DNA of 46,849 bases from assembly GCA_902765595.1 (NCBI GenBank), contig CACXAQ010000008.1, positions 1 to 46,849 on the forward strand. The letters are read 5' to 3'. Positions 1 to 46,849 of this stretch are shown one piece after another. The position numbers were made by a program, and so were the translations under genes. The notes below the pieces were generated by a model. The model did not search any database. It worked only from the letters and a program-made list of their open reading frames with translations, and had not been told where the DNA came from. The DNA comes from Oscillospiraceae bacterium. Its GTDB lineage: Bacteria; Bacillota; Clostridia; Oscillospirales; Oscillospiraceae. Each line of letters starts with the position of its first letter. Position 1 is the stretch's first letter.

Positions 1-98
1 GTACAAGTCTCTGCACTTATGCGGTTGAACCGCCGTGTACCGAACGGTATGCACGGTGGTGTGAGAGGCCGGGGCTTATTCAGCCCCTCCTACTCGAT
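1..98 (+). mobile_element. 3' end of a group II intron (domains V and VI), 5' part outside window
   Basis: The first ~98 bases fold like the catalytic end of a bacterial group II intron. Domain V: a 9-bp basal stem pairs 29-37 with 52-60, a short upper stem pairs 38-41 with 46-49 around a GAAC loop, and a two-base bulge lies at 50-51. Domain VI: GGGGCT (71-76) pairs with AGCCCC (82-87), followed by a CTACTCGAT-type 3' end. I recognise the wording from introns that encode an LtrA-type reverse transcriptase, which would lie before position 1. The 3' splice site near 98 is estimated. The intron ends about 8 bases beyond the stop codon of the oppositely oriented 70-aa gene. Confidence 0.82.
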
Positions 99-105
99 TG
101 CTTCT

Positions 106-318
106 TTACAGGATCTTGTTGATCTCGGCCTCGATGCTGCGGGCGGCGTCCTCGGGGACGATCTTCTTGCTGACGACCAGATCAAAGATCTCGCCGCAGG
201 ACTTCTTGTTGAACAGCTTGATGGGGTACTTGGTCAGATTGGGGGCGTACTTCTTGATGATGTCCACACACTTGGGATTGGCGAAGCAATCCTTTACCGT
301 AAGGCTTCTGAAATCCAT
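106..318 (-). CDS. small hypothetical protein (70 aa)
   Basis: A 70-residue soluble protein with no signal peptide or membrane segment. The ATG at 318 is chosen because AAAGGAG lies just upstream; an upstream in-frame ATG at 336 would lie on or before that ribosome site. The protein begins MDFRSLTVKDCFANPKC and has alternating helical stretches. It loosely resembles small helical domains of the type 'T-ELL-NP-A-..I-KY-P' that occur at the ends of other Firmicute proteins, but that is only a resemblance. It has its own promoter (363-391), whose -35 overlaps the stop codon of the preceding gene. The group II intron end lies immediately downstream. Function unknown. Confidence 0.75.
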   Translation of the reverse strand: MDFRSLTVKDCFANPKCVDIIKKYAPNLTKYPIKLFNKKSCGEIFDLVVSKKIVPEDAARSIEAEINKIL

Positions 319-362
319 AATCGTTCTCCTTTTCAAATGGGTTCCGTTTCCGCGGTCACTTC

Positions 363-391
363 ATTGTATCACAGCGCCGGGGAACCGTCAA
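363..391 (-). promoter_or_regulatory. sigma-A type promoter of the 70-aa gene
   Basis: On the minus strand, TTGACG (386-391) and TACAAT (363-368) are separated by 17 bp. The -35 box overlaps the TGA stop codon (388-390) of the upstream FAD oxidoreductase gene. Confidence 0.7.
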
Positions 392-1905
392 TCGCTGTCC
401 CGCAGCACCGCCTCGGCGCAGCGCATCCCGTCCACGGCGGCGGAGGTGATGCCGCCGGCATAGCCGGCCCCCTCGCCGCAGGGGTAGAGCCCCCGGACGG
501 CGGAGCGGCAGTCCGCCCCCCGCAGGATGCGCACCGGCGAGGAGGAGCGGGTCTCGGGCCCGGTCAGCACCGCGTCCGGTGCGTCAAAGCCCGGGAGCTT
601 TTTCCCCAGGGCGGGGATGGCCTGCTCCAGGACGCCGGTGATGCGCCGGGGCAGCACGGCGTGCAGGTCGCACCAGCGGACGCCTGGCCGGTAGCTGGGC
701 GTCACCGCGCCGGGGCCGTGGCTCTCCCGGCCGGCCAGAAAGTCCTCCACCCGCTGGGCCGGGGCCCGATAGTCCCCGCCGCCGCAGGAGAAGGCGGCCT
801 GCTCGATCTGCCGCTGCCAGCGCATGCCGGAGAGGGTATCCCGCTCCGGAAAGTCCTCCGGATGTAGGGTCACCAGCAGGGCTGCGTTGGCGTTTTCGCC
901 GTCCCGGGCGGAACAGCTCATGCCGTTGGTGACGACGCCGCCCTCTTCCGAGGCCGCGGCGATGACTTCCCCGCCGGGGCACATGCAGAAGGTGTAGGCG
1001 CTGGTCCCGTCCGGCAGATGTACGTTCAGGGAGTAGTCCGCGGCGGGGAGGCCGCCCCGGGCACGGCCGTACTGGGTCCGGTCGATGTCCGCCTGCCGGT
1101 GCTCGATGCGCACGCCCATGGAAAAGGCCTTGGGGATCAGCCTGGAGCAGGGGATGGTCTCCTCTTCTCCGCCGCAGCGGACCCGGATCCCGGTGAGGAC
1201 CCCGTTTTCCAGCTGCAGCTCTGTCAGCCGGGCGCCGAAGCGGACTTCGCCGCCCAGGGCCAGGATCTCCCGACGGATGTTCTGCACCACATCGATGAGG
1301 ATGTCCGTGCCGATGTGGGGCTTTGCGTCGTAGAGGATGCTCTCCGGGGCGCCGTGGGCGGCGAACTGCTCCAGAACCCAGTGGATGCGCCCGTCGTGGG
1401 TGCCGGTGTTCAGCTTCCCGTCGGAGAAGGTGCCGGCGCCGCCCTCGCCGAACTGGACGTTGGACTCCGGGTCCAGGGCTCCGCCTGCGCGAAAGGCGTC
1501 CACGGCGGCCTTGCGGCGGAGGGCGTCCTGCCCCCGCTCGAGCACCAGGGGCTTTGCCCCGGCCTTTGCCAGCACCAGAGCGGCAAACATCCCCGCCGGG
1601 CCGAAGCCCACCACCACGGGCCGCTCCCGCAGCGCGCTCCGGGGGATGGGATAGACCGGCGCTTCGTATGCGCTCACGTCCCGGTCGCGGTTTTTCTTCA
1701 GCAGCAGGCTCTCCGCGCCGCGGACGGTCACCGCCGCGCTGCAGACGTAGTGCAGGTCGCCCTTGTCCCTGGCGTCCAGGGAGCGGCGCAGCAGCTTCAG
1801 TTCTTCGATGCGCTCCGGGGAGATCCGGAGCTTTTTCGCGGCCCGGAGGCGAAGAGCCTCCAGCGGCTCGTCCGTTCCCAGCCGCAGCTTGTTCACGCGG
1901 ATCAT
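388..1905 (-). CDS. FAD-dependent dehydrogenase, COG2509 type, with apparent internal in-frame deletion
   Basis: A 505-aa NAD(P)/FAD-dependent oxidoreductase of the COG2509 type; physiological substrate unknown. An N-terminal domain (~1-90) precedes the dinucleotide-binding motif GFGPAGMFAAL, then NVQFGEGGAGTFSDGKL, KPHIGTDIL and the C-terminal CGEGAGYAGGITSAAVDG, all typical of this family. The ATG at 1905 overlaps the TGA of the upstream gene (ATGA) and has GGGGAGG upstream, so the longer reading frame to 1947 is rejected. Oddity: the conserved segment with the GHSARDTF motif, expected between the strand ending IPCSRLI and PKAFSMGVRIEH, is absent (about 23 residues, near 1126-1130). The frame is kept, so the protein may be made but impaired. 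Third gene of the asparaginase operon. Confidence 0.88.
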   Translation of the reverse strand: MIRVNKLRLGTDEPLEALRLRAAKKLRISPERIEELKLLRRSLDARDKGDLHYVCSAAVTVRGAESLLLKKNRDRDVSAYEAPVYPIPRSALRERPVVVGFGPAGMFAALVLAKAGAKPLVLERGQDALRRKAAVDAFRAGGALDPESNVQFGEGGAGTFSDGKLNTGTHDGRIHWVLEQFAAHGAPESILYDAKPHIGTDILIDVVQNIRREILALGGEVRFGARLTELQLENGVLTGIRVRCGGEEETIPCSRLIPKAFSMGVRIEHRQADIDRTQYGRARGGLPAADYSLNVHLPDGTSAYTFCMCPGGEVIAAASEEGGVVTNGMSCSARDGENANAALLVTLHPEDFPERDTLSGMRWQRQIEQAAFSCGGGDYRAPAQRVEDFLAGRESHGPGAVTPSYRPGVRWCDLHAVLPRRITGVLEQAIPALGKKLPGFDAPDAVLTGPETRSSSPVRILRGADCRSAVRGLYPCGEGAGYAGGITSAAVDGMRCAEAVLRDSD

Positions 1906-3110
1906 GTGCCCAGCCTCCCCGCCAGCCGTCCGCTGGCCCAGGCCCACTGGAGGTTGTACCCCCCGCAGTCCCCGTCCACGTCCAGCAGCTCTCCGCAGGC
2001 GAAGAGCCCGGGGACCAGGCGGCTCTCCAGGGTTCTCGGGTCAAAATCGGCGGTGCGCAGGCCCCCCGCGGTGACCTGGGCGTGGTCGAAGCCCTCGGTG
2101 CCCTTTACAGGCAGGGGGAAATCCACACAGGCCCGGGCGAGGGCGCCCAGCTCCGCTTCCGTCAGCTCCCGGAGAGGCGTATTGGCGCTGAGCCCCGCGT
2201 ATTTACCCAGCATCCGCCCCAGGCGGTTGTGGAGCATGCCCGTCAGGATCTCCGAGGCGGGCAGCTCGGGATAGCCCGCCTGCCGCTCTCGCAGAAGGGA
2301 GAGGATCTCCGCCTCCTCCAGCGGCAGCAGGCGGATGTGCAGCGTCAGCCCCTCGCCGCCGGTGGCGGCGGCCCGGGACAGGTCAAAGACCGCGGGGCCG
2401 GAGACACCGTTATCCGTAAACTGCAGCTCGCCCCGGCTTTTGGCCAGCGCGAAGCCCCGGCGCGTCAGGGTCAGGGCGCTCTCGGCCCGCACGCCCTTGA
2501 GGGCCCGGGGGTATTCCGGCTCCGTGACAAGCTGCACCAGGGCGGGGTAGAGTCCCGTGCGCTTGTGCCCCAGGCTTTTGGCCAGCTGGTAGCCGTCCAT
2601 CACGCCGCCAAGCTTTGCCCCGGCGGCGCCGCCGCAGGCCAGGATCACCGCGTCGCCCTGCAGGGGCTCCCCTTCAATTTCCACCGCGAAGCCGCGCTTC
2701 TCCCGGCGGAGAGATTTCACCGGGGCGGCGCAGCGCTGCTCCACCCCTGCCCGGTCCAGGGCCAGGCGCAGCACGTCCAGCACGGAATTGGCGGAGTTGG
2801 ACAGGGGATAGACCCGTCCGCCGTATTCCTCCGCGGTCAGCAGGCCCAGACGATGGAAATAGCGTAGCGCGTCCTCCGGGCCGAAGGCAGAAAGGGTGGG
2901 GCGGACGAAATCCGGGTCCTCCCCGTGGTAGTTTTCCGGCGCGGCACCTGTGTTGGTCAGGTTGCAGCGCCCGTTGCCGGTGGCCAGGAGCTTGCGGCCG
3001 ATGCGCTGCTGGCGCTCCAGCAGCAGCACCCGGTTGTTTGGATTTTCCGCGGCGGTCAGCGCGGCCAGGATGCCGGACGCGCCGCCGCCGATCACGATCA
3101 CAGTGTTCAT
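1902..3110 (-). CDS. BaiN/YhiN (HI0933-like) family flavoprotein
   Basis: A 402-aa FAD/NAD(P)-binding oxidoreductase. The N-terminal Rossmann motif is VIGGGASGILAAL, followed by the family hallmark KLLATGNGRCNLTN (about 40-53). The C-terminal FAD-contacting end reads LFACGELLDVDGDCGGYNLQWAWASG, as expected for HI0933-like proteins. Length is normal for the family. BaiN of Clostridium scindens acts in bile-acid dehydroxylation, but most family members are housekeeping flavoproteins of unclear substrate, so no bile-acid role is claimed. It lies 3 bases after the asparaginase stop codon and overlaps the next gene by 4 bases, so the three genes are probably co-transcribed and translationally coupled. 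Confidence 0.9.
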   Translation of the reverse strand: MNTVIVIGGGASGILAALTAAENPNNRVLLLERQQRIGRKLLATGNGRCNLTNTGAAPENYHGEDPDFVRPTLSAFGPEDALRYFHRLGLLTAEEYGGRVYPLSNSANSVLDVLRLALDRAGVEQRCAAPVKSLRREKRGFAVEIEGEPLQGDAVILACGGAAGAKLGGVMDGYQLAKSLGHKRTGLYPALVQLVTEPEYPRALKGVRAESALTLTRRGFALAKSRGELQFTDNGVSGPAVFDLSRAAATGGEGLTLHIRLLPLEEAEILSLLRERQAGYPELPASEILTGMLHNRLGRMLGKYAGLSANTPLRELTEAELGALARACVDFPLPVKGTEGFDHAQVTAGGLRTADFDPRTLESRLVPGLFACGELLDVDGDCGGYNLQWAWASGRLAGRLGT

Positions 3111-3113
3111 GGC

Positions 3114-4112
3114 TCAGTCCCTGCGCAGCATGTCGTGGGCCACCGGCGTGTAGAACAGCCGGTTGACCTCCTCGGGGTCCTTGGTACGGCCCAGGATCCA
3201 CATGATCTTGGCTAGGACCGATTCGGTTGTCATGTCATAGGCCTCCAGGATATGGGGGTTGCCCTTGAGCCGGGTCCCCACGCTGTAGACGGAGAAGTCC
3301 GAGCCCTCGTTCTGCACCTGGGTGGTCATCACCAGGAACTTGCCCTGCTGGGTGTAGCGGTGCAGCACCTCAAAGAGCTTGTCGTCGTCATAGGAGGGCA
3401 GACCGCCCACGCCGAAGCACTCCAGGATGAGGGCGTCCTTTCGCTGGAGCATGAACTCCAGCAGCTCGTGGTCGGTGCCGGGGATCATTTTGATGAGGCC
3501 CACCTTCTCGTCCAGCTCCTCGGAAAAGACCGGCTGCGCTCCCCGCTCGGGTTGGATGTAGCAGAGCAGGCGATTATCCAGCAGCGTGCCCAGATCGGGG
3601 AAATTGATGCTGGAAAAGGCGGCAAAGCTTTTCGAGCAGGTCTTGCGGGCCCGGGTGCCCAGGATCACGCGGCCGCTGAAGACGATGCACACGCCGCACA
3701 GCTCCTCCGAGCAGGCGCAGGTGAAGGCGTCCATCAGGTTGAGCTTGGAGTCGGTGGAGTCGTAGCTGATGGGCTTCTGGGCGCCGGTGAGGATGATGGG
3801 CTTGTCCGCGCCCTGGACCAGATAGGACAGGGCCGCGGCGGTATAGGCCAGGGTGTCGGTGCCGTGGCTGATAACAAAGCCGTCGTACTCATGGTAGTGG
3901 GCCCGCAGCGCCCGGGTGATGGCGATCCAATGGGGCGGGGCGATGTTGGTGCTGTCCAGGCTGAACAGGGACAGACAGTCCACCCTGCACAGGGCGGAGA
4001 TGCCCGGGACGTAGTGCAGCAGCTGCTCCGGGGTCAGCTCCGGGGCAAGGCCGTCTTCCGTCATGCCCGAGGCGATGGTGCCGCCGGTGCCGATCATCAG
4101 GATCCGTTTCAT
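3114..4112 (-). CDS. ansA: L-asparaginase, type I
   Basis: A 332-aa cytosolic asparaginase that hydrolyses L-asparagine to aspartate and ammonia. The first catalytic threonine is in TGGTIAS (Thr12) and the second motif is SHGTDTLAYTAAALSYLV (His83-Gly-Thr85-Asp86). GAQKPISYDSTDSKLNL follows as in bacterial type I enzymes. There is no signal peptide, which argues against the secreted type II enzyme. The start is preceded by GGGAGGACACGCGCC. It heads an operon with two flavoprotein genes, and a good extended -10 (4150-4155) lies about 40 bases upstream. The link between asparagine catabolism and the two flavoproteins is unclear. Confidence 0.93.
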   Translation of the reverse strand: MKRILMIGTGGTIASGMTEDGLAPELTPEQLLHYVPGISALCRVDCLSLFSLDSTNIAPPHWIAITRALRAHYHEYDGFVISHGTDTLAYTAAALSYLVQGADKPIILTGAQKPISYDSTDSKLNLMDAFTCACSEELCGVCIVFSGRVILGTRARKTCSKSFAAFSSINFPDLGTLLDNRLLCYIQPERGAQPVFSEELDEKVGLIKMIPGTDHELLEFMLQRKDALILECFGVGGLPSYDDDKLFEVLHRYTQQGKFLVMTTQVQNEGSDFSVYSVGTRLKGNPHILEAYDMTTESVLAKIMWILGRTKDPEEVNRLFYTPVAHDMLRRD

Positions 4113-4149
4113 GGCGCGTGTCCTCCCGTCACTTTCTTTATGCCATCAT

Positions 4150-4155
4150 ATTATA
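4150..4155 (-). promoter_or_regulatory. extended -10 promoter of the ansA operon
   Basis: Minus-strand TGG-TATAAT, an extended -10 element, about 40 bases upstream of the ansA start. No good -35 is seen at 17 bp, which is usual for extended -10 promoters. Confidence 0.6.
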
Positions 4156-4242
4156 CCAAGCGTTCCAAAAAAGCAATGCGAATCCGCTTGCGGCCCAAGG
4201 CGGGAACAGAGCCGTTTTTCCGGGCAAAATTGCGGTTTCCCC

Positions 4243-4271
4243 TTGCGCCGCGCGGCGCATTGTGCTAATAC
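4243..4271 (+). promoter_or_regulatory. promoter of kup
   Basis: TTGCGC (4243-4248), 17-bp spacer, TAATAC (4266-4271) with TGC before the -10. The leader to the kup start is only about 25 bases, too short for a c-di-AMP (ydaO) riboswitch. Confidence 0.55.
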
Positions 4272-4302
4272 TCCCCTGTTATCCCTGTGAAGGAATGTGT
4301 GG

Positions 4303-6315
4303 ATGATCAAGATGAATACAGTTAAAGACAATTCCAAAAAATCGAAAGTCAGCTTTGGCCTGTTTCTGGTGACCATCGGCATCGTCTACGGCGACATCGG
4401 CACCTCGCCCATGTACGTGATGAAGTCGATCCTGGAGGGCAACGGCGGCATTTCCCAGGTGGACGAGGGCTTTATCATCGGCGCGCTCTCCCTGGTGATC
4501 TGGACCATCACCCTGCTCACCACCTTCAAGTACGTGCTGATCGCCATGAAGGCCGACAACCACGGGGAGGGCGGCATCTTCTCCCTGTATTCCCTGGTGA
4601 AAAACTGCGGCAAGTGGCTCATCTTCCCGGCCATGCTGGGGGGCGCGGCCCTGCTGGCGGACGGGGTGCTGACCCCCGCGGTCACAGTGACCACGGCGGT
4701 GGAGGGCCTGCGCAGCATTGAGGTCATGGACCGGCTGCTGGGCGGCGGACAGGGCACGGTGGTGCTCATCACCCTGCTCATCATCTCGGCCCTCTTCTTC
4801 GTGCAGCGGGCCGGCACCAGCAAGATCGGCCGGGCCTTCGGCCCGGTGATGCTCACCTGGTTCAGCTTCCTGGGCGTGGTGGGCGTGATGAAGATCGCGG
4901 CGCTGCCCATGGTACTGCGGGCCTTCAACCCCCTTTATGCCGTCCGGGTCCTGCTGAGCCCCGCCAACAAGGCCGGCTTCATGATCCTGGGCAGCGTCTT
5001 CCTGGCCACCACCGGCGCGGAGGCCCTGTATTCCGACATGGGCCATGTGGGCCGGGAGAACATCTATTTCAGCTGGCCGCTGGTGAAGCTCTGCCTGATC
5101 CTCAACTACCTGGGCCAGGGCGCCTGGATCCTGATGAACCGGAGCAATGCGGCCCTCTTTGCGGTGGAGGACCTGAACCCCTTCTTCCTGATGCTGCCGG
5201 GGGTGCTGCGGCCCTTCGCGGTGATTCTGGGCGCCGCCGCCGCCATCATCGCCTCCCAGGCGTTGATCACCGGTTCCTACACCCTGGTCTCCGAGGCCAT
5301 CCTGCTGGATCTGCTGCCCCATCTGGAGATCCGCTATCCCGCGGACACCAAGGGCCAGCTCTATATCCCCAAGGTCAACAGCATCCTGTGGATCGGCTGC
5401 TGCCTGGTGGTGCTGTATTTCCGCTCCGGCGCGCGGATGGAGTCCGCCTACGGCCTGGCCATCACCGTCACCATGCTGATGACCACGGTGCTGCTGAGCG
5501 TGTACCTCTTCAAACGGCGAAACCGGAAGTTGCTGGCGGGCCTGGTTCTGGTGGCCTTCGGCGCCATCGAGGCGGTGTTCTTCCTGTCCAGTCTGGGCAA
5601 GTTCATGCACGGCGGCTACGTCACCGTGATCCTGACCCTGCTGCTGCTGTGGCTGATGATCGTGTGGCATCGGGGCACCCAGTTGGAACACAAGTACAGC
5701 ACCCGTTTGAAGCTGCGGGACTATATCCCCAAGCTGGAGAGCCTGAACAAGGACGAGTCGGTGCCCCTGCTGTGCAACAATCTGGTCTATCTGGGCAACA
5801 ACAGCGACACCGAATACGTGGACCGGGACATCCTCTATTCCATTCTGGACAAGGATCCCAAGCGGGCCCAGGCCTACTGGTTCGTCAGCGTGAATGTGCT
5901 CAACGAGCCGGATACCAGGGAGTACCGGGTGGACACCTTCGGCACGGACTTTATTTTCCGGGTCCGGCTGGACCTGGGCTTCAAGTGCAGCCCCCGGGTC
6001 AACGTATACCTGCGGCAGATCGTGCAGGATCTGCAGCAGAGCGGGGATCTGCCGACCCAGGACAAGAAGTACTCCATCTACGGCAAATCCACGGTGGGCA
6101 CCTTCAAATTCTGCATGCTCCGCAAATCTGTCACCCCCAAGACCGAGCTCTCCGCTCTGGATGAGCTGCTGCTGAACACCAAGTATTTGATCCGCCGCCT
6201 GGCCGGTTCCAAGGCGCAGTGGTACGGGCTGGATACCTCCTCCCTGATCGTGGAGAACGTGCCCCTCATCACCGGCACGGGCAGCAGCACCCGCCGGATC
6301 CGGCGTGTGGAGTAA
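4303..6315 (+). CDS. kup: KUP-family potassium uptake protein
   Basis: A 670-aa inner-membrane K+/H+ symporter of the KUP/HAK/KT family. The diagnostic N-terminal motif is GIVYGDIGTSPMYV in the first membrane helix. About 12 hydrophobic segments follow to roughly residue 450, then a cytoplasmic C-terminal domain of about 200 residues. ADGVLTPAVTVTTAVEGL and GTSKIGRAFGPVM are also family-typical. The ATG at 4303 is chosen because AAGGA (4290-4294) is 8 bases upstream; the GTG at 4297 is too close, and the ATG at 4312 is a weaker option. It is monocistronic between a divergent ansA operon and a bidirectional terminator. It is one of three potassium uptake systems in this window. Confidence 0.95.
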   Translation: MIKMNTVKDNSKKSKVSFGLFLVTIGIVYGDIGTSPMYVMKSILEGNGGISQVDEGFIIGALSLVIWTITLLTTFKYVLIAMKADNHGEGGIFSLYSLVKNCGKWLIFPAMLGGAALLADGVLTPAVTVTTAVEGLRSIEVMDRLLGGGQGTVVLITLLIISALFFVQRAGTSKIGRAFGPVMLTWFSFLGVVGVMKIAALPMVLRAFNPLYAVRVLLSPANKAGFMILGSVFLATTGAEALYSDMGHVGRENIYFSWPLVKLCLILNYLGQGAWILMNRSNAALFAVEDLNPFFLMLPGVLRPFAVILGAAAAIIASQALITGSYTLVSEAILLDLLPHLEIRYPADTKGQLYIPKVNSILWIGCCLVVLYFRSGARMESAYGLAITVTMLMTTVLLSVYLFKRRNRKLLAGLVLVAFGAIEAVFFLSSLGKFMHGGYVTVILTLLLLWLMIVWHRGTQLEHKYSTRLKLRDYIPKLESLNKDESVPLLCNNLVYLGNNSDTEYVDRDILYSILDKDPKRAQAYWFVSVNVLNEPDTREYRVDTFGTDFIFRVRLDLGFKCSPRVNVYLRQIVQDLQQSGDLPTQDKKYSIYGKSTVGTFKFCMLRKSVTPKTELSALDELLLNTKYLIRRLAGSKAQWYGLDTSSLIVENVPLITGTGSSTRRIRRVE

Positions 6316-6320
6316 GCCCC

Positions 6321-6362
6321 GTGAAAAAGCCCCTCCTTTTTCAAAAGGAGGGGCTTTTTCAC
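6321..6362. terminator. bidirectional terminator between kup and the M14 peptidase gene
   Basis: A 20-bp perfect stem (AAAAAGCCCCTCCTTTT and its complement) with a two-base loop and T-runs on both strands. It overlaps the stop codon of the convergent minus-strand gene. Confidence 0.9.
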
Positions 6363-7636
6363 GTCACCAGGGCGCCGTAGGTTAGGATGCCCCGGTTTTT
6401 CGCGAAGATGTCCGGGAAATCGGAGATGGGCAGGGGGTTCACGCCCCGACCCACCTCGATGGTGTAGCCGGGCCGGTCGAATTCCTGGATGAACCAGTCC
6501 TTGTACCCGGCAAAGCCCGAGGCGAAGGGCGTCTCCTCCGGATCGTAGCCCGAGAGCTCTCCGAACAGCTCCGCGATCCGCCGGGAGTTCTCCGGCTCAA
6601 AGTCCTGAAACTTCCAGTAGATCACCTCGCCCTGGCTGTGGTAGGACAGGGTCAGCGCAGGGTCGAAGCGGGCGGTGAAGTCCGCCATGGCCCGGGCCTC
6701 CGGGGCGGTCAGGGGCGCGGTACCCACAAAGTCCGCCGGGGCGGGGGAAGTGATCCCCAGGGCATATTTGTTCGCTCTGGCCTGCTCCCAGCTCGCCGGA
6801 TACTGGAGATTCAAGTCCACCCCGCGGATATTGGCCTTCCAGCCCGAGGGGAAGGGATAGCGGGGATAGCTTTCCCCGAGGCGAAGGGCGCTGCGATAGG
6901 CCTCGCCGGAGCTGAGCTCTCCGGTGACCAGGTCCATGCCGTCCGGATTCACCGCCGGGATCAGGACCAGGGTGGCGTAGTCCAGCAGCTCTCCCGCGCT
7001 CACGCCGGAAAGCTCCTCCCCTGCGGCAAAGGCGCTCGCCAGTTCCTCGGCGAAGTGCAGCAGGATGGGGGTGGTGATCCACTCGTTGGCGTGGTGCTCG
7101 GCGTTGTAGAGCACCCGGTTGCTGCCCTGGCCCATCCGCAGGCTCCAGAGGGGCTTCCCCAGCACGCTCCTGCCCACGGTGCCGGAGACCAGAAAGGGGT
7201 AGCGGGCGGCAAGGCCCTGGACGCAGTAGCCCACCAGGGCAGAGCAATAGTCGATGGTGGTGGGCACCACCGCGAAGGGTAGGGGCACGATCAGCGCCGC
7301 GCCGATCTGCAGGTTTTCCGGCTGTACGCCGGGATTGGCCAGACGGATGGCCTCGGTGCTGCTGCCGTAGAGCCGGGCCAGGGACCAGAGACTGTCCCCC
7401 TGCCGGACACGGACGGTCAGATAGCCGGTGTACCAGGGCAGAAGCGCCCGATGGGTGGCCGGCCCCGCCACCCCGTCAACCGCCAGACGGTTCACGGATT
7501 GAAAGCGCGAGACTGCGCCCCGGGTGGCCGGGCCGAATACGCCGTCGGTGACCAGCGGCCCGTAGCCGGCCCGGTCCAGGGCCAGCTGCAGCAGCTGCAC
7601 CGCGGGGCCCACGCTTCCGAATCGCAAGGTGCGCAT
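6359..7636 (-). CDS. M14-family zinc peptidase with peptidoglycan-binding and LysM domains
   Basis: A 425-aa cell-wall peptidase, probably a gamma-D-glutamyl-meso-diaminopimelate peptidase like Bacillus endopeptidase I. Domains in order: a peptidoglycan-binding domain (~1-68, DGVFGPATRGAVSRFQ), a LysM repeat (~73-117, VRVRQGDSLWSLARLYG), and an M14 carboxypeptidase domain (~125-425). Zinc ligands are His182 and Glu185 (HANE) and His333 (SYHSQGE); the catalytic glutamate is Glu394 (TIEVGRG). NPDG (230-233) and RGVDLN (271-276) also match. No signal peptide is visible; known family members of this layout act in sporulation or peptidoglycan recycling. AAAAGGAGGGG precedes the start. Confidence 0.9.
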   Translation of the reverse strand: MRTLRFGSVGPAVQLLQLALDRAGYGPLVTDGVFGPATRGAVSRFQSVNRLAVDGVAGPATHRALLPWYTGYLTVRVRQGDSLWSLARLYGSSTEAIRLANPGVQPENLQIGAALIVPLPFAVVPTTIDYCSALVGYCVQGLAARYPFLVSGTVGRSVLGKPLWSLRMGQGSNRVLYNAEHHANEWITTPILLHFAEELASAFAAGEELSGVSAGELLDYATLVLIPAVNPDGMDLVTGELSSGEAYRSALRLGESYPRYPFPSGWKANIRGVDLNLQYPASWEQARANKYALGITSPAPADFVGTAPLTAPEARAMADFTARFDPALTLSYHSQGEVIYWKFQDFEPENSRRIAELFGELSGYDPEETPFASGFAGYKDWFIQEFDRPGYTIEVGRGVNPLPISDFPDIFAKNRGILTYGALVT

Positions 7637-7712
7637 GGGAGATCCCCTCCTTTTTCATCAGACTTTCCCTATACTCTATGAAAAAGGACGGAAAAAATGC
7701 CGGGAACAAACA

Positions 7713-7753
7713 GAAAAAAGCAGCTCCGTGGATATACCCACGAAGCTGCTTTA
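7713..7753 (-). terminator. terminator of the OhrR-like operon
   Basis: Minus-strand stem AAGCAGCT-CGTGG with its complement (one mismatch), a short loop and a run of six T, directly after the regulator's stop codon. Confidence 0.85.
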
Positions 7754-7755
7754 TC

Positions 7756-8181
7756 TTATCCCAGAAGCTTGTACAGGAGCCTGTACAGCTCGGAGGCCTC
7801 CTCCGGCGCGAGGTTTACGCACTGCGCCATTTTGTACGGAACCTCCACTGCCCGATCCCGCATGGCTTCGCCCTCCTCGGTGAGGGTGACGATCAGGCTG
7901 CGCTCGTCGTCGCTGGAGCGCCGGCGGCGCAACAGGCCCTTGGCCTCCATTTTCTTCAGCAGAGGGGTCAGCGTACCGGAGTCCAGGAACAGGGCGTTCC
8001 CCAGTTCCTTGACGGTTACGGACTTCTTTTCCCACAGGACCAGCATGGCGATATACTGGGTATAGGTCAGATCCAGCTCGTCCAGACAGGGCTTGTAGCG
8101 TTTGATGACCTCCCTGGAGCAGGCGTACAGGGGGAAGCAGAGCTGGTTTTCCAGCCGAAGGGCATCATAGTTCTTATCCAT
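7756..8181 (-). CDS. MarR/OhrR-type redox-sensing transcriptional regulator
   Basis: A 141-aa MarR-family winged-helix repressor. It begins MDKNYDALRLENQLCFPLYACSREV, with a cysteine at position 15 in the same context as the peroxide-sensing Cys15 of Bacillus OhrR. The helix-turn-helix runs from KELGNALFLDSGTLTPLLKKME, followed by the wing RRRSSDDERSLIV. The ATG at 8181 gives the family-typical N-terminus; the longer frame to 8265 runs into the preceding gene. No clear ribosome site precedes it, and it starts 20 bases after the preceding stop, so it may depend on translational coupling. An ohr peroxiredoxin gene, the usual partner, is not nearby. Target genes are unknown; the two upstream membrane-protein genes are candidates. 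Confidence 0.88.
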   Translation of the reverse strand: MDKNYDALRLENQLCFPLYACSREVIKRYKPCLDELDLTYTQYIAMLVLWEKKSVTVKELGNALFLDSGTLTPLLKKMEAKGLLRRRRSSDDERSLIVTLTEEGEAMRDRAVEVPYKMAQCVNLAPEEASELYRLLYKLLG

Positions 8182-8201
8182 GGCTCGTAATGGATGGCGG
8201 C

Positions 8202-8420
8202 TTACCAGAGCTGCCGCACTCCCTCCCAGATGTTGTTGAGAGACGTCAGGGCCCACTGAGACCACTGATTCCAGTACTCGGTGATGTGGTGGCGGGCATT
8301 GATGGTGGAGTAGATCCCCGCCACGTCTCCGCCGGTCATAAAGCCAACGCCGATGCAGATGGCGCCCAAAAGGATCAGCACCAGCACCACGCCGCCTATG
8401 ATCTTCCAGCCTTTTGTCAT
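8202..8420 (-). CDS. small single-pass membrane protein (72 aa)
   Basis: A 72-residue protein with one N-terminal membrane segment (about residues 7-28, IIGGVVLVLILLGAICIGVG) and a short tryptophan-rich tail ending WNQWSQWALTSLNNIWEGVRQLW. Its ATG overlaps the stop codon of the upstream gene (ATGA), and AAGGAGG lies 7 bases before it, so expression is coupled to the upstream membrane protein. No family recognised. The amphipathic, tryptophan-rich C-terminus could lie on the membrane surface. Confidence 0.8.
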   Translation of the reverse strand: MTKGWKIIGGVVLVLILLGAICIGVGFMTGGDVAGIYSTINARHHITEYWNQWSQWALTSLNNIWEGVRQLW

Positions 8421-9436
8421 GCCGACACCTCCTTATAGCACCACTTGCGGCCCAGGGCGATCACGCCGCGGATCAGGCCGCCGATGGCGCCGCCCACAAA
8501 CCACACAAAGAGCCACAGCAGCAGCAGGCCCAAAGCCAGGACGACGACGGCAGTGCCCAGCACGATCAGGATATCCGCCAGCTTCGGGAAGCCGCTGAAG
8601 GCGGACATGAACAGGAAGGAGCCTGCGGCGATCACGCCGACGGCCAGAGCCAGAGCCAGCACCGTGGGGATCAGCAGCACCAGGATGCCGAGCAGCGTCA
8701 GCGGTACGGCAAAGAGCACATACAGGATCAGCAGGAACACCCGGGGCTTCTGCCGGGTCTCGGGAAGAACGCTCAGATCGACGGCTTCCGGAGCGGGGAC
8801 AGAGAGCTCCTCCGGCATGAAAACGGTGGCGTCCTCCGCAGCGGGGACGGCAGCCTCCTCGGGGAGCGCACGCTCTTCCGCCGCTTCTTCGGCAGCCTCC
8901 GGAGCCACAGGCGCCTTCGGCTCTTCTTCCGGCGCGGGGGCAGGCTCGCCCTCCTCCGCGGCTTCCCCTTCGGGGGACTCCTCCACGGGCAGTTCCTCCA
9001 CCGGCTCCTCGATGGGGACGGCTTCGGCCTCGATCTGGAAGGGCACATACTCCTCGTCACCGATGGGGTGCGCGTCGTCGGAGAAAAGGGAAAACTGATT
9101 GATCAGCGCGGCGGGCTCCATCTCTTCCTCCGGCTCGTCGGGCCGTTCCGGAGCTACCTGCTGATACAGCTTGTCAATAGCCAGCACAAAGGCGGGGGTA
9201 TCATCCTCGTCAGCGGGGGAGCCGGACTCCAGCTGCTGCTTCCGGGCCTTTGCGTCATAAGTCCGGGCGATGACAACAGCCTGACGGGTGGGAGATACCA
9301 ACAGGTCCATGAGCTTCTGCTCATCCTCCGCGTCGTCAAACAACCTGCTGTACATGGCAAGCGCGGTCTGCCGGTCCTCTTCGACCATAAAGGTCAGCAG
9401 CTTGCCAAGCTCAGGGAGAAATCTTTGCTTGTTAAT
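8417..9436 (-). CDS. membrane protein with acidic linker, possible DUF1700-like; probable ATT start
   Basis: A protein of about 339 aa. The N-terminal ~110 residues are soluble and helical. A long Glu/Pro/Ala-rich acidic linker follows (~110-225), then about three to four membrane segments and a basic end with GGAIGGLIRGVIALGRKWCYK. The helical head plus C-terminal membrane bundle is reminiscent of DUF1700-type proteins, but that is weak. Start: the only upstream ATG (9475) lies inside the -10 box TATAATG, so it should not be transcribed. The ribosome site CGGAGGTG (9443-9450) sits 7-8 bases before ATT at 9436, which is in frame. An ATT initiator, or a base error for ATG, is the best reading. 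First gene of a three-gene operon. Confidence 0.75.
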   Translation of the reverse strand: MNKQRFLPELGKLLTFMVEEDRQTALAMYSRLFDDAEDEQKLMDLLVSPTRQAVVIARTYDAKARKQQLESGSPADEDDTPAFVLAIDKLYQQVAPERPDEPEEEMEPAALINQFSLFSDDAHPIGDEEYVPFQIEAEAVPIEEPVEELPVEESPEGEAAEEGEPAPAPEEEPKAPVAPEAAEEAAEERALPEEAAVPAAEDATVFMPEELSVPAPEAVDLSVLPETRQKPRVFLLILYVLFAVPLTLLGILVLLIPTVLALALAVGVIAAGSFLFMSAFSGFPKLADILIVLGTAVVVLALGLLLLWLFVWFVGGAIGGLIRGVIALGRKWCYKEVSA

Positions 9437-9473
9437 ATCGTTCACCTCCGATTGCGTTTGCACAATCAAAGAC

Positions 9474-9502
9474 ATTATAGCCGCTGCGTCCCGGAAGGTC
9501 AA
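9474..9502 (-). promoter_or_regulatory. promoter of the membrane protein/OhrR-like operon
   Basis: TTGACC (9497-9502), 17-bp spacer, perfect TATAAT (9474-9479) on the minus strand. It places the transcript start near 9467, downstream of the only ATG candidate. Confidence 0.8.
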
Positions 9503-9534
9503 GCAAAATCGTGTAGAATCCCGGCTTTCAGCCC

Positions 9535-9563
9535 TTGACAAGGGCGATAAGCGGGAATAAAAT
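9535..9563 (+). promoter_or_regulatory. promoter of proS
   Basis: Perfect TTGACA (9535-9540), 17-bp spacer, TAAAAT (9558-9563). The leader is about 65 bases, with no T-box sequence in it. Confidence 0.8.
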
Positions 9564-9634
9564 AATGTTCCTGTGATTTTTTGACAGGAAAAACCAGCGG
9601 GGCAAGGGCCCTGACGGAAAGCGAGGAGTACAAC

Positions 9635-11071
9635 ATGGCGAAAGAAAAGAAGGTCGAACAGATCACCGATATGGAGGTCGACTTTGCCCAGTGGTTCACC
9701 GACGTGTGCAAGAAGGCGGAGCTGATCGATTATTCCTCCATCAAGGGCGTGTTCGTTTACCGTCCCTATGGCTATGCCATCTGGGAGAATATGCAGCGCA
9801 TCCTGGATGCGGAGTTCAAAAAGTGCGGCGTGCAGAACGTCTACATGCCTCTGCTGATCCCCGAGAGCCTGCTGCAGAAGGAAAAGGACCACGTGGAGGG
9901 CTTTGCGCCGGAGTGCGCCTGGGTCACCATGGGCGGCAGCGAGGAGTTGGAGGAGCGCTACTGCATCCGCCCCACCTCCGAGACCCTGTTCTGCGAGCAT
10001 TTCCACAACGTGATCCGCTCCCATCGGGACCTGCCCATGTGCTATAACCAGTGGTGCAGCGTGCTGCGCTGGGAGAAGAGCAGCCGTCCCTTCCTGCGCC
10101 ACCGGGAGTTCCTGTGGCAGGAGGGCCACACCATGCACGCCACCGCCCAGGAGGCCGAGGCCTTTACCCAGCGGATTTTGAACCTGTACGCGGACTTCTG
10201 TGAGGACGTGCTGGCCATGCCCGTGACCCGGGGCCGCAAGACCGAGAAGGAGAAGTTCAACGGCGCCGAGGCCACCTATGCCATCGAGTGCATGATGCAC
10301 GACCGCAAGGCGCTCCAGGCCGGCACCAGCCACTATTTCGGCGACGGCTTTGCCCGCGCCTTCGACATCACCTACGCCAACAAGGAAAACACCCTCGTGA
10401 ACCCCTTCCAGACCTCCTGGGGCGTGTCCACCCGTCTCATCGGCGGCATTATCATGACCCACGGCGACAACAACGGCCTGGTGCTGCCCCCCAAGGTGGC
10501 CCCCGTCCAGATCGTGGTGGTGCCCGTGGCCCAGCACAAGCCCGGCGTCATCGAGGGCGCGCAGGCTCTGTGCGACCGCCTCGCCGCCGCCGGCTACCGG
10601 GTGAAGATCGACACCTCCGACAACAGCCTGGGCTGGAAGTGCGCCGAGTATGAAATGAAGGGCGTGCCCCTGCGCGTGGAGATGGGCCCCCGGGATATGG
10701 AGAACGGCCAGTGCGTCATGGTCCGCCGGGACAACGGGGAGAAGACCTTCGTGAACCTGAGCGAGCTGGAGCAGAAGGCCGGCGAGCTGCTGGACGCGGT
10801 GCACGACGGGCTCTTTGCCAAGGCAAAGAAGAACCTGGAGGAGCACACCTACGCGGCCACCTCCCTGGAGGAGGCCAAGGCCCTGCAGGAGGAGCACGGC
10901 GGCTTCATCAAGACCATGTGGTGCGGCGATCTCAGCTGCGAGCTGGCCATGAAGGAGAAGGCGGGCATGTCCTCCCGCTGCATCCCCTTCAAGCAGGAGC
11001 ATCTTTCCGATACCTGCGCCTGCTGCGGCAAGCCCGCTGACAAAATGGTCATCTGGGGCGTGGCCTACTGA
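9635..11071 (+). CDS. proS: prolyl-tRNA synthetase, short (archaeal/eukaryal-like) form
   Basis: A 478-aa class II aminoacyl-tRNA synthetase that charges tRNA-Pro. Class II motifs are seen: RPTSETLFCEHF (motif region 1-2), NQWCSVLRWEKSSRPFLRHREFLWQEGHT (motif 2) and GVSTRLIGGIIMTHGDNNGLVLPP (motif 3). An anticodon-binding domain follows (PVQIVVVPV onward). The C-terminal zinc-binding-type domain ends CACCGKPADKMVIWGVAY, typical of the short form without the bacterial editing insertion. The ATG at 9635 follows GCGAGGAGTACAAC; the frame upstream to 9581 is not used. Monocistronic, with its own promoter and terminator. Confidence 0.96.
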   Translation: MAKEKKVEQITDMEVDFAQWFTDVCKKAELIDYSSIKGVFVYRPYGYAIWENMQRILDAEFKKCGVQNVYMPLLIPESLLQKEKDHVEGFAPECAWVTMGGSEELEERYCIRPTSETLFCEHFHNVIRSHRDLPMCYNQWCSVLRWEKSSRPFLRHREFLWQEGHTMHATAQEAEAFTQRILNLYADFCEDVLAMPVTRGRKTEKEKFNGAEATYAIECMMHDRKALQAGTSHYFGDGFARAFDITYANKENTLVNPFQTSWGVSTRLIGGIIMTHGDNNGLVLPPKVAPVQIVVVPVAQHKPGVIEGAQALCDRLAAAGYRVKIDTSDNSLGWKCAEYEMKGVPLRVEMGPRDMENGQCVMVRRDNGEKTFVNLSELEQKAGELLDAVHDGLFAKAKKNLEEHTYAATSLEEAKALQEEHGGFIKTMWCGDLSCELAMKEKAGMSSRCIPFKQEHLSDTCACCGKPADKMVIWGVAY

Positions 11072-11091
11072 GCGCACAAAACAGAAAAAGA

Positions 11092-11127
11092 AACAGCGCA
11101 GCTTCTTTGGAAGCCGCGCTGTTTTTT
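11092..11127 (+). terminator. terminator of proS
   Basis: Stem AACAGCGC-GCTTC with its complement (one A-C mismatch), loop TTTG, then six T. It abuts the stop codon of the convergent ymxH-type gene. Confidence 0.88.
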
Positions 11128-11405
11128 CAAAAGAAGCCGTGCTTGGGCCGCTTGCGGCGGCCGCAGGTCTCCTGGATGTCCACCAGAATGATGTCCGTCC
11201 CGATGCGTACGATGGCCGTCCAGGGCAGCACATAGTCGTCCTCCCGGCCCAGCAGCCCGAAAAACTTGCTCCGCCCGGGCGTGATGAGCGAGATGAGCCG
11301 CCCCTCTTTCTCGTCGAATTCCGCATCGCAGACATAGCCCAGGCGAAAGCCCGTATGGACGTCGATGACCTCCTTGTAGCGCAGGTCCGAATAATATGCG
11401 ATCAT
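11127..11405 (-). CDS. YlmC/YmxH-family PRC-barrel sporulation protein
   Basis: A 92-aa single-domain PRC-barrel protein of the YlmC/YmxH family (sporulation protein YlmC/YmxH in databases). It begins MIAYYSDLRYKEVIDVHTGFRLGYVCDAEFD and contains PWTAIVRIGTDIILVDI, as in this family. Its biochemical role is unsettled; many Clostridia and Bacilli carry it. The ribosome site GGGGGTG lies within the 3' arm of a perfect 11-bp inverted repeat (11413-11438) immediately upstream, so translation may be limited by RNA folding. It follows parB by 44 bases on the same strand and is probably in its transcript. Confidence 0.88.
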   Translation of the reverse strand: MIAYYSDLRYKEVIDVHTGFRLGYVCDAEFDEKEGRLISLITPGRSKFFGLLGREDDYVLPWTAIVRIGTDIILVDIQETCGRRKRPKHGFF

Positions 11406-11412
11406 GGCAACA

Positions 11413-11438
11413 CCCCCATATACCGGAGTATATGGGGG
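11413..11438 (-). promoter_or_regulatory. perfect inverted repeat covering the ymxH ribosome binding site
   Basis: CCCCCATATAC and GTATATGGGGG (11-bp arms, 4-base loop) between parB and the YmxH-type gene. On the minus strand the last arm supplies the GGGGG of the ribosome site, 8 bases before the ATG. There is no T-run on that strand, so it is not a simple terminator. Confidence 0.7.
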
Positions 11439-11449
11439 ATCTTTGCCTT

Positions 11450-12307
11450 TTATGTTGCTTCCTGGGGTGCGCTGTGCTGCCCTTCCCGGGCCTTGGGGAT
11501 GGAAATGGTCAGGATCAGGGCGTCCTCCGTCTCCTCCCGCTTCATGTCCGCGCCGATGCCGCCCTGCTTCATCATGTCGATGCTGCGGCTGACGGTGTTG
11601 AGAAAAAGCCGCACGTCCTTGAGGATGAAGCTGCGGCGGCGCTCTTTTTTCTCCGGCGGGGGAGCCGGCTCCTCCCGGGGGCTCAGCAGGGCGTCGATAT
11701 AGGCGTCGGCCGCGGCCACGGTCATGTCGTTTTCCAGGATCACGGCCAGGGCTGCCCGCTGGGAATCCGGGTCCGGCAGGCGCAGCAGGGCCCGGCCGTG
11801 GCGCTCACTGAGCCCGCTCTTGCGTAGGGTGTCCAGCACGTCCCCAGGCAGCTTCAGCAGCCGCAGCTTGTTGGCCACCGCCGACTGGGACTTGCCGATG
11901 CGCCGGGCCGCCTCCTCCTGGCTCATGCCGAACATGCGGATCAGCCGCTGGAGCCCCTCGGCCTCCTCCAGAAAATCCAGATCCTTCCGCTGCAGGTTCT
12001 CCACCAGGGCCAGCAGGCCCGCGTCCTCCATGTTTACGTCCACCAAAATGCAGGGGACCTCCGTGAGCCCCGCCAGCCTGGCCGCCCGGAGCCGCCGCTC
12101 CCCGGCCACCAGTTCATATTTTCCGCCCCGCAGCCGCACCGTCAGAGGATTGAGGATGCCGTAGCTGCGGATGCTCTCGCTCAGCTCCTGGAGCCCCGCG
12201 TCGTCAAAGCGCCTCCGGGGCTGGATGGGGTTGGGCGCGATGTCGTCCAGGCGAAGAGCCAGGATGCCGCCCCGCCGGGGCCCGGGGCGCGTTCGCAATG
12301 CCTGCAT
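11450..12307 (-). CDS. ParB/Spo0J/Noc-family DNA-binding protein
   Basis: A 285-aa ParB-type CTPase clamp protein. The N-terminal CTP-binding domain has LDDIAPNPIQPRRRFDDAGLQELSESI and the ParB box GERRLRAARLAG. ALVENLQRKDLDFLEEAEGLQRL is followed by the helix-turn-helix MSQEEAARRIGKSQSAVANKLRLLKL. The C-terminal ~90 residues are for dimerisation. No parA is adjacent, and the ENLQRKDL wording is close to Noc, so it could be a nucleoid occlusion protein rather than the segregation ParB; I cannot separate the two here. The ATG at 12307 follows AAGGAGG. The extension to 12475 crosses the preceding terminator and is rejected. Confidence 0.88.
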   Translation of the reverse strand: MQALRTRPGPRRGGILALRLDDIAPNPIQPRRRFDDAGLQELSESIRSYGILNPLTVRLRGGKYELVAGERRLRAARLAGLTEVPCILVDVNMEDAGLLALVENLQRKDLDFLEEAEGLQRLIRMFGMSQEEAARRIGKSQSAVANKLRLLKLPGDVLDTLRKSGLSERHGRALLRLPDPDSQRAALAVILENDMTVAAADAYIDALLSPREEPAPPPEKKERRRSFILKDVRLFLNTVSRSIDMMKQGGIGADMKREETEDALILTISIPKAREGQHSAPQEAT

Positions 12308-12401
12308 GAAGCAAGACCTCCTTATGTTGTGGTATTCTACGCAAAGCATACACCATATTTTGCGAGAAAGAAGAGGAAGCCCGTCGGAAGGCATGGGAAA
12401 A

Positions 12402-12437
12402 CAAAAAAGAAGACGGAGGAGAGCCTCCTCCGTCTTC
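12402..12437 (-). terminator. terminator of the metNIQ operon
   Basis: A 13-bp perfect stem (GAAGACGGAGGAG and complement) with a three-base loop, followed on the minus strand by TTTTTTGTTTT. Confidence 0.9.
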
Positions 12438-12471
12438 CGGATCGAAACAGCGCGTCTGCGCGGAAACGGCG

Positions 12472-13287
12472 TCAAAAGATGGGCACTACGGCGCCGCCGT
12501 AGTTGTCGTTGATGTAGTCGCGTACGGCGTCGGACTGGAGCGCCTTCACCAGGGCCTGGATCGCAGGGTCGTTCTCGTGACCGGCTTTGACGCCCAGGAG
12601 ATTGGCATAGGTCCGGGCGGCGTCGCCGGAAGCATCCTCGATGGCCAGGGCGTCCTCGGCGGCGTTGAGGCCCGCGGCCAGGGCGAAGTTGCCGTTGATG
12701 ACGGCCAGGTCCACATCCTCCCGGGAGCGAGCCAGCTGGGCGGCGTCCATCTCGGTGATCTTCAGGTCTTTGGGATTCTCGGCAATATCAAAGATCGTGG
12801 CGTTGGAGGAGGCGTCGATGCCGTCGGCCAGCTTGATCAGGCCCTCCTGCTGCAGCAGGAGCAGGGCGCGGGTCTCGTTGGAGCCGTCATTGGGGATGAT
12901 GATCTCCGCGCCGTTGGCCAGCTCCGTCAGAGAAGCGGTCTTGCCGGCGTAGATGCCGAAGGGCTCGTAGTGGATCAGGGCTACAGAGACGATGTCCGTG
13001 CCGTTCTCGGCGTTGAAGCTCTTCAGATAAGGACTGTGCTGGAAGTAGTTGGCGTCCAGTTCTCCGCTGTCCACCACCAGATTCGGCTGCACATAGTCGT
13101 CATACTCCACGATCTCCAGCTCGTAGCCCTCGGGCAGCTGTTCGGCGGCAACGGCCAGGATCTCAGCGTGAGGCGTGGGGGAGGCGGCGATCCGGATCTT
13201 CACGGTCTCCTTGGAGGCAGTCTGGCCGCAGGCGGCCAGGGACAGGACCAGGCAGAGGGTCAGCAGCAGGGCAAAAATCTTTTTCAT
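12472..13287 (-). CDS. metQ: methionine ABC transporter substrate-binding lipoprotein MetQ
   Basis: A 271-aa NlpA/MetQ-type lipoprotein that captures methionine outside the membrane and delivers it to MetNI. It has a signal peptide with the lipobox LSLAAC (cysteine about residue 20), then KIRIAASPTPHAEIL, typical of the family, and DANYFQHSPYLKSFN. The ATG at 13287 follows AAAGGAGAACCCGTC; the reading frame to 13329 is not used. It lies 38 bases after metI and is the last gene of the operon before a strong terminator. Confidence 0.94.
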   Translation of the reverse strand: MKKIFALLLTLCLVLSLAACGQTASKETVKIRIAASPTPHAEILAVAAEQLPEGYELEIVEYDDYVQPNLVVDSGELDANYFQHSPYLKSFNAENGTDIVSVALIHYEPFGIYAGKTASLTELANGAEIIIPNDGSNETRALLLLQQEGLIKLADGIDASSNATIFDIAENPKDLKITEMDAAQLARSREDVDLAVINGNFALAAGLNAAEDALAIEDASGDAARTYANLLGVKAGHENDPAIQALVKALQSDAVRDYINDNYGGAVVPIF

Positions 13288-13325
13288 GACGGGTTCTCCT
13301 TTATCGTTTTTTATTTTTTTATGAA

Positions 13326-14015
13326 TCATCGGATACGCTTATCCGTTTTTTTCACCAGCCGGTCGCCCACGCTCTGGAAGAGCTGGACCAGGAGCACCAG
13401 CAGGAGCACCGCGAAGTACATCACCAGGGGCTTGTAGCGGTTGTAGCCGTAGTTGACGGCGATGCGGCCGATCCCGCCGCCGCCCACGGCCCCGGCCATG
13501 GCGCCGTAGCCGAAGATGGTGATCAGCGCCACCATAAAATTGGCGATCAGGGCGGGTCGGGCCTCGGGGATCAGGACCTTCCAGACGATCTGAAAGGGGC
13601 TGGCGCCCATGGACTGGGCCGCCTCCACCACGCCGGCGTCCACCTCCCGAATGGAAGTCTCCACCAGACGGGCCACAAAGGGAAAGGCCGCGATGACCAG
13701 GGGGGCCAGGATGGCCTTGGTGCCGACGGTGGTGCCCACCAGGAGCCTGGACAGGGGCAGCACCACGATGAGCAGGATCAGAAAGGGCACGGAGCGAAGG
13801 ATGTTGATGAGCGCGTTCAGGGTCTTCATCAGCCAGCGGGGCAGGGGCAGGACGCCGCCCTCCTCCCCGATCACCAGCAGCACGCCCAAGGGCAGGCCCA
13901 GCGCAAAGGCCAGGATGGTGGGCACAAAGGTCATCAGCAGGGTTTCGCCCAGGGCGCCGGGCAGACCCTGCCGGACGATCTTCTCCAGAAGCTCCAGTTC
14001 CGTTTCAGCAAACAT
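13326..14015 (-). CDS. metI: methionine ABC transporter permease MetI
   Basis: A 229-aa inner-membrane permease with about five to six transmembrane segments. The EAA loop that docks on the ATPase reads EAAQSMGASPFQIVWKVLIPEARPALI, and the ending GGGGIGRIAVNYGYNRYKPLVM is typical of MetI. The start codon is preceded by GAGGAGGTGACCGATT. This ribosome site is part of the metN coding region, because the two genes overlap by 11 bases, so translation is coupled. Confidence 0.95.
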   Translation of the reverse strand: MFAETELELLEKIVRQGLPGALGETLLMTFVPTILAFALGLPLGVLLVIGEEGGVLPLPRWLMKTLNALINILRSVPFLILLIVVLPLSRLLVGTTVGTKAILAPLVIAAFPFVARLVETSIREVDAGVVEAAQSMGASPFQIVWKVLIPEARPALIANFMVALITIFGYGAMAGAVGGGGIGRIAVNYGYNRYKPLVMYFAVLLLVLLVQLFQSVGDRLVKKTDKRIR

Positions 14016-15009
14016 AATCGGTCACCTCCTCGGCGGTCACGCCGGCGATCTCCCGCAGATACAGCAGGGCGCGGGCCGCCTCCGTCTCGTCCTGGGGCAG
14101 GCCCAGGACCATGCTGCCGTAGGTCTTGCCAGCCAGGGAATGGGTATCGGCGGACAGAATATTCAACAGGATCCCCTGCCGTACCGCCAAGGTGGCCACG
14201 ATGGGCTCGGCGGCGGCCGCACCGTCAAAGACCAGGCGAACCAGCCGGTTTTCCGGCAGCACGTGGATCTTCTCCCCCTCCGGCAGCACCAGGCGCTTTC
14301 CCGCCTCGGACCGGGGGTTGGAGAAGACCTCCGCTACGGGGCCGCTCTCCCGCACCTGACCGCCGTCCAGGATGGCGACACGGTTGCAGATCTGCTCCAC
14401 GACCCGCATCTCGTGGGTGATGACCACCACGGTGACCCCCAGGTCCCGATTCAGCTTCCGCAGAAGCTCCAGAATGGCCCGGGTGGTCTTGGGGTCCAGG
14501 GCGGAGGTGGCCTCATCGCACAGAAGCACCCGGGGATCACTGGCAAGGGCCCGGGCGATGGCCACCCGCTGCTTCTGCCCGCCGGACAGCTGCACCGGAT
14601 AGGCCTCCGCCTTGCCCGGCAGCTCCACCAGCTCCAACAGCTCCCTCGCCCGGCGGCGGGCCTCCTGCTTTTTCACCCCGGCCAGCTCCATGGGGAAGCA
14701 CACGTTCTCCAGGGCTGTGCGCTGCATCAGCAGATGAAAGCCCTGGAAGATCATGCCGATGCCCTGGCGGGCCTTCCGCAGCTCCCGGGGAGAGAGGGCG
14801 GTGAGCTCCCGCCCGTCCACCAGGACCTTGCCCTCCGTGGGCTGCTCCAGCAGATTCATGCAGCGCACCAGCGTGCTCTTGCCCGCGCCGGACAGACCGA
14901 TGATGCCGAAAATGTCCCCATCCTCGATCCGCAGGTCCACATCCTTGAGGGCTTCCACTTCTCCGCCTGCGGTATGGAAGGTCTTGGATAACTTTTGAAT
15001 CTCGATCAT
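14005..15009 (-). CDS. metN: methionine ABC transporter ATP-binding protein MetN
   Basis: A 334-aa ATPase that energises methionine import. Walker A is GLSGAGKST, the signature is LSGGQKQRVAIARAL, Walker B is VLLCDEATSALD and the switch histidine is in ITHEM. The last ~85 residues form the C-terminal NIL domain (from RLVRLVFDGAAAAEPIV), which senses methionine and inhibits the transporter in known MetN proteins. The ATG at 15009 follows TTGGAGCAGAAT. It is the first gene after a T-box leader, so uptake should be induced when tRNA-Met is uncharged and additionally blocked by substrate at the protein level. Confidence 0.96.
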   Translation of the reverse strand: MIEIQKLSKTFHTAGGEVEALKDVDLRIEDGDIFGIIGLSGAGKSTLVRCMNLLEQPTEGKVLVDGRELTALSPRELRKARQGIGMIFQGFHLLMQRTALENVCFPMELAGVKKQEARRRARELLELVELPGKAEAYPVQLSGGQKQRVAIARALASDPRVLLCDEATSALDPKTTRAILELLRKLNRDLGVTVVVITHEMRVVEQICNRVAILDGGQVRESGPVAEVFSNPRSEAGKRLVLPEGEKIHVLPENRLVRLVFDGAAAAEPIVATLAVRQGILLNILSADTHSLAGKTYGSMVLGLPQDETEAARALLYLREIAGVTAEEVTDYVC

Positions 15010-15022
15010 ATTCTGCTCCAAC

Positions 15023-15055
15023 AAAAAATCGCCCTTACAAAAACGTAAGGGCGAT
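15023..15055 (-). terminator. regulated terminator of the T-box leader
   Basis: An 11-bp perfect stem ATCGCCCTTAC/GTAAGGGCGAT with a short loop, followed on the minus strand by six T. It competes with the antiterminator that includes the T-box sequence just upstream. Confidence 0.92.
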
Positions 15056-15297
15056 GAAATATCGCGGTACCACCTTGCTTCGCGCCGTGCTCGCGCGCGG
15101 TGCCTTCGAGCGTTCCAACAAACGCATCCTCTGTAACGGGAGTACCCGTCGGGCGCTGTCCTCATCGGTTCGCACCCGCAGCTCCGAGACCATGTTCCCC
15201 CGTCTTCCTTCTGTTCCTTCTCAGCAACCGGAACTCTCTGTGAGATCCCCGACGGGCTACTTTTCTCTTCATTGCCTCTTTAATTCGCTATGGAATT
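15023..15297 (-). promoter_or_regulatory. T-box leader, tRNA-Met type, controlling metNIQ
   Basis: A tRNA-sensing leader RNA on the minus strand. Near its 5' end it has the stem I motifs AGAGAG and GGTTGCTGAGAA, then a specifier region GAACATGGTC. An ATG (15191-15193) there would pair with the tRNA-Met anticodon. Near the 3' end lies the T-box AAGGTGGTACCGCG (15063-15076), which binds the tRNA acceptor end. The leader ends with the terminator at 15023-15055. The downstream methionine transporter genes support the Met specifier; the exact specifier position is inferred from sequence alone. Confidence 0.93.
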
Positions 15298-15303
15298 GAA
15301 CGC

Positions 15304-15332
15304 ATCATACACCAAAGGGAGCGATCCGTCAA
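15304..15332 (-). promoter_or_regulatory. promoter of the T-box-metNIQ operon
   Basis: Minus-strand TTGACG (15327-15332), 17-bp spacer, TATGAT (15304-15309). The predicted transcript starts near 15297, directly before the T-box stem I. Confidence 0.8.
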
Positions 15333-15452
15333 GGATCTGAAGGGAGAAAGACGCAAGTTTGGAGGTCTGACAAAAGATCCTCCCTTCCAGGGGCGGCTTC
15401 TTTGTGAGAAACGGAGAATTCCGGCGGGCCATTGCGGGGAAAGAAGAAATGC

Positions 15453-15482
15453 TTTCCAAAGGAGGGGTGCCCGTGCTATAAT
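15453..15482 (+). promoter_or_regulatory. probable promoter of rarA
   Basis: Perfect TATAAT (15477-15482) with a poor -35 (TTTCCA, 15453-15458) at 18 bp. The TATAAT lies 33 bases before the rarA start. Confidence 0.5.
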
Positions 15483-15515
15483 AGCGTGAATTGTTATGAG
15501 CTGGAGGGCTGCCCC

Positions 15516-16760
15516 ATGTATAAACCCCTTGCAGACGAGATCCGGCCCGAATCCCTGGACGATGTGGTGGGCCAGAAGCACATCCTGGGCCAGGGCGGCC
15601 TGCTGCGCCGCATCATCGAGAGCGGCCAGATCCCCAATATGATCTTTTACGGTCCCTCCGGCACCGGCAAGACCACCGTGGCCCGCATCATCGCCCAGCG
15701 CACCAACCGGAGCCTGCGCAAGCTCAACGCCACCACCGCCGGCATTGCGGATATCAAGCGCATCATCGACGAGCTGGACACCTTTCTGGCGCGGGGGGGC
15801 GTGCTGCTGTATCTGGACGAGATCCAGTACTTCAACAAAAAGCAGCAGCAGTCCCTGCTGGAATTCATCGAGGACGGGCGCATCACCCTCATCGCCTCTA
15901 CCACCGAAAACCCCTATTTCTGCGTCTTTAACGCCATTTTGAGCCGCTCCACGGTCTTTGAATTCAAGCCCGTGCCCCAGGACGAGGCGGAGAAGGCGGT
16001 GCTGCGGGCGCTGGAGCTGCAGAACCGGGGCCGGGAAAAGCCCCTGACCATGGAAGCCGGGGTCGCCGGGCGGATCGCCGCGGCCTGCGGCGGCGACGTG
16101 CGCAAGGCCATGAACGCGGTGGAGCTGCTGTTCTCCACGGCCGTCGACACCATCACCCTGGAGGACGCCCGGGCCGTTACCCAGCGCAGCGCCATGCGCT
16201 ACGATCGGGACGGGGACGAGCATTTTGACTGCCTCTCGGCGCTGATGAAGTCCCTCCGGGGCTCGGACCCGGACGCCGCCGTGCACTATCTGGCCCGGCT
16301 TCTGGAGGCGGGGGACCTGATCGGGGCCTGCCGCCGGATCCTCTGCTCCGCCAGCGAGGACATCGGCCTGGCCTATCCCCAGGCGGTGCCCATCGTGAAG
16401 GCCTGTGTGGACTCCGCCCTGCAGTTAGGGCTGCCGGAGGCGCGGCTGCCCCTGGCCGAGGCCTGTATCGTCCTGGCCACGGCGCCCAAGTCCAACACCG
16501 GCTGCGTGGCCATCGACCGGGCCATCGCGGATGTTCGAGCGGGCAAAGGGCGGGGCTTCCCCCGGGAGCTTCAGAACGTCCACGCCGACGGGACGGGCTT
16601 TGAGCGGGAGCAGGGCTATCTCTACCCCCACGACTTCCCCAACCGCTGGGTGAAGCAGCAGTATCTGCCGGACGATCTGAAGGACGCCCGCTACTATGAA
16701 TACGGCGACAACAAGACCGAGCAGGCGGCCAGGGCCTACTGGGACAAGATCAAGAAGTAG
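15516..16760 (+). CDS. rarA: replication-associated recombination protein A (RarA/MgsA), AAA+ ATPase
   Basis: A 414-aa AAA+ ATPase related to clamp loaders, which acts at stalled replication forks. MYKPLADEIRPESLDDVVGQKHILGQGGLLRR is the family-typical N-terminus. Walker A is YGPSGTGKTTVA, Walker B is LLYLDEIQYFNKKQQ, sensor 1 lies in LIASTTENPYF and the sensor 2 region in GGDVRKAMNAVELL. The C-terminal tetramerisation domain ends HDFPNRWVKQQYLPDDL. The ATG at 15516 follows GGAGGGCTGCCCC; the longer frame from 15432 is rejected. The small DUF951 gene begins 45 bases downstream, so it may be read through. Confidence 0.94.
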   Translation: MYKPLADEIRPESLDDVVGQKHILGQGGLLRRIIESGQIPNMIFYGPSGTGKTTVARIIAQRTNRSLRKLNATTAGIADIKRIIDELDTFLARGGVLLYLDEIQYFNKKQQQSLLEFIEDGRITLIASTTENPYFCVFNAILSRSTVFEFKPVPQDEAEKAVLRALELQNRGREKPLTMEAGVAGRIAAACGGDVRKAMNAVELLFSTAVDTITLEDARAVTQRSAMRYDRDGDEHFDCLSALMKSLRGSDPDAAVHYLARLLEAGDLIGACRRILCSASEDIGLAYPQAVPIVKACVDSALQLGLPEARLPLAEACIVLATAPKSNTGCVAIDRAIADVRAGKGRGFPRELQNVHADGTGFEREQGYLYPHDFPNRWVKQQYLPDDLKDARYYEYGDNKTEQAARAYWDKIKK

Positions 16761-16805
16761 TTTTCAGTTTTTAGCTTTTCGTTTTCAGGAGACGGGGGAA
16801 GCGCT

Positions 16806-16982
16806 GTGGATATTCAGGTCGGGGACGTGCTCACCATGAAAAAACCCCATCCCTGCGGCAGCAGGGACTGGCAGGTGCTGCGCATCGGCGCGGACTTCAA
16901 GCTCCGCTGCTGCGGGTGTCAGCATGAGGTCATGGGCCCGCGGGCAAAATTTGAAAAGAACGTGCGGCAGGTGAAGCGGTGA
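16806..16982 (+). CDS. DUF951 family protein (58 aa)
   Basis: A 58-residue protein of the DUF951 family (YyzM in Bacillus). It starts at GTG and reads [18 protein letters not shown], then [17 protein letters not shown] and [18 protein letters not shown]. The HPCG motif and the CCGC cysteines suggest a small metal- or nucleic-acid-binding fold, but function is unknown. The ribosome site is the purine-rich AGGAGACGGGGGAA stretch. Its TGA overlaps the GTG start of the next gene by 4 bases. In Bacillus the DUF951 gene lies near spo0J and noc; here it is about 4.5 kb from parB. Confidence 0.88.
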
Positions 16983-17311
16983 ACGTGTGTTACATGCTCC
17001 GCTGCGCCGACGGCAGCCTCTACACCGGCTGGACCAACGACCTGGAGCATCGGCTCAGGACCCACCGGGCCGGCAAGGGCGGCAAATATACCCGGTCCCG
17101 CCTGCCGGTGGAGCTGGTGTACTGCGAGGCGTTTGAAACCAAGGAGGAGGCCATGAGCAGGGAATGGCACCTCAAGCGCCTGCCCCGGGAGGAAAAGCTG
17201 CGGCTGATCGAAGCCGCGGGAACCAAAAGCGACGAAGAACAGCAAAACAGGCTGCCGCCCTCGGGGGCACCGCAGCTTTCGTTATGTACAAAGCCTGAGG
17301 AGGACCCATGA
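16979..17311 (+). CDS. GIY-YIG nuclease superfamily protein (UPF0213/YazA-like)
   Basis: A 110-aa single-domain GIY-YIG protein. The GIY and YIG elements appear as CYMLRC and [16 protein letters not shown], followed by [17 protein letters not shown] and [20 protein letters not shown]. This is the usual YazA-like arrangement, normally about 80-100 residues. The last ~20 residues (from about residue 88) are an unrelated-looking tail. The start is GTG at 16979, overlapping the DUF951 stop as GTGA; the stop overlaps the next gene's ATG. The cellular role is not established. Confidence 0.9.
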
Positions 17312-18900
17312 GACCGATCCTGAAAAACAAGCGGTATCTTTATCTGACCGAGTTTTTTGCCGGCATGTCCGTCATGGCGGTGGAGCTGGGGGCCAGCCGC
17401 TTGCTCGCACCCTATTTCAGCTCTTCCCAGATCGTGTGGACCATCATCATCGGCACCATCATGATCGCCATGGCCCTTGGAAACGTCTACGGCGGCCGCA
17501 AGGCCGACAAGGACCCGAATCCGGACAAGCTCTACCGGCGGATCCTCCTTGCCGCCGTGTGGATCGCCCTGATCCCGGTGCTGGGGAAGTACATCATCCT
17601 CGGCATCTCTGCGGTGATGATCTTCTCCGTGAACGCAAACTTCCTCATCTGGGCGGCCTTCGCCGCCTGTATGGTGATCTTCGTGTTCCCCCTGTTCCTG
17701 CTGGGCACGGTGACGCCCTGCCTTGCCAAATACACCATGGAGAACCTGCAGGACAACGCCCGGATCGTGGGGACCCTGGGGGCGGCCAACACCATCGGCA
17801 GCATCATCGGCACCTTCGTGCCCACCTTTGTGACCATCCCCGCCGTGGGGACCGCCGCCACCTTCCTGATCTTCTCCGGGATCCTGCTGATCCTGGCGCT
17901 GGCGTACTTTTTCAGCGGCAAGGGAAAGCGGGGCGGCGCGCTGGCGGCGCTGGTGCTGTATCTGCTCAGCGGCGTTTTCGGCCATAAGTCCGATTTTGCC
18001 TTCTGGAAGACCGACCTGCTCTATGAGGGCGAATCGATCTACAACTATCTGCAGGTGGTGGAGACGGAGCGCAGCGTGATCCTCTCCACCAACGTGCTCT
18101 TCGGCGTCCAGTCCATCAAGATGAAGGACGAGGGGCTGACCGGCATGTACTACGACTACGCCCTGGCCGCGCCCGTCATGGCTGGGGCGAACGAAAAGGA
18201 CGGCCTGGACGTGCTGATCCTGGGTATGGGCACGGGCACCTACGGCCGCCAGTGCCTCCGCTATTTTGACGGCGCGGCGGTGGAGGGCGTGGAGATCGAC
18301 GAAAAGATCACCGGGCTCGCCCGCAGCTTTTTTGACCTGCCCGAGGACGCGAAGGTGACCACCTATGACGGGCGGGCCTTCCTGGCCGCGGTGGACGCCC
18401 GCTACGACGTGATCCTGGTGGACGCCTATCAGGACATCACCATCCCCTTTCAGATGGCCTCGGAGGAGTTCTTCGCTCTGGTGAAAGAGCACCTGAAGGA
18501 CGGGGGCGTCATGGTGGTGAACATGAACATGCGCGGCGAGGAGGACAGCATCAACCAGTACCTGGCGGACACCATCTCCGCGGTGTTCCCGGAGGTATAC
18601 ACGGTGGACGTGGTCGGCGGCACCAACCGGGAGCTCTTTGCCTCCTGCGCGGAGGATCTGCCGGGACGCCTTGAGCGGGGCATCCCCCTGTGTGAGGACG
18701 GGCAGCTGCGGGCCATGATGGCGAGAGTCTCCGCCAATCTGACCCCCTACGAGGCCGGCGATCGGGTCATGACCGACGACCGGGCGCCGGTGGAGCTGCT
18801 GAGCATACGGGTGATCGACGACCTGATCCGCCAGGAGGTGGAGTACTACCGGGCGGTCTATGAGCAGGAGGGCCTGGAAGGCCTTATCAGCGGGCTGTGA
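17308..18900 (+). CDS. fused MFS/spermidine synthase-like membrane protein
   Basis: A 530-aa protein. The N-terminal ~210 residues hold six to seven transmembrane helices, starting [28 protein letters not shown], the standard opening of fused MFS/spermidine synthases. The C-terminal part (~230-530) is a polyamine-synthase/methyltransferase-like Rossmann domain with [14 protein letters not shown] (~300-313), EGVEIDEKI and YDVILVDAY. Whether it makes spermidine is unknown; the acidic catalytic residue would be the aspartate in VDAYQD. The ATG overlaps the preceding stop (ATGA), and the DUF951, GIY-YIG and this gene form a tightly coupled trio. Confidence 0.88.
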
Positions 18901-18926
18901 CACTGGCACAGCCCGCTGTGCTTTTC
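18889..18926 (+). terminator. terminator of the spermidine synthase-like gene
   Basis: An 11-bp perfect stem AGCGGGCTGTG/CACAGCCCGCT that overlaps the stop codon, followed by GTGCTTTTCT. Confidence 0.75.
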
Positions 18927-19068
18927 TGACGGCGAGATGCCCATGCCCGCCCGGGGACAGCTTCCGAAACAACTCAACTGCGGCGCGAGTCGCCTCCCGC
19001 GACGGTCGCTGGTTTTTCGGTTTTGGGTCTGCTAAGATGAGGCCACAACCGAAAAGGAGGAAAACAAA

Positions 19069-20085
19069 ATGGAAATGGGAAAAGAGATCCGCCGCCTGCG
19101 GAATGACCGCGGCCTCACCCAGGAGGCCCTTGCCGCGGCGCTGAACGTGACCGCTCAGACCGTCAGCAAGTGGGAATGCGGCAACAGCATCCCGGACGTG
19201 CAGCTGCTGCCGGAGATCGCCGTATACTTTGGCGTGAGCATCGACCAGCTCTTCGCCATGAGCCCGGAGCAGCAGATGGAGCGCATCGAAAATCACATCT
19301 ACGACCGGGGCATGTTTACCGAGGCCGAGGAGCGGCAGCTGGAGCAGCAGCTCCGCGCTTTTGCCGAGAAGCCGGAGCACGAGGGCCGGGCCAAGACCCT
19401 GCTGACCAAGCTTTACAACAATCAGGCCGAGCAGTACCGCCTGCTGGCGGTGGAGACGGGCAAAGAGGCCGTGGAGAAGACCGGCGGCGACCGGGACGCC
19501 ATCAGCGAGCTCTGTAACGCCTGGGGCAGCTACATCCCCGACTGGGACTTCCGCAACCACCACGCCCTCATCGACTGGCTGGGCGACTACTGCCGCCGCA
19601 ACCCGGACAACCGCGCCGCCCTCATGTGGCTGCTGGATAATCTCATCGACGACCGCCGCCTCACCGAGGCGGGCGAATGGCTGGAGAAGCTGGCCCGGCT
19701 CGACCACAGCTTCCGCACCCCCATGTACCGCTACCAGATCGCGCTGGCCGCGGGAGAGAAGGAGGAGAGCGAGCAGCAGCTCCGGGTCCTGGAGGACATG
19801 GCGGACAGCGAGTGGTGCTGCGCCACCACCCTGGGCGACATCTACACCCAGCGCCAGGACTATGACAAGGCCGTCGCCTGGTACCGCAAGGGCCAGGATC
19901 TGCAGCCCTCTCCCAAGTTCACCGACAGCGCCAGGAGCATCGCCCACATCTGCGAGATCCGGGGCGACAAGGCCGGCGCCATCGAGGCTTACCGGGAGGA
20001 GCTGCGCCTGATGAAAGAGGAATGGGGCATCATCAGCGGCGAGGAGAGAGACGCTGTGGAGCGCGCCATCCGGAAGCTGCAGTGA
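19069..20085 (+). CDS. XRE-family transcriptional regulator with TPR-like C-terminus
   Basis: A 338-aa regulator. Residues ~4-60 are a Cro/CI-type helix-turn-helix: IRRLRNDRGLTQEALAAALNVTAQTVSKWECGNSIPDVQLLPEIAVYFGVSIDQLF. The rest is helical, with TPR-like units that are clearest near the end (TLGDIYTQRQDYDKAVAWYRKGQDLQPSPK and ARSIAHICEIRGDKAGAIEAYREEL). Such proteins usually respond to a peptide or protein ligand bound by the repeats, which is an inference here. The start follows AAAAGGAGGAAAACAAA. It has no obvious partner gene; a run of hairpins (20102-20316) separates it from convergent spoIID. Confidence 0.88.
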   Translation: MEMGKEIRRLRNDRGLTQEALAAALNVTAQTVSKWECGNSIPDVQLLPEIAVYFGVSIDQLFAMSPEQQMERIENHIYDRGMFTEAEERQLEQQLRAFAEKPEHEGRAKTLLTKLYNNQAEQYRLLAVETGKEAVEKTGGDRDAISELCNAWGSYIPDWDFRNHHALIDWLGDYCRRNPDNRAALMWLLDNLIDDRRLTEAGEWLEKLARLDHSFRTPMYRYQIALAAGEKEESEQQLRVLEDMADSEWCCATTLGDIYTQRQDYDKAVAWYRKGQDLQPSPKFTDSARSIAHICEIRGDKAGAIEAYREELRLMKEEWGIISGEERDAVERAIRKLQ

Positions 20086-20101
20086 TCCGGAACCCAAAGG
20101 A

Positions 20102-20316
20102 CCCGGGGCTGAAACATCAGCCCCGGGCAAGCTGTCGACAAAGTGTCGACAGCTTGAGGCGCAAAACGGGGAACTTTCGAAAAAGTTCCCCGTTTTGCAT
20201 AGATTGAACGTGAAGAGGGGACTACCATCCCCTCTTCACAATCACCCCATGCGTATCGAAGCCTTACTGCTCGGGCTTGTCTGCGGTCTGCCCGGGGCTG
20301 AAACATCAGCCCCGGG
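20102..20316. repeat. array of five perfect hairpins between XRE gene and spoIID
   Basis: Five inverted repeats in 215 bp. HP1: 20102-20112/20117-20127 (CCCGGGGCTGA). HP2: 20128-20140/20144-20156 (CAAGCTGTCGACA, 13 bp). HP3: 20161-20177/20182-20198 (17 bp, loop CGAA). HP4: 20210-20220/20229-20239 (GTGAAGAGGGG). HP5: 20291-20301/20306-20316, an exact 26-base copy of HP1. None is followed by a clear T-run. They fill nearly all of the space between two convergent genes; the rest of the gap holds no gene I can see. Confidence 0.9.
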
Positions 20317-20326
20317 CCCTCTATGC

Positions 20327-21352
20327 CTATCCCTGCACCAGCACGGTGCCGGGGTAATAGTGGGCAAGGATGCTCGCATAGTCTGCCCCATCCCGGGCCA
20401 GGACCATGGCCCCGTACTGGCTCATGCCCACCCCGTGGCCGTAGCCGGTCACGGTGAAGAGGAAGGAGCCTTCGCTGTATTCCAGGGTAAAGGCCGTGGA
20501 GCGCAGGGAAAACAGGCTCCGAAGCTCGGCGCCGGAAATCTCGGTACCGCCCAGGACCAGGCTCTCCACCCGCCCGCTGGGGTCGCGGCGCAGTTCCCCG
20601 ATCCAGGAAGCGGCCTCACCGCTGAAATCCGCCTCCGGATGAGCGGAGAGGATCACGTCCCGAAAGTCGATGGGGGCGCAGCGCAGGGTGCTGATGTATC
20701 CCGGCACGTCCCCCGCCGTCTCCGGACTGGAGACGCTGACCAGATAGGGCAGGGGGCTCCACACAGCGCCGCAGTCCTCGGTGGCCCCGGCGGAGGAGGA
20801 GTGGAAGGCCGCGAAGACCGGCTCCCCCTGGTAGCTCAGATATTCCCCCGCCGTTTCCTCCACGGCGTCCCGGACGGCCCCCAGCCGCGTCTCATAGTCC
20901 CTGCCCCATTTTTCCCGCAGCCTGTCCTCTCCCAGCCAGGCCTGACAGCAGCCGGGATCGGTGCACAGGTCCGCCTCGCCGTGCTTGTGGGCGGCGGCGC
21001 AGTACATGGCGTAGGTCCTGGCCGCCACCGCCTGGGCCTTCAGGGCGTCATGGGGGAAGGAGGCGGGCATCTCCCCGGCCACCACGCCGGTGAGATAGTC
21101 CTGGGTGTCCATCTCCACGACCTCATCTCCCACCAGCACCCGCAGCCGCTCCGGCACCGGCGCGCCGGGAACGGGAGCTTGGGTGGGGGCCTGGTCATCG
21201 GCGGGACGCTCCTCTCCGGCGGACAGGACCAGGGGGTGGGCCTTGGCCGGGGATATGCCTTCCCCCGTCGAGGCGGGAGCCTCCCGAAAGGCCACAGGCA
21301 GCAGGTACACGATCAGCAGGGCGGCATAGGCCCAGCAAAGGATCTTTTTCAA
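20327..21352 (-). CDS. spoIID: stage II sporulation protein D (SpoIID), lytic transglycosylase
   Basis: A 341-aa membrane-anchored peptidoglycan hydrolase of the SpoIID/LytB family, which degrades septal wall during engulfment. One N-terminal membrane segment (~4-22) is followed by a low-complexity stretch. The SpoIID domain starts near residue 70 and includes GVVAGEMPASFPHDALKAQAVAARTYA (the glutamate is the catalytic acid in known SpoIID) and ends with GYGHGVGMSQYGAMVLA. The start codon is TTG at 21352, chosen because GGAGG lies 7 bases upstream and the membrane segment follows directly. It is monocistronic, convergent with the XRE gene; a sporulation-sigma promoter was not recognised. Confidence 0.92.
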   Translation of the reverse strand: MKKILCWAYAALLIVYLLPVAFREAPASTGEGISPAKAHPLVLSAGEERPADDQAPTQAPVPGAPVPERLRVLVGDEVVEMDTQDYLTGVVAGEMPASFPHDALKAQAVAARTYAMYCAAAHKHGEADLCTDPGCCQAWLGEDRLREKWGRDYETRLGAVRDAVEETAGEYLSYQGEPVFAAFHSSSAGATEDCGAVWSPLPYLVSVSSPETAGDVPGYISTLRCAPIDFRDVILSAHPEADFSGEAASWIGELRRDPSGRVESLVLGGTEISGAELRSLFSLRSTAFTLEYSEGSFLFTVTGYGHGVGMSQYGAMVLARDGADYASILAHYYPGTVLVQG

Positions 21353-21389
21353 AGGGCATCCTCCGTTCTTTTGAATAGGCTGATAGGGC

Positions 21390-21418
21390 TTGACGGCTTG
21401 TACAAATCAGGGTAAAAT
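21390..21418 (+). promoter_or_regulatory. promoter of the 272-aa membrane protein gene
   Basis: TTGACG (21390-21395), 17-bp spacer, TAAAAT (21413-21418), about 43 bases before the start codon. Confidence 0.7.
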
Positions 21419-21460
21419 CATAGACAGCTTAACAAACCTTATGGAAACGGAAGCAGGATT

Positions 21461-22279
21461 ATGCATAAGAAATCGCTTGAGATCTGTCTGTACGTCGCGG
21501 GCGCGGGCGCCTTCGGCGTATTTCTGCGCTGGCTGGAGAATCAGCTCGCCTTCAATGAACTGGGCCTTGCCGACCCCAGCGCCTTCCACGTGATGCTGAT
21601 CGCCTTCCTGGTGGCCTGTGTGCTGGTGTTCCGGCACTTTCTGGTGCAGATGGAAGAGCAGGGCTATGTGCTGGCCAAGGACGTTTCTCTGGCCCTGGGC
21701 AACCAGCTCCAGCTCCACTGGATCCTGGCCATTGCCGCCGGCGCCGTGATGGCCCTGGGCGGGCTGCTGCTCTTCGCCGGCTGTGAGACGGATAAGTTCG
21801 CGGGGATGCTGCGGCTGCTCTCGGCCCTGGCGCTGCTCTCCGGCGCCGCCTATCCGCTGGTGATGCGGGAGGCCGAGCGGGAGGAGCCCCGGCCCGCGCT
21901 GCTGTGCGCGCTGATGATCCTTCCCATGCTGCTGTACGCCCTCTGGCTGATCATCAGCTACCGCAACAACGCCATCAACAGCGTGCCCCTGGCCTATGGC
22001 CTGGAGATGCTGACGGCCATCGTCTGCATGGCGGCCTATTTCCAGATGGCGGGCTTCGGCTTTGGGGCCCCCAGGACCCGGCAGAGCCTGCTCTTCCCCA
22101 TGCTCAGCGCCACGCTCTGCATCATGTCTCTGGCGGATGAGCGCTATACCAGCATGCAGATGATCCTGCTGGCCACCGCCGGGCAGATGCAGCTGTACGT
22201 CTGGCTCATGGTGCAGAACCTCCAGAAGGTGGAAAAGAAAAAAGTCGTCCGGAAGGACGACGGCTTTGAGCATCTGTGA
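21461..22279 (+). CDS. multi-pass membrane protein of unknown function (272 aa)
   Basis: A 272-aa integral membrane protein with about seven hydrophobic segments, beginning MHKKSLEICLYVAGAGAFGVFLRWLENQLAF and ending with a lysine-rich cytoplasmic tail (KVEKKKVVRKDDGFEHL). I recognise no catalytic motif or named family. The ribosome site is weak (AGCAGGATT before the ATG). It has its own promoter and a strong terminator and so is monocistronic, between divergent spoIID and a second unknown membrane protein. The regular helix spacing suggests a sensor or anchor rather than a transporter, but this is a guess. Confidence 0.82.
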   Translation: MHKKSLEICLYVAGAGAFGVFLRWLENQLAFNELGLADPSAFHVMLIAFLVACVLVFRHFLVQMEEQGYVLAKDVSLALGNQLQLHWILAIAAGAVMALGGLLLFAGCETDKFAGMLRLLSALALLSGAAYPLVMREAEREEPRPALLCALMILPMLLYALWLIISYRNNAINSVPLAYGLEMLTAIVCMAAYFQMAGFGFGAPRTRQSLLFPMLSATLCIMSLADERYTSMQMILLATAGQMQLYVWLMVQNLQKVEKKKVVRKDDGFEHL

Positions 22280-22297
22280 TCGAAAAAACGGATAGAA

Positions 22298-22342
22298 GAT
22301 CCCGGGGCTGCCTTTTCAAAGAGGCGGCCCCGGGACCTTTTT
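22298..22342 (+). terminator. terminator of the 272-aa membrane protein gene
   Basis: A 15-bp stem GATCCCGGGGCTGCC against GGCGGCCCCGGGACC with two mismatches, followed by five T. Confidence 0.88.
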
Positions 22343-22348
22343 ACAAGC

Positions 22349-22377
22349 TTGCACTTCGGTATGCAATATGATACGAT
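22349..22377 (+). promoter_or_regulatory. promoter of the 404-aa membrane protein gene
   Basis: TTGCAC (22349-22354), 17-bp spacer, TACGAT (22372-22377), directly after the preceding terminator. Confidence 0.6.
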
Positions 22378-22422
22378 GAGCATGAAAAGCAGCATAAAAT
22401 CATCTGTTTTGGAGGCGATGGG

Positions 22423-23637
22423 ATGCGGGATCTGTTTTGCGGAAATGCGGACAGGCCCGGCGCGTTGCCGGTGGAGGAAGGTTTTCTCCTCCGGGAGACG
22501 CCGGAGCCTATGCGCGCTGCGGTGGAGCAGGAGAAAGAGGCGCTGGAGGCTGTCCAGCACAGATACCGTTTGCCCAAGGCGCTGTCGATCCTGAAGTCTG
22601 CGGCGCTGATGGTGGGCCTGATCATGGCCGCCAGCATCCTGAGGGCGGACGTATCCCTGGCGGAGGCCTATCGCAACGCCCCGTGGGTCGAATGGATCGG
22701 CGGCGGTTCGCTGCTGGCTGCGGGTGTGCTGTTCCTGATCGAGAAGCTGAAGCAGCGGCGCGCCGGCGGCAGCGCAGTCGTCCAGGCCGCCTTCAGCGGA
22801 CTGAACCGGGCGGAGGCGGCGATCCGGGAATACCACTCGATCCCGGCGGATGCGGAGTGGGTGGAGATCCTGGCGCCTTCCGCTTGCGGCGAAGACGAGG
22901 ACCCGGACGTCCCCCTCACAGCCGGGAATCGGGAGCACCGGCTTTTCGTACGGGACGGGGCGCTCTGCCTGTTTGACGGAGAAAGGCTCTATGCCTTTCC
23001 CAGGAAGGAACTGACCGGTATCCGGCTCGTGGAACAGGAGATCGGGCTGGAAAAGTGGAACAAAGGCGCGGAGGCTTTCGAAAAGCAGTTTCGGCGCTGC
23101 GGCGTGACCCAGGACGGGAAGGGGCAGACAAAGCTTTCCTTCTGCTGCGCGCTGGACGTCGTCCAAAACGGCGAGACCTACAGCCTGCTCTTTCCCGCCT
23201 ATGAGCTTGCCGCCATTCAGCGGCTGAGTGGCCTGCCAGCGCCGGAGCTGCCGCGGCTGGCGGGCGAAGAGACGGACAGGGTCCGTCCCCGGTTTTACTG
23301 GAAACCGCCCGTGGAGGATGTGGGCTACTGGTTTACCCGGGAGGCCGACACCGCCTTCAAGACCTGCCACCCGGTACTGTATGGGGTCCTGGTTACCGTT
23401 GGACTCGTGGGCTTGCTCTTGCCGATGATCCTGTTCTATGTCTTCGTGTCCCGCGTTCCTGGGGCGATTGACAACAGATGGGCGATCCTGGGCGTGGCAG
23501 GCGGCTTCGTGATGGGGATCGGTCTGGCCAACCTGGTGGCGGCCTGGCAGCAGCAGTATCTGGGCCACCTTGTGACCATTGCCTCTTTTTTGGCCGGCGG
23601 TGCGATGATGGCCGTCAGCTGGCTCCTGGTATGCTGA
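22423..23637 (+). CDS. membrane protein of unknown function (404 aa)
   Basis: A 404-aa protein. It has a soluble N-terminus (~1-50), two membrane segments (~55-110), a central soluble domain of about 190 residues, and three membrane segments near the C-terminus (YGVLVTVGLVGLLLPMILFYVFV, ILGVAGGFVMGIGLANLVAA, LVTIASFLAGGAMMAVSWLLV). The central part (HRLFVRDGALCLFDGERLYAFPRKELTGIRLVEQEIGLEKWNKG) looks like a beta-rich PH-like module, a tentative reading. The start follows TTGGAGGCGATGGG. It is monocistronic. No named family recognised. Confidence 0.85.
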   Translation: MRDLFCGNADRPGALPVEEGFLLRETPEPMRAAVEQEKEALEAVQHRYRLPKALSILKSAALMVGLIMAASILRADVSLAEAYRNAPWVEWIGGGSLLAAGVLFLIEKLKQRRAGGSAVVQAAFSGLNRAEAAIREYHSIPADAEWVEILAPSACGEDEDPDVPLTAGNREHRLFVRDGALCLFDGERLYAFPRKELTGIRLVEQEIGLEKWNKGAEAFEKQFRRCGVTQDGKGQTKLSFCCALDVVQNGETYSLLFPAYELAAIQRLSGLPAPELPRLAGEETDRVRPRFYWKPPVEDVGYWFTREADTAFKTCHPVLYGVLVTVGLVGLLLPMILFYVFVSRVPGAIDNRWAILGVAGGFVMGIGLANLVAAWQQQYLGHLVTIASFLAGGAMMAVSWLLVC

Positions 23638-23647
23638 ATCAAATCAT

Positions 23648-23694
23648 AAAGCCCAGAACAGGCGCTTCATGGATAAGCGCCTGTTCTGGGCTTT
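23648..23694. terminator. bidirectional terminator, 20-bp perfect stem
   Basis: AAAGCCCAGAACAGGCGCTT and its exact complement with a 7-base loop, between two convergent genes. Short T-runs occur on both strands. Confidence 0.88.
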
Positions 23695-23717
23695 ATTGTG
23701 CAGGAGTTTTGATGGCC

Positions 23718-25022
23718 TTATTTCACCGTGAATCGGATCTCCAGCTCTACGGTCTCGCCGCTGTCCAGCGTGAACACCACCGTCGCGGTGTAGGTCCCCT
23801 TCTCCAGGTTGGCCTCCGGGCGGACGGACCAGGCAAAGCTGCTTTGACCCGCCTGGATCTCGGCGCCGTTTTTGGTATTCAGGCCGAAGCAGGCGGCGTC
23901 CTCGCCGCTGAGCTCCACGCTCCGGATCCGGGCGGTCACGCTGCCCCGGTTCTCCACGGTAAAGGAGACGGGCTCTGGCTGGGCATAGCCCGGTTCCGCT
24001 TCCGCAAGCTCGGGGGCGGTGACGGTCACAAAGGCGTATTCCGCCGCGGTGGGCTCGCTGGGCTCGGCGCCCTCCGCCAGGGCCAAGGCGGTGACGGCGA
24101 CGCCCTCGGTGAGCGTGATGGGCCCTTCATAGAGCAGGCTGTTGTCCTCCCGGGGCTCAGTGCCGTCGGTGGTGTAGTAGATCGCCGCACCCTCTGGGCC
24201 GGTGATGGTCAGGGTCTGCTCCTGAGAATAGGTGCCGGCGGCCAGGTCAAATTCCGGGGCCTCCGCCTGGAAAGTCAGGGTCAGGGTCAGGTCGGCCTCC
24301 ACCTCGGAGAGTGTGCAGCTGCCGTCCTCATTCGCCGTCAGGGTGCCGCCCTCGGCCTCCGCCGTCAGCAGCCGGTAGCCCGCCTTGGGCGTGATGGTGC
24401 ACACGCCGTCCCTGCCCAGCTCGCCCTCCTCGCCCAGACCCTCGATCTCGGCAAAGGCGCTGTAGTCCGCCGCCAGGCTGACGCGGTGATAGCCGTAGAT
24501 GTGGCTCTCCACCACGTCGTCGGTGAAGGTGTAGACCAGGGCGTCGTTGGAATAAACCGTGCCGCCGTTGTTATACACGGTGCCGCCGTTGGAGTAGGTC
24601 ACGCCGCCGTTGTTGTAGACCAGACCGTCGTTGTTATACACGGTGCCGCCGTTATTGTAGACGGTGCCGCCATTGTTATACACGGTGCCGCCGTTGTTGT
24701 ACACGGTGTCCGCCGACCCGGCGTAGAAGGTCTCCTCCGCGCCGTTGACGACGGGGATGGGCTCTTCCTCCGTCTCTTCCCCCGGCTCCTCCGCATCCGT
24801 TTCGGCGGGGGCTTCCTCCGATGGTTCCTCGCCTTCGGCAGGTTCTTCCGCCGCCTCTTCGGTCTCGGCGGGGGCTTCCGCATCCGTTTCGGCGGGGGCG
24901 GCCTCTTCCTTGGCCTCGGCGGGCGCTTCCGCGTCTGCGGGATCGGCCATGGCCATGGTGGGGATCAGGCACAGCATCAGCGCCAGCACCATCAGAACAG
25001 CCAGCAGTTTTGTCAGTTTCAT
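23718..25022 (-). CDS. secreted protein with acidic linker, VYNNGG repeats and chitobiase-like domain
   Basis: A 434-aa exported protein. Signal peptide: residues 1-27 (MKLTKLLAVLMVLALMLCLI, then PTMAMA). Residues ~28-90 are a Glu/Ala/Pro-rich spacer. Residues 106-161 are eight tandem 7-residue units of the form (T/L)VYNNGG, encoded by 21-base repeats at 24540-24707. A small beta domain follows, then ~258-332 resembles a chitobiase/hexosaminidase C-terminal module (TYSQEQTLTITGP, YYTTDGTEPREDNSLLYEGPI). The end (340-434) looks like an Ig-like domain. No LPXTG or membrane anchor is present, so it is released or wall-associated by another route. The ATG at 25022 follows AAGGAGAATCCCC. Function unknown; probably surface binding. 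Confidence 0.88.
   Translation of the reverse strand: MKLTKLLAVLMVLALMLCLIPTMAMADPADAEAPAEAKEEAAPAETDAEAPAETEEAAEEPAEGEEPSEEAPAETDAEEPGEETEEEPIPVVNGAEETFYAGSADTVYNNGGTVYNNGGTVYNNGGTVYNNDGLVYNNGGVTYSNGGTVYNNGGTVYSNDALVYTFTDDVVESHIYGYHRVSLAADYSAFAEIEGLGEEGELGRDGVCTITPKAGYRLLTAEAEGGTLTANEDGSCTLSEVEADLTLTLTFQAEAPEFDLAAGTYSQEQTLTITGPEGAAIYYTTDGTEPREDNSLLYEGPITLTEGVAVTALALAEGAEPSEPTAAEYAFVTVTAPELAEAEPGYAQPEPVSFTVENRGSVTARIRSVELSGEDAACFGLNTKNGAEIQAGQSSFAWSVRPEANLEKGTYTATVVFTLDSGETVELEIRFTVK
24540..24707 (-). repeat. eight tandem 21-base repeats encoding VYNNGG heptads
   Basis: In-frame minisatellite within the secreted protein gene. Units read TVYNNGG, TVYNNGG, TVYNNGG, TVYNNDG, LVYNNGG, VTYSNGG, TVYNNGG, TVYSNDA. 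It is not a CRISPR array: the unit is too short, there are no spacers, and it is translated. Confidence 0.9.
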
Positions 25023-25073
25023 GGGGATTCTCCTTTCCTTGCAGCTCGACCGGTAAGGACTCTTCATCTGACT

Positions 25074-25102
25074 ATTATACCGTTCCTTTTCCCCGGTGTA
25101 AA
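25074..25102 (-). promoter_or_regulatory. promoter of the secreted repeat-protein gene
   Basis: Minus-strand TTTACA (25097-25102), 17-bp spacer, perfect TATAAT (25074-25079). Confidence 0.75.
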
Positions 25103-25126
25103 GCAAAAAACGGAAAAAACGGCGTC

Positions 25127-25155
25127 TTGCAATGCAAAGGGAAAGAGCGTATGCT
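25127..25155 (+). promoter_or_regulatory. promoter of the AlkZ-related gene
   Basis: TTGCAA (25127-25132), 17-bp spacer, TATGCT (25150-25155), divergent from the secreted-protein promoter 25 bases away. Confidence 0.6.
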
Positions 25156-25183
25156 TTGCGTGTGGAGATAGGAGGGCTGCGAT

Positions 25184-25858
25184 GTGAAGATCCCCGAACT
25201 GACAAGCCCGGAGGCGATCCGGGAGACGGTGGAGAGGCTGGGCTTTCTGCCCTTTTTCCGCAACGAGATCCCCGGCTTTTCCATCGAGGAGCACACGCCG
25301 CCGGCGCTCTGGTTTTCCGAGCAGCCCGGACCCTGGGAGTGGAAGGGGCCGGTGGCCTCGTCGGAAAGCTGCGTGTACGGGAAGTTTTTCCGGGGCCGGG
25401 CGGGCTTTATCAGCCGGGACTGGTTCCCGGTCTTTTCCAACTACCGCCGGGACGGCTATGATTTCGACGCCCGCTATGACGATGGGCTGGCCTCTTACCG
25501 GGACAAGGCCGTGTACGACCTGCTGGCAGAGCGGGGCGTGCTGCTGTCCAAAGACCTGAAGAGGCTGGCGGGCTACGGGAAGGACGGAGAAAAGGGCTTT
25601 GACGGGCTCATTACCCGCCTGCAGATGCAGACCTACGTGATCATTTCCGACTTTTGCTACGCCATGGACCGCCATGGCCGGGAATACGGCTGGGGCATCG
25701 CCCGCTACGCCACGCCGGAGGCGCGCTTCGGCCCAAACTGGCTGGCGGAAGCCTACCGGGAGGACCCGGCCGCGTCTCGCCGGCAGGTCTATGCCCACCT
25801 GCAGGGACTGTTCCCGCAGGCGACAGAGAAACAGCTCCGCCGGCTGCTGGGAGATTGA
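25184..25858 (+). CDS. AlkZ-related (winged-helix DNA glycosylase-like) protein
   Basis: A 224-aa protein starting at GTG, after GGAGGGCTGCGAT. It contains FFRNEIPGFSIEEHTPPALWFSEQPGPWEWKGPV, KFFRGRAGFISRDWFP, RDGYDFDARYDDG and KGFDGLITRLQMQTYVIISDF. I recognise these as the family named 'AlkZ-related protein' in Firmicutes. That family shares the winged-helix fold of AlkZ-type DNA glycosylases but is shorter. Whether it excises or merely binds damaged DNA is unknown. Monocistronic, with its own promoter and a bidirectional terminator. Confidence 0.7.
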   Translation: MKIPELTSPEAIRETVERLGFLPFFRNEIPGFSIEEHTPPALWFSEQPGPWEWKGPVASSESCVYGKFFRGRAGFISRDWFPVFSNYRRDGYDFDARYDDGLASYRDKAVYDLLAERGVLLSKDLKRLAGYGKDGEKGFDGLITRLQMQTYVIISDFCYAMDRHGREYGWGIARYATPEARFGPNWLAEAYREDPAASRRQVYAHLQGLFPQATEKQLRRLLGD

Positions 25859-25868
25859 GCCCAACGGG

Positions 25869-25905
25869 AAAAGCGCCTCGGTGCGATCCGCACCGAGGCG
25901 CTTTT
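25869..25905. terminator. bidirectional terminator, 17-bp perfect stem
   Basis: AAAAGCGCCTCGGTGCG and its complement around a three-base loop, with A- and T-runs at the ends. It separates convergent genes. Confidence 0.93.
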
Positions 25906-25911
25906 TCGGTT

Positions 25912-26385
25912 TCAGGACGATGGCCCGACAGTGACCAGATCCCGGATGGCGGCGAGGCGCTTCTCGCCGATCCCCGGTACCCGCAGCAGATCCTCCACCG
26001 AGGAGTAGGGGCCGTTTTCCTCCCGATCCGCCACAATGGCGTCGGCAAGGCCCTCCCCGATACCCGGCAGCAGCTGCAGCGTCGGGGCGTCGGCGCTGTT
26101 CAGATCGATGCGCTCCCCCGGCAGCAGCTCCAGAGGGGCCTGATCCGGGTCGTTGCGCCCGATGAGGGTCCGCTCCGGCTCGGCCTCTGCAGCGGACACG
26201 GAACCGGGCTCTCCGGAGAAAAAGGAGCCGGAGGAGATCAGCACCGCCCCTGCAAAAAGCAGACAGAGCGCCGCCATCAGACAAAGCGCCAGCCTGCCCG
26301 ACAGGCGTGGGCCGCGCCCGGCCTCCGGCGACACGGCCCCGCCGTCGCGGGGACGGCACGATTGATTGGCAGTAGAGGAAAGCAT
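25912..26385 (-). CDS. ComEA-like membrane-anchored helix-hairpin-helix protein
   Basis: A 157-aa protein with one N-terminal membrane segment (~31-52, RLALCLMAALCLLFAGAVLI) and a C-terminal double helix-hairpin-helix DNA-binding domain (~92-154). That domain reads RIDLNSADAPTLQLLPGIGEGLADAIV and ENGPYSSVEDLLRVPGIGEKRLAAIRDLV. ComEA in competent bacteria binds incoming DNA at the membrane. Here there is no comEB/comEC neighbour, so a competence role is possible but not shown. The ATG at 26385 has only a weak ribosome site (CTGGAACG). Alternative starts nearby would not change the domain content. Confidence 0.85.
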   Translation of the reverse strand: MLSSTANQSCRPRDGGAVSPEAGRGPRLSGRLALCLMAALCLLFAGAVLISSGSFFSGEPGSVSAAEAEPERTLIGRNDPDQAPLELLPGERIDLNSADAPTLQLLPGIGEGLADAIVADREENGPYSSVEDLLRVPGIGEKRLAAIRDLVTVGPSS

Positions 26386-26470
26386 CGTTCCAGCACACCC
26401 CCGACCGGACGTCAGGCTTTCCCGGTGTATTCTTCCTGCTTCCGGCGTTTCATGTTTGTTCGTGCTTTTT

Positions 26471-26476
26471 ATTATA
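26471..26476 (-). promoter_or_regulatory. extended -10 promoter of the ComEA-like gene
   Basis: Minus-strand TGA-TATAAT, an extended -10 element, about 90 bases upstream of the start. The leader contains a 13-codon open frame (ATG at 26450) without a ribosome site. Confidence 0.5.
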
Positions 26477-26574
26477 TCACACGTTTGCGTCGGACGAAAG
26501 AGCCTGCCCGCAAAAACGGGGATGGATCCGCCGAGGGAGGCCACGGGTTTTTCGCGGAGCGAAAGGCTGCGCTC

Positions 26575-26603
26575 TTGACATCCTCTCTCAAGTAAAATAC
26601 AAT
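26575..26603 (+). promoter_or_regulatory. promoter of the ktrB-ktrA operon
   Basis: Perfect TTGACA (26575-26580), 17-bp spacer, TACAAT (26598-26603). The leader to the start codon is about 45 bases, too short for a riboswitch. Confidence 0.82.
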
Positions 26604-26656
26604 GCAGACAGAAGAAAGGACGCGGAGTTCCGCACCATGCAGAGGGAAGTGAGACC

Positions 26657-28069
26657 ATGAGACCCATCAGCGAAAGAGACTATTCTGACAGTCTGATGCC
26701 TTCCGGGGGCGGTTTCCGTCTCTCTCCTGCCCATATCATCCCCCTCAGCTTTCTGCTCGCCATCGCGGTGGGCACACTGCTGCTCCTGCTACCCGCCGCC
26801 ACGGCGGAGGGAGCGGAGACGGATTTTCTCACCGCGCTGTTCACCTCTACCACCTCTGTCTGTGTGACGGGGCTGGTCGTGGTGGACACCTACTCCCACT
26901 GGAGCCCGTTCGGCCAGGTCGTCATTCTGATCCTGATCCAATTGGGCGGTCTGGGGATCGTTACGGCCATCTCCATGGTGATGCTCTTTCTCCGCCGGCG
27001 CTTCTCCCTGCGGAACCGGACGCTGCTTCTGGATGCACTGAATCTGGACAGCCGCCTGGGCCTGACGTCCTTCCTTTCCCGGATCTTCAAGTGGACCTTT
27101 CTGGTCGAGGGGATCGGCGCCGTGCTGTACAGCATCGAATTCATCCCCCGGTTCGGCTTGGCGAAGGGGATCTGGGCCTCCGTCTTCACCTCGATCTCCG
27201 CTTTCTGCAACGCCGGCCTGGACGTCCTCGGGCCGGACAGCCTCCGCGGCTACGCGAGTTCTCCTCTGGTCATATTTGTGACCATGACGCTGATCGTGCT
27301 GGGCGGTCTGGGCTATATCGTCTGGTTCGACGTGGGCCGCTGTTTAAAGGACGGGGTACGGCTCCGGTACACGCCGCGGCAGGCCGTCCGGCGGCTGGGA
27401 GAGCATACCAGGCTCGTCCTGCGCCTGACCCTGAGCCTGATCCTCCTGGGCGCCGCGCTGATCTTCCTGGCGGAGTACCGGAACCCTGCCACCCTGGGCG
27501 GCATGAGTACCGGCGACAAGATCATGAACAGCCTGTTCCAGTCCGTGACCTTCCGAACGGCGGGCTTTTATACCGTGCCTCAGGAGGGGCTGGGCCCTTT
27601 TTCCTGCATGGTCGGATATCTCTGGATGTTTATCGGCGGCTCACCCATCGGAACGGCGGGCGGCGTCAAGACCGTTACGATGTTCCTGGTGTTCGCCAAC
27701 GCGATCTCCTACGCCAACGCCAGAAAGACGACCACCATTTTCCGGCGGAGGATCTCCGAGGAATTGATGCAGAAGGCCGCGGCCATCGTGGCGATCAGCT
27801 TTTTTACGATGCTCGTCTCCGCGCTTCTTCTGCTGGCGTTTGAGCCTGTTTCCCTGACGGACGGCCTGTTTGAGGCGATCAGCGCCGTCGCCACCGTCGG
27901 CCTTTCCAGGGGACTGACCGCCTCTCTCCACACGGCGGGGCGGATCATCATCATCGCGACCATGTATCTGGGACGCATCGGCCCCATATCCATGGCGCTG
28001 TTCCTGGCCCGGCCGAAGCCGGGGAAAAACGGCGTGACATGCGGCGAAGGCAAGTTTTATGTTGGATAG
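26657..28069 (+). CDS. ktrB: Ktr/Trk-type potassium channel subunit (KtrB-like)
   Basis: A 470-aa membrane protein of the Trk/Ktr/HKT superfamily that forms the K+ (Na+-coupled) pathway. The four pore loops with their filter glycines are visible: TSTTSVCVTGLVV (P1), TSISAFCNAGLDVL (P2), SVTFRTAGFYTV (P3) and ISAVATVGLSRGL (P4). The gating-region sequence is IGGSPIGTAGGVKTVT. Length and the partner gene directly downstream fit KtrB rather than TrkH. The ATG at 26657 follows a GAGGGAAGTGAGACC purine stretch. The regulatory subunit gene follows after 12 bases. Confidence 0.93.
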   Translation: MRPISERDYSDSLMPSGGGFRLSPAHIIPLSFLLAIAVGTLLLLLPAATAEGAETDFLTALFTSTTSVCVTGLVVVDTYSHWSPFGQVVILILIQLGGLGIVTAISMVMLFLRRRFSLRNRTLLLDALNLDSRLGLTSFLSRIFKWTFLVEGIGAVLYSIEFIPRFGLAKGIWASVFTSISAFCNAGLDVLGPDSLRGYASSPLVIFVTMTLIVLGGLGYIVWFDVGRCLKDGVRLRYTPRQAVRRLGEHTRLVLRLTLSLILLGAALIFLAEYRNPATLGGMSTGDKIMNSLFQSVTFRTAGFYTVPQEGLGPFSCMVGYLWMFIGGSPIGTAGGVKTVTMFLVFANAISYANARKTTTIFRRRISEELMQKAAAIVAISFFTMLVSALLLLAFEPVSLTDGLFEAISAVATVGLSRGLTASLHTAGRIIIIATMYLGRIGPISMALFLARPKPGKNGVTCGEGKFYVG

Positions 28070-28081
28070 GAGGAACAAAAG

Positions 28082-28723
28082 ATGAGCAGATCGGTCGCAG
28101 TACTGGGATTGGGCAAATTCGGCAGCAGCCTTGCGGAGAGCCTGTATTCCCTGGGAATGGATCTGATGGTCGTGGACCGGAATCCGGAGCGGATCCGTGA
28201 TTTTGTGTCCAAGTCCACCATCGCGGTCTGTGCGAACCTGGAAAATGAGGACGAGATCCAGCAGCTGGATCTGAAGCATATGGACATGGTCGTGGTCTGC
28301 ATGGGTACTTCTTTGGCGCCCAGCGTTATGTGCGTCATGGAGGCGAAGAACCAGGGCGTTCCCTTCGTCATGGCCAAGGCGCTCTCCGAGCAGATGGGCA
28401 CGATCCTGAAGAAGGTCGGCGCGGACCAGGTGATCAATCCGGAGGCGGAGAGCGCCATGCGCACCGCCCGGGCCCTGGCCTCCCCCACGATCCTCGACCT
28501 GTTCGACGTGGGAGAGAACCTCTGCATGATCGAGATGGTCCCGGAAAAGAAATGGGTCGGGAAGACCCTGCTGGAGCTGGACCTGCGGCAGAAGCGCGGG
28601 ATCAACGTCGTTGCCATGAAGGAGCCGGGGAGCACCTGGTCCTATCTGGACGCCCATTCTCCCATCCGGGAGAATGCCACCCTGCTGGTGGTCCTGGAGA
28701 AGAAGCTGCTGAACCAGTTCTGA
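28082..28723 (+). CDS. ktrA: Ktr potassium uptake regulatory subunit (KtrA-like RCK protein)
   Basis: A 213-aa cytosolic protein that forms the octameric ring gating KtrB. The RCK-N (NAD-type Rossmann) domain is ~1-135, with VAVLGLGKFGSSLAESL and the acidic strand end MVVDRNPERI, which binds nucleotide (ATP/ADP in known KtrA). The RCK-C domain is ~140-213 (LFDVGENLCMIEMVPEKKWVGKTLLELDLRQ), the site where Bacillus KtrA binds c-di-AMP. It is preceded by a GGAGGAAC ribosome site and is the last gene of the operon before a 50-bp palindrome. Confidence 0.93.
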   Translation: MSRSVAVLGLGKFGSSLAESLYSLGMDLMVVDRNPERIRDFVSKSTIAVCANLENEDEIQQLDLKHMDMVVVCMGTSLAPSVMCVMEAKNQGVPFVMAKALSEQMGTILKKVGADQVINPEAESAMRTARALASPTILDLFDVGENLCMIEMVPEKKWVGKTLLELDLRQKRGINVVAMKEPGSTWSYLDAHSPIRENATLLVVLEKKLLNQF

Positions 28724-28741
28724 CCGCGCCGGGGAATATAC

Positions 28742-28791
28742 AAAGGCTCGTACGGGCCGGATACTGCAGTATCCGGCCCGTACGAGCCTTT
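28742..28791. terminator. 50-bp perfect palindromic bidirectional terminator
   Basis: AAAGGCTCGTACGGGCCGGATACTG followed directly by its exact reverse complement, with T-runs on both strands. It is shared by the convergent ktrBA and trkAH operons. Confidence 0.92.
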
Positions 28792-28826
28792 TTGCTGCCG
28801 GTTCGTCCCGGGGGGGCTTCGCCGGC

Positions 28827-30278
28827 TCAGCGCTTCCAGGTGCGGGGACTGAGCAGGAACAGGATGGGATAGATCTCCAGCCTGCCCATGAGCATGGCCA
28901 CGGACAGCAGGATCTTGGTCCGGTAGGAGAAGAATGCGAAAGAGCCGGCGGGACCGATGAGGGTGGTCATGCCGGGACCGATGTTGCTCAGGCAGCTCAG
29001 GGCCGCAGAGAAGCTGGTGGCGATATCCGCCCCGTCCAGGGACACCGAGAAGGAGAAGAGCAGCAGCAAAACGATATAGGCGGAGAAGAAGGTGGCCGTC
29101 GCCTTGACGGTGCTGTTTTCCACGCGCTTGCCGTCCAGCTGGACCCGGGTGACGCTGCGGGGCCGGATCATCTGCCGAAGCTCCGCGGCTGAGCTCTTGC
29201 TCAGGATGATCAGCCGCGAGACCTTGAGGCCGCCGCCAGTGCTGCCCGCACAGGCGCCGCAGAGCATCAGGAACATCAGGATCCACTTGCAGTACTCCGG
29301 CCAGTCCCTGGTAAAATCTACGGTGCCGAAGCCGGTGGTGCTCATGATGGTGCCCACGTTGAAGAAGGCCTGGTGCACCGCCTCGCCCAGACTGCCGTAG
29401 AGCTTGCGGATGCCGAGGGACAGCAGCAAAACGCTGCCGAAGATGATGCCCAGATACCAGCGCAGCTCCTCGCTCTTCAGCGCATCCTTCCAGTGCCCGA
29501 TAAGGATCAGGAAGTAGAGGTTGAAGTTCACGCCGAAGAGGAACATGAACACGGTGACGACGCTCTCGATGTAGGCGCTGCCGAAGCCGCCGATGCTGTT
29601 GGGGTTGGTGGAGAAGCCGCCGGTGCCGGCGGTGGAGAAGGCGTGCAGCAGCGCGTCATAGAAGCTCATGCCGCCGAAGAGCAGGAAGACAGTCTCCGCC
29701 AGAGTCAGGCCGATGTAGATCAGATAGAGCATCCGGGCGGTCTTCCTGGCCCGGGGCACCAGCTTGCCCACGGTGGGGCCGGGGACCTCGGCACGCATGA
29801 TGTGCATGGAGTGCTCGCCGCTCATGGGCAGAACCGCCATCAGGAACACCAGCACGCCCATGCCGCCGATCCAGTGGTTGAAGAGCCGCCAGAACATGTC
29901 GCCCCGGTGGTTCGCGGTCATGGCGCCGATATCCGTCACCACGCTGGCGCCGGTTGTGGTGAGGCCCGAGGCAGTCTCAAACACGGCGTCGACGTAGTGG
30001 GGGATGCTTCCGGAAAAGACGAAGGGCAACGCCCCCAGCAGAGAGATGCTGATCCAGCCCAGGCCTACGATCACGAAGCCGTCCCGGGCCACCAGGGAGT
30101 TGCTTCCGGGCCTGGGGAGCAGCAGAAGCCCGCCCAGCGCCGCCGTCACGGCGATGGAAAGGATGAAATTCAGCACGCTTTCCCCATACCAGAGCCCTGC
30201 GATCAGCGGCAGCAGCATCAGCGCCGCATAAATCAGCAGGATCAGGCCCAGGACGCGGGCGATCATACGGTAGTTCAT
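28827..30278 (-). CDS. trkH: Trk system potassium transporter TrkH
   Basis: A 483-aa membrane protein that forms the K+ conduction path of the Trk system. The four P-loops are TASGLTTTGASVV, FSTAGTGGFSTNPNSIG, VGTIMSTTGFGTVDF and CLSNIGPGMTTLIGP. The gating loop is GACAGSTGGGLKVSRLIIL. Length and the N-terminal extra helices fit TrkH. Its ATG shares one base with the trkA stop (TGATG), so translation is coupled. With trkA it forms a second complete Trk-type system beside ktrBA. Confidence 0.94.
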   Translation of the reverse strand: MNYRMIARVLGLILLIYAALMLLPLIAGLWYGESVLNFILSIAVTAALGGLLLLPRPGSNSLVARDGFVIVGLGWISISLLGALPFVFSGSIPHYVDAVFETASGLTTTGASVVTDIGAMTANHRGDMFWRLFNHWIGGMGVLVFLMAVLPMSGEHSMHIMRAEVPGPTVGKLVPRARKTARMLYLIYIGLTLAETVFLLFGGMSFYDALLHAFSTAGTGGFSTNPNSIGGFGSAYIESVVTVFMFLFGVNFNLYFLILIGHWKDALKSEELRWYLGIIFGSVLLLSLGIRKLYGSLGEAVHQAFFNVGTIMSTTGFGTVDFTRDWPEYCKWILMFLMLCGACAGSTGGGLKVSRLIILSKSSAAELRQMIRPRSVTRVQLDGKRVENSTVKATATFFSAYIVLLLLFSFSVSLDGADIATSFSAALSCLSNIGPGMTTLIGPAGSFAFFSYRTKILLSVAMLMGRLEIYPILFLLSPRTWKR

Positions 30279-31639
30279 CAGCTCTCCTCAATAATGGCGT
30301 CTATGTTCTGAAGCTTGCCTGCCGCCGTGACGATCACCGCGTGGTCGCCCGGCAGGATGCGGCTGTTGCCGTCGGGAATGATGCTCTTGTTGCCGCGGAT
30401 GAGGGCGCAGATCAGGACGTTGGGACGCAGCTTCAGGTCCTTCAAAGGGATATTCACACAGGCGGAATCGGGGCCGACCTTGAACTCCAGGGCTTCCACC
30501 TTGCCGTCCGCCAGGCGGTAGAGGGTCTCCATGCTGCCGCCCAGGGAATTGCTCATGGCGCGCACGTACCGGGTCAGCTGCTGGGAGACGATCTCCTTGG
30601 GGGAGACGACGGTGTTGAGCCCCACGTTGTCCAGAATGTCGTCCAGGTAGTCCCGGTTCACCTTGACGATGACCATGTTCACACCGCAGTTCATGGCGAA
30701 CAGGGAGGTGATGATGTTGTCCTCGTCGTCGCCGGTGAGGGCTACGAAGGCGTCCGCCGCGGACAGCCCGTCCTCCTGCAGCACGTCGCTGCGGGTGGCG
30801 TCTCCGCAGACCACGTTGGCCTGGGGGATCAGATCGCAGAGCAGGTCGCAGCGCTCCCGATCCCGCTCTACCACGGTGACTTCCATGCCGCTTTCCTGGA
30901 GGATGCGGGTGAGGTAGACCGTGCTGCGGCCGCCGCCCATGATCATCACCCGGCGCACCGGGCGTTTGTACTGGCCGATGGCGGTGAAGAAGCGGCGTAG
31001 CTCCCGGGAGTTGCCGGTGATGCTGAGACGGTCGCCGGCCTGCAGGACGAAATTGCCGTTGGGGATCATGGCCTCCTTGCCGCGCTCCACCAGGCTGACC
31101 AGGATCTTGGCGCCGAAGCGCTGGACCAGGTCTTTGAGCACAACGCCGTCCAGGGCGCCGCCGATGGGGATCTTGTGTTCCACGATCTCCACGCTTCCCT
31201 TGGAGAAGGAGTCCACCCGGACGGCGCCGGGGAAGCGCAGCAGGCGGGAGATCTCCTTGGCGCACTCATATTCCGGATTGACGATCACCGAGAGGCCCAG
31301 AGCCTCCCGCAGGAATTCTGTCTGCCGCAGATACTCCGGGTCCCGTACCCGCGCGATCACGTGGGCGGTGCCCATCTTCCGGGCGGAGATGCCGCAGACC
31401 ATGTTCACCTCGTCCTGTTCGGTGGCGGCCAGCAGCAGATCGGCGTGCTCGGCCCCGGCCTCCCGCAGGGTCCCGGGATTGGTGGCGCTGCCTTCTACGC
31501 AGATCACGTCCAGCGTATTGGAGATATGTTGGATCGTCTCCGGATCCCGGTCGATGATGGTCAGGTCGTGGCCTTCCTCCGCCAGGAGCGCGGCTACGGA
31601 ATGGCCCACCTTTCCGGCCCCGGCAATGATGATCTTCAT
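30278..31639 (-). CDS. trkA: Trk system potassium transporter regulatory subunit TrkA
   Basis: A 453-aa peripheral protein with two tandem RCK units. The first Rossmann motif is IIIAGAGKVGHSVAALLAEEGHDLTIIDRD (~1-33); the second is VMIMGGGRSTVYLTRILQESGMEVTVVERD (~230). Each is followed by an RCK-C (TrkA_C) domain. It binds NAD(H)/ATP and gates TrkH in known systems. The start follows GAGGTGAACGCTT. trkA is first and trkH second in this operon. Confidence 0.95.
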   Translation of the reverse strand: MKIIIAGAGKVGHSVAALLAEEGHDLTIIDRDPETIQHISNTLDVICVEGSATNPGTLREAGAEHADLLLAATEQDEVNMVCGISARKMGTAHVIARVRDPEYLRQTEFLREALGLSVIVNPEYECAKEISRLLRFPGAVRVDSFSKGSVEIVEHKIPIGGALDGVVLKDLVQRFGAKILVSLVERGKEAMIPNGNFVLQAGDRLSITGNSRELRRFFTAIGQYKRPVRRVMIMGGGRSTVYLTRILQESGMEVTVVERDRERCDLLCDLIPQANVVCGDATRSDVLQEDGLSAADAFVALTGDDEDNIITSLFAMNCGVNMVIVKVNRDYLDDILDNVGLNTVVSPKEIVSQQLTRYVRAMSNSLGGSMETLYRLADGKVEALEFKVGPDSACVNIPLKDLKLRPNVLICALIRGNKSIIPDGNSRILPGDHAVIVTAAGKLQNIDAIIEES

Positions 31640-31675
31640 AAGCGTTCACCTCACGCGATAGTCTTCTAAACCTTA

Positions 31676-31704
31676 TTTATATCATGAATCCCTGCGCTTG
31701 TACA
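31676..31704 (-). promoter_or_regulatory. promoter of the trkA-trkH operon
   Basis: Minus-strand TGTACA (31699-31704), 17-bp spacer, TATAAA (31676-31681). The -35 is a weak match. Confidence 0.5.
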
Positions 31705-31730
31705 GATTCCCGGCGGAATTTTATCTCCCC

Positions 31731-31759
31731 TTGTGGAAATCCGCGCCGATGGGTATAAT
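31731..31759 (+). promoter_or_regulatory. promoter of the DUF2461 leader
   Basis: TTGTGG (31731-31736), 17-bp spacer, perfect TATAAT (31754-31759). It begins a ~225-base untranslated leader filled with hairpins. Confidence 0.65.
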
Positions 31760-31773
31760 AATGACTACAGGAA

Positions 31774-31944
31774 GGCGAAAAGCCAAAAAGCTTTTCGCCG
31801 CGCCGCTTTGCGGCGCAGCAAAACAGCACGGCTGTTTTGCCCTATATGCATTGCAAGGAGCATCGGGCGAATGCTTCGCAGAATCATTCGCTGCCAAACA
31901 CTTCGTTTGGCAGCGAAATCAATCGAATCATCGATTGATTTCGC
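31774..31944 (+). repeat. chain of six hairpins, some mutually exclusive, in the DUF2461 leader
   Basis: This 350-base gap between trkA and the DUF2461 gene holds no gene, only promoters and inverted repeats. A: 31774-31783/31790-31799 (GGCGAAAAGC). B: 31800-31806/31810-31816. C: 31818-31827/31831-31840. D: 31867-31873/31885-31891. E: 31887-31899/31905-31917 (TTCGCTGCCAAAC, 13 bp). F: 31913-31926/31931-31944 (GCGAAATCAATCGA, 14 bp). D and E share bases 31887-31891, and E and F share 31913-31917, so D+F and E are alternative folds. Confidence 0.88.
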
Positions 31945-31989
31945 CATCCGATGATCCTTATAGCCGGGAAGAAAGGAACGTGATGACCG

Positions 31990-32676
31990 ATGTTTCAAGG
32001 CTTTACCAAAGAGACCGGGGACTTTCTCTGGGAGCTGAGCTTCCACAACGAGCGCCCCTGGTTCCTGGAGCACAAGGAGCAGTTCGAGCGCTGCGTGAAC
32101 ACGCCCTTCCGGGAGCTGGCCCGGGAGACGGCGGAGCGCCTGCAGGAGCGGCATCCCGAGATGGACCTGCGGGTGCACATTTCCCGCATTTACCGGGACG
32201 CCCGGCGGCTCTTCGGCCGGGGGCCCTACAAGGACCACCTCTGGTTCACCATCAAGGACGGGCCCAACTACAGCGAGGGGCCCATGTTCTGGTTCGAGAT
32301 CCACCCGGCCACCTATAGCTACGGCCTGGGCTATTTCGACGTGAGCGCCGCGGAGATGGAGCTGTTCCGCCGGACGGTGGACGCCAATCCCGCCCGCTTT
32401 GAGCGCCTGGCGGACCGGGTGGCCCGGATGGAGGGCGCGCGCGTCATCGGCCCGGAATACGCCCGCCCCAAGGGGAATTACTCCGAACCCATCCGCAGCT
32501 GGTATGAGCGCAAGCGCCTGGGGGTCGAATATGCGGGGGACATGGGGGACGCGGTCTTCACCCCGGACCTGCCGGAGACCCTCTGTGAGGCTTTTGAGAA
32601 GCTGATGCCCATGTACGAATACCTGTCCCAGGTGCACCGGGCCGCCGTGCGGGAGGCCGCATGCCCCAGCTTGTAA
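31990..32676 (+). CDS. DUF2461 family protein
   Basis: A 228-aa cytosolic protein of the DUF2461 family (TIGR02453-type), function unknown. It starts MFQGFTKETGDFLWELSFHNERPWFLEHKEQFERCV, the family's characteristic opening, and has LRVHISRIYRDARRLFGRGPYKDHLWFTI and SEPIRSWYERKRLGVEY further on. AAAGGAA lies upstream, 12 bases from this ATG. It is closer to an ATG at 31983, which opens a different frame, so initiation may be inefficient. It follows a long hairpin-filled leader. The downstream glycosyltransferase overlaps it by 16 bases. Confidence 0.9.
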   Translation: MFQGFTKETGDFLWELSFHNERPWFLEHKEQFERCVNTPFRELARETAERLQERHPEMDLRVHISRIYRDARRLFGRGPYKDHLWFTIKDGPNYSEGPMFWFEIHPATYSYGLGYFDVSAAEMELFRRTVDANPARFERLADRVARMEGARVIGPEYARPKGNYSEPIRSWYERKRLGVEYAGDMGDAVFTPDLPETLCEAFEKLMPMYEYLSQVHRAAVREAACPSL

Positions 32677-33686
32677 GCGTCATCCTCCCCGCGTGGAACG
32701 CGGAAAAGACCCTGGAGCCCACCCTGCGCAGTGTCCTTTCGCAGACCCACCGGGAGCTGCGGGTGCTGGCGGTGGACGACGGCTCCACCGACGACACCCC
32801 GGAGATCCTGAAGCGGCTTTCGGCGGAGGATCCCCGCCTGCTGCCCATCTATGCTCCCAACGGCGGCCCCGCCGCGGCCCGCAATCTGGCCCTGTCGCGC
32901 CTGCCGGCGGGGACGGACTTTATCATGTTCCTGGACGCGGACGATCTTCTCCTGCCGGACGCGGTGGAATACGCCCTCCTCAACCGGGAGGGCGCGGAGT
33001 TGGTGATCTTCGGCTTCTCCATCCGGCAAGCCGACGGGAGCCTCCGCCCTTACGGGGAGCGGGAGCAGCTGCTGGAAAAGGATGAGTTGGGGGAGAACCT
33101 GGCAAGACTATATAAGGCCAATCTGCTCAATCAGGTCTGGGCCAAGCTCTATGCCGCGCCGCTGCTGGAGGGGCTGCGCTTTCCCGACTGCCGCTGGGGC
33201 GAGGACCGGCTCTTCCTCTTTGAGGCCCTTTTTCGGGCGGAGAAGGTGAAGATCCTGCCGGAGAGCAAGCACCGCTATGTGATGCAGGAGGGCGAAAGTC
33301 TGATCACCCGGTATTATGAGAGGAAGTTCCGCGTATGCTGTGAAATAGACGCCCGGGTGGAGGAGATGTGCGCGGAGCTGGGCGTGACGGGAGAGCGGGA
33401 CTACCGCTACATGTTCGCCAAGAGCGTCTTTTCCTGCCTGACAAATCTGTATTCCCGGTCCTGCGGACTGGGCAGGGGGGAGAAGCAGGCGGCGGCGCGC
33501 CGGATCGTGAACGATCCCCGGGTATGCCGCCGCTGCCGGAAGGCCTCCGGGGGCCTGCCCACCCGGGCGCTCTGCGCCGTGCTGCACACCCGCTGGGTGG
33601 GGCTGAATCTGCTGTGCTTTCACACCCTCGCCTGGACCGGAGAGCGCTTCCCCCGGCTTTTCCTCCGGCTCAAGCACAGAAAGTGA
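32661..33686 (+). CDS. family 2 glycosyltransferase
   Basis: A 341-aa GT-A fold glycosyltransferase. It has SVILPAWNAEKTLEPTLRSVLSQTHRELRVLAVDDGSTDDTPEIL (nucleotide-sugar binding), the metal-binding DXD-type motif in FLDADDLLL, and the GED-like acceptor-site motif WGEDRLFLFEAL. No membrane segment is clear, and the C-terminal ~130 residues are basic and cysteine-rich. The acceptor and sugar are unknown; wall or capsular polysaccharide is the usual role. It overlaps the DUF2461 gene by 16 bases and is probably translated by coupling. Confidence 0.9.
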   Translation: MPQLVSVILPAWNAEKTLEPTLRSVLSQTHRELRVLAVDDGSTDDTPEILKRLSAEDPRLLPIYAPNGGPAAARNLALSRLPAGTDFIMFLDADDLLLPDAVEYALLNREGAELVIFGFSIRQADGSLRPYGEREQLLEKDELGENLARLYKANLLNQVWAKLYAAPLLEGLRFPDCRWGEDRLFLFEALFRAEKVKILPESKHRYVMQEGESLITRYYERKFRVCCEIDARVEEMCAELGVTGERDYRYMFAKSVFSCLTNLYSRSCGLGRGEKQAAARRIVNDPRVCRRCRKASGGLPTRALCAVLHTRWVGLNLLCFHTLAWTGERFPRLFLRLKHRK

Positions 33687-33709
33687 CCCGGACTGCCCAA
33701 TATCCCCTC

Positions 33710-33738
33710 TTGCAAGACGGGCCGCTTTGCGGTATAAT
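33710..33738 (+). promoter_or_regulatory. promoter of murI-DUF1934
   Basis: TTGCAA (33710-33715), 17-bp spacer, perfect TATAAT (33733-33738), 43 bases before the GTG start. Confidence 0.78.
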
Positions 33739-33780
33739 ACACCAGATTTTTTAGTTTTTTCGTAAAGGAGGGCTGCGGCT

Positions 33781-34584
33781 GTGGATCCGAGACCCATCGG
33801 CGTGTTTGACTCCGGTCTGGGCGGCTTGACCGCGCTGACGGAGCTGCGCCGGCTGATGCCGGAAGAAAATATCGTCTACTTTGGCGACACCGGCCGCCTG
33901 CCCTATGGGGAGAAGACGCTGCCGCAGCTGAGGTGCATGGCGGGGCAGGATCTGTCCCTGATCGCCTCTTACGGCGTCAAGGCCATCCTGGTGGCCTGCG
34001 GGACCCTCTCCAGCAACACCCCGGATCTGCTGGACGGCTTTTCCGTGCCCAGCTTCGGCGTGCTGCGCCCCAGCATCGAGACCATGGCCCGGATCCCCGG
34101 CGAGGGGCCTCTGGGCATTCTGGCCACCGCCGCCACCATCCGCAGCGGGGCCTTTGAGCGGGCCCTGCGGGCCGCCTGCCCGGGACGGGAGATCATCCCG
34201 GTGCCCTGCCCGGAGCTGGTGCCGCTCATCGAGAGCGGCCACGCCGACCCCACGGACCCCCTGCTGCTGGACGCGGCGGAGCGCTATACCGCGCCCCTGC
34301 GCGGCGCCTCGGCGGTGCTGCTGGGCTGCACCCACTACGGCATCGTGGAGGAGGCCCTGCGGGCCTTCCTGGACAAAGACACGGTGCTGGTCAGCGCCGC
34401 GGCCTGCGGCGCAAGGGCCGTGCGGGACTATCTGGAGGCGGAGGAGCTCCGCGGCGGAGAGGGCCGGGAGACCTTCCTGGTCAGCGGTGAGCCGGGGCGC
34501 TTTGCGGAGCTGGCGGCGCTGCTGCTGGGCCGCAGTATTGCCGACCGGGTCCGTCAGGTCCCGGTAATGAGGATCGAACCATGA
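33781..34584 (+). CDS. murI: glutamate racemase, with altered first cysteine motif
   Basis: A 267-aa enzyme that makes D-glutamate for peptidoglycan. It starts at GTG after AAAGGAGGGCTGCGGCT. FDSGLGGLT gives the catalytic Asp10; Cys73 and Cys183 are the two catalytic cysteines. The second is in the normal LGCTHY. The first motif, usually CNTAS-like, is here CGTLSSNT, with Gly replacing the conserved Asn next to Cys73. Other features (YFGDTGRLPYGEK) are normal, so it is probably active but belongs to a divergent subgroup. Its stop codon overlaps the next gene's ATG. Confidence 0.88.
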   Translation: MDPRPIGVFDSGLGGLTALTELRRLMPEENIVYFGDTGRLPYGEKTLPQLRCMAGQDLSLIASYGVKAILVACGTLSSNTPDLLDGFSVPSFGVLRPSIETMARIPGEGPLGILATAATIRSGAFERALRAACPGREIIPVPCPELVPLIESGHADPTDPLLLDAAERYTAPLRGASAVLLGCTHYGIVEEALRAFLDKDTVLVSAAACGARAVRDYLEAEELRGGEGRETFLVSGEPGRFAELAALLLGRSIADRVRQVPVMRIEP

Positions 34585-35012
34585 TGAAGGACGTTGTCAT
34601 TTCCATCAACAGCACCTTTGCCTTTGAAGAGGGCGAGGAGCAGCGGATGGAGTTTACCACAGACGGATACTATTTCTTCGAGGATGAGGTGGGCTGCCTC
34701 AGCTATGAGGAGAGCGAGGTCACCGGCCTGGAGGGCACCCGCACCAGCATGTTCATCATGCCGGACCGGGTGGTGGTGGACCGGGAAGGCACCGTCACCA
34801 GCCGCATGGAGTTCCGGGAGGGGCTCAAGAGCGCCTTCCAGTACGCCACGCCCTTCGGCAACGCCACCATGGGCATCGACACCCGCCGCATCTCCCAGAG
34901 CATGGGCGTAGACGGCGGCAGCGTGGAGATCGACTATGTGGTGGATATGGAGCACATGGTGGCCTCCCGCAACAAGTTCGAGATCACTGTCCGGGAGATC
35001 GGAGCCCAGTGA
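34581..35012 (+). CDS. DUF1934 family protein (YwiB-like)
   Basis: A 143-aa beta-barrel-type protein of the DUF1934 family (YwiB in Bacillus), structurally lipocalin-like, function unknown. It has VVISINSTFAFEEGEEQRMEFTTDGYYFFEDEVGCLSYEESEVTGLEGTRT and ATPFGNATMGIDTRRISQSM, both diagnostic. Its ATG overlaps the murI stop as ATGA, so the two are co-translated. It is followed by the interrupted terminator at 35035-35176. Confidence 0.9.
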   Translation: MMKDVVISINSTFAFEEGEEQRMEFTTDGYYFFEDEVGCLSYEESEVTGLEGTRTSMFIMPDRVVVDREGTVTSRMEFREGLKSAFQYATPFGNATMGIDTRRISQSMGVDGGSVEIDYVVDMEHMVASRNKFEITVREIGAQ

Positions 35013-35034
35013 GGGGCGGTGCCGCCGCAAAAAC

Positions 35035-35180
35035 ACCTGCTGCAAAATGCGTTTTCATCTGTCATTCCGAACCAGTGACCGTGTCACTGGTGTGGGAATC
35101 CGTACTCCATCCTAAAAACGGATTGCCACGGCTCCTTTCGGAGCCTCGCAATGACAGAGAGCATTTTGCAGCAGGTTTTT
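35035..35180 (+). terminator. terminator whose loop carries a nested palindromic repeat
   Basis: Outer arms ACCTGCTGCAAAATGC (35035-35050) and its exact complement (35161-35176), followed by a T-run: a normal strong terminator except that the loop is 110 bases long. The loop holds the separate repeat at 35058-35158. Confidence 0.75.
35058..35158. repeat. 101-bp MITE-like palindromic repeat inside the terminator loop
   Basis: Its ends are 13-bp inverted repeats, TCTGTCATTCCGA and TCGCAATGACAGA, with one mismatch. It contains two internal hairpins: ACCAGTGAC (35071-35079)/GTCACTGGT (35083-35091), and GGCTCC (35130-35135)/GGAGCC (35140-35145). No reading frame is present. This resembles the small non-coding repeats common in the intergenic regions of GC-rich gut Firmicutes. 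Confidence 0.75.
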
Positions 35181-35201
35181 TATTTAATTTCAAAAACCCT
35201 A

Positions 35202-35230
35202 TTGACAGAACTGTATTACTATGCTATTGT
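35202..35230 (+). promoter_or_regulatory. promoter of the ytrA-type ABC operon
   Basis: Perfect TTGACA (35202-35207), 17-bp spacer, TATTGT (35225-35230) with TGC before the -10. Confidence 0.72.
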
Positions 35231-35248
35231 ACTAATTGTCTAATACAA
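35227..35248 (+). promoter_or_regulatory. probable operator for the GntR/YtrA regulator
   Basis: An imperfect 22-bp inverted repeat (TTGTA-TA ... TA-TACAA) that overlaps the -10 box and the transcript start. Binding of the autogenous repressor here would block the promoter. Confidence 0.5.
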
Positions 35249-35268
35249 CAACACAAGGAGGCGCGGCC

Positions 35269-35652
35269 ATGGAATGGAGCTTTCGCGGCGATCTGCCCAT
35301 CTATTCCCAGTTGGTGCAGCAGATCAAGCAGGGCATCGTCTCCGGTGACCTTCCGGCCGGGGGGCGGCTCCCCTCGGTGCGGGAGCTGGCCACAGAGGCC
35401 GGGGTGAACCCCAACACCATGCAGCGGGCGCTGCAGGAGCTGGAGCGGGAGGGAATGGTCTATTCCCAGCGCACGGCGGGGCGATTCGTCACGGAGGATG
35501 CAAAGGCCATCGAACAGGCAAAAAAGATCTTTGCCGGGGAGCACGTGCGCGTGTTTTTGTCCGGCATGGAAAAACTGGGCTACAGCAGGCCGGAGATCCT
35601 GGACCTGCTGAGGGAAGAAAAGGAGGAAGAACATGGCGATTCTGGAATGTAG
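35269..35652 (+). CDS. GntR-family regulator, YtrA subfamily
   Basis: A 127-aa repressor with an N-terminal winged helix (IYSQLVQQIKQGIVSGDLPAGGRLPSVRELATEAGVNPNTMQRALQELEREGMVYSQRTAGRFV) and only a short C-terminal helical dimerisation part, the size and layout of the YtrA subfamily. Such proteins repress their own ABC-transporter operon and are released by cell-wall-active compounds. The ATG at 35269 follows AAGGAGGCGCGGCC; the longer frame from 35236 is rejected. It overlaps the ATPase gene by 20 bases. Confidence 0.92.
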   Translation: MEWSFRGDLPIYSQLVQQIKQGIVSGDLPAGGRLPSVRELATEAGVNPNTMQRALQELEREGMVYSQRTAGRFVTEDAKAIEQAKKIFAGEHVRVFLSGMEKLGYSRPEILDLLREEKEEEHGDSGM

Positions 35653-36328
35653 GGACCTGACCAAGCGCTACGGCAAGGCCACGGCCCTGGAGGGTGTGAA
35701 CCTGACGGTGGAGCCGGGTCGGGTCGTGGGTCTGCTGGGGCCCAACGGCAGCGGCAAGACCACCCTCATCAAGCTGGCAAACGGCCTGCTGACCCCCACC
35801 GGCGGCGAGATCCTGATCGATGGGATGAAGCCCGGACCCGAGAGCAAGGCCCTGGTTGCCTACCTGCCGGACCGGGACTACCTGGCCGACTGGATGACGC
35901 CCGGGCAGCAGATGGACTTTTTCGCGGACTTCTATCAGGACTTTGACCGGGAGAAGGCCCAGACCATGATGGACCGGTTGGGCATCGACCAGAGCCAGAA
36001 GTTCAAGCAGCTCTCCAAGGGCACCCGGGAGAAGGTGCAGCTCATCCTGGTCATGAGCCGCAGCGCAAAGCTCTATCTCCTGGACGAGCCCATCGGGGGT
36101 GTGGACCCGGCCACCCGGGATTTCATCCTGGACACCATCATCCGCAACTATAACCCCGAGGCCGCCGTCATCATCTCCACCCACCTGATCGCGGATGTGG
36201 AGCAGGTGCTGGACGACGTGATCTTTCTGCAGAACGGCCATGTGGCCCTCCAGTCCCCGGTGGACGCCATCCGGGAGGAGCGCGGCATGAGCGTGGATCA
36301 GTATTTCCGGGAGGTATTCAGATGTTAG
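35633..36328 (+). CDS. ABC transporter ATP-binding protein, YtrB-like
   Basis: A 231-aa ATPase. Walker A is GLLGPNGSGKTTLIKL, the Q-loop region follows, Walker B is LYLLDEPIGGVD and the switch histidine is in STHLI. The signature motif is degenerate (LSKGTREKVQL in place of LSGGQ), as is common in this GntR-linked family. It is cytosolic and pairs with the permease that starts 7 bases before its end. Substrate unknown; related systems protect against antimicrobial peptides or wall inhibitors. AAGGAGG lies 6 bases before the ATG. Confidence 0.92.
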   Translation: MAILECRDLTKRYGKATALEGVNLTVEPGRVVGLLGPNGSGKTTLIKLANGLLTPTGGEILIDGMKPGPESKALVAYLPDRDYLADWMTPGQQMDFFADFYQDFDREKAQTMMDRLGIDQSQKFKQLSKGTREKVQLILVMSRSAKLYLLDEPIGGVDPATRDFILDTIIRNYNPEAAVIISTHLIADVEQVLDDVIFLQNGHVALQSPVDAIREERGMSVDQYFREVFRC

Positions 36329-37146
36329 GAAAACTGTTGAAGCATGAATTCCGGGCCACCGGGCGCACCATGCTGCCCATGCTGGCGGTGCTGACGGCCC
36401 TGGTGCTGCTGGCGAACCTGTCCGTCCGGCTTCTGGACGCGGAGCTGGGCGCCTTCCTTGAGATCCTGCTCATCCTGATCGTCTTTCTGACCTTCATCGC
36501 CGTCATCGTGGCGGAGATCATGCCCGTGGTGGTCATGGTCCAGCGCTTTTACCGAAATCTGCTGGCGAATGAGGGCTATCTGATGCACACCCTGCCCGCC
36601 AATGTCCACGAACTGGTCTGGTCCAAGCTCATCGTCTCCACGGTGTGGCTGCTGGGCACCAACCTGGTGATCTTCCTGCTGGGCGGCCTTTCGGTCATCC
36701 ACCTGGGGCGACTCAACATCGGCGAGATCCTCCAGGCGCTGCCCTCCTGGACCCAGATCATGGACGGGCTTGCCCAGGTCGGCATCAGCGGCGGCGACGT
36801 GACGCTGCTGCTGGTGGAGATGGCGCTCTCCGTGGTCCTGGTGCAGCTGGCCGCCTGCCTGCACTTCTACGCGGCCATGGCCCTGGGCCACATGTTCACC
36901 TCCCACAAGGGGCTTTTGAGCGTGGTCTTTTTCGTGGCCCTCAGCTATCTGTTCAGCGTTCTCACCAGCGCCCTGGGCCTGGTGCAGATGCCCTATCTGG
37001 AGTCGCTGGAGTTTGATACCTTCCGCCAGAGCATTCAGGTCGCCCAGGCGATTCTGGGCGAGGGCATCGGGGTCACCCTGATCCAGGGCGCCCTGTTCTA
37101 CATCGCCACGGTCCTGGGCCTGAAGAAGGGCCTGAACCTGGCATGA
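36322..37146 (+). CDS. ABC-2 type permease of the YtrA-like operon
   Basis: A 274-aa membrane protein with about six transmembrane segments. It starts MLGKLLKHEFRATGRTMLPMLAVLTALVLL, a usual opening for this permease class. RFYRNLLANEGYLMHTLPANVHELVWSKLIVSTVWLLG is the intracellular loop region typical of ABC-2 permeases of this kind. It overlaps the ATPase gene by 7 bases and the HAD phosphatase gene by 4, so all four genes from 35269 to 37979 form one operon. Confidence 0.9.
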   Translation: MLGKLLKHEFRATGRTMLPMLAVLTALVLLANLSVRLLDAELGAFLEILLILIVFLTFIAVIVAEIMPVVVMVQRFYRNLLANEGYLMHTLPANVHELVWSKLIVSTVWLLGTNLVIFLLGGLSVIHLGRLNIGEILQALPSWTQIMDGLAQVGISGGDVTLLLVEMALSVVLVQLAACLHFYAAMALGHMFTSHKGLLSVVFFVALSYLFSVLTSALGLVQMPYLESLEFDTFRQSIQVAQAILGEGIGVTLIQGALFYIATVLGLKKGLNLA

Positions 37147-37979
37147 GCGTCCGGCTGATCGCCTTCGATCTGGACGGGACCCTGCTGGACGATGAAAAGC
37201 GCGTCCCGCCCGAGAACCTGCAAGCGCTGGCGGCGGCGGCGGCACGGGGCGTGGTCCTGGTCCCGGCCACCGGACGCATCGTCCGGGGCATCCCCGAGGC
37301 CGTCAAGGCACTCCCCGGGGTGCGGTACTTCATCATCTCCAACGGCGCCGGGGTCTATGACGCAAAAGAGGCACGTCTCCTTTATCGGGGGGACGTGCCT
37401 GTGGAGCTTGCGCTGCGCTGCTACGAGTACATGGACACGCTGCCGGTGATCTACGACTGCTATCAGAACGAGAGCGGCTGGATGACCCGCTGGATGTACG
37501 AAGCCTGCGAGGACTACTTTCCCACGGAGCCCCACATGCTGGAGATCGTCAAGCGCCTGCGCGTGCCTGTGGACGACCTGAAGGAGACCCTGCGGCAGCG
37601 GGGCGAGCCGCTGCAGAAGCTGCAGATGTTCTTTAAGCCGGAGGATCTGGACGAGCGGGAGCGGCAGCTGCGGCGGATCCCGGAGCTGTTCCCGGAGCTG
37701 GCAGCCACCACCTCAGTCTCCAACAACATCGAGATCAACAGCGTGAACGCCGGCAAGGGCAAGGCCCTGCTGGCCCTGGCGAAGCTTCTGGACATCGACC
37801 CCAAGGACACCCTGGCCTTCGGCGACGGCACCAACGACTGCGAGATGCTGGAGATGGCGGGCTGGGGCGTGGCCATGCAGAATGCCGACCCCAGGGTGAA
37901 GGCCGTGGCGGACGAGATCTGCGAGAGCAACAACGACGCCGGCGTGGGCAAGACCATCCTGCGCCTGCTGGAAGCGTAA
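37143..37979 (+). CDS. Cof-type HAD-IIB family phosphatase
   Basis: A 278-aa haloacid-dehalogenase phosphatase. Motif I is FDLDGTLL (nucleophile Asp9), motif II ATGR, the motif III lysine is in NAGKGKALL, and motif IV is FGDGTNDCEML. The C2-type cap (~85-190) places it in the Cof/YidA group, which dephosphorylates sugar phosphates and cofactor intermediates; the exact substrate cannot be told from sequence. It overlaps the permease gene as ATGA and ends the operon before two hairpins. Confidence 0.92.
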   Translation: MSVRLIAFDLDGTLLDDEKRVPPENLQALAAAAARGVVLVPATGRIVRGIPEAVKALPGVRYFIISNGAGVYDAKEARLLYRGDVPVELALRCYEYMDTLPVIYDCYQNESGWMTRWMYEACEDYFPTEPHMLEIVKRLRVPVDDLKETLRQRGEPLQKLQMFFKPEDLDERERQLRRIPELFPELAATTSVSNNIEINSVNAGKGKALLALAKLLDIDPKDTLAFGDGTNDCEMLEMAGWGVAMQNADPRVKAVADEICESNNDAGVGKTILRLLEA

Positions 37980-37984
37980 AAAAC

Positions 37985-38003
37985 GGGCGGCTGATAGCCG
38001 CCC
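37985..38003 (+). repeat. short palindrome GGGCGGC-tgata-GCCGCCC
   Basis: A 7-bp stem, 5-base loop hairpin just after the HAD gene, without a T-run. The wording is that of the small hairpins often found in intergenic DNA of GC-rich Firmicutes. Confidence 0.7.
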
Positions 38004-38025
38004 CTACAAAGGGTCCTCATGTTTG

Positions 38026-38058
38026 CCCGGGCGGTTGACTCCGCCCGGGTCTCTTTTT
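38026..38058 (+). terminator. terminator of the YtrA-like operon
   Basis: CCCGGGCGG/CCGCCCGGG stem with a 6-base loop, followed by TCTCTTTTT. Confidence 0.8.
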
Positions 38059-38064
38059 GCCCTG

Positions 38065-38967
38065 TTACCGATCCAGCCAGCGGCAGGCGGCCAGGGCCGC
38101 CACGGCGCCGTCGGCAGCGGCGGTGGTGAGCTGGCGCACAGCCTTCTTCCGGCAGTCGCCCGCAACGAAAAGCCCCGCCGTGGGGGTGAGGCAGTCCTCC
38201 CCCGCGTCGGCGTAGCCCGCGGCATCCCGGCTCAGCCAGGGGGCAAAGGCCTCCAGATCCGGCCGGTGGCCGATGGCCACGAAAAGCCCCTCCACGCCGA
38301 TCTCCCGGCGCAGGCCGTCCTGCTCCACGGCGATGCCGCTGAGCTCGTCCCCGCCCAGGAGCTCGGTCACCGAGGCGTTCAGCACGAACTCCACGTTCTC
38401 CCGCTCGCGCAGGGCGTCCACCAGCTTCTGCTCGCCCCGGAAGGAATCCCGGCGGTGGATGAGGTAGACCCTGGAGCAGCTCTCGCTGAGCAGCAGCGCG
38501 TCCTGCAGGGCGCTGTTGCCGCCGCCGTTCACCGCCACGGCCTTGCCCTTGTAGAAGGCGCCGTCGCAGACCGCGCAGTAGCCCACGCCGCTGCCCACCA
38601 GTTCCTCCTCCCGCGCCACGCCCAGCATCCGGGGACGGGCGCCGGCGGCCAGGATCACAGCTTTGCCGGAAAACTCCGCGCCGGAATCGCAGCGGACGGT
38701 CCAGGTCTCGCCGGTACGATCCAGAGCCACGACTTCCTCCAGCTCCACTTCCGCGCCCTGGGCCATGGCCTGCTCCAGCAGCTTGTCGCCCAGTTCATTG
38801 CCGCTGACGGACACAAAGCCGGGGAAATTCTCCACCCGGGGAGACCAGGTGATCTGGCCGCCGAAGGCGGCCTTCTCGATCACCAGAACGGATTTGCCCG
38901 CCCGGCAGGCGTAGGTGGCGGCGGTGAGCCCCGCGGGGCCGCCGCCGATGATGAGAATGTCGTACAT
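38065..38967 (-). CDS. trxB: thioredoxin reductase
   Basis: A 300-aa FAD/NADPH flavoprotein that reduces thioredoxin-like partners. The FAD motif is IIGGGPAGLTAATYA, the redox centre is CAVCDGAF, the NADPH-binding motif is GGGNSALQDALLL with HRRDSF, and the C-terminal motif is GLFVAGDCRKKAVRQLTTAAADG. The ATG at 38967 follows AAGGAAGTGTGATACT; the extension to 39039 runs through the hairpin repeat and is rejected. It is the last gene after nrdG-nrdD. Because NrdD carries its own thioredoxin-like domain, this enzyme is the obvious electron donor for it (inference). Confidence 0.93.
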   Translation of the reverse strand: MYDILIIGGGPAGLTAATYACRAGKSVLVIEKAAFGGQITWSPRVENFPGFVSVSGNELGDKLLEQAMAQGAEVELEEVVALDRTGETWTVRCDSGAEFSGKAVILAAGARPRMLGVAREEELVGSGVGYCAVCDGAFYKGKAVAVNGGGNSALQDALLLSESCSRVYLIHRRDSFRGEQKLVDALRERENVEFVLNASVTELLGGDELSGIAVEQDGLRREIGVEGLFVAIGHRPDLEAFAPWLSRDAAGYADAGEDCLTPTAGLFVAGDCRKKAVRQLTTAAADGAVAALAACRWLDR

Positions 38968-38987
38968 AGTATCACACTTCCTTATTG

Positions 38988-39090
38988 GCTCCCCCTGTGG
39001 GGGAGCTCCCGCAAAGCGGGTGAAGGGGCTGTTCGTCAACAGCCCCCTCCCGACCTCGTTTTACTCGGCCACCTCCCCCATGGGGGGAGG
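38988..39090 (-). repeat. hairpin-rich repeat element between nrdD and trxB
   Basis: Four hairpins in 103 bp: GCTCCCCC (38988-38995)/GGGGGAGC (38999-39006); CCCGC/GCGGG (39008-39020); GGGGCTGTT (39025-39033)/AACAGCCCC (39038-39046); CCTCCCCC (39072-39079)/GGGGGAGG (39083-39090). It is the kind of dispersed repeat seen in gut Firmicutes. It lies inside the nrdGD-trxB transcription unit; none has a T-run on the minus strand. Confidence 0.85.
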
Positions 39091-39097
39091 CATTGTT

Positions 39098-41491
39098 TTA
39101 CTGGGTCACATACGCCTTGATGGCGCCGGCGCCGGCGATCTTCTCAAAGCCCTCGCCCTTGGGAATGATGAGGGTGGGCGCCTGCTTCACGCCGTACTGC
39201 TTGGCAAGCTCCGGGTGCTCGTCCGCCAGGATCTTGTCGTAGCGGAAGCCGGCCTTGTCCATGTAGGAGCAGGCGATGCGGCAGTTGGGGCAGGTGGCGG
39301 TGGCGAAGAGGATGGGCGTGGGCTCGGCAGCGGGGGCCTTGACCTCCGCGGGCGCAGCCTCGGCGGCCGTCGGCGCGCTCTCTGCGTGGGCGGGCTCGAT
39401 GGGGCCGGTGTGGTGCAGGTGGGAGTGGCCGATGTTATACTCCCTGCGCTCCTTGTACTCCTGGGTCTTGCCCTCGTTCCAGTTCTGCACCGGGCGGTAG
39501 TAGCCGGTGATGCGGCTGTAGACCTCGGCACTCTGGCCGCAGTGGGGGCAGGTGAACTGCTCGCCGTTCAGGTAGCCGTGATCCTTGCAGACGGAGTAGG
39601 TGGGGGAAATGGTGTAGTAGGGCAGGCGGTAGTTCTCCGCGATCTTCCGCACCAGGTTGGCCGCGGCCTGCCAGTCGGGCAGCTTCTCGCCCAGGAAGGC
39701 GTGGAACACGGTACCGGAGGTGTAGCGGGTCTGCAGGTCGTCCTGGATGTCCAGGGCCTCGAACACGTCCTCGGTGTAGCCCACGGGCAGGTGAGAGCTG
39801 TTGGTGTAGTAGGGGGTGCCGCCGGGCTCGGCCGCGGTGATGATGTCGGGGAAGACCTCCACGTCATGCTTGGCCAGCCGGTAGGAGGTGGACTCGGCGG
39901 GGGTGGCCTCCAGGTTGTACAGGTCGCCGTACTGCTCCTGGTAATCGCTCAGCCGCTCGCGCATGTGGTCCAGCACCTGCTTGGTGAACTCCTGGCACTC
40001 GGGATGGGTCATATCGGCCCGGATCCACTTGGCGTTGAGGCCGGCCTCGTTCATGCCCACCAGGCCGATGGTGGAGAAGTGGTTCTCAAAGGTGCCCAGA
40101 TAGTACTTGGTGTAGGGGTACAGGCCCTCGTTGAGGAGCTTGGTGATGACGGTGCGCTTGATCTTCAGGGAGCGGGCGGCCAGGTCCATCAGCTTGTCCA
40201 GACGCTCATAGAAGTCCTTCTCGTCCTTGGCAAGGTAGGCCAGGCGCGGCATGTTCAGCGTGACCACGCCCACGGAGCCGGTGCTTTCGCCGGAGCCGAA
40301 GTAGCCGCCGGACTTTTTCCGCAGCTCCCGCAGGTCCAGACGCAGGCGGCAGCACATCGAGCGCACGTCGCTGGGCTCCATGTCGGAGTTGATGTAGTTG
40401 GAGAAGTAGGGGGTGCCGTACTTGGCGGTCATCTCGAAGAGGAGCTTGTTGTTCTCGGTGGGAGACCAGTCAAAGTCCCGGGTGATGGAGTAGGTGGGGA
40501 TGGGGTACTGGAAGCCGCGGCCGTTGGCGTCGCCCTCGATCATGACGTTGATGAAGGCCTTGTTGACCAGGTCCATCTCGGCCTTGCAGTCGCCGTAGGT
40601 GAAGTCCATCTCCTTGCCGCCCACGATGGCGGGCAGATCCTTCAGGTCGGCGGGCACGGTCCAGTCCAGGGTGATGTTGGAGAAGGGCGCCTGGGTGCCC
40701 CAGCGGCTGGGGGTGTTCACGCCGAAGACGAAGGACTGGATGCACTGCTTGACTTCCTTGTAGCTCAGGTTGTCCACCTTCACGAAGGGAGCCAGGTAGG
40801 TGTCGAAGGAGGAGAAGGCCTGGGCGCCGGCCCACTCGTTCTGCATGATGCCCAGGAAGTTCACCATTTGGTTGCAGAGGGTGGACAGGTGGCTTGCCGG
40901 GGAGGAGTTGATCTTGCCCGGGATGCCGAGACCCTGCTGAATGAGCTGCTTCAGGCTCCAGCCGGCGCAGTAGCCGGTGAGCATGCTGAGGTCGTGCAGG
41001 TGGATGTCGCAGTTGCGGTGGGCGTTGGCGATCTCCTCGTCATAGACCTCGCTGAGCCAGTAGTTGGCGGTGATGGCGCCGGAGTTGGAGAGGATCAGGC
41101 CGCCCACGGAGTAGGTGACGGTGGAGTTCTCCTTCACGCGCCAGTCGGTGACGTTCAGGTACTTGTCCACGGTCTCCTTGTAGTCCAGGTAGGTGGACTT
41201 CATGTTGCGCAGTTTCTCCCGCTGCTTGCGGTAGAGGATGTAGGCCTTGGCCACCTGCTCATAGCCGCCCCGGGACAGGACCGCCTCCACGCTGTCCTGG
41301 ATGTCTTCCACGGCCACCTTGCCGTCCTTGATCTTGCCGAGGAAGTCGGCGGAGACCTTCAGCGCCAGAAAATCGATGACGCTGTCGTTATACTCGGTCT
41401 TGGTGGCGTCGAACGCCTTTTTGATGGCGTCCGCGATCTTGTTGATGTTGAAGTCGACGATCTTGCCGTCTCTCTTTACGACCTGATACAT
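39098..41491 (-). CDS. nrdD: anaerobic (class III) ribonucleoside-triphosphate reductase fused to a thioredoxin-like domain
   Basis: A 797-aa glycyl-radical enzyme that makes dNTPs without oxygen. An N-terminal ATP-cone (~1-95, VVKRDGKIVDFNINKIADAIKKAF) gives allosteric control. The catalytic barrel follows, then a zinc site (Cys635, His638, Cys648, Cys651; CKDHGY, CPHC) and the glycyl-radical loop RITGYYRPVQNWN with Gly663 as the radical residue. An Ala/Pro-rich linker (~688-723) leads to an unusual C-terminal thioredoxin/glutaredoxin-like domain (~724-797) with redox motif CPNC (734-737) and the cis-Pro turn QAPTLIIP. Most class III enzymes lack this domain. nrdG lies upstream and trxB downstream. 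NrdR boxes control the operon. Confidence 0.95.
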   Translation of the reverse strand: MYQVVKRDGKIVDFNINKIADAIKKAFDATKTEYNDSVIDFLALKVSADFLGKIKDGKVAVEDIQDSVEAVLSRGGYEQVAKAYILYRKQREKLRNMKSTYLDYKETVDKYLNVTDWRVKENSTVTYSVGGLILSNSGAITANYWLSEVYDEEIANAHRNCDIHLHDLSMLTGYCAGWSLKQLIQQGLGIPGKINSSPASHLSTLCNQMVNFLGIMQNEWAGAQAFSSFDTYLAPFVKVDNLSYKEVKQCIQSFVFGVNTPSRWGTQAPFSNITLDWTVPADLKDLPAIVGGKEMDFTYGDCKAEMDLVNKAFINVMIEGDANGRGFQYPIPTYSITRDFDWSPTENNKLLFEMTAKYGTPYFSNYINSDMEPSDVRSMCCRLRLDLRELRKKSGGYFGSGESTGSVGVVTLNMPRLAYLAKDEKDFYERLDKLMDLAARSLKIKRTVITKLLNEGLYPYTKYYLGTFENHFSTIGLVGMNEAGLNAKWIRADMTHPECQEFTKQVLDHMRERLSDYQEQYGDLYNLEATPAESTSYRLAKHDVEVFPDIITAAEPGGTPYYTNSSHLPVGYTEDVFEALDIQDDLQTRYTSGTVFHAFLGEKLPDWQAAANLVRKIAENYRLPYYTISPTYSVCKDHGYLNGEQFTCPHCGQSAEVYSRITGYYRPVQNWNEGKTQEYKERREYNIGHSHLHHTGPIEPAHAESAPTAAEAAPAEVKAPAAEPTPILFATATCPNCRIACSYMDKAGFRYDKILADEHPELAKQYGVKQAPTLIIPKGEGFEKIAGAGAIKAYVTQ

Positions 41492-41507
41492 AGCTTTATC
41501 CCTCTCT

Positions 41508-42209
41508 TTATTCTACGCCTCTGACCTGGACGCAGGGCACGATGGGCCGTACCGCGTCCGCCAGGGCGTGCATTTCTTCTCCCGTGAAGGCCCCCAGGCC
41601 CTCGATGGCGATCACATCGCCGGAATCCTTGAATTGCTGCAGGTAGTACTCCTTGGCCCCCTCGATCCATCTGGCGGCCTCCACCAGACTCTCCCGGGTG
41701 TGCAGGCCACGGACCACCGTGGTGCGGAACTCATAGTCCACCTTGCCGGAGAGCAGGTAGTTTTTCGTCCGCTCCACCGGGCTCAGATCGAAGCCGGGCA
41801 CGCCCACGGTCTTGGCGTACAGGGCGGGGGAGTTTTTAATGTCCACCGCTACCCGGTCCACCAGCCCCTCTTCCACCAGAGCCATCAGCCGCTCCGGGAA
41901 GGAGCCGTTGGTGTCCAGCTTCACGTGGTAGCCCAGTGCCTTGACTTTCCGCAAAAACTCGTCGATGTCCCTGTGCAGCAGCGGCTCGCCTCCCGTGACG
42001 GCCACGCCGTCCAGGATGCCCTGCCGCTTTTTCAGAAAGGCCAGGACCGTAGCCTCCCCGTCCGGGTCCCCCTGCATCCGCTCCGGCAGGACCAGAGGGG
42101 CGTTGTGGCAGAAGGGACAGCGGAAGTTGCAGCCGCCGGTGAAGACCGTGCAGGCCACATGGCCGGGATCGTCCAGCAAGGTCAGTTTCTGCAGTCCGGA
42201 AATCTGCAT
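41508..42209 (-). CDS. nrdG: anaerobic ribonucleotide reductase activating protein (radical SAM)
   Basis: A 233-aa radical-SAM activase that makes the glycyl radical on NrdD using S-adenosylmethionine. The 4Fe-4S motif is CNFRCPFC (Cys27, Cys31, Cys34), followed by GVAVTGGEPLLH for SAM binding. The ATG at 42209 has AAAGGGGG upstream; the long frame that continues to 44393 is the reverse shadow of glmS and is rejected. nrdD starts 16 bases after its stop. It is the first gene of the operon, behind a strong promoter with two NrdR boxes. Confidence 0.94.
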   Translation of the reverse strand: MQISGLQKLTLLDDPGHVACTVFTGGCNFRCPFCHNAPLVLPERMQGDPDGEATVLAFLKKRQGILDGVAVTGGEPLLHRDIDEFLRKVKALGYHVKLDTNGSFPERLMALVEEGLVDRVAVDIKNSPALYAKTVGVPGFDLSPVERTKNYLLSGKVDYEFRTTVVRGLHTRESLVEAARWIEGAKEYYLQQFKDSGDVIAIEGLGAFTGEEMHALADAVRPIVPCVQVRGVE

Positions 42210-42273
42210 GGCCGGACCCCCTTTCAAGAAGACAAGCGGGCACGGATGCCCCGCTTTGTTCGCTGCGAGGCCT

Positions 42274-42302
42274 ATGATAGCGCCATCTTGTTGCCTTGTC
42301 AA
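42274..42302 (-). promoter_or_regulatory. promoter of the nrdG-nrdD-trxB operon
   Basis: Minus-strand perfect TTGACA (42297-42302), 17-bp spacer, TATCAT (42274-42279). It lies in the 333-base gap between divergent nrdG and glmS; the NrdR boxes are just upstream of the -35. Confidence 0.82.
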
Positions 42303-42307
42303 GGGGG

Positions 42308-42322
42308 GAACACAAAATATAG
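42308..42322 (-). promoter_or_regulatory. NrdR box 1 (proximal)
   Basis: GAACACAAAATATAG on the plus strand, matching the ACACAAAATATA core of NrdR-binding sites; the second half is degenerate. It starts 6 bases upstream of the -35 box. Confidence 0.7.
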
Positions 42323-42349
42323 AAAGTTTAACCGGGCTGTAACCGGTTT

Positions 42350-42364
42350 GAACACAAAATATAG
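42350..42364 (-). promoter_or_regulatory. NrdR box 2 (distal)
   Basis: An exact copy of box 1 (GAACACAAAATATAG), 42 bp further upstream, i.e. four helical turns, the usual spacing of paired NrdR boxes. A small AACCGG/CCGGTT inverted repeat lies between them. Confidence 0.72.
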
Positions 42365-42366
42365 TG

Positions 42367-42398
42367 CCAGCCGGGATTTTGTTCCCGACTGACACCGT
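42367..42398. repeat. imperfect hairpin between the nrdG and glmS promoters
   Basis: GTGCCAGCCGGGA pairs with TCCCGACTGACAC with two mismatches (32 bases including the loop). Role unclear; it is adjacent to NrdR box 2 and could insulate the divergent promoters. Nothing else is seen between here and the glmS promoter. Confidence 0.55.
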
Positions 42399-42478
42399 TT
42401 GACATTTTACCCGATCTGCCCGTGTTTTGCAAGCCTTTTTGACAAAAAAGATTTTCCTGCGCGCTGCCCATCCCACGG

Positions 42479-42507
42479 TTGCCCTTCCCGGGAAAGCGTG
42501 ATATAAT
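42479..42507 (+). promoter_or_regulatory. promoter of glmS
   Basis: TTGCCC (42479-42484), 17-bp spacer, perfect TATAAT (42502-42507). The ~30-base leader has no room for a glmS ribozyme. Confidence 0.78.
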
Positions 42508-42542
42508 GCATACATGATTTCTGTATAAGGGAGAGTGTCACT

Positions 42543-44381
<1,839 letters not shown>

Positions 44382-44395
44382 TCCGAAGAACAAGA

Positions 44396-44427
44396 AAAAC
44401 AGCAGAGTCGTTTGACTCTGCTGTTTT
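44396..44427. terminator. bidirectional terminator after glmS
   Basis: A 14-bp perfect stem AAAACAGCAGAGTC and complement around GTTT, with A- and T-rich flanks. Confidence 0.9.
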
Positions 44428-44445
44428 CTTATGGCTGATGGCCCT

Positions 44446-45288
44446 TTACCGTTTTCGGCTCACGCTGTCGGCCAGGGCCAGGATCTCCGCGTCGGTCCAG
44501 GGGCGGGGTTCTTCCTCCTCCGGCTCCGCGGGCCCCTCGGCGGGGACCGGCTCCGCCCGGCGCTGCCGCAGGGTCCGGCGGATCAGGGCAAAGCTCACCG
44601 TCCCCAGGATCAGGGCCACCCCGGCGGCCCGGAAGATCTGGGCAAGCTGCTCATAGCCGTCCCAGAACAGCGGCACCGTCAGATCGGCCGCGCCCAGGGT
44701 CAGCCCGCCCAGGAGCAGCCCCAGCAGGCTCTTTTTGTTCAGGATCTTTTTCAGGGGCATGTCCGGAAAGACGGTTTTGATGCCCAGGGCAAAGGCGCCC
44801 AGCAGCGCCGCCAGCAGGAAGAGCCAGCCGATGGCCTTTCCCGCGATGGGGCCCAGCAGCATGGACCAGAGCCCCGTGGCCACCGTCCAGATCCCCCAGC
44901 CCAATGCCCACATGGGCACCAGCACGAAGACCCGCACCGAGAGGGGGAGCTGCAGGATCCGTTGGCGCAGCCGCGCCCGGACGCCCAGGGACTCGCCGGA
45001 GACTTCCTCTTCTTCCTCTGTGCTGCCGCCGTCGTCATCGCCGCCGCCGCCGTCGCCGTCCAGGTCGTTGTCGTTGTCGTTTTCGTAGGCCACTACCGGG
45101 TTGAGGGGCTGCTCGTCCGCCAGCAGCGCGTCCGGCGAGGGGAACACCCCGCCCACCAGCACGCTTGCCGAGGTGAAAAGCGCCACGCCCGTCCTGGCCA
45201 GCTTCTTTTTCAATTCCTTTTTGCGCTCGTCCTCCGAGACCTGCTCCGAGGTCTGCTCCGGGATCTGGGCCAGCTCCTTTTCGCTCAT
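44446..45288 (-). CDS. membrane protein with an acidic Asp/Gly-rich segment, unknown function
   Basis: A 280-aa protein. The N-terminus is charged (MSEKELAQIPEQTSEQVSEDERKKELKKKLARTG), then comes a hydrophobic segment ending in PSPDALLADEQP. A striking low-complexity stretch (~70-97) consists of Asn/Asp, Gly and Glu. About four to five membrane segments follow, and the protein ends with an acidic tail containing PWTDAEILALADSVSRKR. I do not recognise a family. The acidic stretch could bind cations. The start has AAGGAGG 7 bases upstream, and a TTGACA promoter lies nearby. Confidence 0.85.
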   Translation of the reverse strand: MSEKELAQIPEQTSEQVSEDERKKELKKKLARTGVALFTSASVLVGGVFPSPDALLADEQPLNPVVAYENDNDNDLDGDGGGGDDDGGSTEEEEEVSGESLGVRARLRQRILQLPLSVRVFVLVPMWALGWGIWTVATGLWSMLLGPIAGKAIGWLFLLAALLGAFALGIKTVFPDMPLKKILNKKSLLGLLLGGLTLGAADLTVPLFWDGYEQLAQIFRAAGVALILGTVSFALIRRTLRQRRAEPVPAEGPAEPEEEEPRPWTDAEILALADSVSRKR

Positions 45289-45320
45289 CGCCGCACCTCC
45301 TTGTGATCCGGTTTTTCTGG

Positions 45321-45349
45321 TTCATACGACAGCCTTCAGACGCTGTCAA
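45321..45349 (-). promoter_or_regulatory. promoter of the 280-aa membrane protein gene
   Basis: Minus-strand perfect TTGACA (45344-45349), 17-bp spacer, TATGAA (45321-45326). Confidence 0.7.
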
Positions 45350-45394
45350 AGCGATTTTGTTCCCGAACCGCCCCGCTGGGCGGGGAAGCGGGGT

Positions 45395-45670
45395 TCATTT
45401 TTTCCCGTAGCGAAAGGCAAAGGCGATGGTCACCAGCGACAGCGCTATGGCTGTGCCCACCAGCGCCGCTTCAAAGGAGAAGGGCAGGAGTCCACGCAGC
45501 AAAAACACCGCGCCCAGAGCCGCCGCGTCCACCAGCAGCCGCAGGAGATTGCCCGCCATCAAGGCGTTGTTTTCGTTTTTCTCAATGGACTTTTTCAGGA
45601 TCCGGGTGTTCAGGAGCCCGCAGAGGGCGCCCCAGACCAGGCCTGCCAGTATACCGAAGAGCAGTTTCAT
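45395..45670 (-). CDS. small three-helix membrane protein (91 aa), possibly AtpI-like
   Basis: A 91-aa hydrophobic protein: MKLLFGILAGLVWGALCGLLNTRILKKSIEKNENNALMAGNLLRLLVDAAALGAVFLLRG, then a third helix and a basic end AFRYGKK. Three membrane segments with a charged loop after the first resemble ATP synthase subunit I (AtpI-like) proteins, but no ATP synthase genes are nearby, so this is only a suggestion. The ATG at 45670 follows GGGAGGGATACC; the longer frame to 45820 overlaps the promoter and coat gene and is rejected. Confidence 0.78.
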   Translation of the reverse strand: MKLLFGILAGLVWGALCGLLNTRILKKSIEKNENNALMAGNLLRLLVDAAALGAVFLLRGLLPFSFEAALVGTAIALSLVTIAFAFRYGKK

Positions 45671-45694
45671 GGTATCCCTCCCTTTTGCGCTTTT

Positions 45695-45722
45695 AGTGTA
45701 ACATATTTTCCCCGCCGCGCAA
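45695..45722 (-). promoter_or_regulatory. promoter of the 91-aa membrane protein gene
   Basis: Minus-strand TTGCGC (45717-45722), 16-bp spacer, TACACT (45695-45700) with TGT before the -10. Confidence 0.5.
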
Positions 45723-45809
45723 AGGGGGGCGCGAAAAAATAAAAAATACCAGATTTTCCCTGACAAATCGGAATGCGGAACGCAGATACTAAGGGCGAGG
45801 TGATGAAAC

Positions 45810-45983
45810 ATGAGTCCCAAAGAACTGCTTTATATCGAAGACGCGCTGGGTCACGCCCAGTATATGGCTACCCAGTGCCAGGCAGCGGCCCAGCAGCTGA
45901 GCGATCCCACGCTCCGCAGCCAGATCGAGCAGCTTGTCAGCAGCAACCAGGCCCTGTTCAACCGTTTTTACAATCTGGTGTAA
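45810..45983 (+). CDS. small spore coat-like protein (57 aa)
   Basis: A 57-residue helical protein: MSPKELLYIEDALGHAQYM, then ATQCQAAAQQLSDPTLRSQ, IEQLVSSNQALFNRFYNLV. The pattern (paired helices, Gln-rich, ending in a FYNLV-type motif) is that of the short coat-like partners found next to cotF genes in Clostridia. It starts after GAGGTGATGAAAC and ends 12 bases before the CotF gene, whose ribosome site TAAGGAGG begins at its stop codon. A sporulation role is inferred. A possible SigK-like -10 (CAGATACTA) lies upstream at about 45782-45790, which is a weak match. Confidence 0.82.
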   Translation: MSPKELLYIEDALGHAQYMATQCQAAAQQLSDPTLRSQIEQLVSSNQALFNRFYNLV

Positions 45984-45995
45984 GGAGGACGCACG

Positions 45996-46244
45996 ATGAA
46001 CGACAAGGAAATCATGGAGGGCATCCTCCTCACCACCAAGGGCGTCTGCGACCTGTATCTGCACGGGTCCATTGAATCTTCCACGCCCAATGTGCACGAT
46101 GCGTTCAGCACCGCGCTCAACGACGCCATCTGCATGCAGAAGGAGCTCTATTCCACCATGCAGAGCCGGGGCTGGTATCCCACCCAGCAGGCCCAGGCCC
46201 AGAGCATCCAGCAGGTCCGGCAGAAGTACGCCGCCCAGGGCTGA
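45996..46244 (+). CDS. CotF-family spore coat protein
   Basis: An 82-aa CotF-like coat protein. It has MNDKEIMEGILLTTKGVCDLYLHGSIESSTPNVHDAFSTALNDAICMQKELYSTMQSRGWYPTQQA; the QKELYSTMQSRGWYPTQQA ending is diagnostic for CotF-type proteins, which are shed into the spore coat in late sporulation. It starts after TAAGGAGGACGCACG and forms a two-gene operon with the 57-aa protein. Confidence 0.9.
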   Translation: MNDKEIMEGILLTTKGVCDLYLHGSIESSTPNVHDAFSTALNDAICMQKELYSTMQSRGWYPTQQAQAQSIQQVRQKYAAQG

Positions 46245-46254
46245 CAAATCGGGA

Positions 46255-46293
46255 AAAGGAAGCCATTGCATTTCAGCAAAGGCTTCCTTCTTT
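46255..46293 (+). terminator. hairpin after cotF
   Basis: AAGGAAGCC/GGCTTCCTT stem with a 16-base loop and short T-run (TTCTTTG), possibly a first weak terminator. Confidence 0.55.
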
Positions 46294-46302
46294 GTATAAG
46301 TT

Positions 46303-46343
46303 GCCCCCCGGCAGAGGGATGGACTCTGCCGGGGGGGCTTTTG
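46303..46343. terminator. bidirectional terminator between cotF and the antiporter gene
   Basis: GCCCCCCGGCAGAG against CTCTGCCGGGGGGGC (one bulged G), 7-base loop, then CTTTTGC. It separates convergent genes. Confidence 0.85.
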
Positions 46344-46344
46344 C

Positions 46345-46849
46345 TTATTGCTTTGCGGCCTGGGCCAGCTTGCGCTCCCGGCGGCGAAGGACTTCTTCGC
46401 TCTTGGGCTGGATGTCGCCGGCCTTGGTCAGGGCCCACTTGGTCATCACCGGGCCGAGGAGCTCATACACCAGCACGGCGAAGAGCACGATGTTGCGGAT
46501 CAGGGACCCGTCTCCGGGAAGCTGGGCGGCGGTGACGCACATGCCCAATGCCACGCCCGCCTGGGGCCAGAGGGTGATGCCCAGATACCGGACCACCTTG
46601 GGGCCGCAGCGCATCATCCGGGTGGATTCCCGGGCACCGAAGTACTTGCCGAGGCAGCGGGAGACGATATACACCAGGCCCACCAGCACGGAGCTCAGCT
46701 TCGCGAAGACGCCCAGCTCCAGCTCGGCGCCGGAGAGCACGAAGAACAGCACCATCAGCGGGGAGGACCACTTGTCCGCCCGCTCCATGATCTCATCGGA
46801 CAGGGGGCAGAGGTTGCAGAAGACGCTGCCCAGCATCATGCACACCAGC
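46345..46849 (-). CDS. cation:proton antiporter (CPA family), C-terminal part; runs off the window
   Basis: The last ~168 residues of a membrane antiporter whose N-terminus lies beyond 46849. Hydrophobic segments include PLMVLFFVLSGAELELGVFAKLSSVLVGLVYIVSRCLGKYFGARES, the region with the conserved LSGAELE-type motif, and LGITLWPQAGVALGMCVTAAQLPGD, which resembles the last exchanger helices. A basic cytoplasmic tail follows (KSEEVLRRRERKLAQAAKQ). The family is that of sodium/proton exchangers; which cation is moved is unknown. Confidence 0.85.
   Translation of the reverse strand, partial: LVCMMLGSVFCNLCPLSDEIMERADKWSSPLMVLFFVLSGAELELGVFAKLSSVLVGLVYIVSRCLGKYFGARESTRMMRCGPKVVRYLGITLWPQAGVALGMCVTAAQLPGDGSLIRNIVLFAVLVYELLGPVMTKWALTKAGDIQPKSEEVLRRRERKLAQAAKQ

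Follow-up and report, generated by a model that had tools for sequence, protein, structure and literature searches.

We assume, with a probability of roughly two in three, that an Oscillospiraceae bacterium has a class III ribonucleotide reductase (RNR, NrdD) of the double-Cys, Glu type with a built-in reductant, in which electrons would pass from a thioredoxin reductase (TrxB) to a redoxin domain fused to the C-terminus of NrdD, and from there to the active-site cysteines. The gene lies in the row nrdG-nrdD-trxB (38065-42209, minus strand) of contig CACXAQ010000008.1, of which positions 1 to 46,849 (46,849 nucleotides; the window) were analysed. Each round of ribonucleotide reduction would oxidise C175 and one finger-loop cysteine (C380 or C381) to a disulfide, which the C-terminal redoxin (C734/C737) would reduce, a flexible linker some 40 residues long bringing it to the active site of either its own chain or the partner chain in the dimer; TrxB encoded by the adjoining gene would then re-reduce the redoxin, here probably with NADPH. 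Class III reductases provide DNA precursors in strict anaerobes, and to our knowledge only a few of them have had their electron donor, formate or a thioredoxin system, measured. Here the donor apparently lies within the polypeptide, and the enzyme seems to be the sole RNR of the organism. Two or three purified proteins would allow a direct test of the proposal, which also bears on how gut Clostridia couple DNA synthesis to their redox state.

Organization of the nrdG-nrdD-trxB locus

The original prediction, made from the DNA letters alone, had placed nrdG before and trxB after nrdD, and this order was confirmed, with all three genes on the minus strand; its outer limits, 38065 and 42209, coincide with the last position of trxB and the first of nrdG, respectively (Table 1). 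The spacing is 16 nt between nrdG and nrdD and 130 nt between nrdD and trxB, the latter being occupied by a repeat that has 12 matches in the genome including itself, mostly partial, and a folding z of -6.5. An Rfam search of positions 41400-42700 gave no match.

Table 1. Features of the nrdG-nrdD-trxB locus in the window (residue numbers are those of NrdD)
Feature	Position	Strand	Description or basis
Promoter-like site, 5' of nrdG	42274..42302	-	TTGACA-17-TATCAT, 11/12, consensus match only
nrdG	41508..42209	-	Radical-SAM activase of NrdD, 233 aa; TIGR02495 NrdG2, 189 bits (cutoff 131)
nrdD	39098..41491	-	Class III ribonucleotide reductase with fused redoxin, 797 aa
ATP-cone, residues 3-92	41216..41485	-	PF03477, E 1.5e-21
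NRDD catalytic core and glycyl-radical domain, residues 121-685	39437..41131	-	PF13597, 640 bits, E 4e-192
Finger-loop motif M379-C380-C381-R382	40346..40357	-	Aligned to T. maritima SCCR; M, C, C kept in 68/68
Glu528	39908..39910	-	Counterpart of T. maritima Glu495 (proposed proton donor); 68/68
Gly663, glycyl-radical site in RITGYYRP	39503..39505	-	Alignment to T. maritima NrdD; 68/68
Ala/Pro-rich linker, residues 686-724	39320..39436	-	Poorly conserved; pLDDT <50 at 701-722
Fused redoxin domain, residues 725-797 (73 residues)	39101..39319	-	Grx/Trx HMM matches, AlphaFold2, PDB fold matches
Redox motif C734-P-N-C737	39281..39292	-	Both Cys in 68/68; read in DNA
Pro772 (QAPT), taken as cis-proline	39176..39178	-	Invariant in 68/68
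nrdD-trxB gap	38968..39097	-	130 nt, filled by hairpin-rich dispersed repeat
trxB	38065..38967	-	Low-molecular-weight thioredoxin reductase, 300 aa; CAVCDG, GGGNSA, HRRDSFR

Catalytic residues of NrdD

The NRDD domain, the glycyl-radical motif and the adjoining cognate radical-SAM activase identify the protein as a class III NrdD, and residues 1-687 match the equivalog NF006126/PRK08270 with 1135 bits (cutoff 548). Conservation was assessed in an alignment of 68 fused proteins, made up of the window NrdD and 67 of 80 fused loci from named genome records, the other 13 being near-copies, one sequence cut at a contig end, or proteins with lengths outside 770-830 aa. C175, M379, C380, C381, E528 and G663 are invariant in all 68, G663 being the glycyl-radical site that had been predicted. 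The mean frequency of the top residue is 0.90 in the core, 0.77 in the ATP-cone, 0.59 in the redoxin and 0.27 in the linker; the last was rightly described as Ala/Pro-rich in the window protein and is poorly conserved across the 68, its length between positions 685 and 727 ranging from 15 to 60 residues (41 in the window NrdD). Similarity to T. maritima NrdD is modest (139 bits over residues 152-685), and phmmer aligned C175 with Cys125, M379-R382 with the SCCR motif at 328-331 and E528 with Glu495, the column named as proton donor in passages of PMC9669993. These are residues that papers tie to the use of thioredoxin, which argues for the built-in reductant. The double-Cys finger loop M379-C380-C381 together with E528 fits the NrdD2 subtype as defined in the part of PMC4493059 consulted, by a third Cys and a Glu, with Met present too in some members. 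Double-Cys enzymes that contain this Met are apparently equipped for either formate or thioredoxin, according to passages of PMC9669993.

The fused redoxin domain

Past residue 685, the sole invariant residues among the 68 aligned proteins are C734, P735, C737 and P772, which stand beside a fast-changing linker and, together with the redoxin fold and motif, favour a built-in reductant. The extra C-terminal domain with CPNC and a cis-proline in QAPT, as originally predicted, is thus upheld by profile searches, by AlphaFold2 and by this invariance. When the domain, predicted at about 724-797, was cut out and searched against redoxin families, it exceeded the gathering threshold of Glutaredoxin PF00462 (25.0 bits against 22.9; 20.8 bits within the full protein) and nearly reached that of Thioredoxin PF00085 (23.4 against 23.5; 19.0 within the full protein), but it stayed below the cutoffs for thioredoxin proper (TrxA; TIGR01068, 21.5 bits against 96.8) and for NrdH-redoxin (TIGR02194, 17.6 bits against 85.75), for which the fold alone fits. 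PF00462 is matched at E <= 0.01 by all 68 aligned members. The AlphaFold2 model of the isolated domain (pLDDT 93.2) has a Grx/NrdH-like thioredoxin fold with the element order E-H-E-H-E-E-H, in which a first strand precedes CPNC, the CxxC starts helix 1 and the conserved Pro precedes strand 3. Thus the earlier label "thioredoxin-like" holds for the fold, while the domain is shorter than thioredoxin and closer to the glutaredoxin, NrdH and MJ0307 types. The GST and KaiB entries among the fold matches share the thioredoxin fold only and were set aside. The full-length NrdD, modelled with an alignment of 68 near relatives, reached a mean pLDDT of 73 and gave no usable information on docking.

Distribution and evolution of the fusion

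A scan of named genomes gave at least 593 relatives, and in the best 80 of these, chosen by their likeness to the fused query, all 80 frames run into a CPxC redoxin, one of them (L091) being then cut by the contig end. Within the order, at least 111 of 345 genomes, that of the window included, have a match extending from the start of NrdD into the redoxin, with pieces not counted; such matches occur in 15 of the 26 families sampled, or in 16 if one family represented by a piece is included. At the level of the phylum, the unfused enzyme, of about 700 aa and 48-56% identity, is commoner among the matches listed. In a tree of 47 cores, 36 fused proteins and three close unfused ones are split from eight distant unfused ones with support 100/100. 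Fused NrdD is therefore one clade, common among gut Clostridia, which also speaks for the built-in reductant. Four genomes that appeared to carry a different tail proved to be ordinary: G278, G255 and G338, where the search match ends at 690, have CPNC fusions, and G891 has a fused NrdD.

The unfused G066 and G202 form a pair whose sister is a fused member of the same genus (99/98), which is most simply explained by loss of the domain there; the unfused G675 also falls inside the clade and is weakly placed. The fused or unfused state changes three times on the 47-core tree, two of the changes being forced by well-supported branches. The proteins that lost the domain retain MCCR, and those of G066 and G202 retain the Glu too. 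Since the simplest account is at least one loss of the domain within the clade, with MCCR and the Glu retained, the core can live without the redoxin. Three loci of close relatives without redoxin (L112, L113 and L144) have MCCR intact and no trxB in the available flank, and in L112 nrdG is divergent to nrdD.

In the locus L151 (G581:C12), the finger loop of the fused NrdD is MYCR, with one Cys only, and the redoxin motif is CVNC; the same genome also has an unfused NrdD of 51% identity; the fused NrdD of G581 may be of the formate type or degenerate.

Intein-like inserts were seen by eye in the NrdD of L146 (G691:C7), L147 (G744:C28) and L148 (G613:C110), which start with Cys and end with HN, features that we take to be marks of an intein. 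They interrupt the catalytic MCCR finger loop after its Met and before its double Cys, and that of L147 is far shorter and mini-intein-like. Judged from split matches, G936, G621 and G768 have such inserts in NrdD too.

Linkage with trxB and types of TrxB

For 72 of the 80 fused loci at least 1000 bp of downstream sequence was available, and trxB follows on the same strand in 57 of these 72 (51 within 400 nt and six at 400-2500 nt), while it was not seen in the available flank of the remaining 15. The survey of co-occurrence suggested in the original prediction therefore came out in its favour, with no trxB in the available flank of the 11 unfused loci (eight distant, three close), and this association likewise supports the built-in reductant. 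Among ten further fused loci, chosen for a short search match, low identity or being the genus mate of a loser of the domain, one (L114) has trxB; three of the ten belong to one genus, and L135, whose contig is as long as that of L050, is probably the same record as the latter. Because trxB was not seen in the available flank of these 15 of 72 and was seen in one of the ten, the link between the fusion and trxB is strong, not universal. In addition, 73 of 78 fused loci have nrdG no more than 500 nt upstream.

The TrxB of the window matches TIGR01292 over its full length (residues 2-298) with 310 bits, under the cutoff of 343, and its closest PDB sequences are thioredoxin reductases. Its motifs are CAVC at 131, GGGNSA at 148 and HRRDSFR at 171, the last being of the NADPH type. 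In passages of PMC5627308 and PMC6262447 the HRR motif is connected with NADPH binding, and NADH, F420 or unknown donors are assigned to reductases without it; judging from the motif, the window TrxB probably uses NADPH. The same does not hold for its counterparts throughout: in 59 TrxBs adjoining nrdD (58 on L032-L111, plus L114), 19 carry HRR and 40 have in its place a stretch resembling Q[ND]L..[LF]T, the difference falling at the site of the NADPH 2'-phosphate. The predicted supply of NADPH electrons through TrxB thus suits this locus, but 40 of the 59 neighbouring TrxBs lack the motif. We would put forward, as a tentative idea that is less likely than not, that the clade in gut Clostridia consists of self-reducing class III RNRs with an obligate built-in redoxin and a neighbouring reductase in two cofactor types (HRRxxxR, for NADPH; QNLxxLT, for another donor, perhaps NADH or ferredoxin), which would couple dNTP synthesis to different electron pools. 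The two types of reductase and the relatives that lost the domain offer natural comparisons.

Genome context and alternative electron routes

The window's genome, which is 84% complete, contains one NRDD gene and gave no match for a class I or II large subunit, so NrdD seems to be the sole RNR found in it. It likewise gave no match for pyruvate formate-lyase (PFL; profile TIGR01255); having a single RNR and no PFL in this genome is consistent with the built-in reductant. PFL was also not found over the cut-off in the four genus mates of the family sample, all of which carry fused NrdD. Across 250 genomes of the family, PFL exceeds the cut-off in 9 of 89 with a fused-clade NrdD, compared with 30 of the other 161 (Fisher p = 0.10). 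Among those 89, the match extends into the redoxin in 80, of which eight have PFL, while the unfused G066 and G202 have two PFL genes each; the post-hoc comparison of 8/80 with 2/2 gives p = 0.014, which we discount because these two genomes represent one loss event. A second set of 73 hand-picked genomes (57 of the 111 full-length order genomes, G278, G255, G675, G891, G066 and G202, and ten fused genomes from other orders) was searched at E <= 1e-200, and PFL exceeds the cut-off in 41, namely 39 of 70 other fused genomes and two of three unfused ones, with fragments below the cut-off in three more fused genomes; the unfused G675 gave no match at this threshold. The frequency of PFL in the fused genomes of this second set means that absent formate does not explain the fusion, and the idea that the fusion replaces formate as a general rule was dropped. 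Moreover, M379, which is used by formate-type enzymes, is kept throughout the alignment, so the formate route may still work. On both counts the expectation that formate would be dispensable is not supported as it stands, nor is the corresponding one for a free thioredoxin, since the genome encodes one.

It is conceivable, and in our view rather unlikely, that formate is the main reductant while the fused redoxin is auxiliary, keeping the finger-loop cysteines reduced or readying NrdD for glycyl-radical formation. The invariant Met379, the PFL genes of the 39 fused genomes and the doubled PFL genes of G066 and G202 would fit this, as would the activation of the E. coli class III RNR by thioredoxin that is cited in a passage of PMC4390871; yet the thioredoxin-type Glu528 and double Cys are just as invariant, neither the window's genome nor any of the four sampled genus mates with fused NrdD gave a PFL match exceeding the cut-off, and for the unfused G675 there was no PFL match that reached the threshold applied. 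Improbable to a greater degree is that the fused domain acts as a relay, comparable to the pair of C-terminal cysteines in class I and II reductases, with electrons going from TrxB through a free thioredoxin to the fused redoxin. The genome does encode a free thioredoxin of about 110 aa elsewhere (G000:C4:146137, 114 bits), besides further thioredoxin-like matches, and one clear TrxB, with one weaker relative; against this, trxB as a neighbour goes with the fusion, no further match to the thioredoxin family occurs on the window contig, and the CPNC redoxin could itself be a direct substrate of TrxB, as NrdH is. That the domain plays no role in reducing ribonucleotides, being a passive passenger or acting on some other disulfide substrate, is hardly credible, for despite its loss inside the clade and linkers shortened to a minimum of 15 residues in some members, CPxC and Pro772 are kept in 68 of 68 proteins while the linker drifts, and the fusion is associated with trxB.

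We return to the route from TrxB over the fused redoxin to the active-site cysteines, against which the invariant Met379, the frequent PFL, the loss of the domain, the loci without trxB and the MYCR/CVNC protein of G581 have to be weighed. The single-polypeptide, redoxin-dependent enzyme of the original prediction is supported in its fused redoxin, its double Cys with Glu528 and the tracking of the fusion by trxB, but the Met is kept and the use of formate is possible. Computation thus establishes the fusion and its fold, the invariant redox residues, the thioredoxin-type active site, the single clade and the linkage to trxB, while the disulfide exchange, the docking, the electron donor and the predominance of this route are inferred.

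Comparison with known systems

The thioredoxin-using NrdD2 of Neisseria bacilliformis was reportedly described by Wei et al. in 2014. As far as the consulted passages of PMC4493059 and PMC9669993 go, the reductant of this class III RNR is the thioredoxin system, and the enzyme (T. maritima homologue 4u3e/4coi) shares with the window NrdD the double-Cys finger loop, the active-site Glu and the beta-A Cys; however, the N. bacilliformis/T. maritima type has a separate thioredoxin and SCCR without Met, whereas the window NrdD has a fused redoxin and MCCR. NrdH-redoxins (4fiw, 1h75) differ from the window redoxin in that the latter is fused, has the motif CPNC and scores far below the NrdH-redoxin cutoff given above. 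The class I Grx-ATP-cone-NrdB of Facklamia ignava also joins a redoxin to an RNR subunit, and according to passages of PMC6187632 its fused redoxin efficiently reduces the holoenzyme by a dithiol mechanism; unlike the window NrdD, it is an N-terminal fusion to the radical subunit and is fed by glutathione. The same passages name a grx::nrdD fusion in one Lachnospiraceae strain, TWA4, in which a Grx-type domain is fused to NrdD as here and which is possibly a member of the same clade; they give no mechanism, neighbours, distribution or domain order for it. This was the sole mention of an NrdD-redoxin fusion found in our search of open-licence literature, as far as the texts were available, and the parts of PMC9531940, PMC11226230 and PMC12288474 consulted name no fused NrdD. 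A large NrdD-redoxin clade with a linked reductase of two types and loss of the domain was not found described in that search. Thus, thioredoxin-driven class III enzymes and fusions of this general kind are already known, and the contribution of this analysis is that NrdD-redoxin forms a clade that is both large and conserved, whose linked reductase comes in two motif types and which includes a natural loss of the domain.
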